Origin: Spiractinospora alimapuensis
Lineage (GTDB): Bacteria; Actinomycetota; Actinomycetes; Streptosporangiales; Streptosporangiaceae
Assembly: GCF_018437505.1 (NCBI RefSeq)
Contig: NZ_CP072467.1
Span: 4,178,010-4,242,009, forward strand
DNA: 64,000 bases
Direction of reading: 5' to 3'
Part shown: positions 1 to 64,000 of the stretch, piece after piece
Layout: each line of letters starts with the position of its first letter
How positions within the stretch are numbered: the first letter of the stretch is position 1
Program-made: the position numbers and the translations under genes
The notes under the pieces: model-generated
Database searches by the model: none
Told to the model about the DNA's origin: nothing
What the model saw: only the letters and a program-made list of their open reading frames with translations

Positions 1-146
1 CACCCCAGCGTGCCCTCCTGGCCACCAGCCACGTGATGATCGCGCACCCCTGCGCCCAGCGGGGGATGGGGCGTCTCTTCTCCGCGCACCCGCCGATCGA
101 GGAGCGCATCCGGCGGCTCCGCGCGATGGACGATTTCCGACTCTGA
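1..146 (+). CDS. htpX: M48 (HtpX-like) zinc metalloprotease, C-terminal end only
   Basis: Only the last 47 codons lie in the window; the reading frame is open to the left edge and ends in TGA. The tail contains FSAHPPIEERIRRLRAM, which closely matches the conserved C-terminus of HtpX/M48 membrane metalloproteases (typically a THPP.EERI.RL ending). The catalytic HEXXH region lies outside the window, so activity cannot be judged. HtpX proteins act in membrane protein quality control. The assignment rests on this short tail alone. Confidence 0.75.
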   Translation, partial: PQRALLATSHVMIAHPCAQRGMGRLFSAHPPIEERIRRLRAMDDFRL

Positions 147-300
147 CCCGGACACTCGCCACCGGGGCACGGACATGGGCCCGAACCAGCCACCCCACGA
201 CCGGCCAACCGTGTGGCCTCCCAGCGCGGCCCCTCTCGCCGGTGCCGCCGCGACGCGGGTGGCCGCCGGTGGCCACGGCCCGCCGGAGACGGGGTACACA

Positions 301-344
301 GACGGGGGCCGGACGCCAGTCTGAGCTGGTGTCCGGCCCCCGTC
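301..344. terminator. Strong bidirectional hairpin between htpX-like gene and TRAP operon
   Basis: A 14-bp perfect stem (GACGGGGGCCGGAC with its complement) continues inward with CCAG/CTGG. It sits just past the minus-strand stop of the TRAP permease and downstream of the plus-strand protease, so it can end both convergent transcripts. There is no clear T tract, as is common in high-GC actinomycetes. Confidence 0.75.
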
Positions 345-367
345 GTCTCTCCGTCCGCGGGGGGCGA

Positions 368-2344
368 CTACACGTCGGTCGTCACCTTGGTGTCGCGCAT
401 CCTCGCCTGCACTTGGCCGAAGATGATGGCCGCGACGACGATCGCCACTCCGATCAACGAGACCCAGCTCGGGTAGACGAGCAACAAACCACCGCCGACC
501 AACAACAACCGCTGCAACAGGGAGTCCCCGTCCTTGCGGAAGCCGATCAGGCCGGCGGCTATCGCGCCGATCCCGATCACCGCCGTCGCGAGCGCCGGTA
601 CGAAGCCCGCCAAAGTGACGTCGATCAGGAGCAGCTCCGGTTCGATCACGAACATGAACGGGACGATGAACGCCGCGATCGCGAGCTTGAACGCCGTCAC
701 TCCGGTCTTCATCGGATTGGATCGGGCCAGGCCCGACGCGGCGTACGCCGCCAGACACACGGGCGGAGTGATGTCGGCGACGATGCCGAAGTAGAAGACG
801 AACATGTGGGCGGCGATCAGCGGGACGCCGAACTCCACCAGGATCGGTGCGGCCACGGTCGCGGTGACCACGTAGTTCGCCGTGGTCGGCAGGCCCATGC
901 CGAGGACGAGGCACGCGAGTGCCGTGAGCAGCAGGATCAGGAAGAACTGGCCCTGCGCGAGGTCCAGGATGCCTCCGGCAAGCTTCCCGCCGAGCCCAGT
1001 GGTGGTGACCGTGCCGGCGATGATGCCCGCGGTGGCGCAGGCGGAGATGACCGGCAGGGCGGCCCGGGCGCCGTTCTCCATGAGACGGCCGAGCTCGGGC
1101 AGCGACATCCGGGTGTCCCGGCGGAAGAGGCTGACGACCAGTGCCGTCAGGATGCCGAACAGCGCGGCGTTGGCCGGGGAGCGGCCGGCGAGCAGCAGGC
1201 CGAGGATCACGACGAGCGGTGCGACCAGGTAGAACCGCGGCAGGAGCGCCGCGAAACGCGGCAGCATGTCCTTGGGTGAGCCGTGGACGCCGGTGCGCCG
1301 CGCCTCGAAGTGAACACTGAAGAAGAGACCGAGATAGTAGAGGGCGACGGGGATGACGGCGATCAGGATGATGTCGCTGTAGGGGACGCTCGTGTACTCC
1401 GCCATGATGAACGCCGCCGCGCCCATGACCGGCGGAACGAGCTGGCCCCCCGTGGAGGCCGTGGCCTCGACGGCACCGGCGAACTGGGGCCGGAAGCCGG
1501 CGCGTTTCATCATCGGGATGGTGAACGAACCCGAGGCGACGGTGTTGGCCACCGAGCTTCCGGACACCATGCCCTGGAGCCCGCTGGCGACGACGGCGGC
1601 CTTCGCCGTTCCCCCGGTGAATCGCCCGGTCGCGGCGAACGCGAGGTCGTTGAAGAACTGACCGATGTTCGTCTTGACGAGGATGACGCCGAAGAACAGG
1701 AAGAGGAAGATGAACGTCGACGAGACCTGGATCGGGGTGCCGAAGATCGAGCGCGAGGTGTAGTAGGACTCCGTGGCCAGTTGACGGAGGTCCAGCCCCG
1801 CGTGTCCGAAGACGGGGATGTAGGAGCCGAAGTAGCCGTAGGCCAGTGCCGCGCCCGCGATGACCACGATGGGCACGCCCACGCAGCGGCGGGTGGCCTC
1901 GAGGATGAGCAGGATGCCGGCCACGGCGATGCCGAAGTCGTAGTCGGTGAACCCGAAGATCACCGTCTCGGTGGTGAGACGTTCGTAGTTACTGACGATG
2001 TGGAAGTTGGTCCACAGCGCCAGGCCACACAGGACCACGTCGTACCACGGCACACCCGGACGGGTCGCCCACGCCTTCTTGGCGGGGTAGAGGAGGTAGA
2101 CCAGGCTCATCGCCCCGGCGACGTGAATCGCGCCCTGGATCAGGGATACGTAGTTGCCGAACAGCGCGGTGTACAACTGGAACGCGGTCAGCGCGGTACC
2201 GATCGCGAGGACGACCCATTTCCACATCCCGAGCTGGGTGCGGAAGGTGCTCTCCTGATCGTATTTGCGCAGCGTCTCCTCGAGGGTCTTGTCGTCGACC
2301 GCCTGGGCCTCACCGGAGGCAGGCTTCGCAACGTCCTCGGCCAT
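368..2344 (-). CDS. TRAP-TAXI transporter, fused small/large membrane subunit
   Basis: This 658-aa, very hydrophobic protein fits the TRAP transporter 4TM/12TM fusion family, in which the DctQ-like and DctM-like subunits are joined. The N-terminal third (about residues 40-200) carries the DctQ-like helices. The remainder is DctM-like, with glycine-rich segments such as GMVSGSSVANTVASGSFTIP and GLPTTANYVV that are typical of the family. It works with the TAXI-type binding protein encoded 62 nt upstream on the same strand. TRAP systems use an ion gradient to import organic acids; the substrate here cannot be read from sequence. The terminator at 301-344 closes the unit. Confidence 0.9.
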   Translation of the reverse strand: MAEDVAKPASGEAQAVDDKTLEETLRKYDQESTFRTQLGMWKWVVLAIGTALTAFQLYTALFGNYVSLIQGAIHVAGAMSLVYLLYPAKKAWATRPGVPWYDVVLCGLALWTNFHIVSNYERLTTETVIFGFTDYDFGIAVAGILLILEATRRCVGVPIVVIAGAALAYGYFGSYIPVFGHAGLDLRQLATESYYTSRSIFGTPIQVSSTFIFLFLFFGVILVKTNIGQFFNDLAFAATGRFTGGTAKAAVVASGLQGMVSGSSVANTVASGSFTIPMMKRAGFRPQFAGAVEATASTGGQLVPPVMGAAAFIMAEYTSVPYSDIILIAVIPVALYYLGLFFSVHFEARRTGVHGSPKDMLPRFAALLPRFYLVAPLVVILGLLLAGRSPANAALFGILTALVVSLFRRDTRMSLPELGRLMENGARAALPVISACATAGIIAGTVTTTGLGGKLAGGILDLAQGQFFLILLLTALACLVLGMGLPTTANYVVTATVAAPILVEFGVPLIAAHMFVFYFGIVADITPPVCLAAYAASGLARSNPMKTGVTAFKLAIAAFIVPFMFVIEPELLLIDVTLAGFVPALATAVIGIGAIAAGLIGFRKDGDSLLQRLLLVGGGLLLVYPSWVSLIGVAIVVAAIIFGQVQARMRDTKVTTDV

Positions 2345-2406
2345 TCAGCGGCTCCTTGGCGAGAGTGTGCGGGCCGGCTGGTCCCTGCCGGCCCGCGACG
2401 GGTTGA

Positions 2407-3420
2407 TTAGTCCAGCAGGCCTTGCTCTTCGAAGTACCGCTCCGAACCCGGGTGGAAGGGAACATCGCCCTGTCCGAGCAGGGCGTCCTCGATGTCGATC
2501 AGTTCGCCCTGGGCCATGGTGATCGCGTCGGCGTTCTCGTAGAGGCTCTTGGTGATCTCGTAGCCGAGGTCCTCGCTGATCTGGTTCGTGGAGCCGTACA
2601 CGGCCGCGAACACCGAGATCGTGCTCACCGGCTCGTCGAGGAAGTCGTAGATCTCCGGAGTGATCTCGTACTCCTCGAAGTTCGTCTCCTCGACGATGCT
2701 CTGGAGCTCGTCGCCCTCGATCGGAACGAGCTTGACGTCGCCGGCGGTGCTCTGGAGCTCCTGGAGGCTGGCCGCGGGGGCGCCGAGGATCTCGATGGAG
2801 GCGTCGGCGTTGCCGTCCTGCAGCTTGCTCCGCGCGTCGTCGAACCCTTCCTCGAGCGGGGTGTAGTCACCCTCCTCGATCCCGTGCGCCGACAGGATGG
2901 CCTCCGCCGCCTGGCGCGTTCCGCCCCCGGGGGGTCCCACGGCGACGGTCTTGCCCTCGAGGTCGGCCACGGAGTCGATGCCGTTGGACTCCAGGGTGAT
3001 GACCTGGGCCGCCTCGGGGTAGAGCTGGCCCATGAATCCGGCGTTCTCCACCTGGGCGCCGTCGAAGTCACCCTCTCCGTTCGCGGCCTCGATCGCGGTG
3101 TTGGTCTGCGCGATGCCCAGTTGCAGCTCGTCCCGCGCGATCATCGCGAGGTTCTCCACCGAAGCGCCGGTCTCGACCGCGCTGACCTGGAGTCCGTCCT
3201 CGTCGATGTTGTCCTCGAAGATGTTGGCGTACTCCTGCCCGAGCGGGTAGTAGACACCGCCTACACTTCCCGTGCCGAGTTGCAGGCTCGAGGTGAAGTT
3301 CTCCTCCGGCTCCGCCGAACCACCGTCGTCGCCGCAGGCGACCAGCGTCGCGGGCAGGACGGCAGCGGCCACGAGCGCGCCTACGCTCCGGTGCTTCCGG
3401 TTGGTCCATGCCTTGCGCAT
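2407..3420 (-). CDS. TAXI-family TRAP solute-binding lipoprotein
   Basis: The protein has 337 aa. It begins with a basic stretch, a hydrophobic core and the lipobox TLVAC (Cys29), so it is a predicted lipoprotein anchored outside the membrane. After a short acidic linker it has LQLGTGSVGGVYYPLGQ, the characteristic start of TAXI (TRAP-associated extracytoplasmic immunogenic) binding proteins, followed by GPPGGGTRQAAEAIL in the second lobe. It delivers the substrate to the fused permease encoded next to it. A ribosome-binding site (GAAAGGGG) precedes the ATG. TAXI proteins often bind small carboxylates or amino acids; the ligand is unknown here. Confidence 0.92.
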   Translation of the reverse strand: MRKAWTNRKHRSVGALVAAAVLPATLVACGDDGGSAEPEENFTSSLQLGTGSVGGVYYPLGQEYANIFEDNIDEDGLQVSAVETGASVENLAMIARDELQLGIAQTNTAIEAANGEGDFDGAQVENAGFMGQLYPEAAQVITLESNGIDSVADLEGKTVAVGPPGGGTRQAAEAILSAHGIEEGDYTPLEEGFDDARSKLQDGNADASIEILGAPAASLQELQSTAGDVKLVPIEGDELQSIVEETNFEEYEITPEIYDFLDEPVSTISVFAAVYGSTNQISEDLGYEITKSLYENADAITMAQGELIDIEDALLGQGDVPFHPGSERYFEEQGLLD

Positions 3421-3824
3421 GATGTGCCCCTTTCGTCCTTGTTTGGGGTCTCGTCAACGTGGGACGTGCAGCCGCCACATGGAGGAGGCCAGCCATCGAT
3501 GGCCTTCTGTGCAGGTGCTGCGATTGTGGTCGGGTGACCACCACTGGGGCAACTTGCCCCAGAAAGGATGATTAGTCCAGTCGCGTGTCCGCCCGATGCG
3601 ACGCGGCGGACCAGCGAGGCACGGCCCCGCGGTCTCGCGGAGGCGTTCCAGGGACGCTGGCGCCGCGGCGGGTCCGTCGTGACCGGATCTCCGCGGGTCC
3701 CTGTTCCAAACGACCAGCGCCACAGGGGATGAGGACACTGCTCGGGTCGTCGATGAGCAATCTCTCTCCCCATCGGTCCAATGTGGGCTGATGAGGGACT
3801 TTAAGCCGCGAGACGAGGGTACTG

Positions 3825-3845
3825 GATCATCCTTCAAGGATGATC
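3825..3845. repeat. 21-bp perfect palindrome, possible operator
   Basis: Arms GATCATCCTT and AAGGATGATC surround a single C. It lies in the 580-bp gene-free stretch 3421-4001 between the TRAP operon start and the end of yajQ. It is AT-richer than its surroundings, which is unusual for a chance palindrome here. The regulator is unknown. Confidence 0.5.
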
Positions 3846-3856
3846 TCCAAGTTGTG

Positions 3857-3878
3857 ATGGAACACAAATGGAACACAA
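3857..3878 (+). repeat. Tandem 11-bp direct repeat
   Basis: ATGGAACACAA occurs twice back to back, 11 nt (one helical turn) apart, beginning 12 nt after the palindrome at 3825-3845. It could be paired protein-binding sites upstream of the TRAP operon, or a chance duplication. The rest of 3421-4001 shows nothing recognisable. Confidence 0.45.
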
Positions 3879-3882
3879 TGCG

Positions 3883-3919
3883 TCGGCCGGGGCGGGGTGC
3901 GTTCACCCGCCCCGGCCGA
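3883..3919. terminator. GC-rich hairpin downstream of yajQ
   Basis: A 14-bp perfect stem (TCGGCCGGGGCGGG and its complement) with a 9-nt loop lies about 80 nt past the stop of the minus-strand yajQ gene. It is a likely terminator for that transcript. Confidence 0.65.
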
Positions 3920-4001
3920 GAGGGGTCGCATCACCGCGCGTGCGGGCACGGTCCGCGTTCGCGCGGCGCGCCGATGGGCGCGGGCGCCCTATGGTTCGCC
4001 G

Positions 4002-4496
4002 CTACCGGTAGTTGACGAACTGCAGCGCGACGTCGAGGTCCTTCTCCTTCAGGATGGTCATGACCTCCTGCAGGTCATCCTTCTTCTTCGAGGTGACCCG
4101 CAGTTCGTCACCCTGGATCTGGGGCTTCACACCCTTGGGGCCCTCGTCGCGGATGATCTTCGAGACCTTCTTCGCGTCCTCGGTCGAGATCCCCTCCTTC
4201 AGGGAGATCATCACGCGGTACTCCTTACCGGAGGCGCGTGGCTCCCCGACCTCGGTCGCCTTGAGCGAGACACCGCGCTTGACCAGCTTGGTCTCGAAGA
4301 CGTCCACCACCGCCTTGGCGCGCTGTTCGGCGTTGGCCCGAATCTCCACCGCCTGGTCCCCCGACCAGGTGATGGAGGCGCCCGTACCGCGGAAGTCGAA
4401 CCGCTGCGCGATCTCCTTGGCCGTCTGCTGCAGCGCGTTGTCGACCTCCTGCCGGTCGAGCTTGGACACGATGTCGAAGCTGGATTCCGCAGCCAC
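4002..4496 (-). CDS. yajQ: YajQ family nucleotide-binding protein (DUF520)
   Basis: From the GTG at 4496 the product is 164 aa, the usual length of the YajQ family, and starts (M)[17 protein letters not shown], the conserved YajQ N-terminus. A GGAGGTGA ribosome-binding site lies 11 nt upstream; the longer ATG start at 4535 would add 13 atypical residues. Other family hallmarks are FDFRGT near residue 43 and the C-terminal LQFVNYR. YajQ proteins have two ferredoxin-like domains; some members have been shown to bind cyclic di-GMP and act with a transcription factor, while others are known only to bind nucleotides. Which role applies here is unknown. Confidence 0.93.
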
Positions 4497-4628
4497 GAAC
4501 GAACTCACCTCCGGGACGATGGGATATGGCCCCAAAGCTTAGCCCCCACCACTTCGGACGCCCAGTCAACCGGCCACGCGCCCCACCAGACCGCCGCGCC
4601 CGCCGACGACCGTCGCCCACGAATCGAT

Positions 4629-4658
4629 TTCACCCTCGGCCGCCATTTCAGCTATCCT
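4629..4658 (+). promoter_or_regulatory. Likely sigma-70-type promoter of tRNA-Tyr
   Basis: TTCACC, an 18-nt spacer and TATCCT lie just upstream of tRNA-Tyr; the start would fall about 25 nt before the mature 5' end. Confidence 0.6.
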
Positions 4659-4689
4659 CGTACCGCAGCGGCGCCAAGGCGCCGCTCAC

Positions 4690-4774
4690 GGCAGGTTGCC
4701 CGAGTGGCCAAAGGGAACGGTCTGTAAAACCGTCGGCTCAGCCTACGTTGGTTCGAACCCAACACCTGCCACCA
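4690..4774 (+). tRNA. tRNA-Tyr (anticodon GTA)
   Basis: A class II tRNA with a long variable arm. The acceptor stem is GGCAGGT/ACCTGCC, the anticodon stem-loop is ACGGT-CTGTAAA-ACCGT, the T-loop is TTCGAAC, and CCA is encoded. It is followed at once by its own terminator. Confidence 0.97.
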
Positions 4775-4779
4775 CATCG

Positions 4780-4819
4780 AACACCCCGTGACCAGTGGTA
4801 TTGGGTCACGGGGTGTTTT
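4780..4819 (+). terminator. Intrinsic terminator after tRNA-Tyr
   Basis: A 14-bp stem beginning AACACCCCGTGACC, a short loop and the complementary arm ending GGGGTGTT are followed by TT, 6 nt after the CCA end. Confidence 0.85.
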
Positions 4820-4900
4820 CGTCGCGTCCGGGAGTGTCCGGCGGGGGCCGGGAACATACGGCGGTTCGCGGCGAATACGCGGCGAAACTCGGCGCCTCAC

Positions 4901-5470
4901 TCACCCGCAGTGGGCGCGCAGGCCCCGGTCGGCGAAGTCGACGAGCCACTCGAAGCTGTCGTCGATGTCGGTGCTCCACTGGAAGCCGTTGGTCGCCTCC
5001 AGGGTGGCGAAGCCGTGGAAGAGGCTGCGGAGCGTGCGGAGGGCGTGATCGACGTCCGGTTCGTCGATCTCGTAGCCACGGAGAACCGCCATGAACGCGC
5101 TGAGCAGGCGTTGGCTCGCCGTGGCGAGGGGATCGTCCGGGCCGGACGGCTCCATGCCGATCGTCGCGGTGTAGCGGCCGGGGTGTTGCACGACGAAGGC
5201 GCGGAAGGCGCGGGCGGCGGCGGCCAGGGCGTCTCGGCCCGCGTACCCCTGGACCGCGCCGCCGACCGCGTCGGCGGCCTGGACCAGGGCGAGGGCGGCG
5301 ATGCGCCGGTTGAGATCCTCCTGGCCACCCACGTGCTTGTACAGGGAGGGTGCCCGCACACCGACCCGTTCGGCCAGCAGTCCCATGGTGACGTTCGCGA
5401 AACCCACCTCGTCGGCGAGAGTCGCGCCGGCGGCGACCACCGCCGTCGGGTCCAGACCGGCCCTAGCCAT
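4901..5470 (-). CDS. TetR/AcrR family transcriptional regulator
   Basis: The ATG at 5470 gives 189 aa, beginning MARAGLDPTAVVAAGATLAD. The helix-turn-helix is at about residues 20-50 (VTMGLLAERVGVRAPSLYKH), typical of TetR. The C-terminal half with HPGRYTATIG and TLRSLFHGFATLE resembles the TetR_C/WHG ligand domain. The start overlaps the last codons and stop of the upstream hydrolase gene by 8 nt (ATGGCTAG), so translation is probably coupled. It most likely represses the hydrolase-regulator operon through the palindromes at 6311-6349. The effector is unknown. Confidence 0.9.
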   Translation of the reverse strand: MARAGLDPTAVVAAGATLADEVGFANVTMGLLAERVGVRAPSLYKHVGGQEDLNRRIAALALVQAADAVGGAVQGYAGRDALAAAARAFRAFVVQHPGRYTATIGMEPSGPDDPLATASQRLLSAFMAVLRGYEIDEPDVDHALRTLRSLFHGFATLEATNGFQWSTDIDDSFEWLVDFADRGLRAHCG

Positions 5471-6299
5471 GGTGGGTGTCCGATCGAAGGAAGGCGAGCA
5501 CGAGAGACACCACGTCCTCTGGGAACTGGTCGTGTGGGTAGTGGCCGGCACCGTCGATCATCTCAAGGCGACCGAGGCCGGTCGGCAGGGCGTCGACGAC
5601 CGCGGCTCCTTCCGCGTGGGGGTCGGTCCAGTCGGGATCGAGAGTGCCCATGACGACCAGGGTCGGGCTCTGGACGTTCCCGAGCTGTGCGCCCGCGTCG
5701 GTGGGCGCGCTGCGGCCCATGTTCCGAAGGGCGTTCATCCGGCCCGGCTCCCGGAGCATGGAGTCGATACGGTCGAGCCGTTCGTCCCAGTGGGCCGGAC
5801 GGTCGCCCGGATAGGCGACGTGGAGGTAGGAGCGCCAGAGGGCCACGCTGCCGAGGAGACTCGTGCCGAGCAGCCGGAGCAGGGCCCGCCTGAAGGGGCG
5901 CACTCGCAGGTCTCCGAGGTAGAGCGACTGCGCACGAGTGAACGGTGCCAGTTCGACGACCGCGGTGACCTGCGCGGGTTCCTTCGCGGCGGCGATGGTG
6001 GCGGCGCCTCCGGATATCGAGTGGCCGACCAGCACGGCCGGACCTCCGAGGTGGTGGATCACGGCGAGAAGGTCGCCGGCGATGGCGGTACGGCTCCACT
6101 CGGGCCAGTCGACGCTGGATTCACCGAATCCACGGAGGTCAACGGCCGCGACCCGGTATCCGGCGGCCACCAGTGGCGGGATCATCGCGTGGTACGCGGC
6201 ACGGCTGTCACCCATGCCGTGGGCGAGGAGGACCAGTGGGCCGTCCCCCGCCACCTCGTACGCGATCGTGCCGCCCGCGACGTTGAGGTACTCGGTCAT
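5463..6299 (-). CDS. Alpha/beta-fold hydrolase
   Basis: The 278-aa product has the full alpha/beta hydrolase layout: oxyanion HGMG near residue 27, nucleophile elbow GHSISGG (Ser about residue 94), the catalytic acid in VVMGTLDPDW, and the catalytic His in DGAGHYPHDQFPEDV. It resembles small soluble esterases or C-C hydrolases; the substrate cannot be told from sequence. A GAGGAGG ribosome-binding site precedes the ATG. It is the first gene of a two-gene operon with a TetR regulator and lies directly behind two AT-rich palindromes, so it is probably induced by a compound related to its substrate. Confidence 0.9.
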   Translation of the reverse strand: MTEYLNVAGGTIAYEVAGDGPLVLLAHGMGDSRAAYHAMIPPLVAAGYRVAAVDLRGFGESSVDWPEWSRTAIAGDLLAVIHHLGGPAVLVGHSISGGAATIAAAKEPAQVTAVVELAPFTRAQSLYLGDLRVRPFRRALLRLLGTSLLGSVALWRSYLHVAYPGDRPAHWDERLDRIDSMLREPGRMNALRNMGRSAPTDAGAQLGNVQSPTLVVMGTLDPDWTDPHAEGAAVVDALPTGLGRLEMIDGAGHYPHDQFPEDVVSLVLAFLRSDTHHG

Positions 6300-6310
6300 G
6301 AATCCTCCTC

Positions 6311-6349
6311 TAGCTAATGTTCATAGCTACAAGCTAATCTCATTAGCTT
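6311..6349 (-). promoter_or_regulatory. Two adjacent inverted repeats, likely TetR operators
   Basis: TAGCTA-N7-TAGCTA at 6311-6329 is followed after one base by AAGCTAAT-CTC-ATTAGCTT at 6331-6349. Both contain the core AGCTA and lie 12-50 nt upstream of the hydrolase ATG. The AT content contrasts sharply with the flanks. The spacing suits two TetR dimers; the link to the neighbouring TetR gene is inference. Confidence 0.75.
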
Positions 6350-6448
6350 TAGGTGTCAAATGCCCTCTGAGCAGGGGCAATCGACATGTTCAGACCGAGT
6401 GGGTCCGACCGTTCGACGGTGCGGGAACGGGAGGACGGGGGCGCGGTC

Positions 6449-7834
6449 CTATCCGGCCGCCGGGATCGGGTGGTTGGCGCGGAGCCGTTCGTGGGGGTCG
6501 GTTCGGGCCTTCACGTGGGTGAGACGCTGGTAGTCGTCGGCCGAGTAGCCCTCCCGGACCTGGTCCGGGGTCAGGAACCCGTAGCTGAAGTTCAGGCCGC
6601 GGCCCAGGTGGTGACGCCGAAACGGCTCGGTGAGTTCGGTGCGTAGGGTGTGGGTCGCCTCTTCCACACTCGGGTCGACCAGGTTCAGGACGGTCAGTGA
6701 GTGGGTGGCCGCGCGGTGGCCCACCGCGTTGGGGACCTCCGGAGTTCGGGCGAGGCCGCCGCCGAGGTGCCGCAGCGAAATGACCGTCAGCGCCGGTGCG
6801 GAGGTGCCGGAACGCCCCGGCAGTGCGTCCAGGGCGTCGGTGTCCAACTCCGAGACCAGCAGGTTCTCCGACGCGTAGGCGTGAGGCTCGGTCGGCTCGT
6901 CGAACACCGATCCGGACGCGGAGAAGGGCAGCTCCCGGAGTGTGTCTATGACGACGGGGCCGAGGCCACGAAGCGGCCGAACGAGATCCTCCCCGTCCTG
7001 CGGTGAGCCGAGCCACACCGCCTGCACCTGCGCGACGTGGCGCCCACGCAACACCTCGGGGAGAGCGGGGAGGTCAGGCATCGGCATCATCGTGACCCCC
7101 GAGGTCATCCCGTCGGGCAGCGTGGCGGTCCACTCCCGCCACCCGGCCAGCACGTGGGGGACCTGGGCGACGTCGAAGTAGAGCGAACCCCCGTAGATAC
7201 GGCTGATCGGGAAGAGGTCGATCTCCATCTCGGTGACGATCCCGAAGTTCCCCCCGCCGCCGCGCACCGCCCAGAAGAGGTCGGACTCGTGGTCGGGGGA
7301 CACGTGCACCGATCGGCCGTCGGGGGTCACGAGGTCGAGCCCGCGGACGTGGTCCGCGGCGTAGCCGTACTGTCGTGCGGCGAGGCTGAGACCACCACCG
7401 AGGGTGTAGGACACCGCTCCCACCGACGGCAGACTGCCCGACAGCGGCGCCAGGCCGTGAGGAGCCGCCGCGTCGATCACGTCCTGCCACGTCGCGCCGG
7501 CCTGGAGCGTCGCGGTGCGGGTGTCCGGGCGCACCCGTACCCCGTTCAGCCTCCCCGTCGTGACCAGGACACCTCCGGTGAGCGGCGTGCCGAGACCGTG
7601 TCCGGTGGCTTGGACCGCGATGGTGGAGTCGAAGGTGGACGCCAACTCCACGCCAGCACGGACGTCCGGCTCTCCGGCCGCGACGATCACCACGTCGGGC
7701 CGGTGCGTCGCGCGCCGCTGGAACCCCGAGCGGGCGTCGTCGAAGGCGGAGGTCTCGGGCGTGTGGACGCCGCCCAGGACGCGGGGTCGGAGGGAGTTGG
7801 CTGCGGCGATGAGATTCACGTGAGGTGCGGTCAT
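6449..7834 (-). CDS. FAD-binding oxidoreductase, berberine-bridge-enzyme type
   Basis: With the ATG at 7834 the product is 461 aa. An N-terminal PCMH-type FAD domain carries ATGHGLGTPLTGG, whose His may bind FAD covalently, plus LGGGLSLAARQYG and VRGGGGNFGIVTEMEIDLFPI. The C-terminus NFSYGFLTPDQVREGYSADDYQ... is BBE-like. The Cys that gives a second covalent flavin link in many relatives is not seen: the segment reads SGSLPSVGAVSYTLGGG. Such enzymes oxidise alcohols, sugars or alkaloid-like compounds. It is divergent from the WYL regulator, with a large palindrome between them. Confidence 0.88.
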   Translation of the reverse strand: MTAPHVNLIAAANSLRPRVLGGVHTPETSAFDDARSGFQRRATHRPDVVIVAAGEPDVRAGVELASTFDSTIAVQATGHGLGTPLTGGVLVTTGRLNGVRVRPDTRTATLQAGATWQDVIDAAAPHGLAPLSGSLPSVGAVSYTLGGGLSLAARQYGYAADHVRGLDLVTPDGRSVHVSPDHESDLFWAVRGGGGNFGIVTEMEIDLFPISRIYGGSLYFDVAQVPHVLAGWREWTATLPDGMTSGVTMMPMPDLPALPEVLRGRHVAQVQAVWLGSPQDGEDLVRPLRGLGPVVIDTLRELPFSASGSVFDEPTEPHAYASENLLVSELDTDALDALPGRSGTSAPALTVISLRHLGGGLARTPEVPNAVGHRAATHSLTVLNLVDPSVEEATHTLRTELTEPFRRHHLGRGLNFSYGFLTPDQVREGYSADDYQRLTHVKARTDPHERLRANHPIPAAG

Positions 7835-7849
7835 GACCGTCACCGTAGG

Positions 7850-7882
7850 ACGTCTTGCGGCCACATCCTGGCCGCAACACGT
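7850..7882. promoter_or_regulatory. 33-bp palindrome in divergent promoter region, likely operator
   Basis: Arms ACGT-N-TTGCGGCC and GGCCGCAA-N-ACGT are separated by 7 nt, with 12 of 13 arm positions complementary. It fills the middle of the 62-bp gap between the oxidoreductase start (7834) and the WYL regulator start (7897). It is placed to let one protein control both genes. Confidence 0.75.
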
Positions 7883-7896
7883 GGCAGCCTGAGGTC

Positions 7897-8994
7897 ATGT
7901 CCGAGAGTTCGACGCGGAGCGAGATGCCAGGACGGATACTCCGTCTGTTGTCCCTCCTCCAGAACGGGCGTGTCTGGTCCGGCGCGCAGCTCAGCGACCG
8001 ACTCGACGCGAGCCCCCGCACGGTGCGCCGGGACGTCGATCGTCTCCGTGCCTTGGACTATCCCGTGGAGGCGACGACCGGAACGGGCGGCGGGTACCGA
8101 CTCGCCGCGGGGGAGAGGATGCCCCCGCTGCAGCTCGACGACGAGGAGGTGGTCGCGATCGCGGTCGCCCTCGTCACGGTGGGCAGCAGCAACGTGGCCC
8201 GGGTGAGCGAGAGCGCGACCCGGGCGCTCGCCACCTTGGGTCAGGTCCTGCCCCCGCGACTGAGACCGCGGGTCGACGCCCTCGCGCGTACGGCGTCCGC
8301 GGTGCCGCACCGGTCCTTCGGCCCACCGGTCGACCCCCCGCTCCTGGCGGCGCTCGCTCGAAGCTGCCGGGACACCGAGGGCCTCCGATTCGACTACAGC
8401 GACCGCGACGGGAGGGAGACCCGCCGCCGAGTGGAACCCCACCACCTGGTGGCGATGCGCGGGCACTGGTACCTGCTGGCCTTCGATCTCGACCGCTCCG
8501 ACTGGCGTGTGTTCCGCGCGGACCGGCTCTCAAGCCTGTTCCCGACCGGGCGGCGCTTCACCCCGCGCGACCTTCCCGAGGTGGACCCCACGACCGTCGT
8601 CGAGCGGGCCTTCGCCACCGCGCGCTACGCCCACACGGCCTGGATGGAGGTGGCGCTCCCGGCGGAGCACGTGCGAACCCATCTCCTCGCCCCGCCCCTC
8701 GGCGAGATCCAGGAACGCGGGCCCGGGACGTGCGGGGTCCGCGTCTCCGCGGAGTCGCCCGACCTCGTGACCCAGTACGTCGCCGCCGTCGCGGCGCTGG
8801 GCGCGGACTTCTCACTGTGCGCGACCGACGAGGTGGAGGCGAGAGTGCGCGGTGTGGGCCGTCGCCTCACGGATCCGCCGCGACCCCCGCACGACCCGGC
8901 CGAGGACGGCGGGGCCGCCGCGGACCACCGCCCCCGCCGCGGACGGCCCCCGGCCGACGCCGCCGACGCCTCGCCGCACGCTCCGCCGGACTGA
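7897..8994 (+). CDS. HTH/WYL-domain transcriptional regulator
   Basis: The ATG at 7897 gives 365 aa. Residues about 10-60 form a DeoR/HTH_11-type winged helix (LSDRLDASPRTVRRDVDRLR, then a YPVEATTGTGGGYRL wing). The WYL domain includes VEPHHLVAMRGHWYLLAFD and FRADRLSSL. A WCX-like C-terminal part ends near RVRGVGRRL. The last 40 or so residues are a Pro/Asp/Arg-rich tail whose DNA overlaps the end of the convergent whiB gene by 128 bp. It probably regulates the divergent oxidoreductase and itself via the palindrome at 7850-7882. The ligand is unknown. Confidence 0.88.
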   Translation: MSESSTRSEMPGRILRLLSLLQNGRVWSGAQLSDRLDASPRTVRRDVDRLRALDYPVEATTGTGGGYRLAAGERMPPLQLDDEEVVAIAVALVTVGSSNVARVSESATRALATLGQVLPPRLRPRVDALARTASAVPHRSFGPPVDPPLLAALARSCRDTEGLRFDYSDRDGRETRRRVEPHHLVAMRGHWYLLAFDLDRSDWRVFRADRLSSLFPTGRRFTPRDLPEVDPTTVVERAFATARYAHTAWMEVALPAEHVRTHLLAPPLGEIQERGPGTCGVRVSAESPDLVTQYVAAVAALGADFSLCATDEVEARVRGVGRRLTDPPRPPHDPAEDGGAAADHRPRRGRPPADAADASPHAPPD

Positions 8995-9223
8995 GGCCGC
9001 CCCAGATACCGTGCGCCTCCCGCTGGGCCAGCGCGTAGGCCAGACACCCCGGCCGCGCCGGACACCGACGACAGATCCGCTTCGCTCGCGCCTCCCGCTC
9101 CTTACGCTCCGTGGGTAACTCGCCCGGGCTGCCGTAGAACAGGGCCAGTTCCTGCCCAACACAGGCGGCGTAATCCCACCACGCCTGTCGGACCCAGGAG
9201 CCTCCACCCGTCGACGTCTCCAT
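8867..9223 (-). CDS. WhiB-family iron-sulfur transcriptional regulator
   Basis: The 118-aa product has the four WhiB cysteines (about residues 21, 51, 54 and 60: AACVG, then CRRCPARPGC) that bind a [4Fe-4S] cluster, followed by the GIWGGLSPAER turn and a basic stretch of arginines. WhiB proteins bind the primary sigma factor and act in development, redox sensing or drug response, and are confined to Actinobacteria and their phages. The C-terminus past the basic block is a Gly/Pro/Arg tail that overlaps the 3' end of the WYL gene on the other strand. The subfamily cannot be settled; no RGRP AT-hook of WhiB7 type is present. Confidence 0.92.
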   Translation of the reverse strand: METSTGGGSWVRQAWWDYAACVGQELALFYGSPGELPTERKEREARAKRICRRCPARPGCLAYALAQREAHGIWGGLSPAERAARRRRRRPGAVRGGGGGPRRPRRPRPGRAGVAADP

Positions 9224-9672
9224 CGCACCTCCACGGTGTGGCCGATGTGTCCCGCTGGTTCCAGGATGGAGCGCGACACTGCGCTTCGGCGGTTATCCAC
9301 AGCCTGTAACCCGACCGGCGCCGATCTCGGTACGCCGGGCGATCGGGGTCCACGCCTCCGGCCGGGTCGCGGCCGGACCGTCGCGGCCTCGACGGTGACT
9401 CCGGCCGCCGCACGGGTGCTGTCACGGCGGCCGGAGGCATGAGGCGCCGACGCGAACGCTGCCGCGTCTCCCTCGGTAAGCACAGTGTGACCACGTGTGC
9501 AAGGGAACCGCCGATATGCGTGCGAGAAGAGCCGGAATTCCGTGATCATAATCGGATCGAATCCAGCCCGGTTTCGAATTCGCAGCTCAGGACAGTCGCT
9601 GTGTCGGGGTGAGGGGCGTCGCTGGCGGAATCGGGGGCACAAGCCCGGCCAGAGTCCGTAGTCTGCGTAGTT
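9224..9672. other. Gene-free stretch upstream of whiB and the Wadjet-like locus
   Basis: No credible coding sequence. It holds a perfect DnaA-box-like 9-mer TTATCCACA at 9293-9301, the inverted repeat at 9399-9436, and an AT-richer segment around 9480-9600 that may contain promoters for whiB (minus) or the jet genes (plus). A possible -10 TAGTCT at 9659-9664 would start transcription about at the GTG of the next gene, giving a leaderless message; its -35 is weak. Confidence 0.5.
9399..9436. repeat. 12-bp inverted repeat with 14-nt loop
   Basis: CTCCGGCCGCCG and its perfect complement lie 175 nt upstream of the whiB start. It could be a structural or protein-binding element; the function is not apparent. 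Confidence 0.4.
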
Positions 9673-10353
9673 GTGGGCGACTCAGCGAAGCACGACGAGA
9701 CAAGCGATGCCGGCGGCATCGGTTCCGCGGTCGCGTCCGCGGCTCCCGCGTGGCGGTCTTCCCTCCTGCGTCTGGCGGCCCGTCTGGACTCCGCGTCCGA
9801 CGCCGAGGCCCACGGAATCGCGGCGGCGGCGTACTCCATGTTCCCGGCCCGCACCCTGATGGTTCGGGCCCGTGAGGCGAGCGCGCCCGTGAGCGGGGCC
9901 ACGAGCTGGTGGCGAGCACCGCGCACGGCAATCGACGTCGGAACGTCGGCGGTGGAGGCTGGCGTGGTCCCCGGCAACGACCACAGCCACCAGCGGGCCC
10001 GCCTGCGTGAGGCCGCGGAGTCCACGGCCCGATGGCGTCGCGCCGCGGCGCGGGAGATCCGCGCGGAGCTCGGCGTCCCCACCGCGAGCGCCGGAGAGAG
10101 CCACGTCCCCCTGTCCGGGGCGGCGTTCACCGTCCTGCTGGAACTGCTGGCCGCCACCTTCGGAGCCGCGGGGTTCGGCGCGACGGGTGAACGGCCCCAA
10201 CCGGGATCGGCGGGGGAGACGGCGTTGGACCTGCGTGTGCACGTGGCGGACGCGCCCGAGGCCTCGGTGACGCTGCGCGCCGCCGAGGGAGAGCTCTGTT
10301 TGGAGGGCCTGATGATCTGGGCGACGGGCTACGCGGAGCGGTCCCATGGGTGA
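9673..10353 (+). CDS. jetA: Wadjet type II JetA (DUF2397/TIGR02677), C-terminal half only
   Basis: The GTG start gives 226 aa. Segments such as AAAYSMFPARTLMVRAR, GATSWWRAPRTAIDV, RWRRAAAREIRAEL, PLSGAAFTVLLELL and the final beta-rich LDLRVHVADAPEASVTLR match the order and spacing of the C-terminal part of DUF2397 proteins as I know them; those are about 500 aa. An in-frame stop at 9610-9612 and lack of coding upstream show that the N-terminal half is absent. In Wadjet, JetA is the kleisin linking the SMC heads, and both ends are normally needed. Its end overlaps jetB by 8 nt. It may be non-functional or a reduced form. Confidence 0.7.
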   Translation: MGDSAKHDETSDAGGIGSAVASAAPAWRSSLLRLAARLDSASDAEAHGIAAAAYSMFPARTLMVRAREASAPVSGATSWWRAPRTAIDVGTSAVEAGVVPGNDHSHQRARLREAAESTARWRRAAAREIRAELGVPTASAGESHVPLSGAAFTVLLELLAATFGAAGFGATGERPQPGSAGETALDLRVHVADAPEASVTLRAAEGELCLEGLMIWATGYAERSHG

Positions 10354-11500
10354 GGGACGGGGCGGCGACATCGCCCTCACGGTGGAACGCCAGGCGGCGG
10401 CCCGGGTGCTGCTCGTCAATCCGCTGGTGCGCGCGGCGACCAGCCCGGAGGACTTCGCGGGGATCACCACCCACGCGGACTGGCTCATCCAGCGGTTCAC
10501 GGGTCTCCTGGGCTACTCGCTGACGGTGGAGGCCCAGTTCGCCCGTCTCCACAAGGGCGCCCCCATCGGTGTCGAACCCTCGGGCCTGCGGCAACGTAGC
10601 GGTTCCCCGTTCACCCCGCGCGGCTACGCCTACCTCACCGTGGCGTTGGCCGTGCTGGGAACCGGACCGGCGACGGTGTCACTCGCCGACCTCCTGTCCG
10701 AGGTGCGGGCCACCGCGATCGAAGCCGGTGTCCGTGTCGGCCCCGCGGAGCGCCTGGCGGAGCGACGTCCACTGGCCGCCGCCCTCGTCCAGCTCGCCCA
10801 GTGGGGGGTGCTGTCAGCGGAGGCGACGACGCCGGCGGATATCGGGTCGCGCGTGGAACGTGGCGCGGAGCGATCCCACGACCTGGAACTCCAGGTCGAC
10901 CACGATGTCCTGCGCGCCATCCCCGGCCCGGCCGTCGAGGAACCGGCCGCGACCGCCGCACCGGACGAGGACCCGGCGGAGCAGGAACGCACCATCGAAC
11001 TCGCCGTACGTCGCCGCCTGGTCGAGCAGGCGGTGGTGTACCGCGACGAACTCACCGAACGGCACCGCGAATGGCTGGCCCGCAACCAATGGCGCACCAT
11101 CGCCCAGTTGGGGGACTTCCTGGGGTGTGACGGCGAGATCCGTGCCGAGGGCGTCGCGCTGGTGGGCGTCAGCGACGGGCGCGCCACGGGGTTCCCCGCC
11201 GTTCCGCTGGACCGACCGGCGGTCCGGCTGGTGTCGCGGATCGCCGAGGAACTCCGTCCGAACCGGACCGCCCGGGCCACCCCCATCCCCGACGACCTCC
11301 TCGACCGGGCCCTGGCGACCATCCCCGAGCAGGGGTCCCGGACGGTCGCCCTGGAACGCCTGGCGGAGTTCGGGCTGATCGAGCGGCGCGACCCGGAGGA
11401 CACCCCGGAGTGGTCCCTGCTCGCGGCCGCGGCCCGCTTCACCCCACACCCCGCGGAAAACCCCGCGGAGCCCACCGCGGACCCGGACACCACGCAGTAA
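10346..11500 (+). CDS. jetB: Wadjet type II JetB (DUF2398/TIGR02678)
   Basis: The 384-aa product is near normal length for TIGR02678. Its start matches the family pattern: ERQAAARVLLVNPLVRA, then SPEDFAGITTHADWLIQRFTGLLGYSL, EAQFARLHK, and FTPRGYAYLTVALAVL. The second half (RRRLVEQAVVYRDELTERHREWL) is also family-like. In Wadjet complexes JetB is the small KITE-type subunit that joins JetA and JetC in a condensin-like machine that recognises and helps cleave small circular plasmids. Its ATG overlaps the end of jetA (ATGGGTGA). A 416-nt gap, unusual for this operon type, separates it from jetC. Confidence 0.85.
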   Translation: MGEGRGGDIALTVERQAAARVLLVNPLVRAATSPEDFAGITTHADWLIQRFTGLLGYSLTVEAQFARLHKGAPIGVEPSGLRQRSGSPFTPRGYAYLTVALAVLGTGPATVSLADLLSEVRATAIEAGVRVGPAERLAERRPLAAALVQLAQWGVLSAEATTPADIGSRVERGAERSHDLELQVDHDVLRAIPGPAVEEPAATAAPDEDPAEQERTIELAVRRRLVEQAVVYRDELTERHREWLARNQWRTIAQLGDFLGCDGEIRAEGVALVGVSDGRATGFPAVPLDRPAVRLVSRIAEELRPNRTARATPIPDDLLDRALATIPEQGSRTVALERLAEFGLIERRDPEDTPEWSLLAAAARFTPHPAENPAEPTADPDTTQ

Positions 11501-11807
11501 TCCCCCCGGCGAGACGTGAGGGTGTGACGCGGGGGTCCCGCGCCACACATGGCGAACAAGCGAGGCCGTCGCTCGGCCATGGAAGGAGTCCTCGTGCGTG
11601 ATGCGCGGAGTACCGTCCGCCCAGGGATGGGGGATCGGTGGACCGCCCCGGGGGCCGACGCACGCGGAGGCGGTCGTGGTCGCGGCGGGGCGCCGACGAC
11701 ACCCCTCACTGCCGTGGCCTTCCGGGCCGGCCGGAGACACCTGGGTCACGTGGGTGATCCGATGTGGGGGTTGACGCGAGGGGTCCGTCCCAGGAATGTG
11801 CACGGTA

Positions 11808-11838
11808 GGGGTGTCCCGCCCGGACAGTGGGACACCCC
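11808..11838 (+). promoter_or_regulatory. 10-bp perfect inverted repeat between jetB and jetC
   Basis: GGGGTGTCCC, an 11-nt spacer and GGGACACCCC lie 79 nt before the jetC ATG. No T tract follows, so an operator or mRNA hairpin is more likely than a terminator. A TTGACG at 11771-11776 could be a -35 of a separate jetC promoter, but no good -10 was found. The remaining part of 11501-11916 shows no coding potential. Confidence 0.5.
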
Positions 11839-11916
11839 GGCCGACGCCATCGGCGGCTCGGCGACCCCAGCCGCCCCTCACGAAGTGACCGACGTCCACA
11901 CGACGTGGGAGGACGC

Positions 11917-14900
11917 ATGACCGACGCGCCGGCAGTAGACACCTCACCCCAGGCGGCCCGATACCGCCTGAACCGGGCCGGCATCCACAACGTGTGGCAG
12001 TACGACAACCAGGTCTTCCACTTCGCCGACGGCCGACTGTTGCTGCGGGGCCGCAACGGCGCCGGCAAGTCGAAGGCGCTGGAGGTGTTGCTGCCGTTCC
12101 TGCTCGACGGCGACGCCCGCCGCCTCGACACCGCCGGCAACGGACGCACCACACTGCGCTGGCTGCTCCGGGGGGCGAAGGCCGCGACCGGCGTCGACGA
12201 CGAGGGCGTGGTCCTCGGGCACGCCTGGGTGGAGTTCGCCCGCCAGGAGGACGACGCGCCGCACCACCTCACCCTCGGCGCCGCGGTCTCCTCCGCCTCC
12301 GACGAGGAGGAGGCCCGGTGTCTCTTCTACGTCACCCCACGCCGGGTCGGGGAGGACCTCACCCTCGTCCGCGACGGCCGGCCGCTGCCCGCCGACGAGG
12401 TGCGGGCCGAGTTGGGCGAGGACAACACGTTCACCAGCCCCGCCCAGTACCGCGCCCGTGTCATGGACGAACTCTTCGGTCTGGAGGATCCGCGCCGCTA
12501 CCGGAACCTCGTCCATCTCCTGTACCGGCTGCGCCGCCCCACCATCGGTGAACGCCTCGAGGGCGGGGAACTCGCCACCGTGCTGGCCGAGGCCCTGCCC
12601 CCCACCGACGAGGTCGTCCTGGACACCGTCGGCCGCAACCTCACCGACCTCGAGGCGGCCCGGGCGCATCTCGTAGGCCTGCAGGCCACCCGGGACCACA
12701 TCGCCGAGTTCCTCGAGGACTATCGCGGCTACCTCCACGGTGTCATCCGCGGCCGAACCCGCGCCGTACGCACCCAACTCGAGGACCACACCCGCCGCAC
12801 CGACGAGGTGGAACGCCTCGCGGCCGAGCTCGCGACCCTGGTCTCCGCCGAGAGCTCGGCTCAGGAGGACCGCGACCGGGTGCGCCGCACCCGCGACACC
12901 GCCGACGGCGACGGCTCGGTGCTGGAGACCGCGGCCGAGACGGCCGAGGACCGCGACCGCCGGATGGTCATCAACGCGTTCATCCGCACCGCGCGCGCCG
13001 CCTGGCACGCCGCCGAGTACGCCCGCGCCGCGGAGGAGAACGCCCAGGACTCCCTCGCCAAGGGCGTGGCGACGCTGAACGAGCAGCTCGAGTCCCTGCA
13101 CCCCACCGCCGAGGCTCTGACCCAGGGACTGCGCGACGCCGGCCTCCCTCCCGACACCTGGGGAGAGATCCCCCAGACCGATCCCACTGTTCTCGCCCCC
13201 CGGGAAAGCACGACCGCGGTCGACCTGGAAGGACTGGAGCACGCCGTCGAGCGCGCCCCCGTCCCCGGAGTCGACGCCGGCGCCCTACGCGGACGACTCG
13301 CCCGACTCCACGACGAACTCGCGGAATGCGCGCAGCAGACCGAGGGGCGCGACACGGCCGCCGCCTCCCTGCTCGAGGTCCTCGACACCCTCGGCACCGC
13401 GCACACCACGTCCGACGCCCTGTCCGACGAGGCGGAATGGGCCGACCGTGCTCTGACCGAGGCCCACGAACGACACAAGGCCGCCGAGGAACGACTCGTG
13501 TCCGCCCGCGGCGAGTACGTCGAACGGGTCCACCAGTGGTGCGAGCGACTGCGCGGTATCGTCGTGGACCCCGAGCTCGGAACCGCGCTCGCCCCCATGA
13601 TCGACCGGATGCGCACCCGGACCGACGCCGGCCAGCTCACCCCCGACGACGAGACCGACACCGCGATCCGCGGCGTCGTCGCCCCCCACCTCGAGGACCT
13701 GCGCGACCGCCGTGACGTGGCCGTCGGGGAGGCGAGGGAGCTGCGGGTCGAACTCGACGAGCTCGCCGAGCGCCGCACCGCCCTGGAGAAGGCGAACGCG
13801 GAGATCACGGGAGAGCAGGAACACGGCCTCCCGCTCTACCAAGCCGTGGAGTTCGCCGGCGACCTCTCAGACGAGGAACAGGCGGCGATCGAGGCGGGCC
13901 TCGAGGGCAGCGGCCTGCTCACCGCCTACGTCATGCCCGACGGAAGCGTCGTCGACACCGAGGCCAACCGTCTCCTGCTCAGCCCCCGCCCACCACTCTC
14001 CGGACCCACCCTGTTCGACGTCCTGCGTCCACGGGAGCACTCAGCGGCCGGGGTCAGCGCGGCGACGATCGCCGAGCTCCTCACCTCGGTGAGCGTCGAG
14101 GGCCTTCCGCCCGAGCGGACCGGACACGGCCTCGAGCCGGGTGGCCAGGCCACGCCGGCGGCCGAGTGCGCCATCTCCGTCACGGGACACTGGCGCCTGG
14201 GAGTCCTCAGCGGCACCGGGACCAAGACAGCGCCCGAACTCGTGGGAGAACGTGCCCGCTCCGCCACCCGGGAACGCGACCTCGCCAAGCTGGACCGCAG
14301 GATCGCGATCGCCGAGGCCCTACTGGCGGAGGCCCGGGAGCGCTGCACCGGACTGGAGAACCAGACCGACGACCTGGCCACGACCCTGGCCAGCGCCCCC
14401 ACCAAGGTGGGTCTGGCCGGCGCGGCGGCGATCGCCGACCAGGCGCGCGCCGACCACGAAGCGGCACGCGAGGACGCCTCCGCCGCCGCCGAGGCCGCCC
14501 GCGTCGCACGCCAGGAGGTCCTGGAACTCACCAAACGCGTCAACACCGCGGCGGAGGAACACAGCCTGCCCGACAACGCCGGCGAACTCACCGCGACACG
14601 TAACGCCATCCACCGCGCCCGCACCCACCTCTCCACACTGCGCCGCGATCTCGCCGTCGTCGCGCGGCGCGTGGAGGACTACCGCGCCGCGGTCGGCGCC
14701 TGGGAGGAACAACGCCGCCGCCGGATCAGCGCGGAGGACTTCCGGACCCAGGCGATCCAGGAAATGATCCAGGTGCGGCGACAGATCGAGCTCACCGAGC
14801 GCGCGCGGTCCGCCCACCCCGACCAACTCGCCCAGGCACGCGAACAGGTCCGAGAACGCGGCGCCGAGGCCGGATCCCGCCTCCCCGAACTGGAGCGCAC

Positions 14901-16179
14901 GGCGCAGCGGGCCCGGGACGAACGCGTCGCCGCCGAGGCCCGTCTGGCGATGGCCCGGGCCGAACAGGCCGAACAGGCACGACGGGTTCTCCGCGTCGGT
15001 CGGGGACTGCGTAAGGCGTTCGCGCGCCCGGACGCCGGCGTCGGACTCGACCGGCGCATGCTCACCGCGACCGGTCTGGACCGCATCGCCGGCGGCCTCC
15101 AGGCCGCGACCATCGACACCGGGGACGACGACTCCGCGGCCGACCTGGGACACCAGGTGCGCCAACTGGCGGCGTTCACGGCCGCGGTCGAGGCGGGACT
15201 CCCCGAGAGCGGCGACCCGGTCGACGACAGCGCCATCCTCCGCCGACACGACGAGCTCCAGCAACGCCTCGCCAAGGCCGGAGCGCACGCCCGCAGCCGA
15301 CTCACCGAACGCAACAGCGTCAAGCGCGTCCTCGTCGAGGCCGGACGCGACGAGTGCGACATCATCGAGTACGCCGAACGGCTGGACGCCGACATCACCG
15401 AGGCTCAGGAGACGGCCTCCCTACGCGAGGAGGAGGCGTACGAACGCCACCTCCTCGGCGAGATGGCGGGGCACCTCGGTCAGCAGATCGAGGAGTCCAA
15501 GTCCCTCGTGGCGACCATGAACGCGCTGCTCGGTAGAGTCACCACCTCCCAGGGGCTGGGGGTGCGCCTGGACTGGACCATCGCCGCCGACGCCGACGAG
15601 GACATCCGCGCCGTCGTACCGCTCCTCGAACGCCCACCGGAGCAACGCACGCGCCTGGAGACCACCCGGCTGCGTGACGCCCTCCGTCGGTGCATCGAGG
15701 CCATCCGACGTCTGGACCCCGGATCCACCCAAGGGGCCCAGCTCCGCGCGGCCCTCGACTACCGCTCCTGGTTCGACTTCACGGTGTACGTGACCGACAC
15801 CCGCAGCGGGGGAGAGGAACGTCGCCTCTCGCACCGCACCGGCCTGAGCCAGGGTGAGCAGCGCGTCGTCGCCTACCTCGTCCTCTTCGCCGCGGCGGCC
15901 GCGGAGTTCTCCGCGCTCGGCCGCCGCAGTGACCGAGCGCCACGCCTCATCCTGCTGGACGACGCGTTCGCCAAGGTCGACGAACCCACCCACGGCCGAC
16001 TCCTGGGACTGCTCAGCGAGCTCGACCTCGACTTCGTGCTGACGTCCGAACGCCTGTGGGGGTGCTTCCCCAGTGTGCCCAGCCTCGAGATCTACGAGTG
16101 CCTACGGGACCCGGAGGTCCCGGGAATCTCGACCATGCGGTTCAGCTGGGACGGAACCCGTCGCAGCTTGCAGGACTGA
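11917..16179 (+). CDS. jetC: Wadjet type II JetC, SMC/MukB-like ATPase (TIGR02680)
   Basis: The ATG at 11917 (GGGAGGA site 3 nt upstream) gives 1420 aa. The N-terminus RYRLNRAGIHNVWQYDNQVF is the family signature, followed by Walker A GRNGAGKSKA at about residues 45-54. Long Ala/Glu/Arg-rich coiled coils fill about residues 270-1250. The C-terminal head has the signature LSQGEQ (about 1310) and Walker B LILLDDAFAKVDE (about 1344). All ATPase motifs look intact. JetC is the motor subunit of the Wadjet anti-plasmid system. It follows jetB, but the JetD nuclease gene expected next is missing. Confidence 0.9.
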   Translation: MTDAPAVDTSPQAARYRLNRAGIHNVWQYDNQVFHFADGRLLLRGRNGAGKSKALEVLLPFLLDGDARRLDTAGNGRTTLRWLLRGAKAATGVDDEGVVLGHAWVEFARQEDDAPHHLTLGAAVSSASDEEEARCLFYVTPRRVGEDLTLVRDGRPLPADEVRAELGEDNTFTSPAQYRARVMDELFGLEDPRRYRNLVHLLYRLRRPTIGERLEGGELATVLAEALPPTDEVVLDTVGRNLTDLEAARAHLVGLQATRDHIAEFLEDYRGYLHGVIRGRTRAVRTQLEDHTRRTDEVERLAAELATLVSAESSAQEDRDRVRRTRDTADGDGSVLETAAETAEDRDRRMVINAFIRTARAAWHAAEYARAAEENAQDSLAKGVATLNEQLESLHPTAEALTQGLRDAGLPPDTWGEIPQTDPTVLAPRESTTAVDLEGLEHAVERAPVPGVDAGALRGRLARLHDELAECAQQTEGRDTAAASLLEVLDTLGTAHTTSDALSDEAEWADRALTEAHERHKAAEERLVSARGEYVERVHQWCERLRGIVVDPELGTALAPMIDRMRTRTDAGQLTPDDETDTAIRGVVAPHLEDLRDRRDVAVGEARELRVELDELAERRTALEKANAEITGEQEHGLPLYQAVEFAGDLSDEEQAAIEAGLEGSGLLTAYVMPDGSVVDTEANRLLLSPRPPLSGPTLFDVLRPREHSAAGVSAATIAELLTSVSVEGLPPERTGHGLEPGGQATPAAECAISVTGHWRLGVLSGTGTKTAPELVGERARSATRERDLAKLDRRIAIAEALLAEARERCTGLENQTDDLATTLASAPTKVGLAGAAAIADQARADHEAAREDASAAAEAARVARQEVLELTKRVNTAAEEHSLPDNAGELTATRNAIHRARTHLSTLRRDLAVVARRVEDYRAAVGAWEEQRRRRISAEDFRTQAIQEMIQVRRQIELTERARSAHPDQLAQAREQVRERGAEAGSRLPELERTAQRARDERVAAEARLAMARAEQAEQARRVLRVGRGLRKAFARPDAGVGLDRRMLTATGLDRIAGGLQAATIDTGDDDSAADLGHQVRQLAAFTAAVEAGLPESGDPVDDSAILRRHDELQQRLAKAGAHARSRLTERNSVKRVLVEAGRDECDIIEYAERLDADITEAQETASLREEEAYERHLLGEMAGHLGQQIEESKSLVATMNALLGRVTTSQGLGVRLDWTIAADADEDIRAVVPLLERPPEQRTRLETTRLRDALRRCIEAIRRLDPGSTQGAQLRAALDYRSWFDFTVYVTDTRSGGEERRLSHRTGLSQGEQRVVAYLVLFAAAAAEFSALGRRSDRAPRLILLDDAFAKVDEPTHGRLLGLLSELDLDFVLTSERLWGCFPSVPSLEIYECLRDPEVPGISTMRFSWDGTRRSLQD

Positions 16180-17131
16180 CACGGTGCCATCGCGCCCCGA
16201 GGCAGCCGTCCAGGAACCCGGCCCATCCGTGGCGGGCTCGGCGGCGTGCGCCCGTCCATCGGGCGCCGGCCGCCCACGAACGCTCGGCCGGGACGCCTGG
16301 CGGCCCGCTCCGGTCCCTGGCGCCACACCCGGCGGAGGAGGTTCCACCGGGTCGAGGGTGGTCACCGCACCGGCGGGCAGGAGTGGCGCTGTGGCGCGGC
16401 GCCACTCCGATAGCGGCGACGGCGCGGGTGCGCCGGCCCCCGCGGCCGAACCGTCGCTCGCCCCTCTCCCCGAGATATTTGGTCGAGGGCGCGCCGTCTC
16501 GGCCAACGGCCGCCCCACGCGGTTCGCCGGACCAGATCCCCGGTGGGAGCCTCGTGCGGTACCGCGGCCTTCCACCGGGCGCGTCCAGGCATCCGGGGGG
16601 ATCGCCGGGAGGACCGGCGGGAGGCTGGGCGGCGCCGCGCCGAGGATCCACGGTGGGCCCGGCCCGCCACCGCGACGACGTCATGGGTCGTGGACGGTCG
16701 GTCACGCCGGCACCGCCGCCGAAGACTCCCTGGGACGGCGTGTGTGGCCGTCGACATGCCAGCCCCTCCGGTCATGTGCTCTCCTCAGCGACCGCCGGAA
16801 CCGGTCACCGTGGGAGTGAGGGCTCCTGGGCGGGCACGGGTCGCCACGAACGGGGTGCCGTGGGCGATCCGATGCGACAGCGGCGACGCCGAGCGCGGTC
16901 CCGCGGTCGAAACAGCGTGGTTGAGCTGCGCGGACGACACCGGCGTCGGTAGGTCCCTCGACCCGGCCCCGCGGAGTCGCCGGGGATGGTCGACGCGCCC
17001 GCCGCTGGCGGGTACGTCGGATCTGGGGGAAGTGCCACCCGTTCGGGCTCTACGCGGCGGCGTGCCACTGGCCTACTCTGCTAGGACAATCGGAAAATCC
17101 CCCGGCGTCCAATTGGTCCGCCACCGGCGGG
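16180..17131. other. 0.95-kb stretch without a recognisable gene
   Basis: Several long open frames cross this GC-rich stretch on both strands, but none shows a recognisable family, a good ribosome-binding site or typical composition; they are Arg/Pro/Gly-rich shadows. In Wadjet type II operons this is where jetD (DUF2399, toprim nuclease) would be expected. I found none of the DUF2399 features I know, such as the YHGDFD-like motif, in the frames I could read. Confidence 0.55.
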
Positions 17132-17170
17132 ATGAACGGGCAAACGGCTGGTTTGGACGAGGTGATCACG

Positions 17171-19252
17171 GTGTCGACCGGAGTGGAGTTCACGGTGACG
17201 CCAACGGGCGGCGTTCCGCCGGCTCGGGAGCCTTCCGTTCTGGAGCGGCTGAGTCGGTCCCCACTCGACGCTGACACACTGCAGTGGGTGGTCGCCGCCC
17301 TCGATTCCGAGGACGCGCTCTCGGCCCGCGCGCGCGGCGAGACCGTGCCCGTCCCCGCCGACGAGCCGATGGTCGAACCGGCCCCGGCGGCCGCGCAGTG
17401 CTTCCTGGGCCGCGTCGAGGTGCGTGGCTTCCGCGGGATCGGACGCTCCGCGGTCCTGGACCTGACGCCCGGGCCCGGGCTCACCGTCATCGTGGGCCGC
17501 AACGGCTCGGGGAAGTCGAGCTTCGCCGAGGCGATCGAGGCCGCTCTCACCGGCCGCAACCGGCGTTGGGACGCCATGCCCGCGGCGTGGCGGGACGGAT
17601 GGCGCAACCTGCACGTCGACGAGCAGACCGAGGTCGCGGTGGACGTGCACACCGCCGGTGTCGCGGCGCCGCTGCGCATCGCCCGCTGGTGGACCGGGGA
17701 GAGCGTCCGTTCGGCGAGGGCCGAAGTACGCCACGCGGGGGGTGAGACCGCGCCCGTCAGCAGCCTGGGCTGGGTGGGCGCGCTGGGGCGCTACCGACCC
17801 TTCCTCTCCTACGACGAGCTGGGACGCGCCGTCACCGGCCGGGCGGCGGAGCTGTACGACACGCTGACGGAGCTGCTCGGCCTCACCGACCTCGCGGAGG
17901 CGGAGAGGCGCCTGGCGAAGTTCTGTGACCGACTCAGCAAGCAGGAGAGCAGGCCGCGCCGTGAGCGCGACTACCTGCTGGAACGCCTCAACGCGTGTGC
18001 CGACCCGCGAGCACGCCGCGCGGCCGCGATGCTCCGGTCCGACTCCGTCTCCCTGGACCGACTCGCCTCGCTCGCCGCCGACGACGGCCCCGCCGACCCC
18101 AACCAACAGCGTGTACTGCGTCGCCTGCGACGCCTTTCCGTCCCCGAGCGGTCGCTGATGAGCGACGTCACCAGCGAGCTTCGGGGCGCGTCCATGGAGC
18201 TGGAGATGACCGCCGACAGCAAGGCGGCCCAGGCGCGCGGCCTGGCGGACCTGCTCCGGTCGGCCATCGACCACGCCGAGCGGCACACCGGAGTCCCCGA
18301 GTGCCCCGTCTGTGACTCGGGGATCCCGCTCGACGGGGAGTGGATGAGCCGCGCCCGCGCGGAGATCGCTCGGCTCCAACCCACCGCCGAGGCGGCCTCC
18401 TCCGCCCACGAACGCGCCGACAACGCGCGCGACCAGGCGCGTTTCCTCATCGCGCCCCGGCCGTCCTGGCTGCCCGAGCACACCGAACTCGGCCAACTGT
18501 GGGACCAGTGGAGTGCTGGCAGCCAGCTCACCGATCTCGGTGAACTCGCGCGGCACATCGACGACCTCGGACCACGGCTGCGCTCCGCCGCCGTCGCGGC
18601 GCGCAAATCCGCGACCTCCGAACTGGAGAACCCGGAGAGCGGGTGGCGCGAGGCCTCCGAACAGCTCGCCGCCTGGGTCGAGGACGCGCGCGCCGCGATG
18701 GAGTGTCGTGAGGTCCTGGGACCCGCCACGCGCGCGCTGGAGTGGCTGACCACCGCCGCTCGGGAGATTCGTGACGAACGTCTCCGTCCGCTCTCCGTGC
18801 ACACCGAACACGTCTGGCAGAACCTGCGCCAGGAACGCCGGATCGACATGGAGGCGCTGCGCCTCGTGGGCCGTGGAGCCGGGCGCCGTGTCGCGGTCGA
18901 CGTCCGCGTGGACGCGGTCCCCTCCAGCGGGGACGACGGCGGCAACGCGCCCGGGCTGCTCAGCCAGGGAGAACTACAGGCGCTGGCGCTGTCGATCTGT
19001 CTCCCGCGGACCCTGCTCGCCGGAAACCCGTTCGGTTTCCTGGTGTTGGACGACCCCGTGCAGGCGATGGACACCGAAACGGTCGAGGGGCTGGCCGGAG
19101 TCCTCGCCGAGGTCGGGCAGTACCGCCAGGTGGTGGTCTTCACACACGACACGCGGCTTCCCGACGCCCTGACCCGTGCGTCGCTGCCCGCCACCATTCG
19201 CGGCATCCACCGGGATTCGGTGTCCAACGTTGAGGTCGACTCTTCCCCGTAG
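17171..19252 (+). CDS. SbcC/RecF-like SMC-type ATPase with zinc hook
   Basis: The GTG at 17171 has a GAGG site 8 nt upstream and gives 693 aa; an ATG at 17132 is possible but lacks a site. Motifs in order: VEVRGFRGIGRSAVLDL, Walker A GRNGSGKSS (about residue 109), coiled coils with one CPVC zinc-hook pair (about 378-381), signature LSQGE (about 597), Walker B FLVLDDP (about 623) with a D-loop QAMD, and an H-loop FTHD. This is the plan of Rad50/SbcC proteins, though short. No SbcD-type nuclease lies beside it. Its place behind the jet genes suggests a DNA repair or defence role; the precise family is not known to me. Confidence 0.75.
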   Translation: MSTGVEFTVTPTGGVPPAREPSVLERLSRSPLDADTLQWVVAALDSEDALSARARGETVPVPADEPMVEPAPAAAQCFLGRVEVRGFRGIGRSAVLDLTPGPGLTVIVGRNGSGKSSFAEAIEAALTGRNRRWDAMPAAWRDGWRNLHVDEQTEVAVDVHTAGVAAPLRIARWWTGESVRSARAEVRHAGGETAPVSSLGWVGALGRYRPFLSYDELGRAVTGRAAELYDTLTELLGLTDLAEAERRLAKFCDRLSKQESRPRRERDYLLERLNACADPRARRAAAMLRSDSVSLDRLASLAADDGPADPNQQRVLRRLRRLSVPERSLMSDVTSELRGASMELEMTADSKAAQARGLADLLRSAIDHAERHTGVPECPVCDSGIPLDGEWMSRARAEIARLQPTAEAASSAHERADNARDQARFLIAPRPSWLPEHTELGQLWDQWSAGSQLTDLGELARHIDDLGPRLRSAAVAARKSATSELENPESGWREASEQLAAWVEDARAAMECREVLGPATRALEWLTTAAREIRDERLRPLSVHTEHVWQNLRQERRIDMEALRLVGRGAGRRVAVDVRVDAVPSSGDDGGNAPGLLSQGELQALALSICLPRTLLAGNPFGFLVLDDPVQAMDTETVEGLAGVLAEVGQYRQVVVFTHDTRLPDALTRASLPATIRGIHRDSVSNVEVDSSP

Positions 19253-19336
19253 TGCCCTTGTGTGGGCCTGACCAGCGGCGGTCCGCCCACCTGACATGGC
19301 GGGGGAGGCCGCTCCGGCTCCCACGCGGGATTCGAT

Positions 19337-19366
19337 TTGGCACAGGGTGGACCAACGCCGTATAGT
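19337..19366 (+). promoter_or_regulatory. Promoter of tRNA-Thr
   Basis: TTGGCA, an 18-nt spacer and TATAGT are followed by tRNA-Thr 48 nt downstream of the -10. This is a near-consensus primary sigma promoter. Confidence 0.75.
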
Positions 19367-19413
19367 CATCAGCGCCAGCAGGGCGCGGGCACGCGTTCGG
19401 AGTCTGGCAGCCG

Positions 19414-19489
19414 GCCCCTTTAGCTCAGTCGGCAGAGCGTCTCCATGGTAAGGAGAAGGTCTACGGTTCGATTCCGTAAAGGGGCTCCA
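19414..19489 (+). tRNA. tRNA-Thr (anticodon GGT)
   Basis: 76 nt with the CCA encoded. The acceptor stem is GCCCCTT/AAGGGGC, the anticodon stem-loop is TCTCC-ATGGTAA-GGAGA, and the T-loop is TTCGATT. Confidence 0.97.
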
Positions 19490-19592
19490 CCACCGGATAG
19501 CATTGATTCCGCCGAGTCTCCGGCGGAACCGCGGCGAAGAATGCGTTCGCCGCCCGGTGAGGGTTCCAGTACCATAGGGAACTGGTTCGCCC

Positions 19593-19665
19593 GGCGGGGT
19601 AGCTCAGTTGGTAGAGCAAACGGCTCATAATCGTTGTGTCGTCGGTTCAAGTCCGGCCCCCGCTA
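19593..19665 (+). tRNA. tRNA-Met (elongator, anticodon CAT)
   Basis: 73 nt, CCA not encoded. The acceptor is GGCGGGG with CCCCGCT (G1-U72 wobble), the anticodon loop is CTCATAA, and the T-loop is TTCAAGT. G1-U72 and the loop agree with an elongator tRNA rather than the initiator. rpmG follows 68 nt later. Confidence 0.95.
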
Positions 19666-19733
19666 CGACCTGCGAGGCAGTGGATGCTATTCCGCGGGTT
19701 TGTCCGTAGTCTTCAAGCTGAAAGGCACTCCAC

Positions 19734-19898
19734 GTGGCTGCCACAGACGTGAGGCCGAAGATCACCCTGGCCTGCCAGGAGTGCAAGCACCGCAACTACA
19801 TCACGCGCAAGAACCGGCGGAACAACCCCGACCGTCTCTCGCTCAAGAAGTACTGCCCGAACTGCCGGAACCACTCCGAGCACCGGGAAACCCGCTAG
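19734..19898 (+). CDS. rpmG: 50S ribosomal protein L33 (zinc-binding form)
   Basis: The GTG start with an AAAGG site gives 54 aa: (M)[19 protein letters not shown] and so on to HSEHRETR. Two Cys pairs (CQEC and CPNC) make this the zinc-binding type; many actinomycetes also carry a zinc-free copy elsewhere, switched by Zur. It sits directly behind tRNA-Met and before the dehydratase pair, as in Streptomyces. A terminator follows. Confidence 0.95.
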
Positions 19899-19955
19899 AC
19901 CGCGGCCTTCTTGGGTCAACGAGGCGCACCGCGTGGTGTGACCAAGCGACTGTCA

Positions 19956-19983
19956 GCCCAGTGAGATACCAATCTCGCTGGGC
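19956..19983 (+). terminator. Terminator after rpmG
   Basis: The stem GCCCAGTGAGAT/ATCTCGCTGGGC (one T-G wobble) with loop ACCA lies 58 nt past the rpmG stop and is followed by CGCTTCT. Confidence 0.75.
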
Positions 19984-20056
19984 CGCTTCTATGCGTTGTG
20001 CCGGGTCGGGTTTCATGGGTACCCGAGACACGACCTATGCGTGAGGGAGGTCCACG

Positions 20057-20518
20057 GTGGGGATGAACCGCGACTGCCTGGGACGGCAGTACGCGCCGAC
20101 GGAGCCCTACGTGGTGACCCGGCGGAAGATCGTCGAGTTCGCCGACGCGATCGGTGACACCAATCCCATCTACCGGGATGTCACCGCCGCGACCGCGGCC
20201 GGGCACAAGGACGTCGTGGCACCCCCGACGTTCCCGATCGTCCTCGGGGCCGAGGGGTTGGACATGGTGACCGCCGACGACGAGCTCGGCCTGGACTTCA
20301 CCGCCGTGGTCCACGGTTCACAGGCGTTCTCCTACACGCGCCCCGTCGCCACCGGGGACGTGTTGAACAGCGTCACCACCATCGCCGAGATCAAGGCGTT
20401 GGGCGCCACCGAGATGATCACCCTGGACACCACGGTCACCGACGAGGACGGCGCGCACGTGGTCACCGCGAGCAGCATGCTCGTGGTCCGAGGTGACGCC
20501 GGCGAGAAGGGGCAGTGA
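20057..20518 (+). CDS. MaoC-like (R)-hydroxyacyl dehydratase, FAS1/HadA-type subunit
   Basis: The GTG start behind GGGAGGT gives 153 aa. The sequence YVVTRRKIVEFADAIGDTNPIYRDVTAA followed by VVAPPTFPIVL fits the HadA/HadC-like half of a hot-dog dehydratase, which lacks the catalytic Asp/His pair and binds substrate. It overlaps the next gene by 4 nt; that gene encodes the catalytic subunit. The heterodimer should dehydrate 3-hydroxyacyl chains in fatty acid metabolism. Whether the physiological role equals mycolate-type HadAB is doubtful in an organism whose mycolates are unproven; a general acyl role is likelier. Confidence 0.88.
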   Translation: MGMNRDCLGRQYAPTEPYVVTRRKIVEFADAIGDTNPIYRDVTAATAAGHKDVVAPPTFPIVLGAEGLDMVTADDELGLDFTAVVHGSQAFSYTRPVATGDVLNSVTTIAEIKALGATEMITLDTTVTDEDGAHVVTASSMLVVRGDAGEKGQ

Positions 20519-20976
20519 CGATGGGGACCGAGTCTGTGACATCGAACGCGACGCCCGCGGTGCGTTACGCCGACGTCGAGGTCGGCACGGAGCTTCCGCC
20601 CCAGGACTTCGTCCTGCGCCGTGGTGACCTCGTGCGCTACGCCGGCGCCTCCGGAGACTTCAACCCCATTCACTGGAGCGAACGTGTCGCCACCGGCGTG
20701 GGCCTGCCCAACGTCATCGCGCACGGAATGCTCACCATGGGAGTGGCCGGACGCGTCGTCACCGACTGGACGGGCGACCCTGGCTCCGTCACCTCCTACG
20801 AGGTGCGCTTCGCGCAGCCCGTCGTGGTACCGGACGACGACGAGGGCACCACCGTCTCCATCTCGGGGAAGGTCACCGAGAAGAGAGACGGCAACGAGGT
20901 CGTGGTCGCGTTGACGGCCACCGTCGAGGGGCGCAAGGTCCTCACCCGGTCCAGCGCGGTCGTGCGACTCCCATGA
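20515..20976 (+). CDS. MaoC-like dehydratase, HadB-type catalytic subunit
   Basis: 153 aa from a GTG that overlaps the previous stop (GTGA); an ATG lies two codons on. The hydratase-2 motif YAGASGDFNPIHWS contains the catalytic Asp and His, followed by NVIAHGMLTMGVAGR, the usual substrate-tunnel segment. It pairs with the upstream HadA-like subunit to form the active (R)-3-hydroxyacyl dehydratase. Its last four bases overlap murB, so dehydratase, dehydratase and murB form one operon. The family is secure; the acyl substrate is not. Confidence 0.9.
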   Translation: MTMGTESVTSNATPAVRYADVEVGTELPPQDFVLRRGDLVRYAGASGDFNPIHWSERVATGVGLPNVIAHGMLTMGVAGRVVTDWTGDPGSVTSYEVRFAQPVVVPDDDEGTTVSISGKVTEKRDGNEVVVALTATVEGRKVLTRSSAVVRLP

Positions 20977-22079
20977 GCGACGCCACCCGCCCCGACGACG
21001 CCACCGCGAACATCCGCCGGGAGGCGACCGCGAACGTGCCGCTCGCGGAGCACACGACACTACGCCTGGGCGGCCCGGCGCGTCGGTTCGTCACCGCGCG
21101 GGACACCGAATCGCTGATCGCGGCGGTGCGCGCGGCGGAGGCGTCCGAGGACCCGTTGCTGGTCCTGGGTGGAGGCAGCAATCTCGTCGTGAGCGATTCC
21201 GGTTTCCCCGGGACCGTCGTCAGCGTCGCCTCCACCGGGATCGCCGTCCGGGAGGACGGCGACCGCACGCGGGTCCGTGTCGCCGCGGGTGAGGAGTGGG
21301 ACCCCTTCGTCCGCTGGTGTGTCACGGAGGGGCTCAGCGGAGTCGAGTCACTGTCCGGCATCCCCGGACGCGTCGGAGCGACCCCGATCCAGAACGTGGG
21401 TGCCTACGGCCAGGAGGTCAGCGAGACCCTCGTCGAAGTCGTCGCCTATGACCGCGACACCGGCGAGCGGAGGACCCTGACCAACGCGGAGTGCGGATTC
21501 GCCTATCGGGACAGTGTCTTCAAGCGGTCCGGGCGGTTCGTGGTGTGCGAGGTCGTGTTCTCCCTGCGACGTTCCCCCCTGTCCCAGCCGATCGCCTACG
21601 CCGAGCTCGCACGAGCCCTGGACGTCGAGGTGGGCGCCCAGGCCGACCTCGGCAAGGTGCGCGAGTCGGTGCTGCGCCTGCGCCGCGGCAAGGGCATGGT
21701 CATCGACCCCGACGACCCCGACAGCCACAGCGCCGGATCGTTCTTCACCAACCCGATCCTCTCCGCGGACGCGTTCGCCGCGCTGCGCGCCACCGTCCAG
21801 CGGACGCTCGGCCCCGATGTGGCCCCACCCGCCTTCCCACTCGAGGACGGCCGTGTGAAGACCTCCGCGGCGTGGCTCATCGACCGCGCCGGATTCGCCA
21901 AGGGCCACGCGCTGGGCCCAGCCCGCATCTCCACGAAGCACACGCTGGCCCTCACCAATCCGGGCGCGGCGACCACGGCGGATCTCCTCGCGCTCGCGCG
22001 TCACGTGCGCGACGGCGTCGCCGAACGGTTCGGGGTGACCCTCGTGCCGGAACCGGTACTGGTCAACACCCAGTTTTAG
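20973..22079 (+). CDS. murB: UDP-N-acetylenolpyruvoylglucosamine reductase
   Basis: The 368-aa product carries out the NADPH-dependent reduction that makes UDP-MurNAc for peptidoglycan. The N-terminal FAD domain has TTLRLGGPARRF and VLGGGSNLVVSDSGFPG. The centre has the VESLSGIPGRVGATPIQNVGAYGQE segment and the region with the active-site Ser (SHSAGSFFTNP). C-terminal ALTNPGAATTADLLALARHVRDGV completes the type I fold. The ATG overlaps the dehydratase stop (ATGA). Cytoplasmic and essential. Confidence 0.97.
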   Translation: MSDATRPDDATANIRREATANVPLAEHTTLRLGGPARRFVTARDTESLIAAVRAAEASEDPLLVLGGGSNLVVSDSGFPGTVVSVASTGIAVREDGDRTRVRVAAGEEWDPFVRWCVTEGLSGVESLSGIPGRVGATPIQNVGAYGQEVSETLVEVVAYDRDTGERRTLTNAECGFAYRDSVFKRSGRFVVCEVVFSLRRSPLSQPIAYAELARALDVEVGAQADLGKVRESVLRLRRGKGMVIDPDDPDSHSAGSFFTNPILSADAFAALRATVQRTLGPDVAPPAFPLEDGRVKTSAAWLIDRAGFAKGHALGPARISTKHTLALTNPGAATTADLLALARHVRDGVAERFGVTLVPEPVLVNTQF

Positions 22080-22381
22080 GGCCTCTCCGCTCCTCCTTCC
22101 TCCTGGAGCGTCGCCTTCGATTCGCGTCACCCCGGCTCGGACCATCCCCGGTGGGAGGGGTCGCCGCGGCGTCGTCGGACTGACTCCGTCGAGGCCACCG
22201 GCCGCTCCCTCCTCCCCCTCCCTCCACGCCCATCGTCCACCACGGCGCCGGCAGCCGCTTCGTCGCCGTGCCACGGGGACCAAACAACCATTCCGTATAT
22301 CCGGATTCGGCCCACGCGTCGAATTGTTGTCGGTGCGCCTAACTTTCGACTTTGCCCCGTGTCTGGAATGGCTTCGCTCTG
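22080..22381. other. Gene-free stretch between murB and the manganese riboswitch
   Basis: No coding or RNA gene seen. The first 200 bp are GC-rich like the genome; from about 22285 the sequence becomes markedly AT-richer up to the riboswitch promoter. Confidence 0.5.
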
Positions 22382-22393
22382 GCAATTAATTGC
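22382..22393. promoter_or_regulatory. 12-bp AT-rich palindrome overlapping a -35 element
   Basis: GCAATTAATTGC is perfectly symmetrical and overlaps the proposed -35 of the transporter promoter. It could be an operator, for instance of a metal-responsive repressor; no specific box was recognised. Confidence 0.4.
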
Positions 22394-22417
22394 GATATCG
22401 AATTTTCTTGGTAGTGT
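22390..22417 (+). promoter_or_regulatory. Promoter upstream of the Mn riboswitch
   Basis: TTGCGA, 16 nt, then TAGTGT. Transcription would start about 22424, right at the first aptamer stem. Confidence 0.55.
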
Positions 22418-22426
22418 CATTTCTGG

Positions 22427-22520
22427 CGAAGGGGAGTAGTCCTCAAACCGAATGGTCGACATACTGGAGCGCCCGACCGCGCTCCCGGCCATCGGGCCTC
22501 CCAGGCGGACGAGACCTTCG
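22427..22520 (+). ncRNA. yybP-ykoY (manganese) riboswitch
   Basis: The element shows the family's invariant ends: GGGGAGTAG right after the 5' P1 strand CGAAGG (22427-22432), and ACGAGACC running into the 3' P1 strand CCTTCG (22515-22520). Between them are GC-rich helices with a CATACTGG loop-like segment. The gene behind it, a GDT1/UPF0016 transporter, is a classic target. The 3' P1 strand is also complementary to the ribosome-binding region TCGAAGG at 22568-22574, so manganese binding should free the site and turn translation on. Confidence 0.88.
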
Positions 22521-22530
22521 AACCGATGCG

Positions 22531-22555
22531 GTGGACACGGCCTTCCCGTGGCCAC
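22531..22555 (+). promoter_or_regulatory. Expression-platform hairpin
   Basis: GTGGACACGG, loop CCTTC, CCGTGGCCAC form a 9-bp stem with one mismatch. It lies between the aptamer and the ribosome-binding site; no T tract follows, which supports translational rather than transcriptional control. Confidence 0.55.
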
Positions 22556-22583
22556 ACGCACCGCGAGTCGAAGGGGTGTGCAC

Positions 22584-23177
22584 ATGGGAATGCTGGCCGC
22601 GTTCGGCCTCAGCGCCGGAGCGATTTTCGTGGCGGAAATGGGCGACAAGACCCAGTTGGTCGCTCTTTCTCTGGCCTCGCGCTATCGCGCGTTCACCGTG
22701 CTGTTGGGAATCACCATCGCCACCCTCGTCGTGCACGCGTTGAGTGTGCTCATCGCCGAGGTTCTCGGTTGGGCCATTCCGCTGGACTGGGCGACACTGG
22801 TGGCGGGACTGGCGTTCATCGGCTTCGGCGCCTGGAGCCTCCGTGGGGACGACCTGACCGAGGCCGACGAGCGTCGAGCCTCGAGCCGCAAACTCCGCTC
22901 CGGCCTGCTGACCGTCATCGCGGTCTTCTTCGTGGCCGAACTGGGTGACAAGACCATGCTCGCCACCATCGCGGTCGGTACCCAGGCCCACTGGCTGCCG
23001 GTCTGGATCGGTTCCACCGTCGGCATGGTGCTCGCCGACGCACTGGCCGTGGGCCTCGGCGCGTTGCTGGCGAAGTCGATCCCCGAGCGCGCCATCCGCG
23101 TCGGCTCGGCCGTGGTGTTCTTCCTGGCCGGCACCATCATGGCCGCGCAGGGCCTGCGCCTGGTCCTCGGTTCCTAG
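22584..23177 (+). CDS. GDT1/TMEM165 (UPF0016) family cation exporter
   Basis: The ATG at 22584 (AAGGGG site 7 nt upstream) gives 197 aa with about six membrane helices in two homologous halves. Each half has the family motif: EMGDKTQL near residue 17 and ELGDKTML in the second half, whose acidic residues bind Ca2+ or Mn2+. Bacterial members protect against excess manganese. The Mn riboswitch directly in front supports Mn2+ export as the job here. The gene is convergent with add, 22 bp apart. Confidence 0.93.
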   Translation: MGMLAAFGLSAGAIFVAEMGDKTQLVALSLASRYRAFTVLLGITIATLVVHALSVLIAEVLGWAIPLDWATLVAGLAFIGFGAWSLRGDDLTEADERRASSRKLRSGLLTVIAVFFVAELGDKTMLATIAVGTQAHWLPVWIGSTVGMVLADALAVGLGALLAKSIPERAIRVGSAVVFFLAGTIMAAQGLRLVLGS

Positions 23178-23199
23178 CGCCGCTTGGCGGTGGCCCTCG

Positions 23200-24225
23200 C
23201 TACTCGATCGGGTCGGCCAGCCAGGAGTCGATGTCGCCGAGCATCCGCTTACGCCGCGACTCCGGCATCGCCGAGCCCCGGACCGACATGCGGGCCAACT
23301 CCGCCAGCTCGGAGTCGGTGAACCCGAAGGACTCGCGCGCGATGTGGTACTGCTCCGCGAGCCGCGGGCCGAACAACAGCGGGTCGTCGGAGCCGAGCGC
23401 GATCGGTGCCCCCCGGTCGAACAACCGACGCAGCGGTACCTCCGCCACGTCGCGCACCACGCCCAGACTGGCGTTGGAGCTGGGGCACACCTCCAACGTG
23501 ACCTCCTGTGTCGCGATCCGCTCCACCAGGTAGGGATCCTCGATCGCCCGCACACCGTGCCCCACCCGGTTGGCCTCCAGCTCGTCCAGGCACTCCCGGA
23601 CACTGCGCGGACCACCCAACTCGCCGCCGTGCGGGACCGACAGCAGGCCGGCGCGCCGCGCGATCCGGAACGCGCCCTCGAACTCCCGCGCGCGTCCGCG
23701 TCGTTCGTCGTTGCTCAGGCCGAAACCGACGACGCCGTGGTCGACGTACTTCGCGGCGAGCCGGGCGAGGGTCTTGGCGTCCAGCGGGTGTCGGGTGCGG
23801 TTGGCCGCCACGACCACGCCGATTCCCAGCCCCGTGTCGCGTTCGGCCGCGCGGACACAGTCGAGAACCAACTCGAGGGTCGACGTGAGCCCGTCGAACC
23901 GCGTCGCGTACCCACTCGGGTCGACCTGGATCTCCAGCCACTGGGCCCCGGCGGCGACCTCGTCCTCGGCGGCCTCGCGGACCAGCCGGTACACGTCCTC
24001 TGGTCGCTGCAGTACCGATCGGGCGATGTCGTAGAGACGTTGGAACCGGAACCATCCGCGCTCGTCGGTGGCCCGCAACCGTGGCGGCCATTCCTCGACG
24101 AGGGCGTGGGGCAGGTGCACTCCGCGTTCCTGGGCAAGCTCGACCAGCGTGCCGTGGCGCATGGAACCGGTGAAATGCAGATGCAGATGTGCCTTGGGGA
24201 GCAGTTCGATGGGTCGCTGGCGCAT
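23200..24225 (-). CDS. add: Adenosine deaminase family protein
   Basis: 341 aa. The zinc-site motif HLHLH near residue 13, the HGGE catalytic segment, VGHGVRAI and the C-terminal ALGSDDPLLFG are all present, as in adenosine deaminases, which convert (deoxy)adenosine to (deoxy)inosine. The N-terminal KAHLHLHFTGSMR differs from the usual HLDG version and is typical of the actinobacterial subgroup found beside murB and aspC. A specialised substrate such as an aminofutalosine-like nucleoside cannot be excluded from sequence. Confidence 0.88.
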   Translation of the reverse strand: MRQRPIELLPKAHLHLHFTGSMRHGTLVELAQERGVHLPHALVEEWPPRLRATDERGWFRFQRLYDIARSVLQRPEDVYRLVREAAEDEVAAGAQWLEIQVDPSGYATRFDGLTSTLELVLDCVRAAERDTGLGIGVVVAANRTRHPLDAKTLARLAAKYVDHGVVGFGLSNDERRGRAREFEGAFRIARRAGLLSVPHGGELGGPRSVRECLDELEANRVGHGVRAIEDPYLVERIATQEVTLEVCPSSNASLGVVRDVAEVPLRRLFDRGAPIALGSDDPLLFGPRLAEQYHIARESFGFTDSELAELARMSVRGSAMPESRRKRMLGDIDSWLADPIE

Positions 24226-24426
24226 GGCTACTAGCGTGCCGTATTTATCGCGTTACAGCGGACCACTCGCGGGAACGACCGCGGAACGCGCCGCGGCCTG
24301 CCCGGCTGGTGCCGGGCAGGGCCACAACGCCGGCGGGTGCGCCACGTGACATGTCCGATCGCTGGACCGCCACACGACCCAGCGGTCGAACGTCGACAGG
24401 GCGACGCACCACGACCACGATGCTTG

Positions 24427-25647
24427 TCAGACCGCCTCATTGAGCAGCTTGGCGACGCGGTCGACACCCTCGACGAGGTCGGCATCCCCCAGCGCGTAGG
24501 ACAGACGGAAGTACCCGGGGGTACCGAACGCCTCGCCCGGAACCAGCGCGACCTCGGCCTCGTCCAGGATCAATCCGGCGAGCTCGGCCGACGTCGAGGG
24601 ACGGCGTCCGCGGATCTCCTTGCCCAGCAGACCCTTGACCGAGGGGTAGGCGTAGAACGCGCCCTTCGGCTCCGGGCACACGACGCCGGGAATCTCGTTG
24701 AGCATGCGCACCATGGTCGAGCGGCGCCGGTCGAAGGCCTGCCGCATCTCCGCCACCGCGGCGAGGTCACCGGAGACCGCGGCCAGCGCGGCGACCTGGG
24801 AGACGTTGGCCACATTCGACGTGGCGTGCGACTGGAGGTTGCTGGCCGCCTTGATCACGTCCTTGGGGCCGATGGTCCACCCCACGCGCCAGCCGGTCAT
24901 GGCGTAGGTCTTCGCGACACCGTTGACCACGAGGGTCCGGTCGGCGAGTTCGGGCACCAGGACCGGCATCGAGGTGAACTCGGCGTCCCCGTACACCAGG
25001 TGCTCGTAGATCTCGTCGGTGAGCACCCAGAGACCGTACTCCAGCGCCCAGCGGCCGATCTCCTCCACCCGCGCGCGGGGGTACACCGCTCCGGTGGGGT
25101 TGGACGGGGAGACGAACAGCAGAACCTTGGTCCGCTCGGTTCTCGCGGCCTCCAGCTGGTCGACCGAGGCGAGGTAGCCCGTCGACTCGTCGGTGGTCAC
25201 GTAGACGGGCACGCCACCCGCGAGCTTGATGGACTCCGGGTAGGTGGTCCAGTACGGCGCGATGACGATGACCTCGTCACCCGGGTCGAGCAGCGTGGCG
25301 AAGGACTCGTAGATCGCCTGCTTACCGCCGTTGGTGATCAGGATCTGGGCCGGGTCCACCCGCAGACCGGAGTCCCGCAGCGTCTTCGCCGCGATGGCCT
25401 CCTTCAGCTCGGGAAGGCCCCCAGCCGGGGTGTAGCGGTGGAACCGCGGCTCCCGACACGCCTGGACCGCGGCCTCGACGATGTACTCCGGCGTGGGAAA
25501 GTCCGGCTCCCCGGCGCCGAAACCGATCACCGGGCGCCCCTCGGCCTTGAGAGCCTTGGCCTTGCTGTCGACCGCGAGCGTCGCGGACTCCGAGATAGCA
25601 CTGATGCGCGCCGAGACGCGCCTTGCGGGATGTTCGTGCTCAGTCAT
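24427..25647 (-). CDS. aspC: Class I pyridoxal-phosphate aminotransferase (aspartate type)
   Basis: 406 aa, fold type I. N-terminal [19 protein letters not shown] and GEPDFPTP are characteristic of subgroup I-gamma aspartate aminotransferases. The segments are [22 protein letters not shown], the PLP lysine in [15 protein letters not shown], and the C-terminal FRLSYALGD with the carboxylate-binding Arg. It moves amino groups between aspartate and 2-oxoglutarate, possibly with prephenate as another substrate. The gap to add, 24226-24426, holds no gene. Divergent from tRNA-Trp and secE, as in Streptomyces. Confidence 0.93.
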
Positions 25648-25722
25648 AGCTCATATGCAACCACGTGTGGCCAAACCGATTGCCGTGGACCGCCTTCCCG
25701 CCACGAGCGTCCGGAACACGGT

Positions 25723-25752
25723 TTGGCCTGCGGTGGGAGCAGGCCCTACACT
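25723..25752 (+). promoter_or_regulatory. Promoter of tRNA-Trp (and secE)
   Basis: TTGGCC, 18 nt, TACACT. The -10 is identical to that proposed for rpoB. It points into tRNA-Trp and secE-nusG. Confidence 0.65.
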
Positions 25753-25839
25753 CGACTCGGCGTCAATCGGTCGCCGTCGACTGTGTAATGCGGGTGCGTT
25801 CCACCGTCGAAGGCGGCTATGGTTGGGGTGAAGCGCCGA

Positions 25840-25912
25840 AGGGCAGTGGCTCAATTGGTAGAGCACCGGTCTCCAAAACCGGCGGTTGGGGGTTCGAGTC
25901 CCTCCTGCCCTG
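25840..25912 (+). tRNA. tRNA-Trp (anticodon CCA)
   Basis: 73 nt, no encoded CCA tail. Acceptor AGGGCAG/CTGCCCT, anticodon stem-loop CCGGT-CTCCAAA-ACCGG, T-loop TTCGAGT. Lies 84 nt before secE, the usual actinobacterial position. Confidence 0.96.
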
Positions 25913-25996
25913 CAAGGTCAGTCCGAGACACGGACCGAGCCCCGTGCCCGCCGTGGCGGGTGGGTACATCGCTCGTCAATCGTTAGGGACTTTTCT

Positions 25997-26245
25997 GTGG
26001 CACAGACCCAGGGCGAAGCCGGTGCCAAGCCGGAGGGTGAGCGCAAGCGCGCCAACCCGGTTTTGTTCACCAAGCAGGTTGTGGCTGAGCTGCGCAAGGT
26101 GCGCTGGCCAACGCGCCGTGAGCTCATCACCTACACCATCGTCGTTCTGGTGTTCGTCCTCGTCATGATCGGCCTTGTCGTGGGGCTCGACTTTGTTTTC
26201 GGTGAAGCCGTGCTGCGCCTCTACGGGGGCGGCACCACGAGCTGA
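25997..26245 (+). CDS. secE: Protein translocase subunit SecE
   Basis: The GTG at 25997 behind AGGGA gives 82 aa: a charged N-terminus, the conserved amphipathic segment QVVAELRKVRWPTRRELITYT, and one membrane helix (about residues 48-72). SecE clamps SecY in the plasma membrane translocon. The reading frame is open further upstream through tRNA-Trp, but that part is not protein. nusG follows after 129 nt. Confidence 0.95.
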   Translation: MAQTQGEAGAKPEGERKRANPVLFTKQVVAELRKVRWPTRRELITYTIVVLVFVLVMIGLVVGLDFVFGEAVLRLYGGGTTS

Positions 26246-26374
26246 CCGGCGGACGCGGCCGCGTTCCCGATGGACATCGTCGGGCCGCACCGTGCCGTAA
26301 GCTGACCGTAACGGCTGTTTCGGTCCTCGCGACCGGACGCCCCGGACGCGTACACGACGAGAGAAAGAGCTGCC

Positions 26375-27226
26375 TTGTCCGAGTCTCCAGTGACGTCCGA
26401 CGGTTTCCCCGGCGACGAGCCGGAAACCGAGGTTGCGTCCTCCGCCGCCGACTCTGCCGACGCCGCGGGAACGGAAGAGACCGAGGACTCCCAGCCTGAG
26501 CCGTCGCCGTCCGCGGACGATCACGACGAGCCGACCACCGACGACTCCGAGTCCGACGCTCCCGAGGACGCGCCGGACGAGTCCGAGGAGTCGGACACCG
26601 AGGCCGCCGAGAGCGAGCCCGAGGTCCCCGCCCTCGACCCAGCGGAGGAGTTCCGCATGGGTCTGCGCATGCTCCCCGGTGACTGGTACGTCGTGCACAC
26701 CTATGCCGGCTACGAGAACCGCGTCAAGGCGAACATCGAGAGCCGCACCCAGTCACTGAACATGGAGGAGTACATCTTCCAGTGTGAGGTGCCCACCCAG
26801 GAAGTCACCGAGGTCAAGAGCGGCAAGCGCCAGCAGGTCACCGAGAAGGTCCTGCCCGGCTACGTTCTGGTGCGGATGGATCTCATCGACGAGTCCTGGG
26901 CGGCCGTCCGAAACACCCCGGGCGTGACCGGCTTCGTCGGACTGTCCAACCGTCCGGCTCCGTTGAGCCTGCAGGAGGTTTCCGACCTGCTCGCTCCGGA
27001 GATCCAGGAGCAGGCCGCCCCGGCGGAGAAGAAGGAGAGCGAGCCGCGCAGCGACGTCGCCTTCGAGATCGGTGAGTCCGTCACCGTGATGGAGGGCCCG
27101 TTCGCCACGCTGCCGGCCACGGTCTCCGAGATCAGCCCGGACACCCAGAAACTCAAGGTGCTGGTCTCGATCTTCGGTCGGGAGACACCGGTCGAGCTCG
27201 CCTTCAACCAGGTGTCAAAGATCTGA
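26375..27226 (+). CDS. nusG: Transcription termination/antitermination protein NusG
   Basis: TTG start with GAAAGAG upstream gives 283 aa. About 85 N-terminal residues are an acidic, Ser/Glu/Asp-rich extension absent from E. coli but common in actinomycetes. The NGN domain follows ([22 protein letters not shown], then [11 protein letters not shown] and [10 protein letters not shown]), and the C-terminal KOW domain has [21 protein letters not shown]. It binds RNA polymerase and couples it to Rho or ribosomal S10. Confidence 0.97.
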
Positions 27227-27232
27227 CCCGGT

Positions 27233-27250
27233 CCACGCACCGGTGCGTGG
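27233..27250. repeat. 18-bp perfect palindrome after nusG
   Basis: CCACGCACCGGTGCGTGG starts 7 nt past the nusG stop. It may be a short terminator, or an operator, since a possible -10 (TAGACT, 27256-27261) for the rplK leader lies 5 nt further on. Confidence 0.5.
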
Positions 27251-27461
27251 TCACCTAGACTTGGTGGGTCCGTCCTCGTCGGGCCCGTCATAACGCCCCC
27301 GTGGACGAAAGAGCGCGGCCGAATCCGGGTCCCGGTCTGCCGCGCCGCACTTTCCGTCCCGTGCTGGAACACGAGTCGCCGCCCGTTGGGCCACGGCCCG
27401 CGTGCGTCCGGCCGGGGACAAGGGACCCGTACGACAACGCAGATCAGGCTAAGGACCCGAA

Positions 27462-27893
27462 ATGCCTCCAAAGAAGAAGATCGCGGCACTGGTCAAGGTC
27501 CAGCTTCCCGCTGGCCAGGCCACGCCGGCGCCGCCCGTCGGTACCGCCCTCGGTCCGCACGGCGTCAACATCATGGACTTCTGCAAGCAGTACAACGCCG
27601 CGACCGAGGCGCAGCGCGGCAGCGTCATCCCCGTAGAGATCACGATCTACGAGGACCGCTCCTTCAGTTTCGTCACCAAGACGCCACCGGCGCCGAAGCT
27701 GATCCTGAAGGCCGCGGGAATCGACAAGGGAAGCGTCGACCCTGGGCGCACCCCTGGTGGCAGCATCACCGCTGAGCAGGTGCGTGAGATCGCGCAGACC
27801 AAGCTGCCCGACCTCAACACCGACAACGTCGACGCCGCCGCGAAGATCGTCGCCGGGACCGCCCGGTCGATGGGGATCGAAGTCAAGGGCTGA
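27462..27893 (+). CDS. rplK: 50S ribosomal protein L11
   Basis: 143 aa of standard length: [19 protein letters not shown] at the start, the [15 protein letters not shown] region, and the C-terminal rRNA-binding domain ending [11 protein letters not shown]11 forms the base of the GTPase-associated centre and is the site of thiostrepton action with 23S rRNA. The 235-nt leader in front may hold regulatory structure. It is followed by rplA after a hairpin-containing 172-nt gap. Confidence 0.98.
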
Positions 27894-27915
27894 GCACCGT
27901 CTCACCCCCCGGCGG

Positions 27916-27934
27916 CCCCCGCCCAGTGCGGGGG
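27916..27934 (+). promoter_or_regulatory. GC hairpin between rplK and rplA
   Basis: The core stem CCCCCGC/GCGGGGG, loop CCAGT, can be extended with bulges on both sides. It could reduce read-through or serve as an L1-responsive site; neither is shown. Confidence 0.4.
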
Positions 27935-28065
27935 CGGCGGGTGGACACGGCGAGTGTCCAGACAGCCCCGTGACGCAGCAGAGACACCCGCATCTCCTCA
28001 CGGAGGTGCGCCTGTGGAAGGGCCATGCGCTGGCCCGTGACCACGAATCCCAATGAGGAGCACCC

Positions 28066-28770
28066 ATGCAGCGCAGCAAGAACTACCGCCGGTCCAGCCA
28101 GCGGATCCCACGCGACCAGCCGCTCGCCCCGCCTGAGGCGGTGCAGCTGGCCAAGGACACCAGCACCGTGAAGTTCGACGCCACGGTTGAGGTGGCCCTG
28201 CGTCTCGGCGTGGACGCCCGCAAGGCGGACCAGATGGTGCGGGGAACCGTCAACCTCCCGCACGGCACCGGTAAGACCGCTCGGGTCCTGGTCTTCGCGA
28301 CCGGTGAGAAGGCGGAGCAGGCCATCGCGGCGGGAGCCGACCACGTTGGCGACGACGAGCTGATCGAGCGGGTCCAGAAGGGCTTCCTCGACTTCGACGC
28401 CGTCGTGGCGACGCCGGACATGATGGGCAAGGTCGGCCGGCTGGGCCGCGTGCTCGGTCCGCGCGGCATGATGCCCAACCCCAAGAGCGGGACCGTCACG
28501 CCGGACGTCACCAAGGCCGTCACCGACATCAAGGGCGGGAAGATCGAGTTCCGGGTGGACCGGCACTCCAACCTGCACTTCGTGATCGGCAAGGTGTCCT
28601 TCACCAACGAGCAGCTTCTGGAGAACTACGGTGCGGCCCTCGACGAGGTCCTGCGGCTCAAGCCGTCCGCGGCGAAGGGGCGCTACCTCCGCAAGGCCAC
28701 GATGACCACGTCCATGGGCCCCGGTATCCCGGTGGACCCGAACGTGACGCGTGTCGTCGCCGCTGGCTGA
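28066..28770 (+). CDS. rplA: 50S ribosomal protein L1
   Basis: 234 aa. Domain I/II pattern intact: [50 protein letters not shown], and a C-terminal [17 protein letters not shown]. It builds the mobile L1 stalk near the ribosomal E site and in many bacteria also represses its own operon by binding mRNA. A very strong hairpin follows 48 nt after the stop and separates rplKA from rplJL. Confidence 0.98.
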
Positions 28771-28818
28771 TCTCGCGACATCGCACCCGGGATCGGTCGG
28801 GTGCGCGAGGTATTCACA

Positions 28819-28849
28819 CGGCGGGGCCGGAGACACTCCGGCCCCGCCG
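28819..28849 (+). terminator. 14-bp perfect hairpin after rplA
   Basis: CGGCGGGGCCGGAG, loop ACA, and its complement. No T tract, typical of actinomycete terminators. Confidence 0.85.
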
Positions 28850-29131
28850 TCGTCGTGTCGCTGGGCCTTCGCCACAGCCCACGTGGCCAACCCACTCTCC
28901 ACGTCGCATATGATGAGTTTCGCCGAAGACCGCTGGTCGCTGTCCAATCGGGCAGCCTAAGGCCCCATCACCGATGGGCGGCCCGCGCAGGTTACACACG
29001 CGAGACGATGACGACCCCTCGGTCGTTCCTGACGCCCTGTGCCCTGCGCCGGGGCGTTCCTTGTTTCTACGCCGGGATCCTTCCCGCCCACGGTGACGCC
29101 CTGTCCAGCGTTCCCAGTTGGAAGGAGTCCC
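28850..29131 (+). promoter_or_regulatory. rplJL promoter region and long 5' leader
   Basis: A -10-like TATGAT at 28909-28914 lies downstream of the rplA terminator; its -35 is poor. The leader of about 200 nt to the rplJ start is long enough for the autoregulatory L10-L12 binding structure known from other bacteria, but I could not fold it reliably. Confidence 0.45.
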
Positions 29132-29656
29132 ATGGCGAGGCCGGACAAGGCAGCCGCGGTGGCCGAGCTCACGGAGGAATTCCAGGGCTCGCACGGCGCC
29201 GTGCTGACCGAATACCGCGGGCTCACTGTCGCGCAGCTCAAGGAGCTGCGGCGCAACCTCGGCGAGAACGCGCGGTTCCGTGTCGTCAAGAACACGCTGA
29301 CCAAGAGGGCGGCCAGCGAGGCCGGGTTCGACCAGGAGGTCGTCGACCTCTTCGAAGGTCCGTCCGCTGTCGCCTTCGTCCGTGGCGACGTCGTCGAGAC
29401 GGCCAAGGGTCTGCGTGACTTCGCGAAGGCGAACCAGGCGCTGGTCATCAAGGGCGGTGTCATCGACGGTAAGCCGATGTCGCCGGAGCAGGTCACGAAG
29501 CTGGCCGACCTGGAATCCCGCGAGGTGCTTCTGTCGAAGCTCGCTGGCGCGATGAAGGCCAAGCAGGGCCAGGCCGCCGCCCTGTTCCAGGCGCTGCCGT
29601 CCAAGACCGTGCGACTTGCCCAGGCGCTGCACGACAAGCGCTCATCCGAGGCCTGA
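29132..29656 (+). CDS. rplJ: 50S ribosomal protein L10
   Basis: The ATG at 29132 (GAAGGAG site) gives 174 aa starting [17 protein letters not shown]. It has the [31 protein letters not shown] rRNA-binding region and a C-terminal helix that carries the L7/L12 dimers. L10 with L12 usually represses its own mRNA through the leader. rplL follows after 31 nt. Confidence 0.98.
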
Positions 29657-29687
29657 CCGAACTACCGAGGGAAGAGAGAGACCTATC

Positions 29688-30074
29688 ATGGCGAAGCTCA
29701 GCAACGAAGACCTGCTTGACGCTTTCGGGGAGATGACCCTCCTTGAGCTGTCCGAGTTCGTGAAGCTGTTCGAGGACAAGTTCGACGTCACCGCCGCCGC
29801 TCCGGCCGCCGTGGCCGTCGCCCCCGCCGGTGGTGGCGACGCCGCTCCGGCCGAGGAGGAGAAGGACGAGTTCGACGTCATCCTCGAGTCCGCTGGTGAC
29901 AAGAAGATCCAGGTCATCAAGGAGGTGCGTGCGATCACCGGTCTCGGTCTGAAGGAGGCCAAGGACCTGGTCGACAACGCGCCGAAGCCGCTGCTCGAGG
30001 CCGCGAAGAAGGAAGACGCGGAGAAGCACAAGGAGACCCTGGAAGGCGCTGGCGCCACCATCACCTTGAAGTAA
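29688..30074 (+). CDS. rplL: 50S ribosomal protein L7/L12
   Basis: 128 aa: N-terminal dimerisation helix ([20 protein letters not shown]), an Ala/Pro/Gly hinge about residues 37-55, and the C-terminal factor-binding domain ([33 protein letters not shown]). Multiple copies recruit EF-Tu, EF-G and IF2. A GAAGAGAGAG-rich site precedes the ATG. It ends the rplJL unit before a terminator. Confidence 0.98.
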
Positions 30075-30093
30075 TCCGCTCGTCGAGCGTTAC

Positions 30094-30134
30094 GGGCGGT
30101 CGCCCCCAGCGGGGTGCGGCCGCCCTTCTCTATT
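30094..30134 (+). terminator. Terminator after rplL
   Basis: An imperfect GC-rich stem from GGGCGG (30094) to CCGCCC (30125) is followed by TTCTCTATT, the nearest to a T tract in this window. Confidence 0.75.
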
Positions 30135-30840
30135 GCGCGCACGTCTGTTCCACACGCCAACCACCCGCGGTTCACGTCGGTCGTGCTTCACGGCCGCAGG
30201 CGGGGGGCACACTGGGAGCCAGCCGCGGGAGAGCGCGCGACGCGCGACCGCGGACCGTCTCGCCCCTCGATGACGGACCTTCGACGACAGAGTCTGATGA
30301 CGCGGTGCCTAAGGGACGCCCGTAACTACCGCCGTGGTGAGTCAGAAACGAACACCGTGGTGGGCGCGGCGGGAGTGTGCGCGGCCGGATGGGGCCGCGC
30401 CCAGGGAGCTTGTCCGCACGAACCGTCGCAGACTGCTAAGGTCATCCAGGTGGACACAGAGGTATGCCCGGCTGTCGCGTCGCTCACACCTAGCGTTTGC
30501 TGTGGGTCCTTTCACTTCGCGTGATTCGCCCTATCCGCGGCATCCGGGCTTGACGGATCCGTCGATCGGAGCGATGCTGCGTTGTGTCGTGACCAACTTC
30601 GGGGAGCGTCGTTGGACAGCAGTGTCGCATTCGGCTACACTGCCCTTTTGCGCTGCCCATTGACGATCCCAGTTCAGAGTCATGCTTCGTGTCCGCGTTC
30701 CAACTCCGGAACGCAGGGGGCATGTCGTCACTGAAAGAGCTTCCACCGCCGGCCCTGTGCCCCGGTCCAGCGCTTCGTGACCTCGGATCGTACGGCGTGC
30801 GCGCGCATCAACCGCCACAAGTCTTCGGAAGGACCTTCTG
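30135..30840 (+). promoter_or_regulatory. rpoBC upstream region with promoter
   Basis: About 700 bp without genes. The clearest promoter is TTGGAC (30612-30617), 18 nt, TACACT (30636-30641), giving a leader of roughly 190 nt before rpoB. An extended -10-like TGCTAAGGT at 30434-30442 may be a second start. Nothing else is recognised. Confidence 0.7.
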
Positions 30841-34306
<3,466 letters not shown>

Positions 34307-34338
34307 TTCGCGAACCAAGAGCAGGGGACGATATTCAA

Positions 34339-37300
34339 GTGCTCGACGTCAACTTCTTCGACGAGCTTCGGATCGGTCTCGCCACCGCCGACGACATCCG
34401 TCAGTGGTCGCACGGCGAGGTGAAGAAGCCGGAGACCATCAACTACCGCACCCTCAAGCCGGAAAAGGACGGGCTCTTCTGCGAGAAGATCTTCGGTCCC
34501 ACCCGTGACTGGGAGTGCTACTGCGGCAAGTACAAGCGCGTGCGCTTCAAGGGCATCATCTGCGAGCGGTGTGGCGTCGAGGTGACCCGGGCGAAGGTTC
34601 GTCGTGAGCGCATGGGTCACATCGAGCTGGCCGCGCCGGTCACGCACATCTGGTACTTCAAGGGTGTGCCCAGCCGGCTCGGCTACCTCCTGGACGTCGC
34701 GCCCAAGGACCTCGAGAAGATCATCTACTTCGCGGCCTACATGGTCACGTGGGTGGACACCGAGGGCCGGGAGCGGGACCTGCAGTCGCTGGAGGCCAGC
34801 GTCTCGGTCGAGCGCCAGCACATGGAGCAGCGCCGTGACTCCACTGTCGAGGAGCGGCACCGCAAGCTGGAGAACGACCTCGCCGAGCTGGAGGAGCAGG
34901 GAGCGAAGGGCGACGCGCGCCGTAAGGTGCGCGAGGGCGCCGAACGCGAGATGCGCCAGATCCGGGACAAGGCCCAGCGTGAGTTGGACCGCCTGGAGGA
35001 GGTGTGGACCCGGTTCAAGAACCTGAAGGTCCAGGACCTCGAGGGCGACGAGATGCTGTACCGCGAGATGCGGGACCGTTTCGGCAAGTACTTCCGCGGT
35101 GGCATGGGCGCCCAGGCGATCCAGGAGCGGCTGGCCAGCTTCGACCTCGACGCCGAGGCCGAGAAGCTGCGCGAGACGATCCGCACCGGCAAGGGCCAGA
35201 AGAAGGCGCGTGCCCTCAAGCGGCTCAAGGTCGTGTCGGCGTTCCTGAACACGCGCAACAGCCCGAACGGCATGGTGCTGGACTGCGTTCCGGTCATCCC
35301 GCCGGACCTGCGCCCCATGGTGCAGCTCGACGGCGGTCGGTTCGCGACCAGTGACCTGAACGACCTGTACCGCCGGGTCATCAACCGGAACAACCGGCTC
35401 AAGCGTCTGCTCGACCTCGGTGCGCCCGAGATCATCGTGAACAACGAGAAGCGGATGCTGCAGGAGGCCGTCGACGCGCTGTTCGACAACGGCCGTCGTG
35501 GGCGTCCCGTGACCGGTCCGGGCAACCGGCCCCTGAAGTCCCTCTCGGACATGCTGAAGGGTAAGCAGGGGCGGTTCCGGCAGAACCTGCTGGGCAAGCG
35601 CGTCGACTACTCCGGCCGTTCCGTGATCGTCGTCGGTCCGCAGTTGAAGCTGCACCAGTGTGGTCTGCCCAAGCAGATGGCGCTGGAGCTGTTCAAGCCG
35701 TTCGTGATGAAGCGTCTGGTTGACCTCAACCACGCGCAGAACATCAAGAGCGCCAAGCGGATGGTCGAGCGGTCCCGCCCGGTGGTGTGGGACGTGCTGG
35801 AAGAGGTCATCACCGAACACCCGGTGCTCCTCAACCGTGCGCCCACCCTGCACCGCCTCGGGATCCAGGCCTTCGAGCCGCAGTTGGTCGAGGGCAAGGC
35901 GATCCAGATCCACCCGTTGGTCTGCACCGCCTTCAACGCCGACTTCGACGGTGACCAGATGGCGGTCCACCTGCCGCTGTCGGCCGAGGCGCAGGCCGAG
36001 GCCCGCATCCTGATGCTCGCCACCAACAACATCCTGAAGCCGTCCGACGGTAAGCCGGTCACCATGCCCACGCAGGACATGGTCATCGGGCTGTACTACC
36101 TGACGACGCTGAAGGAGGGCGCGGCCGGCGAGGGACGGGTGTTCCGCACCCCGGGCGAGGCCATCATGGCCCTCGACCTCGGGCAGCTCGACATCCGTGC
36201 GCGGATCCGCCTTCGGATGGAGGGCCACGTCCCGCCGCCGAAGGAGTGGGTGGCTCCGGACGGGCACACGCCCGGCGACCACTACATGCTGGAGACGACC
36301 CTCGGTCGGTACCTCTTCAACGAGACCACGCCCGAGGACTACCCGTTCGTCAACTACCAGGTCGGCAAGAAGCAGGTCTCCAACCTGGTCAACGACCTGG
36401 CGGAGAACTACTCCAAGGTGCAGGTGGCCTCGACGCTGGACGCGTTGAAGGACGCCGGCTACCGCTGGGCGACGCGTTCGGGCATGACCATCGGTATCGA
36501 GGACGTCGTGGCGCCGCCGAACAAGGCGACGATCCTGGAGTCCTACGAGCGTCAGGCCGACAAGATCCAGCGCGAGTACGACCGTGGTCTGATCACCGAC
36601 GACGAGCGCCGTCAGGAGCTCACCGAGATCTGGACCAAGGCCACCGCCGACGTGGCCAAGGACATGGAGGACAACGCCTCCCCGGATAACACCGTCTGGA
36701 TGATGGTGAACTCCGGTGCGCGTGGTAACTCCATGCAGGTCCGGCAGATCGCCGGTATCCGTGGTCTGGTCTCCAACACCAAGGGTGAGACCATCCCGCG
36801 GCCGATCAAGTCCAGCTACCGCGAGGGCCTGAGCGTGCTGGAGTACTTCATCTCCACGCACGGTCAGCGAAAGGGTCTGGCCGACACCGCTCTGCGTACC
36901 GCGGAGTCCGGCTACCTCACCCGACGGCTGGTGGACGTCGCCCAGGACGTCATCGTCCGCGAGATCGACTGTGGCACGGACCGTTCGGTCTGGCAGCAGG
37001 TCGGTGAGAAGAACGCCGCCGGCGAGGTCGTGCGCAAGTACAACGTCGAGAACGCCGGGTTCGGCCGCACCATCGCCGAGGACGTCGAGGTCGACGGGAA
37101 GGTCCTCTTCCCCGCCGGCACCGACACCTCCGAGGGCACCATCGACGCGCTGGTCGAGGCCGGCGTGGAGTGGGTCCGGGTGCGGTCCTCGCTCACCTGT
37201 GAGGCCCAGATCGGCGTCTGCAGCACCTGCTACGGCCGGTCCATGGCGACGGGCAAGTCCGTCGACGTGGGTGAGGCCGTCGGTATCATCGCCGCGCAGT

Positions 37301-38214
37301 CGATCGGTGAGCCCGGTACCCAGCTCACGATGCGGACCTTCCACATGGGTGGTTCCGCGGGTCAGGACATCACCCACGGTCTGCCCCGTGTGCAGGAGCT
37401 CTTCGAGGCACGGACCCCGAAGGGTGTCGCACCGATCAGTGAGGTCGACGGCCGGATCCGGATCGAGGAGACGGAGAAGAGCCGCAAGATCGTACTCATC
37501 CCGGACGACGGGTCCGACGAGATTCCCTACCCCGTCCCGATGCGCGCCCGCCTGCGCGTCTCGGAGGGTGCCCACGTCGTCGTGGGGGAGAAGCTCATCG
37601 AGGGTGCGATCAACCCGCACGAGGTGCTGCGGATCCAGGGGCCCCGGGCGGTGCAGCAGCACCTGGTCTCGGAGGTTCAGGAGGTCTACCGCTCGCAGGG
37701 TGTGTCGATCCACGACAAGCACATCGAGCTGATCGTGCGGCAGATGCTCAAGCGCGTCAACGTCCTGGAGTCCGGCGACACCGAGTTGCTGCCGGGCGAG
37801 ATGGTGGAGCGTCCGAAGTTCGAGGCGATCAACCGTCAGGTCGTGGCCGAGGGTGGCGCTCCCGCCGCGGGACGTCCGGTCCTGCTCGGCATCACCAAGG
37901 CCTCGTTGGCGACGGAGTCGTGGCTGTCGGCCGCGTCCTTCCAGGAGACCACCCGGGTGCTCACCGAGAACGCGATTCACGGTAAGAGCGATCCTCTGGT
38001 TGGCCTCAAGGAGAACGTCATCATCGGTAAGCTCATCCCGGCGGGTACTGGAATGCCCCAGTACCGCAACATCCGGGTCGAGCCCACCGAGGAGGCGAAG
38101 GCGTCCATGTACTCGGTTTCCGCCTACGAGGAGCCCGGCGAGTACACGTTCGGCCAGGGCTCGGGTGAGGCCGTTCCGTTGGAAGAGTACGATTTCGGGC
38201 CGTACAGCCGGTGA
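34339..38214 (+). CDS. rpoC: RNA polymerase beta' subunit
   Basis: GTG start with AGGGGA upstream, 1291 aa, usual actinobacterial length. N-terminal [23 protein letters not shown]; zinc site CYCGKYK with CERCGVEV; catalytic [12 protein letters not shown], which binds the Mg2+ ions; bridge-helix and trigger-loop region ([15 protein letters not shown] ... [12 protein letters not shown]); a second Cys cluster ([13 protein letters not shown]). It lies 32 nt downstream of rpoB and ends before a strong terminator. The frame is intact, unlike rpoB. Confidence 0.98.
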
Positions 38215-38241
38215 CCGGAGCAGTGCGCTGATTTGCAGTCG

Positions 38242-38283
38242 AACGGCGGTAGTCCACCCCGGTGGGGTGGGGCTACCGCCGTT
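38242..38283 (+). terminator. Terminator after rpoC
   Basis: An 11-bp perfect outer stem AACGGCGGTAG/CTACCGCCGTT plus an inner CACCCC/GGGGTG stem, 28 nt past the rpoC stop. Confidence 0.85.
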
Positions 38284-38335
38284 CGCCGTCACAGCGGTAG
38301 TCCGGGACTGAAGGTCGAGTCTGGAGATAGAGACA

Positions 38336-40891
38336 GTGACACACAGTGGGGGGAACCCGGACGCGTGGCCGGCCGGGGAAAGTACTGCACGGGGGGACAC
38401 TGGTGATCCCAGCTCGTGGTTCCGGCCCAGCGAGGATCGGCACCGCGCACAGGCGCATTACCAGGATCCGTACGACGACGAGCTGTCGCCTCGGGCACCG
38501 TTGGGGGACGGTACCGGCGAGGAGACGAATCCCGGCGACGGGCCCCCTTTGGGGCTCGGCGTGGACAGCGGTCCCGCGTGGGACATCGCGGCCGCGGAGC
38601 CGCTGGGTATGGCGGAGCCCTACCCGGACGCGCTCGGCGGTCCCTCACTCGGCGCACCGCTCGGTGGCGACACGACGGGAGTAGGGGAGGGCCAGGGAGG
38701 ATCCGGCGACGCCCGGGAGCTGCCGCCCTGGGCGTCATCGACTCCCACCCCACTCCCCGATCACTTCGGTGGGGCGCCCGGTCCGGCGACCCCCGCCGCG
38801 CCGATGCCGCCGGTATCCGCCCACGAGTTCACCTCGGGGCAGGAGCCGTACTCGCCCACGGTTCCCCCTGGGACGTTGCCGTCGGGAACAGGGCCACCGA
38901 CAGAGGCCCAGCCCACCACGCAGGGTTCGGACGGTGGCCCCGACCTGGGCTCTTCGCCGTTCGCGTACCCGGTCCCCGGGACTCCTACCTCCTATGACCC
39001 CACCGCCGAGGCGTGGAGCCCCCAGGGCCCCGGCCCCACGGACGCCTCCACGCCGGCAACGCCGTCTCCGGAGTTCCCCAGCGAGACGTTCGGCGGACAC
39101 CTGGGATCCGTGGCGGAGTCCCAGCCCTTTCCCTCCGTTCCAGCCACGCACGGCGACCCCAGCGGTGCCGCCGCGGTGGAGTACGCAGCCATGGAACAGC
39201 CCCTGAGCGACCACTCCGCGGGCTGGGGATCCACCACCAACGACTCCGGCGACGCCCCGGCGGCGCCTGCACCGAACGACGCGCCTCCACCCAGCGGAAA
39301 CACCTGGGCCTTTACACGTGACTCGGTCGAGTCCCTGATGCGCGACGCCGACCTGGAGCGTCCCGGCCCCCCGGCCGCCGAACCGTCCTTCTCGGAGTCG
39401 TCCCCGACGTCGACCGGTCCGTTCGGTGCGGTGGATCCGACGAGTGGCCCGGAGTCGCCGCAGTCCCCGACTGTTGGCGGGGACCCGTGGACATCGTCCG
39501 CGAGCGGCGGGGACTCGTGGACATCGTCGCCGTCGGCGGCGGACCCTTCGTGGTCGGAGCCGTCGGTGACCTCCACCGGTCCGTTCGGCACGACCGGCCC
39601 CGCGACCGGACCCGACTCGCGGCCGTTCTCGACGGCTGGAGGGGACTCATGGTCCCAGTCGGGGGCCGGGGAGTCGTGGACGGACCCGGCGACGGGTGCC
39701 ATTCCCTGGTCGCCGTCGTCTCCGACTCCGACCGCTTCCTTCGGTTCGGTGAGTGCCCCGGACTCGCGCCCCTTCCCCGCGGTGGGCGGGGACGCGTGGA
39801 CCCAGTCGACGTCGGGGGACGCATCGGCGTCCCCGGCGGTGGACCCTTCGTGGTCGGAGCCGTCGGTGACCTCCACTGGCCCGTTCGGCACGACCGGCTC
39901 CGCGACCGGACCCGACTCGCGGCCGTTTCCGGCGGCTGGAGGGGACTCGTGGGCACAGTCCACGACAACCGGCGACTCATGGACTCAGTCAGGGTCGGCG
40001 AGCGCCTGGTCATCCTCCGGCATCGGTGAGAGCCCCACCGGCTCGTCGACGTATCCGGGTGTCGGTGGCTACACGAACGGGCCGTCAACGGGGGACTGGG
40101 CGACACCGCCCTGGGCCACCGGGGAGACGACCGGCAGCCAACGGGTTCCGGACGAGCTGAGCCCGGAGACCCCGTGGGGTACTCCCGATCCGCTGTCGGG
40201 CTCAAGCGCGGCGGCCCCCTCGGCCACCGGAACCTGGGGTGTGACGTCGTCGAGTTCGGACCCCACGTACGGTTCCGGTTCTCTCACCGGCGGTCCGGGA
40301 ACATCGGCGAGCGAGGCCCTGGGAATGGGCGAAGCCGATCAGGAGGGGCCGTCCACCCAGGAGTTCGCCACCGTTGAGGAGTTCGGGGAGGACGACGAGT
40401 ACCAGCCTCAGGCCGAAGGGCCCTGGGACGTCACCGACTCCCGTGACGATGCCCACGGCGGGACGCCGGGGGAGGAAGTGGAGCTCGGTCAGGGGCAGTC
40501 CGCCGAGTTCGACAACCGGGGGGCCAACCGTGGTCTCCGGGCGCGCATCGGCAAGAACTCCTTCGCTGACGAGTTCCCCGACTTCGACGAGAGCCAGGGC
40601 GGAGAGGTCGTCTATCCGGGGTACGACAACATCGCCTACCTCCCGGAGACCGCCGGCACCGCCAAGGCCGTCCTGGGGTTGGGTATCGCTTCGGTGCTGT
40701 TCTTCCCCCTCGGGCTGATCCTCGGTGCGATCGGCCTGCTGCTCGCGCCGAAGGCCCGACGGAGTATCCGGGAGTCCAACGGCGAGCTCGAAGGTAACGG
40801 AATCGTTGCGGCTGGCGCGGTCCTGTCCTGCGTGGGGATTGTTCTCTTCGTCGTCGCCGTGATTCTCGCCGCTGTTGTGGTGCTGTTCTGA
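38336..40891 (+). CDS. Low-complexity protein with C-terminal DUF4190-like membrane domain
   Basis: GTG start behind GGAGA, 851 aa. About 770 N-terminal residues are Pro/Ser/Thr/Gly-rich, with repeated units such as PSWSEPSVTSTGPFG and GPDSRPFPA, and must be disordered. The last 85 residues hold two hydrophobic helices around a basic loop with PKARRSIRESNGELEGNG, the pattern of DUF4190 proteins. The long hydrophilic part probably lies in the cytoplasm. Two 120-bp blocks are 92% identical in DNA. The position between rpoC and rpsL is shared with related genera. Function unknown. Confidence 0.85.
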   Translation: MTHSGGNPDAWPAGESTARGDTGDPSSWFRPSEDRHRAQAHYQDPYDDELSPRAPLGDGTGEETNPGDGPPLGLGVDSGPAWDIAAAEPLGMAEPYPDALGGPSLGAPLGGDTTGVGEGQGGSGDARELPPWASSTPTPLPDHFGGAPGPATPAAPMPPVSAHEFTSGQEPYSPTVPPGTLPSGTGPPTEAQPTTQGSDGGPDLGSSPFAYPVPGTPTSYDPTAEAWSPQGPGPTDASTPATPSPEFPSETFGGHLGSVAESQPFPSVPATHGDPSGAAAVEYAAMEQPLSDHSAGWGSTTNDSGDAPAAPAPNDAPPPSGNTWAFTRDSVESLMRDADLERPGPPAAEPSFSESSPTSTGPFGAVDPTSGPESPQSPTVGGDPWTSSASGGDSWTSSPSAADPSWSEPSVTSTGPFGTTGPATGPDSRPFSTAGGDSWSQSGAGESWTDPATGAIPWSPSSPTPTASFGSVSAPDSRPFPAVGGDAWTQSTSGDASASPAVDPSWSEPSVTSTGPFGTTGSATGPDSRPFPAAGGDSWAQSTTTGDSWTQSGSASAWSSSGIGESPTGSSTYPGVGGYTNGPSTGDWATPPWATGETTGSQRVPDELSPETPWGTPDPLSGSSAAAPSATGTWGVTSSSSDPTYGSGSLTGGPGTSASEALGMGEADQEGPSTQEFATVEEFGEDDEYQPQAEGPWDVTDSRDDAHGGTPGEEVELGQGQSAEFDNRGANRGLRARIGKNSFADEFPDFDESQGGEVVYPGYDNIAYLPETAGTAKAVLGLGIASVLFFPLGLILGAIGLLLAPKARRSIRESNGELEGNGIVAAGAVLSCVGIVLFVVAVILAAVVVLF
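39541..39660 (+). repeat. 120-bp direct repeat, copy 1
   Basis: Matches 39841-39960 with 9 differences in 120 nt, exactly 300 bp (100 codons) apart, in frame inside the low-complexity gene. Encodes PSWSEPSVTSTGPFG and onward. Confidence 0.9.
39841..39960 (+). repeat. 120-bp direct repeat, copy 2
   Basis: Second copy of the block at 39541-39660. Recombination between the two would remove 300 bp in frame. Confidence 0.9.
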
Positions 40892-41023
40892 GCTGGTGTG
40901 GAACATGAGTGAGCAGCGAAGGAAGATCATCGCAGGATGCGACATGTTCGCTCGGCACAGACGGTAGACTCACACCAGGTTCACGGCGGTCGAAGTACCC
41001 TGCCCGAGACGTGACTCTGCGTT

Positions 41024-41052
41024 TTGACCAGGTCGCGGTCCTTAGGTAGGAT
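41024..41052 (+). promoter_or_regulatory. str operon (rpsL) promoter
   Basis: TTGACC, 17 nt, TAGGAT: near-consensus. Start expected at about 41059, giving a leader of some 264 nt before rpsL. The rest of 40892-41322 has no gene. Confidence 0.85.
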
Positions 41053-41059
41053 CCAACTT

Positions 41060-41083
41060 TGTGCCCGTGATCCCACGGGCACA
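41060..41083 (+). promoter_or_regulatory. Perfect hairpin at the str operon transcript start
   Basis: TGTGCCCGTG, loop ATCC, CACGGGCACA. The stem begins within a base or two of the predicted +1, so the mRNA would start with a capped-off 10-bp stem; alternatively the DNA palindrome is an operator. Confidence 0.6.
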
Positions 41084-41322
41084 CGTGTGCGTCTTTACGG
41101 TCCCTTCCGGCCTTTCGTGCCGAGTGTTGGGGGCTACAGGCGGCATGTGATGCCTTCCTCCCTGGAGAACCGGCTGCGGGGCCGGAGTGAGTAGCCGCCC
41201 CCTTGGCGTGGGGAGCAGGCCGACACGCCCGGGTGCGGGGGTCGGGGAAGCAGTCAAGTTTCAGCAGCTCGCGGAAGCGAGATCGCCAAACCGGCGTTGT
41301 CAGACGGGAAGACGGAGTCGCG

Positions 41323-41694
41323 GTGCCCACTATCCAGCAGCTGGTCCGCAAGGGTCGCCAGGACAAGACGACGAAGAACAAGACCCCGGCGCTCAAGGGG
41401 AGTCCGCAGCGTCGTGGTGTGTGTACACGTGTTTACACCACCACACCGAAGAAGCCGAACTCCGCCCTGCGCAAGGTCGCGCGTGTGCGACTGAGCAGCG
41501 GGATCGAGGTCACGGCCTACATTCCTGGCGTGGGTCACAACCTGCAGGACCACTCCATCGTCCTGGTGCGTGGTGGTCGTGTGAAGGACCTGCCCGGTGT
41601 CCGGTACAAGGTGATCCGCGGCGCTCTGGACACCCAGGGTGTCCGTAACCGCAAGCAGGCGCGTAGCCGGTACGGCGCGAAGAAGGAGAAGTAG
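41323..41694 (+). CDS. rpsL: 30S ribosomal protein S12
   Basis: The GTG at 41323 gives 123 aa beginning (M)[13 protein letters not shown]. It keeps KKPNSALRK and [13 protein letters not shown], the two regions where streptomycin-resistance substitutions arise; both read wild type. S12 sits in the decoding centre and checks codon-anticodon fit. Longer upstream starts would add residues foreign to the family. rpsG follows after 2 nt. Confidence 0.98.
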
Positions 41695-41696
41695 AG

Positions 41697-42167
41697 ATGC
41701 CCCGCAAGGGTCCCGCTCCGAAGCGACAGCTGATCACCGACCCCGTCTACGGCTCGCCGTTGGTCACCGCACTGATCAACAAGGTGCTGCTGGATGGCAA
41801 GCGTGCGCTCGCCCAGAACATCGTCTACGGCGCGCTGGAAGGCGCCCGGGACAAGACGGGCCAGGAGCCGCTGGTTCTGCTGAAGCGCGCCCTCGACAAC
41901 GTGAAGCCCTCCCTCGAGGTGCGCAGCCGCCGTGTCGGTGGCGCCACCTACCAGGTGCCCGTCGAGGTCCGGGCGACCCGCAGCACCACCCTCGCGCTGC
42001 GCTGGCTGGTCCAGTACTCGCGTCAGCGTCGCGAGAAGACCATGACCGACCGCCTGATGAACGAGCTCGTCGATGCCAGCAATGGCCTGGGCGCCAGCGT
42101 CAAACGTCGGGAAGACACCCACAAGATGGCGGAGTCCAACCGGGCATTCGCTCACTACCGCTGGTGA
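41697..42167 (+). CDS. rpsG: 30S ribosomal protein S7
   Basis: 156 aa: [23 protein letters not shown], then [20 protein letters not shown], and the C-terminal [10 protein letters not shown]-like end (reads [10 protein letters not shown]). S7 nucleates assembly of the 30S head and contacts E-site tRNA and S11. Second gene of the str operon, directly coupled to rpsL, 44 nt before fusA. Confidence 0.98.
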
Positions 42168-42211
42168 CACCCGGCGGGGACACCTGAGAGAGACCGAGAG
42201 AAGCCGAAACC

Positions 42212-44326
42212 ATGGCTACCACAGCTCTTGACCTGGCCAAGGTCCGCAACATCGGGATCATGGCGCACATCGACGCGGGTAAGACCACGACGACCGAGCG
42301 GATCCTCTTCTACACCGGCGTGAACTACAAGCTGGGTGAAGTCCACGAGGGCGCGGCCACCATGGACTGGATGAAAGAGGAGCAGCAGCGGGGTATCACC
42401 ATCACCTCCGCGGCGACCACCACGCAGTGGGACGATCACACGATCAACCTGATCGACACCCCTGGGCACGTGGACTTCACCGTTGAGGTGGAGCGCAACC
42501 TCCGAGTGCTCGACGGCGCGGTGGCGGTCTTCGACGCCAAGGAAGGTGTCGAGCCCCAGTCCGAGACGGTGTGGCGCCAGGCCGACCGCTACAACGTCCC
42601 GCGGATCTGTTTCGTCAACAAGATGGACAAGATCGGTGCGGAGTTCCAGCGCTGCGTCGACATGATCTCTGACCGTCTCGGGGCCACCCCGCTGGCCGTT
42701 CAGCTTCCGATCGGTGCCGAGGCGGACTTCAAGGGCGTCATCGACCTGATCCACATGAAGGCCTACGTCTGGAGCGAGGAGGCGTCCAAGGGCGAGGCGT
42801 ACGACGTCATCGAGATCCCCGAGACGCACGCGGACGCCGCCCGCGAGGCCCACAGCAAGCTGGTGGAGTCGTTGGCTGAGGTCGACGACGAGATCATGGA
42901 GCTGTACCTGGAGGGTGAGGAGCCCACCGCCGAGCAGATGGTCCCCGCCATTCGTCGGGCGACGGTCACCAGTTCCGCCGTGCCGGTGCTGTGCGGAACC
43001 GCGTTCAAGAACAAGGGTGTGCAGCCGCTGCTCGACGCGGTCGTGGCGTTCCTTCCCTCGCCGCTGGACATCGAGGGCATCACCGGGCACGACCCCAAGG
43101 ACGAGTCCGAGGAAGCCTCGCTCGTGCGTAAGCCCAGCGAGTCCGAGCCGTTCTCCGCTCTGGTCTTCAAGATCATGAGCGACCAGCACCTCGGCAAGCT
43201 GACCTACCTGCGCGTCTACTCCGGCGTGCTCGAGGCCGGCACCCAGGTGCTCAACAGCGTCAAGGGGCGCAAGGAGCGCATCGGCAAGATCTACCGGATG
43301 CACTCCAACAAGCGCACCGAGATCGAGCGGGTGGGCGCGGGCGACATCGTCGCGGTCATGGGTCTGAAGGACACCACGACGGGCGAGACGCTCTGCGACC
43401 AGAGCGCCCCGATCGTGCTTGAGTCGATGACCTTCCCGGCGACGGTGATCCAGGTCGCGATCGAGCCCAAGACCAAGAGCGACCAGGAGAAGCTCGGTAC
43501 GGCGATTCAGCGCCTGGCCGAGGAGGACCCGTCGTTCCAGGTGCAGACCGACGACGAGACCGGTCAGACGGTCATCGCCGGCATGGGCGAACTCCACCTC
43601 GAGGTTCTGGTGAACCGCATGCGGGACGAGTTCAAGGTCGAGGCCAACATCGGTAAGCCGCAGGTCGCCTACCGCGAGACCATCCGCAAGAAGGTCACGA
43701 AGGTCGAGTACACCCACAAGAAGCAGACGGGTGGATCCGGGCAGTTCGGCCGGGTCATCATCGACCTCGAACCGTTGGCCGCCGACGGTGAGGGTGACAC
43801 CAGCGGCTACGAGTTCGTCAACAACATCACCGGTGGTCGCATCCCGCGGGAGTACATCCCGTCGGTCGACGCCGGATGCCAAGAGGCGGCCGAGTTCGGC
43901 ATCATGGCCGGATACCCCATCGTGGGGGTCAAGGTCACGCTTCAGGACGGTCAGTACCACGACGTCGACTCCTCGGAGCTGGCGTTCAAGGTCGCTGGCT
44001 CGATGGCGTTCAAGGAAGCGGCCCGCAAGGCGAGTCCCGCCCTGCTGGAGCCGGTGATGGACGTCGAGGTCACGACGCCCGAGGAGTACATGGGCGACGT
44101 GATCGGCGACCTGAACTCCCGCCGGGGGCAGGTGCAGTCGATGGGCGAACGTGCCGGTGCACGGATCGTCAAGGCGTTGGTTCCCCTGTCAGAGATGTTC
44201 GGCTACGTGGGTGATCTGCGCAGCCGCACGCAGGGACGCGCGCAGTACACCATGCAGTTCGACTCCTACGATGAGGTCCCGTCCAGCATCGCGGAGGAGA
44301 TCATGGCGAAGGCGCGCGGCGAGTAG
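42212..44326 (+). CDS. fusA: Elongation factor G
   Basis: 704 aa. GTPase motifs: P-loop [32 protein letters not shown] and NKMDKIG. Domain IV and the C-terminal [14 protein letters not shown] region are complete. EF-G drives tRNA-mRNA translocation and, with RRF, ribosome recycling. It lies between rpsG and tuf as in the classical str operon; the translated N-terminus agrees with the ATG preceded by GAGAGAAG. Confidence 0.98.
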
Positions 44327-44393
44327 CCGACGCCCGCCAGTCAGGGAGCAAGCTCGTACGCCAAACGGCGTTAGATCCAGTAGGAGAAGTGCA

Positions 44394-45587
<1,194 letters not shown>

Positions 45588-45598
45588 GACGGCGCATT

Positions 45599-45630
45599 GG
45601 CGGTCGGACCGCGTGGACGGTCCGACCGCC
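45599..45630 (+). terminator. Terminator after tuf
   Basis: 13-bp perfect stem GGCGGTCGGACCG with a 6-nt loop, separating the str operon from the S10 operon. Confidence 0.85.
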
Positions 45631-45657
45631 CGTCATGAACGACGACATCGGGCTGGG

Positions 45658-45686
45658 GCCACCGCGAGCCTTAATCACGCGGTGGC
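45658..45686 (+). promoter_or_regulatory. Leader hairpin before rpsJ
   Basis: GCCACCGCG, 11-nt AT-rich loop, CGCGGTGGC, 36 nt before the rpsJ ATG. It could be a control element of the S10 operon leader; no clear promoter was found between tuf and rpsJ. Confidence 0.45.
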
Positions 45687-45722
45687 ACTTAAGACACTGA
45701 AGCGAAGGACGGCAAGGCCACC

Positions 45723-46031
45723 ATGGCGGGACAGAAGATCCGCATTCGGCTCAAGGCCTACGACCACGAGGTCATCGACAGCTCGGCGCGCAGGATTGTC
45801 GAGACTGTCACGAGGACCGGCGCACAGGTCGCTGGCCCGGTGCCGTTGCCGACGGAGAAGAACGTTTACTGCGTTATCCGCTCACCGCACAAGTACAAGG
45901 ACTCGCGGGAGCACTTCGAGATGCGCACGCACAAGCGGCTGATCGACATCATCGATCCGACGCCCAAGACCGTGGACTCCCTCATGCGGCTTGATCTCCC
46001 GGCGGGCGTCGACATCGAGATCAAGCTGTAG
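45723..46031 (+). CDS. rpsJ: 30S ribosomal protein S10
   Basis: 102 aa: [30 protein letters not shown] and the [13 protein letters not shown] segment are all standard. S10 is part of the 30S head and doubles as NusE, binding NusG and NusB in antitermination. First gene of the S10 operon; rplC follows after 13 nt. Confidence 0.98.
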
Positions 46032-46044
46032 GGGACGCACAGAC

Positions 46045-46701
46045 ATGGTCATGACAAAGCAGATCAAGGGCATCGTGGGCGAGAAGCTCGGCATGACCCA
46101 GGTCTTTGACGAAGACGGCAAGGTTACGCCCGTGACCGTGCTGAAGGCCGGTCCGTGCGTCGTAAGCCGAATCCGTACGCAGGACGCGGACGGTTACACC
46201 GCGGTCCAGCTCGGGTTCGGCAACGTCAACCCGCGCAAGGTCAACAAGCCCCTCGGCGACTACCTGCGTCGGCACGAGCTGACCCCTCGGCGTTACTACG
46301 TCGAGGTGCGTACGGGTGACGCGGAGGAGTACAGCCTCGGTCAGGAGCTGACCGCGGACCTGTTCGCCGCCGGCGACAACGTCGACGTCACGGGCAAGAG
46401 CAAGGGCAAGGGTTTCGCCGGTGTGATGAAGCGCCACGGCTTCCACGGCCTCGGCGCGTCGCACGGTACCCAGAAGAAGCACCGTTCCCCGGGTTCCATC
46501 GGGGGATGCGCGACGCCTGGACGCGTTTTCAAGGGAATGCGGATGGCGGGCCGCGCCGGCAACGAGCGCACGACGGTCCAGAACCTGCAGGTGCACTCGG
46601 TGGATCCGGAAAAGGGCCTCATCGTGGTCAAGGGCGCCGTTCCCGGCCCCAACCGCGGTCTGGTCGTGGTTCGCACCGCGGTGAAGGGGGCGAGTAACTG
46701 A
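46045..46701 (+). CDS. rplC: 50S ribosomal protein L3
   Basis: From the ATG at 46045 (AGGGGA 9 nt upstream; a second ATG at 46051 would be too far from that site) the product is 218 aa. [17 protein letters not shown] opens it, and the central loop [17 protein letters not shown] ... RSPGSIGG reaches toward the peptidyl transferase centre. The stop shares one base with the rplD start. Confidence 0.97.
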
Positions 46702-47369
46702 TGGCGGCCATCGAGGTCACGACGCCTGAGGGTGCGGCCGGCCGTACCGTCGAGCTGCCCGCTGGGATTTTCGAGCAGCAGGTGAACATCCCGCTGATCC
46801 ACCAGGTCGTGGTGGGCCAGCAGGCCGCGGGCCGGCAGGGCACGCACTCCACCAAGACCCGCGGCGAGGTCCGCGGTGGTGGCAAGAAGCCGTACCGGCA
46901 GAAGGGCACCGGTCGCGCCCGCCAGGGATCGATCCGCGCACCCCAGTTCACTGGTGGTGGCGTGGTGCACGGTCCCAAGCCGCGCGACTACACCCAGCGG
47001 ACCCCCAAGAAGATGAAGGCGGCCGCGCTCCGGGGCGCGTTGACGGACCGGGCCAACCACGGCCGGATCCACGTCGTCACCGAGTTCGTCGGCGAGGACG
47101 TCACCGCCAAGCGCACGCAGACGGCACTGCGCGTTCTGCGGGAGATCACGCAGAACAAGCGGATCCTGGTGGTGCTCGAGCACGAGGACCAGGTCAACCG
47201 GCTCGCGCTGCGTAACCTCCCCGAGGTGCACCTGCTGGACGCCGACCAGGTGAACACGCAGGACGTGCTGCTCTCCGACGACATCGTGTTCACGGAGAAG
47301 GCGTACGAGTCGTTCCTGCGCCACTGTGAGAAGCGCGCCGGTGGCGTGCGCGAGGAGGCTGCGCAGTGA
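46701..47369 (+). CDS. rplD: 50S ribosomal protein L4
   Basis: 222 aa. The exit-tunnel loop [20 protein letters not shown] and [12 protein letters not shown] are conserved, and the C-terminal part ends [22 protein letters not shown]4 lines the polypeptide exit tunnel and in some bacteria represses the S10 operon. It overlaps rplC by 1 nt and rplW by 4 nt. Confidence 0.97.
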
Positions 47370-47656
47370 GGATCGTCGACCCCCGGGACATCATCATCGA
47401 ACCGGTGATCTCGGAGAAGAGCTACGGGCTGCTGGACGAGAACAAGTACACGTTCATCGTCCGTCCCGACGCCAACAAGACCCAGATCCGTCTGGCTGTC
47501 GAGAAGATCTTCGAGGTCAAGGTCACCAACGTCAACACGCTTAACCGCCCCGGGAAGCGCAAGCGCACCCGGTTCGGGTTCGGGCAGCGTCCCGGTACCA
47601 AGCGCGCGATCGTGAGCGTGGCAGAGGGCGACCGAATCGACATCTTCGGCACCTGA
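47366..47656 (+). CDS. rplW: 50S ribosomal protein L23
   Basis: 96 aa from a GTG overlapping the rplD stop. [15 protein letters not shown] and the loop [20 protein letters not shown] are typical. L23 surrounds the tunnel exit and docks trigger factor, SRP and the translocon. rplB follows after 46 nt. Confidence 0.97.
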
Positions 47657-47702
47657 TCCGTCAGGTCCGACTGAGTGTCCCAGAAAGGAATGCGCGAAGA
47701 AG

Positions 47703-48536
47703 ATGGGCATTCGCAAGTTCAAACCAACGACGCCCGGGCGGCGTGGCGGTAGCTCCAGCGATTTCGTGGAGATTACCCGCTCCGAGCCGGAGAAGTCGTT
47801 GGTCCGTCCGCTCCACTCCAAGGGTGGGCGTAACAACAACGGCCGTATTACCGCACGGCACCAGGGCGGCGGGCACAAGCGCGCCTACCGCGTCATTGAC
47901 TTCCGTCGCGACGACAAGGACGGCATCCCGGCGAAGGTCGCTCACATCGAGTACGACCCGAACCGTACCGCGCGGATCGCGCTGCTGCACTACGTCGACG
48001 GCGCCAAGCGCTACATCCTCGCTCCGGCCGGGCTCGGCCAGGGCGACAAGATCGAGAACGGCCCCCAGGCTGACATCAAGCCGGGCAACTGCCTGCCGCT
48101 GCGCAACATCCCCACCGGCACGATGATCCACGCGGTGGAGCTGAAGCCGGGTGGCGGCGCCAAGCTGGGCCGTTCGGCCGGATCCTCCATCCAGCTCCTC
48201 GCCAAGGAAGGCGCGTACGCGACGCTGCGGATGCCCTCCGGCGAGATGCGCCAGGTGGAGATCAAGTGCCGCGCCACCGTGGGACAGGTCGGCAACGCCG
48301 AGCAGTCCAACATCAACTGGGGCAAGGCCGGCCGCATGCGGTGGAAGGGCCGTCGGCCCACCGTCCGTGGTGTTGTCATGAACCCGGTGGACCACCCGCT
48401 CGGTGGTGGTGAGGGCAAGAGCTCCGGTGGGCGTCACCCAGTGAGCCCGTGGGGTAAGCCCGAAGGCCGTACCCGGAAGAAGGGCAAGCCCAGTGACCGG
48501 CTCATCGTGCGTCGGCGTAGCAAGAAGAAGCGGTAA
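47703..48536 (+). CDS. rplB: 50S ribosomal protein L2
   Basis: 277 aa: [15 protein letters not shown] at the start, [13 protein letters not shown], and the C-terminal [13 protein letters not shown] with the functionally important His, then [18 protein letters not shown]2 is needed for subunit joining and peptidyl transferase assembly. It has its own ribosome-binding site and is followed by rpsS after 12 nt. Confidence 0.98.
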
Positions 48537-48548
48537 GGAGCACGTCCG

Positions 48549-48827
48549 ATGCCACGTAGCCTAAAGAAGGGACCCTTCGTTGACGAGCACCTTTTGAAGA
48601 AGGTGCAGGTTCAGCTTGAGAAGGGCAGCAAGAACGTCATCAAGACCTGGTCACGCAGGTCCATGATCATTCCAGAAATGATCGGTCTGACCATTGCGGT
48701 TCACGACGGCCGCAAGCACGTCCCCGTGTTCGTCTCGGAGACCATGGTCGGCCACAAGCTCGGTGAGTTCGCTCCGACGCGCACTTTCCGCAGCCACGTT
48801 AAAGAGGACCGCCGCAGCCGCCGATAG
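48549..48827 (+). CDS. rpsS: 30S ribosomal protein S19
   Basis: 92 aa: [39 protein letters not shown] and [16 protein letters not shown] are standard. S19 binds the top of the 30S head with S13. The 69-nt gap to rplV contains the rplV ribosome-binding site. Confidence 0.98.
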
Positions 48828-48896
48828 GTGGCCGTCGACGGACGTCGAAACAGTTGCCATCCCCCCACGGGGGACGAGTTTTGCGAGGGAAGAGCG

Positions 48897-49280
48897 ATGG
48901 AAACGAGGGCACAGGCACGGTTCGTCCGTGTTACGCCCCGAAAGGCCCGCCGTGTGGTGGACCTGATCCGCGGGCTGCCCGCAGACGAGGCACAGGCGGT
49001 GCTGCGGTTCGCGCCACAGTCAGCGAGTGAACCGGTGGGCAAGGTGCTCGCGAGCGCCATCGCCAACGCCGAGCACAACGACGAGCAGGACCGCGACAGT
49101 CTGGTGGTCAGCCGCGCCTGGGTGGACGAAGGTCCGACCCTGAAGCGGATCCAGCCGCGAGGCTTCGGTCGTGCTTTCCGGGTGACCAAGCGAACGTCAC
49201 ACATCACCGTTGTCGTCGCGTCGCCGGACAGCGAGACCGTCGGGGCCTCGTCCACTACGAGCAAGGGAAGGACCCGATAG
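48897..49280 (+). CDS. rplV: 50S ribosomal protein L22
   Basis: The ATG at 48897, with GAGGGAAGAG just ahead, gives 127 aa beginning [20 protein letters not shown]. The long beta-hairpin ([25 protein letters not shown]) narrows the exit tunnel and is the site of macrolide-resistance changes. The TAG stop overlaps the rpsC GTG by one base. Confidence 0.97.
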
Positions 49281-50128
49281 TGGGGCAGAAGATCAACCCG
49301 CACGGGTTCCGGCTGGGCATCACCACCGACTTCAAGAGCCGGTGGTACGCCGACAAGCTGTACAAGGACTACGTCAAGGAGGACGTGGCGATCCGCCGCC
49401 TCCTCACCCGGGGCATGGAGCGCGCCGGAATCTCCAAGGTGGAGATCGAGCGCACCCGCGACCGGGTTCGGGTGGACATTCACACCGCCCGTCCCGGCAT
49501 CGTGATCGGCCGTCGGGGAGTCGAGGCGGACCGGATCCGCGCCGACCTTGAGAAGCTGACCAAGAAGCAGGTCCAGCTCAACGTCCTTGAGGTGAAGAAC
49601 CCCGAGATCGACGCTCAGCTCGTCGCTCAGGGTGTCGCGGAGCAGCTGTCAAGCCGGGTCTCGTTCCGACGGGCTATGCGTAAGGCAATCCAGGGCGCGA
49701 TGAAGGGTGGCGCCAAGGGCATCCGCGTTCAGTGTGGTGGACGCCTGGGTGGGGCTGAGATGTCCCGCTCGGAGTTCTACCGCGAGGGACGCGTGCCCCT
49801 GCACACCCTCCGTGCCGACATCGACTACGGCTTCTACGAGGCCCGTACGACCTTCGGGCGTATCGGCGTCAAGGTGTGGATCTACAAGGGCGAGGCCCCG
49901 CAGACCCGCGCCGAGCGCGAGGCGGCCCAGGCGGCACAGCGTGCCGCCGGCGGTCCGCCGAGCGGTGGCCAGCAGCGTCGTGAGCGTTCGTCGCAGCGTC
50001 GTCGTCGTGGTGGCCAGCAGGGCGGTCAGCAGGGTGGAGCCCCGGCTCAGGCGAGCCAGGGATCCGGCCAGCAGGCGTCCGCTCCTGAGGCCGCGGCGAA
50101 GCCGTCCTCCGAGGGAGAGGGGAGCTAG
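49280..50128 (+). CDS. rpsC: 30S ribosomal protein S3
   Basis: GTG start, 282 aa. [23 protein letters not shown], a KH domain with [16 protein letters not shown], and [20 protein letters not shown] are conserved. About 70 C-terminal residues form a low-complexity Gln/Gly/Arg/Ala/Ser tail beyond the E. coli end, as seen in several actinomycetes. S3 is part of the mRNA entry channel and has helicase activity with S4. Confidence 0.97.
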
Positions 50129-50130
50129 AC

Positions 50131-50547
50131 ATGCTGATTCCCCGGAAGGTCAAGTACCGCAAGCAGCACCACCCGAGCCTCAGGGGCCGGGCCAAGGGCG
50201 GTACCACCATCAACTTCGGTGAGTTCGGCATTCAGGCGCTGGAGTCGGCGTACGTCACGAACCGCCAGATCGAGGCCGCGCGTATCGCCATGACGCGACA
50301 CATTCGTCGTGGCGGCAAGGTCTGGATCAACATCTTCCCGGACCGTCCACTGACGAAGAAGCCGGCCGAGACCCGCATGGGTTCCGGTAAGGGTTCTCCC
50401 GAGTGGTGGGTCGCGCCGGTCAAGCCCGGACGCGTCATGTTCGAGCTGTCGGGTGTTCCGGAGTCGGTGGCCAAGGAAGCGCTCCGTCGCGCGATGCACA
50501 AGTTGCCGATGAAGTGCAAGTTCGTCAAGCGCGACACATGGGAGTGA
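50131..50547 (+). CDS. rplP: 50S ribosomal protein L16
   Basis: 138 aa: [56 protein letters not shown]16 helps place A-site tRNA near the peptidyl transferase centre. Only 2 nt after rpsC, so translation is coupled. Confidence 0.98.
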
Positions 50548-50611
50548 GTGCAGTTCCCATGAATCGTGAAGCACAGTCAGGCAAGTTCGCACAGTGTGAA
50601 GTGGAGGCGTG

Positions 50612-50869
50612 ATGGCCAAGTCCCAGACCGCCGAGGAGCTTCGGGACCAGTCCTTGGAGGACCTGGTCGCCAAGCTCAAGGAGTCGAAGGAGGAGCTGTT
50701 CAACCTCCGCTTCCAGGCAGCCACAGGCCAGCTCGACAACCACAGTCGGCTGCGTATCGTGCGCAAGGAGATCGCCCGGATCTACACGGTCATGCGTGAG
50801 CACGAACTCGGCATCTTGCGACTGGCCGGCGAGTCGGCTGAGGAGACGAAGGAAGAAGCAGCCGAATGA
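50612..50869 (+). CDS. rpmC: 50S ribosomal protein L29
   Basis: The ATG at 50612 gives 85 aa (a GTG one codon earlier is possible). [35 protein letters not shown] is typical, with an acidic C-terminal tail slightly longer than in E. coli. L29 lies near the tunnel exit beside L23. Its stop overlaps the rpsQ ATG (ATGA). Confidence 0.96.
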
Positions 50870-51141
50870 GTGACACCGGTACCGCCGAGGTTCGCAATTA
50901 CCGCAAGACGCGTGAAGGCTACGTGGTCAGCGACAAGATGGACAAGACCGTTGTCGTCGAGGTCGAGGACCGTGTGAAGCACGCGCTTTACGGCAAGGTG
51001 ATCCGGCGCACGAAGAAGTACAAGGCTCACGACGAGGCGAACACCTGCGGCGTGGGCGACCGGGTTCGCCTCATGGAGACCCGCCCGATGTCCGCGACCA
51101 AGCGCTGGCGCGTCGTGGAGATCCTGGAGAAGGCCAAGTAG
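50866..51141 (+). CDS. rpsQ: 30S ribosomal protein S17
   Basis: 91 aa. [21 protein letters not shown] and HPLYGK-like [19 protein letters not shown] followed by [23 protein letters not shown] are conserved. S17 is a primary 16S rRNA-binding protein. Four-base overlap with rpmC; rplN follows after 25 nt. Confidence 0.98.
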
Positions 51142-51166
51142 CCCAAAGCAAGCATCAGGAGCAGAC

Positions 51167-51535
51167 GTGATTCAGCAGGAGTCGCGACTCAAGGTCGCCG
51201 ACAACACGGGTGCCAAGGAGATCTTGACCATCCGTGTCCTCGGCGGCTCGGGCCGGCGCTACGCGGGCATCGGCGACACCGTGGTCGCGACGGTGAAGGA
51301 CGCCTTGCCCGGCGCCGGAGTCAAAAAGGGCGATGTCGTCAAGGCCGTCGTGGTCCGGGCCGCCAAGGAGCGGCGCCGGCCGGACGGCTCCTACATCCGC
51401 TTCGACGAGAACGCCGCAGTCCTCATCAAGGATGGTGGGGACCCGCGGGGAACCCGTATCTTCGGTCCCGTCGGCCGTGAGCTGCGGGACAAGAAGTTCA
51501 TGCGCATCATCTCGCTAGCGCCGGAGGTGCTCTGA
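51167..51535 (+). CDS. rplN: 50S ribosomal protein L14
   Basis: 122 aa from a GTG behind CAGGAG. (M)[18 protein letters not shown], the [17 protein letters not shown] segment, and [24 protein letters not shown] at the end are standard. L14 takes part in an intersubunit bridge and binds the silencing factor RsfS. Confidence 0.98.
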
Positions 51536-51537
51536 CC

Positions 51538-51852
51538 ATGTCGGGTTTGAAGATCAAAAAGGGTGACGAGGTCATCGTCATCGCCGGCAAGGACAAGGGA
51601 GCCACGGGGACGGTCGTCAAGGCCCTTCCCCGAGAGGACCGCGTCGTTGTCGAGGGCGTGAACATCATCAAGAAGCACAGGCGAGCGAACCGCGCGGGCG
51701 GGCAGCAGGGTGAGGTCATCACCCGCGAGGCCCCGATCCACGTCAGCAATGTCGCGATCGTGGAGGACGGCAAGCCCACGCGCGTCGGTTACCGCTTCGA
51801 GGAGGACGGGACCAAGGTCCGTATCTCCCGCCGTACCGGTAAGGACATCTGA
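51538..51852 (+). CDS. rplX: 50S ribosomal protein L24
   Basis: 104 aa with the KOW motif [20 protein letters not shown] and [11 protein letters not shown]. It starts large-subunit assembly by binding the 5' end of 23S rRNA. The ATG follows the rplN stop by 2 nt, and the TGA overlaps the rplE ATG by one base. Confidence 0.98.
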
Positions 51853-52430
51853 TGACGGTAACAGCCGACGACAGGGCCGCCCCACCGGTACCGCGGCTCA
51901 AGGAGACGTACCGCAACGAGATCGTTCCCGCGCTGCGGGACGAGTTCGGCTACGCCAACGTGATGCAGGTTCCCGGGATCGTCAAGGTCTCGGTGAACAT
52001 GGGTGTTGGTGAGGCCGCCCGGGACGCGAAGCTGATCCAGGGCGCGGTCGCCGACATCTCCCTGATCACCGGGCAGAAGCCGCGGATTAACCGCGCGCGT
52101 AAGTCCATCGCGCAGTTCAAGCTGCGTGAGGGCATGCCGATCGGTGTGAACACCACCATCCGGGGCGACCGGATGTGGGAGTTCCTCGACCGCCTCCTCA
52201 GCCTTGCGCTTCCGCGAATCCGGGACTTCCGGGGGTTGTCGCCCAAGCAGTTCGACGGTCAGGGCAACTACACCTTCGGGTTGACCGAGCAGGTCATGTT
52301 CCACGAGATCGACCCGGACAAGGTCGACCGTCAGCGGGGCATGGACATCACCGTCGTCACGACGGCGACCACCGACGAGGAGGGGCGCAGCCTGCTCCGG
52401 CGGCTCGGATTCCCCTTCAAGGAAGCCTGA
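51852..52430 (+). CDS. rplE: 50S ribosomal protein L5
   Basis: 192 aa. [52 protein letters not shown] and FPEI-type [16 protein letters not shown] are family features. L5 binds 5S rRNA and contacts P-site tRNA and S13. The N-terminus is about ten residues longer than in E. coli. Confidence 0.98.
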
Positions 52431-52440
52431 GGGGAAGAGT

Positions 52441-52626
52441 ATGGCGAAGAAGTCACTGATCGCGAAGGCGAACCGGAAGCCGAAGTTCTCCGTGCGCGCG
52501 TACACTCGTTGCTCGCGGTGCGGACGGCCCCGTGCGGTTTTCCGCAAGTTCGGGCTGTGCCGGATCTGCTTCCGGGAGATGGCCCACCGCGGCGAGCTGC
52601 CGGGCATCACCAAGTCCAGCTGGTAG
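52441..52626 (+). CDS. rpsZ: 30S ribosomal protein S14, zinc-binding type Z
   Basis: 61 aa with two CxxC pairs (CSRCGRP and CRICF), the short zinc-ribbon form. Actinomycetes often carry a longer zinc-free S14 elsewhere, expressed in zinc starvation. It lies between rplE and rpsH as usual; a 200-nt gap without genes follows. Confidence 0.97.
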
Positions 52627-52826
52627 CTGGCAGCCGGCGCCCCAGCCGGACACAGACAGAATCAACCGGGTGTTCACCGCGGTATGGCACGAGCGATCGC
52701 TCGCGCCCGAACGCGTGAACATCCATGACTACACCGCAGGTCCGCCTCGTGCTAGCGCGGGGGAACGGTTGTGACCGGGAGTGAGATCCCGCAGCGGAAA
52801 CCGCGGTGAGGAAGGGCCAATCGGCC

Positions 52827-53225
52827 ATGACGATGACCGACCCGATCGCAGACATGTTGACGCGTCTGCGCAACGCGAACTCGGCGTATCACGAGACCGT
52901 GAGCATGCCGTTTTCCAAGATCAAGGCGCACATCGCCGAGATTTTGCAGAAGGAGGGCTACGTCCAAGGGTGGCGGACCGCCGAGGCGCCCGTGGGGCAG
53001 AACCTTGTGGTCGACCTGAAGTACGGCCCCACCCGGGAGCGCTCCATCGCCGGACTGCGCCGGGTCTCCAAGCCGGGGCTGCGGGTGTACGCGAAGAAGG
53101 ACAACCTGCCGCGCGTACTCGGCGGCCTGGGCGTTGCCATCATCTCGACGTCCGGTGGACTGATGACCGACAAGCAGGCGAAGAAGAATGGCGTGGGCGG
53201 CGAAGTCCTCGCCTACGTCTGGTGA
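52827..53225 (+). CDS. rpsH: 30S ribosomal protein S8
   Basis: The ATG at 52827 (GGAAGGG 10 nt upstream) gives 132 aa: [24 protein letters not shown]-type [14 protein letters not shown], and the C-terminal [21 protein letters not shown]8 is a primary 16S rRNA binder and the repressor of the spc operon in E. coli. The start separates it from rpsZ by 200 nt, an unusually large gap in this cluster. Confidence 0.97.
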
Positions 53226-53235
53226 GGGAGGGATT

Positions 53236-53772
53236 GTGTCGCGTATAGGTAGGCTGCCGATCCCGGTTCCCTCGGGTGTCGAGGTGACGGTTGACGGGCA
53301 GCACGTCAAGGTCAAGGGCTCCAAGGGCGAGCTCTCGCACACGGTTGACCATCCGATCATCGTTGAGGTGGAGGACGGCACCATTCAGGTGAGCCGTCCG
53401 GATGATCTTCCGGCCACTCGCTCGCTGCACGGGCTGACCCGTGCGCTGCTGGCGAACCTGATCCAGGGTGTGTCCCAGGGCTTCACCAAGACCCTGGAGA
53501 TCACCGGCGTGGGTTACCGCGTCGTGTCGAAGGGCTCCGGACTGGAGTTCTCCCTGGGCTACAGTCACACGATCCCGATGCAGCCGCCGGAGGGCATCAC
53601 CTTCCGGGTGGAGAAGCCGACGCTTCTGCACGTGGACGGGATCGACAAGCAGTTGGTTGGGCAGGTCGCGGCCAACATTCGTGCCCTGCGCAAGCCTGAC
53701 CCGTACAAGGCGAAGGGCGTGCGCTACCAAGGCGAACGGATCCGCCGCAAGGCCGGGAAGGCTGGTAAGTAG
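53236..53772 (+). CDS. rplF: 50S ribosomal protein L6
   Basis: The GTG at 53236 behind GAGGGAGG gives 178 aa: (M)[18 protein letters not shown], the [18 protein letters not shown] repeat region and [25 protein letters not shown] at the end. L6 binds helix 97 of 23S rRNA near the factor-binding site. Confidence 0.98.
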
Positions 53773-53774
53773 GC

Positions 53775-54155
53775 ATGTCGAAGTCCGTGAAAGTGGGGAG
53801 CTCCGCTTCCCGCGACGCAGCCCGGGCACGGCGCCACCGGCGGGTCCGCAAGAAGGTGGCCGGTACGCCGGTCCGTCCGCGTCTGGTTGTCACGCGTTCG
53901 CTGAGGCACATGGTGGCCCAGGTCATCGACGACGTTGCCGGCCACACGCTGGCTTCCGCCTCGACGATGGACACCTCCCTTCGTTCTGCGACGGCGGAGA
54001 AGACCGACAAGGCCCGGCAGGTTGGGGAGCTCGTCGCCGAGCGCGCCAAGCAGGCCGGAGTCACCACGGTCGTGTTCGACCGTGGAGGCCACAAGTACCA
54101 CGGCCGGGTCGCCGCAGTCGCCGATGGGGCGCGCAGTGGGGGGCTGGAGCTGTGA
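53775..54155 (+). CDS. rplR: 50S ribosomal protein L18
   Basis: 126 aa. [24 protein letters not shown] at the start, then [27 protein letters not shown] at the end, which is the family's closing pattern. L18 binds 5S rRNA with L5 and L25. Two nt after rplF; rpsE follows after 55 nt. Confidence 0.98.
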
Positions 54156-54210
54156 GCGGAGTTAGCACCCCCGGGCAGGAACTGCCCGTTGACGAGATGA
54201 GGGATCACTG

Positions 54211-54810
54211 ATGGCTGCAGCACCGCGGCGCGGCGCCGGCGGCGAGCGGCGGGAGCGCCGCGACGATCGCCGCGGCGGCTCCGCCGACAAGGGTGTCTCT
54301 TACATCGAACGTGTTGTGAAGATCAACCGCGTGGCGAAGGTCGTCAAGGGCGGGCGTCGCTTCAGCTTCACCGCACTCGTGGTGGTGGGCGACGGTGACG
54401 GGATGGTCGGTGTCGGTTACGGCAAGGCCAAGGAAGTTCCCGCCGCCATCGCCAAGGGTGTCGAAGAGGCCAAGAAGAACTTCTTCAAGGTCCCGCGGAT
54501 CCAGGGCACCATCACCCACCGGGTCCAGGGCGAGGACGCCGCCGGAGTCGTGCTCCTGCGGCCGGCCGCTCCCGGTACCGGTGTTATCGCCGGTGGTCCG
54601 GTGCGTGCGGTTCTGGAGTGCGCGGGTATCCACGACATCCTCAGCAAGTCGCTGGGGTCGTCCAACCCGATCAACATCGTGCACGCCACCGTCGCCGCCC
54701 TGCGGGGTCTGAGCCGTCCGGAGGAGATCGCGGCCCGCCGTGGTCTTCCGCTGGAGGAGGTCGCCCCGGCCGCCATGCTGCGCGCACGCGCGGAAGCGAA
54801 GGCGGTCTAG
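54211..54810 (+). CDS. rpsE: 30S ribosomal protein S5
   Basis: 199 aa. An Arg/Gly-rich N-terminal extension of about 30 residues precedes the double-stranded-RNA-binding-like domain ([34 protein letters not shown]), then [19 protein letters not shown] and [12 protein letters not shown]5 is on the mRNA entry side and affects fidelity. rpmD starts 2 nt after its stop. Confidence 0.98.
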
Positions 54811-54812
54811 CC

Positions 54813-55019
54813 ATGGCGCAGTTGAAGATTACGCAGGTCCGTTCCTCCATCGGTGGGCGGCACAACCAGCGCGAGACGCTGCGGACGCTCGGCCTCGGGC
54901 GTATCGGCAAGTCCGTCACGCGTGAGGACCGTCCCGAGGTGCGCGGACAGATCAACGTCGTGTCACACCTGGTCGACGTCGAGGACGTGGCCGGTGACAG
55001 TGCGGAGGGAGGTCGCTAA
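54813..55019 (+). CDS. rpmD: 50S ribosomal protein L30
   Basis: The ATG at 54813 gives 68 aa: [20 protein letters not shown], then [18 protein letters not shown], and an acidic tail. It is a small single-domain protein near L5/L18. The stop TAA overlaps the rplO ATG by one base. Confidence 0.97.
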
Positions 55020-55483
55020 TGAGTGAGAGTCCGCTCGACGAGCCGCTCAAGCTGCACCACCTGCGTCCCGCCGAAGGAGCCAAGAAGGCGCGGATCCGTA
55101 AGGGTCGCGGCGAGGCTTCCAAGGGCAAGACCGCTGGCCGCGGAACAAAGGGAACCAAGGCGCGGTCCACCGTGCCGGTCGGTTTCGAGGGTGGCCAGAT
55201 GCCCCTGATCCGGCGGATCCCGAAGCTCAAGGGGTTCAGCAACCACCTGTTCAAGGTCACCTATCAGGTGGTCAACCTGGACAAGATCGCTGAGCTCTAC
55301 CCGGACGGTGGCGAGGTCACCGCGGCGGGGCTGGCGGAGCGGGGCGCAGTGCGCAAGAACCACCGCGTGAAGATCCTGGGGACCGGGGACATCTCGGTCG
55401 CGGTCCAGGTCAACGTGGACGCTGTGTCGAACTCGGCCCGCGAGAAGATCACCGCTGCGGGTGGCAGCATCGCGGAGTCCTAG
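55019..55483 (+). CDS. rplO: 50S ribosomal protein L15
   Basis: 154 aa with [44 protein letters not shown]-type core and a C-terminal globular part. L15 organises 23S rRNA late in assembly. Unlike many spc operons, a strong hairpin follows at once and secY begins 305 nt later. Confidence 0.98.
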
Positions 55484-55497
55484 GCATGATCCACCCT

Positions 55498-55548
55498 CTG
55501 GACGCCGGCGGCTCACCCTGATTGAAGGGTGCAGAAGCCGGCGTCCAG
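55498..55548 (+). terminator. Strong hairpin between rplO and secY
   Basis: A 12-bp perfect outer stem CTGGACGCCGGC/GCCGGCGTCCAG and an inner CACCCT/AGGGTG stem, 15 nt past the rplO stop. The remaining gap to 55788 has no gene; TGCTAGGGT at 55558-55566 is a possible extended -10 for secY. Confidence 0.8.
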
Positions 55549-55788
55549 TCGTATGGGCTGCTAGGGTCGGTTCGATGGTTCCTAACTCCCCCGCACTCGG
55601 CACTTCCGGTGCCCGTGGTGTGGGGTGTGGGTGATCCATCGATCCAGCACCCCGGAGGCGTGGGCGGCCACTCACGCTGACCGTGTCCCCATGGCCAGGT
55701 AACTCAAGGTAATGAGAGCCCCCGACGATCCCGGATCGGCCGCGATGCCGTCAGGCGATCCCGTAGCCGGTGCCGCACAGGAGGAGAC

Positions 55789-57125
<1,337 letters not shown>

Positions 57126-57126
<1 letters not shown>

Positions 57127-57782
57127 TGCGAGTTGTACTGGTAGGACCTCCAGGGGCCGGCAAAGGCACCCAGGCACAGATCATCGCCGAGCGGTTGGCG
57201 ATTCCGAAGGTGTCCACCGGCGACATCTTCCGGGCCAACATCAGCGGCGACACCGCGCTTGGGCAGCGGGCGAAGGCGTACATGGACAAAGGAGACCTCG
57301 TTCCGGACGAGGTCACCAACGCCATGGTGCGCGATCGCCTCGCGGAGGACGACGCGAAGAACGGGTTTCTGCTCGACGGGTTCCCCCGCAACGTGCAGCA
57401 GGCCGAGACGCTGGACACCATGCTCAGCGACCTCGCGACCGAGCTGAACGCCGTGCTGGAGCTCGTCGTCGACGAGGACGAAGTCGTCCGGCGTCTGGAG
57501 GGGCGGCGCACGTGCCGTAAGTGTGGGCACGTGCACCATCTCGACTACGACCCGCCGAAGACCGAGGGCGTCTGTGACGTCTGTGGCGGCGAACTCTTCC
57601 AGCGCGACGACGACCGTCCCGAGACGATCCGCCGCCGCCTGGAGGTCTACCGGGAGCAGACCGCTCCGCTGGTCGACTTCTACGACCGGCGTGGGCTCCT
57701 GGTGCGGATCGACGCGATCGGCGCGGTCGAGGATGTCACGCGTCGCGCGGTGAAGGCGCTGGGCGTGGGCGAGGCCTCCTGA
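57126..57782 (+). CDS. adk: Adenylate kinase
   Basis: GTG start overlapping the secY stop by one base; 218 aa. P-loop [11 protein letters not shown], substrate segments STGDIFRAN and [11 protein letters not shown], and a lid with a zinc ribbon (CRKCG ... CDVCG), the long Gram-positive type. It equilibrates ATP + AMP with 2 ADP in the cytoplasm. Its stop overlaps map. Confidence 0.98.
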
Positions 57783-58606
57783 TGTTCCGCAAGGGGCGGT
57801 CCAAGGTCGAGGTGAAGACCCCAGCGCAGATCGACCTGATGCGGGCCGCTGGGCGGGTCGTCGCCGCCACGCTCGACACCCTGCGGGCCGAGATCCGCCC
57901 GGGCATGACCTCACTGGAGCTGGACCGGATCGCCGAGGACTCGATTCGGTCCGCTGGGGCGGTGCCGTCGTTCAAGGGCTACCACGGCTTCACCGGGTCC
58001 ATCTGCGTCTCGGTGAACGAGGAAGTCGTCCACGGCATCCCCAGCCAGAGCACGGAGTTCCGGGACGGGGACCTGGTCTCCATCGACTGTGGCGCCATCC
58101 TGGACGGCTGGCACGGGGACTCGGCGATCACCGTCGCGATCGGCGGCGGAACCGAGGCCGAGCGCGTCGCCATGTCGGTGTGCGAGGAAGCCATGTGGCG
58201 CGGTATCGCCGAGATGCGTCCCGGGAAGCGCCTCGGGGACATCGGCCACGCGATCGAGACCTACATCCACTCCCAGGGCGACTTCGGGAACGTGGAGGAG
58301 TTCGGCGGGCACGGCATCGGGACGCAGATGCACATGGAGCCGCACGTGCTCAACCACGGCAAGGCCGGCAAGGGGATCAAGCTCCGCGAGGGCATGTGCC
58401 TCGCGATCGAGCCGATGGTCACCATGGGCACCGAGGTCGTGGTCCAGCTCGACGACGGCTGGACCGTCGTGACGCAGGACGGTGCGAAGTCCACGCACTT
58501 CGAGCACTCCGTCGCCATCACCGCGGACGGACCGCGTGTGCTCACCGCACGCGCGGAGAACCGCCAACGCATCAGCGAGCTCGGGTTCGTCGACTCCGGC
58601 TGGTGA
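57782..58606 (+). CDS. map: Methionine aminopeptidase, type I
   Basis: 274 aa. The dinuclear metal ligands are visible: two Asp in SIDCGAILDGWHGDSA, His in FGGHGIGTQMH, Glu in LAIEPMVT and Glu in THFEHSVAI. It removes initiator Met from new proteins. One-base overlap with adk. The C-terminal tail after VLTAR is about 20 residues longer than the shortest family members. Confidence 0.97.
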   Translation: MFRKGRSKVEVKTPAQIDLMRAAGRVVAATLDTLRAEIRPGMTSLELDRIAEDSIRSAGAVPSFKGYHGFTGSICVSVNEEVVHGIPSQSTEFRDGDLVSIDCGAILDGWHGDSAITVAIGGGTEAERVAMSVCEEAMWRGIAEMRPGKRLGDIGHAIETYIHSQGDFGNVEEFGGHGIGTQMHMEPHVLNHGKAGKGIKLREGMCLAIEPMVTMGTEVVVQLDDGWTVVTQDGAKSTHFEHSVAITADGPRVLTARAENRQRISELGFVDSGW

Positions 58607-58614
58607 CGTCACCC

Positions 58615-58650
58615 TCCACCAAGGTCGTGCGATGTCGTGACTTTGGTGGA
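58615..58650 (+). terminator. Terminator after map
   Basis: TCCACCAAGGTC, 12-nt loop, GACTTTGGTGGA (one G-T pair), 9 nt past the map stop. Confidence 0.75.
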
Positions 58651-58686
58651 ATTGCGTGACCCCCTTCCAGCGTTGAAGATGGCGTT

Positions 58687-59154
58687 ATGAACAACCCCGA
58701 CGTGCGTGCCTCCGACGCCGACCGCGACCAGGTCGCCGAGGTGCTTCGGGAGAACTACGCACAGGGGCGGTTGGACGGCGAGGAGTTGCAGGAGCGCCTC
58801 GAGGTCGTCTACGGGGCACGGACGCTGGCGGACCTCGTGCCGCTCACGCGTGACCTTCCCGCCAGCGACCTCAGTACCGTCGGTCGGGAACTGGAACCGC
58901 GGCCCGCCGCGGGGCCCCTGGCCCGTCAGGAATCCTCGGTCCTCCGCCACCCCGCCGTGGTGGTCCCGTGGACGGTGTGGGGCGGCGTCAACCTCATCAG
59001 CTTCTCGGTGTGGGGGATCCTCGCCCTGTCGCTGGAGGCGTCGCTTCCACTGTGGTGGATCTGGACGCTGGTGCCCGGTGGGATCGCCGTGGCGATCAGC
59101 ACGGTGCTCTTCGTCGTCATCCGTGGCGCCACCCGCGACAGGCCGGCCGACTGA
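58687..59154 (+). CDS. DUF1707-domain membrane protein
   Basis: 155 aa. The first 55 residues (VRASDADRDQVAEVLRENYAQGRLDGEELQERL...ARTLADLVPLTRDLP) are a clear DUF1707 (SHOCT-like) domain, found almost only in actinobacteria. The C-terminal half has two hydrophobic helices (about residues 97-118 and 122-147), so it is a small membrane protein of the DUF1707-2TM type. Function unknown. It stands alone between map and infA. Confidence 0.85.
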   Translation: MNNPDVRASDADRDQVAEVLRENYAQGRLDGEELQERLEVVYGARTLADLVPLTRDLPASDLSTVGRELEPRPAAGPLARQESSVLRHPAVVVPWTVWGGVNLISFSVWGILALSLEASLPLWWIWTLVPGGIAVAISTVLFVVIRGATRDRPAD

Positions 59155-59194
59155 GGGTGGTCGTGGCGGGTCGAGAGCAGTGGTAAGAGCGGGG

Positions 59195-59200
59195 TAAACT
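59195..59200 (+). promoter_or_regulatory. Possible -10 of the infA promoter
   Basis: TAAACT after GGGG, about 190 nt before infA. The -35 region is not well conserved, so this is tentative. Confidence 0.4.
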
Positions 59201-59387
59201 GGATCCGCTCACACCCGGGTTGTTGGGTCAGCATGCCCAAGTGGCATGCCGTGGAGCCGCGGTCTACTTGCGTCGAACGCCAACGCCCCGCTGTCAAGCC
59301 GCTGCCCACCTGTAAGGCCCTGTCGCTGACGGGGGCATGCCGGGGTGCAGCGAAGAGTCGTAACCAGACCAACGAAGCGCGGAGGAT

Positions 59388-59609
59388 ATGGCTAAGAAGG
59401 ACGGCGCCATCGAGATCGAGGGCTCCGTTATCGAGTCCTTGCCCAACGCAATGTTCCGAGTGGAGCTCGACAACGGGCACAAGGTTCTCGCCCACATCAG
59501 CGGCAAGATGCGGATGCACTACATCCGGATCCTTCCCGATGACCGTGTGGTCGTGGAACTCAGCCCGTACGACCTCACGCGCGGACGCATCGTGTACCGC
59601 TACAAGTAG
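59388..59609 (+). CDS. infA: Translation initiation factor IF-1
   Basis: 73 aa, a single OB fold: [23 protein letters not shown] at the start, [20 protein letters not shown] in the middle, and RGRIVYRYK at the end. It blocks the A site during initiation. GGAGGAT precedes the ATG. First gene of the alpha-operon group. Confidence 0.98.
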
Positions 59610-59672
59610 TGCCCGCAGTCGTCGGCCCGCGAGGGTCCGGCGAGTGCCGGCCTCATCGAGTCCGGAGTGACC

Positions 59673-59786
59673 ATGAAGGTTAAGCCGAGCGTGAAGAAGA
59701 TCTGCGCGAAGTGCCGCGTGATTACCCGTCATGGGCGGATCCGCGTCGTGTGCTCAGATCCTCGGCACAAGCAGCGTCAGGGCTAG
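59673..59786 (+). CDS. rpmJ: 50S ribosomal protein L36 (zinc-binding)
   Basis: 37 aa: [20 protein letters not shown], then [17 protein letters not shown]. The Cys/Cys/Cys/His set is the zinc ribbon of the standard form. GGAG lies just before the ATG. The 211-nt gap to rpsM carries no gene. Confidence 0.97.
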
Positions 59787-59997
59787 ACAGGCCCGTCGGC
59801 GCGCAGCGTACGGCGGACACGTCACACGCTGAGGTGTCTGACCGGCGCATCACCGAGATAGACGTTAACCAACGCGCGAGTCCCGTCGAGAGTCCACCAC
59901 GGACACACCCTCGGTCGGAGGCCGAGGCCCCGCCCTTTGGGCAGCGGGGAACTCGACGGGGAAGACCTCCGCAACGAACCTAAGGAGAACGGCCCAT

Positions 59998-60378
59998 ATG
60001 GCACGCCTTTCCGGCGTCGATCTCCCTCGCGAGAAGCGAGTCGAGATCGCACTCACCTACATCTTCGGCATCGGGCGTACGCGCTCGGTCGAAACGCTGA
60101 AGGGTACCGGGGTTGACCCCGACACGCGGGTGCATCAGCTCACCGAAGACCAGTTGATCGCACTGCGGAACTGGATCGACAGCAACTACCAGGTTGAGGG
60201 CGATCTCCGTCGCGAGGTGCAGGCGGACATCCGTCGCAAGATCGAGATCGGCTGCTACCAGGGTGTTCGGCACCGCCGCGGTCTGCCGGTGCACGGGCAG
60301 CGTACGCAGACCAACGCTCGCACCCGTAAGGGCAAGAAGAAGACCGTGGCCGGCAAGAAGAAGGTCGGCAAGAAGTAG
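59998..60378 (+). CDS. rpsM: 30S ribosomal protein S13
   Basis: 126 aa: [30 protein letters not shown] at the start and [22 protein letters not shown] near the end, followed by a Lys-rich tail. S13 forms intersubunit bridges with L5 and contacts P-site tRNA. AAGGAG precedes it. rpsK follows after 67 nt. Confidence 0.98.
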
Positions 60379-60445
60379 CAGCCTGATCAGCCCTGGGGTG
60401 AGTGAACCCCCGGGCCGGGTACCACATCTTTAGGAGTTTGAGGCA

Positions 60446-60853
60446 ATGCCGCCAAAGGGCCGCCAGGCGACCACCGCGCGTAAGGTGCGCCGCAAGGAAA
60501 AGAAGAATGTCGCGCATGGGCACGCGCACATCAAGAGCACCTTCAACAACACCATCGTGAGCATCACCGACCCCAGCGGCGCGGTGATCTCGTGGGCCAG
60601 CTCCGGACAGGTTGGCTTCAAGGGCTCGCGTAAGTCCACCCCGTTCGCCGCCCAGCTCGCCGCCGAGGCCGCCGCGCGTCGTGCGCAGGAGCACGGCATG
60701 CGCAAGGTCGACGTCTTCGTCAAGGGGCCGGGCTCGGGCCGTGAGACCGCGATCCGTTCGCTGCAGGCGACCGGACTCGAGGTTGGCTCCATCCAGGACG
60801 TCACGCCGGTGCCGCACAACGGCTGCCGTCCGCCCAAGCGTCGTCGCGTCTAG
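60446..60853 (+). CDS. rpsK: 30S ribosomal protein S11
   Basis: 135 aa: [44 protein letters not shown] and the C-terminal [19 protein letters not shown]11 lies on the platform near the E-site codon. rpoA follows directly: rpsD is not in this cluster, as in Streptomyces but unlike mycobacteria. Confidence 0.98.
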
Positions 60854-60942
60854 GGACGTCGACGCGTCAGTCCCGTTCACGCGGGGCCGATTCATACCAG
60901 TGACCGTCATATAGCGGGCGGTCGTGGGAGAGGAAAAGAAAC

Positions 60943-61965
60943 ATGCTCATCGCTCAGCGTCCGACTCTGACCGAAGAACTGGTCGGTGACCACCGGTCCC
61001 GGTTCGTCGTGGAGCCGCTGGAGCCGGGTTTCGGCTACACCATCGGTAACTCGCTTCGCCGTACGCTGCTGTCCTCGATCCCGGGGGCGGCGGTGACCAG
61101 CATCCGCATCGAGGGTGTGGAGCACGAGTTCACCTCCGTCGAGGGCGTCAAAGAGGATGTCACCGAGATCATCCTCAACCTCAAGGGGTTGGTCGTCAGC
61201 TCCGAGCACGACGAGCCGGTGCTGATGTACCTGCGCAAGCAGGGGCCGGGCGTCGTGACCGCCGCGGACATCGCTCCTCCGGCCGGGGTCGAGGTCTACA
61301 ACCCCGAGCTGCCCATCGCCACGTTGAACAGCAAGGGCAAGCTGGAGATGGAGCTGACCGTGGAGCGGGGCCGGGGTTACGTCTCCGCCGCGCAGAACAA
61401 GCAGCCCGGGCAGGAGATCGGCCGGATTCCGATCGACTCCATCTACTCGCCGGTGCTGCGCGTCACCTACAAGGTCGAGGCGACCCGTGTCGAGCAGCGG
61501 ACCGACTTCGACCGGTTGATCCTGGACGTGGAGACCAAGCCGTCGATCCGTCCGCGGGACGCGGTGGCGAGCTCCGGCAAGACGCTGGTCGAGCTGTTCG
61601 GTCTGTGCCGGGAACTCAACGTCGACGCCGAGGGCATCGACATGGGACCCTCTCCCACGGATCAGGCTCTCGCGGCGGACCTCGCGCTGCCGATCGAGGA
61701 CCTCAACCTCACGGTGCGTTCCTACAACTGCCTCAAGCGGGAGGGGATCCACTCCGTCGGGGAGCTGGTCGCTCGCTCCGAGCAGGACTTGTTGGATATA
61801 AGGAATTTCGGCGCGAAGTCCATCGAGGAAGTCAAGCAGAAGCTTGTCGACATGGGGCTGTCGCTCAAGGACTCACCCCCCGGGTTCGACCCGGTCAGCG
61901 TTGCCGACTCCTACGAGTCCGAGGACGACGAGGACGAGGCGTACGTCGAGACCGAGCAGTACTAA
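60943..61965 (+). CDS. rpoA: RNA polymerase alpha subunit
   Basis: 340 aa. N-terminal assembly domain ([33 protein letters not shown]) and C-terminal DNA/regulator-binding domain ([43 protein letters not shown]), joined by a linker about residues 230-255, and an acidic tail. The dimer seeds polymerase assembly. AGAGGAAAAG precedes the ATG. rplQ follows after 82 nt. Confidence 0.98.
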
Positions 61966-62047
61966 CACACCGACACCGCGGGCTCTGCGCCGCGGGATCG
62001 TCCCGACCCGGATCGTGTGACCGGGGGCGACGAGCACAAGGAGAACT

Positions 62048-62614
62048 ATGCCCACCCCAACGAAAGGCCCGCGCCTCGGAGGCGGTCCCGATCACGAGCG
62101 GCTGATGATGCGCAACCTCGCGACATCGCTGTTCGAGCACGGCCGGATCAAGACGACCGAGGCCAAGGCCAAGCGCCTTCGTCCCTACGCCGAGAAGCTG
62201 ATCACGCTCGGTAAGCGTGGCGACCTGCACGCTCGCCGGCAGGTCCTGACCAAGATCTCCGACAAGAGCGTCGTGCACGAGCTCTTCACCGAGATCGGGC
62301 CGCGTTACGCCAACCGGACCGGTGGCTACACCCGTATCACCAAGGTTGGGCCGCGGAAGGGCGACAACGCCCCGATGGCCGTGATCGAGCTGGTGGAGGC
62401 CGGACCGGCCGGTGCGACCGCGGGGGCCCAGGCCGCCGCCCGCGCCGCCGCGGCGGAGACCGCCACCAAGCCGGCCGAGGCTCCCGCGGAGGAGGTCGAG
62501 GCCACCGAGGTCGCCGAGTCCACCGACACGGCTCAGGCCGAGGAGCAGGCGGCCGAGAGTGCCGCCGAAGGCGCGGACACCGACGAGGCGCAGAAGGACA
62601 AGAGCGACTCCTAG
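62048..62614 (+). CDS. rplQ: 50S ribosomal protein L17
   Basis: 188 aa. The first 120 residues are standard L17 ([63 protein letters not shown]). About 65 C-terminal residues are an Ala/Glu-rich acidic extension found in actinomycete L17 and probably disordered. L17 lies near the tunnel exit. A terminator follows. Confidence 0.97.
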
Positions 62615-62645
62615 GATCGCGCTGGTCTCAGCGAGTGAATGTGAT

Positions 62646-62681
62646 CGGATGCCCGGTCCCCATGTCGGGGCCGGGCATCCG
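62646..62681 (+). terminator. Terminator after rplQ
   Basis: CGGATGCCCGG-T-CCCC, loop ATGTC, GGGGCCGGGCATCCG: 15 paired bases with one bulged T, 31 nt past the rplQ stop. Confidence 0.85.
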
Positions 62682-62705
62682 GCTTGTGTGGGCGGGGAGT
62701 TGACG

Positions 62706-63563
62706 GTGGGAGAGACGACGGAGGCTGGCACGGCCGAGGAGCCGGCTCTGGTGCGCCTGCGGCTGGACATCGCCTACGACGGCGCCGAGTTCTCCGGATG
62801 GGCGGCCCAACCGGAACGGCGCACCGTGCAGGGCGTGCTGGAGAAGGCCCTGGCGCGGGTATTGCGCATCGACCGGCCCCAGCTCACCGTGGCGGGGCGG
62901 ACCGACGCCGGGGTGCACGCCCGGGGCCAGGTCGCGCACGTCGATGTTCCAGCGGAGGTGTGGGACGCTCAGGAGGGCAAGCTGACCCGACGTCTGGCCG
63001 GGGTGCTGAAGCCCGACGTGCGGGTCTGGTCCGTCGCTGCCGCACCGGCCGGGTTCGACGCCCGGTTCTCCGCGCTGCGCCGGCGCTACGTGTACCGGGT
63101 GGGAGACGCCCCCGGAGGGGTCGATCCCCTGCGCCGCCACGACGTGTTGTGGCATCGGCGCCCGCTGGACCTGGAGCGCATGAACCAGTCCACCACCGCG
63201 CTGGTGGGTGAACACGACTTCGCCGCCTTCTGCCGTAAACGAGAGGGCGCGACCACCATCCGGGAACTCCTCCGGTTGGAGTGGCGCGAGGCCGGCCCCC
63301 ACCGCTACGACGCCACGGTGGCCGCGGACGCGTTCTGCCACAACATGGTGCGCGCCCTCGTCGGTGCGATGCTCATGGTCGGCGATGGCAGGCGTGAGCC
63401 GGACTGGCCGGGGGAGGTGCTCCGGGCCGGCGTCCGGAACTCCGGCGTCCACGTCGCCCCGGCGCACGGCCTCACCCTGGAGGAGGTCACCTACCCCGGC
63501 CCCGGTGACCTCGCGAGCCGCGCCCAGGAGACCCGCCGGGTCCGTACGTTGGACGCACCGTAG
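62706..63563 (+). CDS. truA: tRNA pseudouridine(38-40) synthase TruA
   Basis: The GTG at 62706, with GGGGAG 6-7 nt upstream, gives 285 aa; a TTG two codons earlier is also possible. [19 protein letters not shown], the catalytic Asp in [30 protein letters not shown] and [17 protein letters not shown] are conserved TruA segments. It makes pseudouridine in the anticodon arm of many tRNAs. It follows rplQ as in most actinomycetes; the hairpin at 62646-62681 suggests partial independence. Confidence 0.96.
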
Positions 63564-63584
63564 TCGGGCCCGCCGCTCCCACCA

Positions 63585-64000
63585 TCAGGATTTCTCCACC
63601 CTCTCCGCTGGAGCGGACCCAATCCGCACCGTTGTCGAGACTCGTGCGTAGCTGAGCGTTCCGATCACCAGGCCGACGCCCCACACCAAGTAGGCGGGCA
63701 CGGAGACCCAGAAGAAGGGTTCCGGCAGATCCAGTCCGCCGGACGGAGGGAAGGGGTTTCGGCCCTGCAGTCGCTCCAGCACCATCTGCCCGGTCATCAC
63801 GCCGAAATAAGCGACCATGGTCACGCCGAGCACGGAGCCGCAGCCGATCAGGAGCCGGCGCGGAACCCGGCGGCCTCGCAGCAGAGGGACCCACGCCGGC
63901 CAGATCCTTCCCCACCGGTGCACGAGGGCCAGGGGTAGGAGGATGCCGGCGAGCAGGAATCCGACCTCGAACACGATCATGCTCGGGCCGCCGGTGAGCG
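63585..64000 (-). CDS. Membrane protein, N-terminus outside the window
   Basis: The minus-strand frame ends at 63585 and is open through the right edge; the first visible ATG (63980) may be internal, since the codons before it (LTGGPS) continue sensibly. Three hydrophobic stretches are visible: VFEVGFLLAGILLPLALV, LLIGCGSVLGVTMVAYFGVM and FFWVSVPAYLVWGVGLVIG. No family was recognised. Convergent with truA, 21 bp apart. Confidence 0.6.
   Translation of the reverse strand, partial: LTGGPSMIVFEVGFLLAGILLPLALVHRWGRIWPAWVPLLRGRRVPRRLLIGCGSVLGVTMVAYFGVMTGQMVLERLQGRNPFPPSGGLDLPEPFFWVSVPAYLVWGVGLVIGTLSYARVSTTVRIGSAPAERVEKS

Follow-up and report, generated by a model that had tools for sequence, protein, structure and literature searches.

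A probable Wadjet type II-derived locus with a shortened JetA and no detected JetD, conserved in Nocardiopsidaceae and kin

Wadjet and Its Nuclease-Free Relatives

Wadjet type II systems comprise a full-length JetA kleisin (DUF2397), the KITE-type subunit JetB (DUF2398), the SMC-like ATPase JetC (TIGR02680), and the nuclease JetD (DUF3323-DUF2399). In type I Wadjet and in MukBEF, the N-terminus of the kleisin joins two motors into a dimer of dimers. Defence loci are typically patchy in their distribution. According to PMC10586767, the JetD-less MksBEF of Pseudomonas aeruginosa is derived from JetABCD and organizes chromosomes, which would make it a precedent for a JetD-less, chromosome-organizing derivative.

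The locus described here lies in a 64,000-nucleotide stretch of Spiractinospora alimapuensis (NZ_CP072467.1, positions 4,178,010 to 4,242,009; hereafter the window) and harbors a short jetA, jetB, jetC, and an ATPase gene, AAA706, in an order conserved over many genera. It is read, with moderate confidence, as a domesticated, cleavage-free Wadjet type II derivative that is vertically inherited in Nocardiopsidaceae and kin and probably acts with AAA706 in DNA maintenance. The original prediction recognized a truncated DUF2397 protein, a full-length DUF2398 protein, an SMC-like TIGR02680 ATPase with all its ATPase motifs, and no DUF2399 nuclease, and it proposed either decay or a reduced SMC-like system that has lost cleavage. 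The profile searches bear out this description, and the conserved JetD-less, short-JetA form supports the second proposal. A search of open-licence papers found nothing on this locus type, which is weak evidence of novelty.

The Jet Proteins

Short jetA (9673–10353, forward strand) encodes 226 aa that correspond only to the C-terminal part of a DUF2397 kleisin, as judged from Pfam and PADLOC profiles, an alignment of relatives, and a structural model. The DUF2397 assignment holds upon HMM search: Pfam DUF2397 matches at 57.4 bits over model positions 300–480 of 483, and PADLOC JetA2 matches over positions 309–504 of 512 (E = 4e-30). In our reading of the alignment with the Neobacillus vireti type II protein, approximately the first 310 residues of JetA are missing. 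The C-terminal part of the predicted structure aligns to residues 383–494 of JetA in PDB 9qe1 (VIA-align, chain 9qe1_E) with a Z of 6.4, a modest match, as values below 8 can reflect a common arrangement. Foldseek returns nothing at E ≤ 0.001, with 9qe0/9qe1 at the top of its list (E about 0.009); the assignment therefore leans on the sequence profiles. The window protein departs from its relatives at the nearly invariant positions 27, 29, 37, and 38. It is the sole DUF2397 match of the window genome at E ≤ 1e-5, and thus no separate JetA N-terminus is found there at that threshold.

A gene of ~170 aa upstream of short jetA in relatives was considered as a source of the N-terminus and rejected; the two copies scanned have no Pfam or PADLOC match, and the same gene also precedes the full-length jetA of Allonocardiopsis. 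Judged by eye, we take it to be lipoprotein-like. The gene labels murB, hadAB-like, rodlin-like, and FAD-linked oxidase are likewise presumptive.

The start of short jetA resembles that of leaderless genes, with a −10-like box, TAGTCT (9659–9664), followed by an 8-nt spacer and the GTG start codon (whole element 9659–9675, forward strand). Among 54 rows representing 51 distinct jetA ORFs, a TANNNT box precedes the start in 48 of the 48 that pass our start rule, versus 1 of 1440 overlapping background 12-mers, and it is also visible in the six rows outside the rule (L127, L129, L160, L163, L047, and L040). A search for the start pattern in 12 genomes recovers the jetA site in all 12, with one other match and two control matches.

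jetB (10346–11500, forward strand) overlaps jetA by 8 bp and encodes a KITE-type subunit of 384 aa, assigned from Pfam and PADLOC, that matches DUF2398 over model positions 1–362 of 363 (195 bits). jetC (11827–16179, forward strand) encodes an SMC-like ATPase that matches TIGR02680 over positions 1–1355 of 1356 (787 bits, above cut-off) and whose ATPase motifs are conserved among relatives; on sequence grounds, ATG 11917 is a more likely start than GTG 11827. JetB and JetC are accordingly those of Wadjet type II. The best PADLOC profile for JetC is JetC2 (1048 bits), compared with 54 bits for the best JetC1, and JetC is therefore not a type I/MukB-family subunit of the kind found in MksBEF/MukBEF.

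JetD is detected neither at the locus nor elsewhere in the window genome, a single contig of 5.86 Mb. DUF2399 has no match there over cut-off or at E ≤ 0.001, its two matches being at chance level (E = 0.14 and 0.56). DUF3323 has none over cut-off and three below it (best E = 3.6e-4). The best of these (G000:C1:442463) was dropped because it gives no signal with a three-sequence JetD profile; the frame that holds it is presumably ArfB-like. The type I JetD_C profile has no match over cut-off in this genome. The original prediction had singled out the flanking stretches 9224–9672 and 16180–17131 for HMM search. With filters off, three-sequence JetD and JetA profiles find nothing significant in the gaps before jetA, between jetB and jetC, or after jetC (best E = 0.89), and the window Jet proteins searched against the same gaps match only the start of JetC itself.

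AAA706, the Fourth Gene

AAA706 (17132–19252, forward strand) is part of the same conserved locus and was overlooked in the original prediction. Profiles, alignments, and motifs identify it as an SMC/Rad50-like ATPase of 706 aa with a CPxC zinc-hook-like motif, co-conserved with short jetABC. The Walker A sequence GRNGSGKS is present in all 54 rows with letters at that position, and both hook cysteines are invariant in the 27 rows of one alignment; the protein of L124 nevertheless lacks the exact CPxC pattern. AAA706 thus harbors the ABC ATPase motifs and zinc-hook cysteines characteristic of Rad50/SbcC. A tRNA-Thr gene (19414–19489, forward strand) adjoins AAA706 and marks the right boundary of the conserved site, lying 56–453 bp downstream of the AAA706 end in 54 of 54 loci.

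AAA706 is ~37–43% identical, over most of its length, to AAA proteins of ~800 aa from Pseudonocardia, Nocardia, and Dormiibacterota MAGs. These distant relatives have a C-terminal tail of 133–146 aa in 39 of 40 loci and a small downstream gene in 39 of 40. In the close form, the tail is just 0–13 aa in 46 of 49 proteins, and the small partner gene was found in none of the loci searched.

The tail and partner gene of the distant relatives, together with the partial matches of AAA706 and three of these relatives to PADLOC defence ATPases (e.g., mad3 and LmuB), are consistent with a locus that still acts in defence. JetABC would then sense foreign DNA, and the effector role of JetD would pass to AAA706 or to a nuclease of the host. 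Such a role is unlikely, as profile scans recognize no nuclease domain in AAA706, its close form has neither tail nor partner, and the locus is fixed in place, with a JetC in every one of 40 genomes from a single genus (frames shorter than 1400 aa in five, of which at least two are cut by contig ends). Fixation counts against defence because of the patchiness typical of defence loci.

AAA706 could also be an independent neighbor of a short JetABC that works alone, a reading that is compatible with the others and rather unlikely in itself. Its distant relatives occur without Jet genes nearby, it is inverted in Allonocardiopsis, and in N. endophytica (L126) no Jet gene lies within 9.9 kb before it, the JetC of this genome being near the end of another contig. 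However, a Jet kleisin accompanies the close form in each of the 54 genomes that carry it, and the first aligned AAA706 residue lies at most 350 bp from the jetC stop in 45 of 51 loci (more than 350 bp in six). In the window, this distance is 953 bp, making co-transcription with jetC doubtful there.

Distribution and Conservation

JetA starts at model position 288–300 of 483 in 53 of the 54 genomes that carry a close AAA706 homologue, under 18 genus labels, so that the comparison with relatives proposed in the original prediction returns the same short form. Among 296 genomes sampled from the class, with at most five candidates scored per genome, short JetA is confined to this family (17 genomes); 41 genomes from other families also bear DUF2397, and none of them has the short form. 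In the JetC tree, the short-JetA rows form a single clade with a support of 100 (quick method). At the tRNA-Thr site of other genera, no Jet gene or AAA706 was seen. Plasmid-borne close relatives were considered and set aside, all 21 matching plasmid records being less than 60% identical.

The original prediction would have been refuted if relatives carried a complete jetA, or any jetD, at the same site. The outcome is mixed: the former exists in Allonocardiopsis (L052/L165), but the latter was found neither there nor in the 51 short-JetA loci, which together make up the 52 loci with JetC. Because Allonocardiopsis keeps a full JetA and AAA706 without JetD, the loss of JetD probably preceded the truncation of JetA.

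Supply of JetD and full JetA in trans by other Wadjet loci is very improbable. DUF2399 over cut-off does occur elsewhere in the genome in 27 of the 54 carriers of close AAA706, and a further DUF2397 copy in 44 of 54, but nine genomes (the window genome, G010, G018, G023, G040, G042, G043, G230, and G288) show no DUF2399 match at E ≤ 0.001, and the sole DUF2397 in each is the short JetA.

Decay, in which the jetB and jetC frames survive by chance, could account for the missing JetD and JetA N-terminus and for the broken frames of L167 (JetC in three frames, AAA706 without its N-terminus), yet it is scarcely credible because many genera share a near-identical truncation point together with the gene order, the start signal, and the ATPase motifs, dN/dS is 0.06–0.39 in 11 pairs of relatives other than the window copy, and the window divergence ratios (1.39–1.64) fall within those of eleven flanking genes (0.96–1.95). 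The window copy is thus not diverging faster than its neighbors. JetC is also split in L145, into two frames.

Proposed Mechanism and Significance

In the favored reading, a domesticated and cleavage-free derivative, a Wadjet type II ancestor would first have lost the JetD nuclease. JetA would then have shrunk to a pair of helices, joined by a flexible linker to a C-terminal winged-helix domain, presumably read from its own leaderless-type start. JetB and JetC are still whole, with ATPase motifs kept. The resulting ATP-driven unit of JetC, JetB, and the C-terminal part of JetA may engage DNA via the JetC heads and would be unable to cut it. A double motor is predicted not to form, because JetA lacks the N-terminus that joins two motors in type I Wadjet and MukBEF. 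The unit probably partners AAA706, which has neither the tail nor the partner gene seen in its distant relatives. It probably serves to maintain the chromosome or DNA and not to cleave plasmids, as the inheritance pattern suggests. More tentatively, the locus may encode a two-ATPase DNA machine, in which a Wadjet type II SMC core with a C-terminal-only kleisin and a single motor is combined with a Rad50-like ATPase, both drawn from defence-type systems, stripped of putative effectors, and established as core genes of the lineage.

The locus may represent a natural experiment in the conversion of an SMC immune system to another use, and an intermediate with a full kleisin and no nuclease is still extant. 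It raises the question of whether SMC motors remain functional once the motor-joining half of the kleisin is gone, and the proposed path from a defence SMC to a housekeeping SMC is testable in a culturable group (relatives of Thermobifida and Nocardiopsis). Profile-based annotation may mislabel such loci as broken Wadjet.

Comparison with Known Systems

AAA706 is related to the uncharacterized module of an ~800-aa AAA protein and an ~120-aa partner and differs from it in the lack of both tail and partner gene. It shares with Rad50/SbcC, SMC heads, and Lamassu LmuB an ABC ATPase head, a coiled coil, and a CxxC hook-like motif, although sequence similarity is limited to head segments and the LmuB matches are only partial. 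In contrast to Rad50/SbcC and Lamassu, AAA706 in the window is preceded by JetC, and no gene lies between it and tRNA-Thr.

MksBEF without MksG, a JetD-less type I relative (e.g., in P. aeruginosa), is likewise an SMC-kleisin-KITE unit without a nuclease. Its proteins are type I/MukB-like and its kleisin is intact, whereas the window has type II proteins, a cut kleisin, and an extra ATPase. Compared with Wadjet type II (JetABCD; PDB 9qe0/9qe1, Neobacillus vireti), the window locus has neither JetD nor the N-terminal part of JetA and adds a Rad50-like ATPase gene after jetC, while its JetB, JetC, and C-terminal JetA are homologous to the type II proteins.

Composition of the Locus

The locus derives from Wadjet type II, lacks the nuclease, and is conserved; of the kleisin, only the C-terminal part is present, and a Rad50-like ATPase is inherited together with it. 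On the forward strand, the locus harbors short jetA (9673-10353), jetB (10346-11500), jetC (11827-16179), and the 706-aa ATPase gene AAA706 (17132-19252), followed by tRNA-Thr (19414-19489). The original prediction located the three jet genes correctly, and profile searches bear out its account of them. The 226-aa JetA aligns to the DUF2397 model (483 positions) only from 300 to 480 (57 bits), such that its N-terminus is missing, while JetB (DUF2398) and JetC (TIGR02680) match their families end to end. The reported absence of the JetD nuclease holds for the window genome, a single contig of 5.86 Mb, which gives no DUF2399 match over the curated cut-off, no DUF3323 match over cut-off, and no JetD_C; its one DUF2397 match is the short JetA. 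The profile search proposed for the gaps around the genes, run with one JetD and one JetA profile (three relatives each) and all filters off, returned no significant JetD or JetA remnant.

Distribution and Gene Order

Among 120 related genomes, JetB is matched in 48, the window's own among them; 20 of the others give close matches (E at most 1.4e-49). Regions were fetched around 40 JetB matches. In the closest set, short jetA comes first, then jetB, jetC, and a ~700-aa ATPase gene equivalent to window 17132-19252. AAA706 is matched in 75 of 250 genomes of the window's family, and its close form (E below 1e-200) in 54. A short DUF2397 copy starting at model position 288-300 occurs in 53 of these 54 (18 genus labels), the exception, G060, having only a full-length copy. 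Named carriers include Nocardiopsis, Thermobifida, Streptomonospora, Marinactinospora, Murinocardiopsis, Actinorugispora, and Marinitenerispora. In a class-wide sample of 296 genomes, 65 harbor DUF2397; copies starting at 288-300 are found in 17, all of the window's family, and in 0 of 41 genomes of other families, with at most five candidates scored per genome, so that weak short copies could escape. In the genus of genome G046, JetC is found in 40/40 genomes, 35 of which encode it in a single frame of 1400 aa or more; in at least two of the other five (G309, G314), a contig end cuts it.

The predicted lack of JetD extends to relatives, as JetD was found at none of 52 JetC-bearing loci (51 short-JetA-type loci plus that of Allonocardiopsis); the lack of a full JetA does not, since Allonocardiopsis has one at this site. 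A DUF2399 match at E<=0.001 lies away from the locus in 28 of the 54 close-form genomes, over cut-off in 27. No such match is found in the window genome, G010, G018, G023, G040, G042, G043, G230, or G288, in all of which the short JetA is the only DUF2397. Thus, the locus is kept where JetD is undetected.

Selection and Function

The original prediction allowed for either a decaying locus or a reduced SMC-like system. In 11 hand-chosen pairs of close relatives, the window excluded, dN/dS is 0.18-0.39 for JetB and 0.11-0.29 for JetC, the two genes for which it had been proposed, 0.06-0.39 for short JetA, and 0.10-0.21 for AAA706. Of the 49 rows with letters at the JetC Walker A motif, 48 read GRNGAGKSKALE or differ from it by one residue; the JetC signature and Walker B are conserved in 51 of 52 rows, and the AAA706 Walker A in 54/54. 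In Nocardiopsis eucommiae (L167), JetC is spread over three frames, with the motifs absent from the best; this carrier may be losing the locus, or the sequence may be at fault. Its AAA706 lacks the N-terminus, and a 1.7-kb gap separates the two genes. Two loci (L133, L138) run off their contigs, and in L145 JetC lies in two frames.

The window's distance to carriers relative to the carriers' mutual distance is 1.64 (JetA), 1.41 (JetB), 1.43 (JetC), and 1.39 (AAA706), against 0.96-1.95 for eleven flanking genes; thus, no acceleration is seen in the window copy. As counter-evidence, however, its JetA deviates at the nearly invariant positions 27, 29, 37, and 38. The conservation argues for a useful function and, on the basis of vertical inheritance at a fixed place, DNA maintenance is favored over defense with moderate confidence.

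The Short JetA and Its Start

In its AlphaFold model (mean pLDDT 77), short JetA folds into two helices that a low-confidence linker (58-93) separates from a long helix and a winged-helix-like domain. Its C-terminal part can be superposed on JetA residues 383-494 of the type II Wadjet entry 9qe1 (Z 6.4, rmsd 4.6, 109 residues). A full-JetA profile aligns along the whole length of 9qe0_E, and by our reading of this alignment, the lost part would be about residues 1-312. The kleisin N-terminus is reported to couple two motors in type I Wadjet and MukBEF (PMC10586767), and Wadjet cleavage is ascribed to a dimeric JetABC motor (PMC12647877). Since the sole support here for type II dimerizing likewise is a structure entry title ("JetABC dimer"), we only infer that a short-JetA system would form no double motor. 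In several Nocardiopsis loci, L134, L141, L158, L160, and L168 among them, short JetA carries a low-complexity C-terminal extension; in four of the five named loci, this extension ends in a peptide containing TGPI, which may serve as a binding motif.

A TANNNT box precedes the conserved jetA start by ~6-9 nt in 54/54 rows (51 distinct ORFs), typically as GGTCTYTAGTCTGCTGAGTT followed by GTG. Such spacing marks leaderless genes in actinobacteria. Under a strict start rule, the box is present in 48/48 rows versus 1/1440 overlapping background 12-mers; the six remaining rows all show it, three at an internal start. A pattern search in 12 of the 54 genomes located the jetA site every time and gave a single match elsewhere, against two in the backward control. 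No TANNNT box precedes the full-length jetA of Allonocardiopsis. By eye, an inverted repeat is visible in the start region (window 9659-9690) and in that of relatives. It reads CTGAGT..ACTCAG in many of the latter, the window's copy is imperfect, and its spacing is 8 or 6; it might serve as an operator overlapping the start codon.

AAA706 and Its Distant Relatives

AAA706 carries ABC ATPase motifs as well as a hook-like CxxC motif, and its predicted fold is Rad50/SMC-like. Distant relatives (about 37-43% identity; 40 loci, of which L114 and L174 are one contig) have no Jet genes nearby. A C-terminal tail of 133-146 aa and a downstream ~120-aa gene are each present in 39/40, the partner profile having been built from 16 of these loci. 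Close-form tails are 0-13 aa in 46 of 49 proteins and 38-72 aa in three, and the partner gene is absent from every close-form locus searched. Five partner proteins scanned gave no Pfam family over cut-off and one sub-threshold DUF4145 match; that the partner is an effector is a guess.

The tailed ~800-aa SMC/Rad50-like ATPase and its partner, which carries a conserved histidine-rich motif, form a two-gene module (L171-L202 except L187, and L113-L121), a candidate uncharacterized system. In genome G026 (L113:10586-11197), a tail-less AAA706 relative with a partner gene lies close to a homologue of the lipoprotein-like gene that other carriers have upstream of short jetA.

Probable Order of Events and Apparent Insertion Site

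In a JetC tree of 48 rows, built by a quick method and with long branches flagged in other parts, 27 short-JetA rows group with support 100, as does this group together with Allonocardiopsis and L050, the branching order among the three being open. L050 has full JetA and JetD, and no AAA706 lies on its contig. In Allonocardiopsis, JetA is full-length, JetD is missing, and AAA706 is inverted. By parsimony, JetD loss and joining with AAA706, in either order, would have come before JetA truncation.

In all 54 loci of the short-JetA type, three of which show no Jet genes on the stretch covered, tRNA-Thr lies 56-453 bp after AAA706, followed by tRNA-Met. In ten other genera of the family, the two tRNAs are grouped with the murB-like and hadAB-like genes, although in L209 tRNA-Thr is about 10 kb away; the 4-16 kb fetched there contain neither Jet genes nor AAA706. 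A gene found upstream of short jetA in 13 of 23 loci stands directly before tRNA-Thr in two of these genera (110 and ~540 bp). The jet genes and AAA706 therefore resemble an insert at a tRNA-Thr gene that was later fixed.

The window's left flank (4700-9650) is replaced relative to other carriers. It lacks the presumed rodlin-like and lipoprotein-like genes and contains a WhiB gene (8867-9223, reverse strand), a WYL-domain regulator, and what we take to be an FAD-linked oxidase-like gene.

Relation to Wadjet Type II

A second JetD-less group (L054, L055, L057, L058, L059) has full jetA-jetB-jetC; a superoxide dismutase gene adjoins jetABC in L055, as does a gene of like length in the others. 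L053, listed with this group, still encodes JetD in a divergent form (153 bits). DUF2399 at E<=0.001 is absent from genomes G054 and G056.

A full JetA and JetD are two defining features of Wadjet type II. Both are missing from the window locus, which is thus a relative of type II and not a member.
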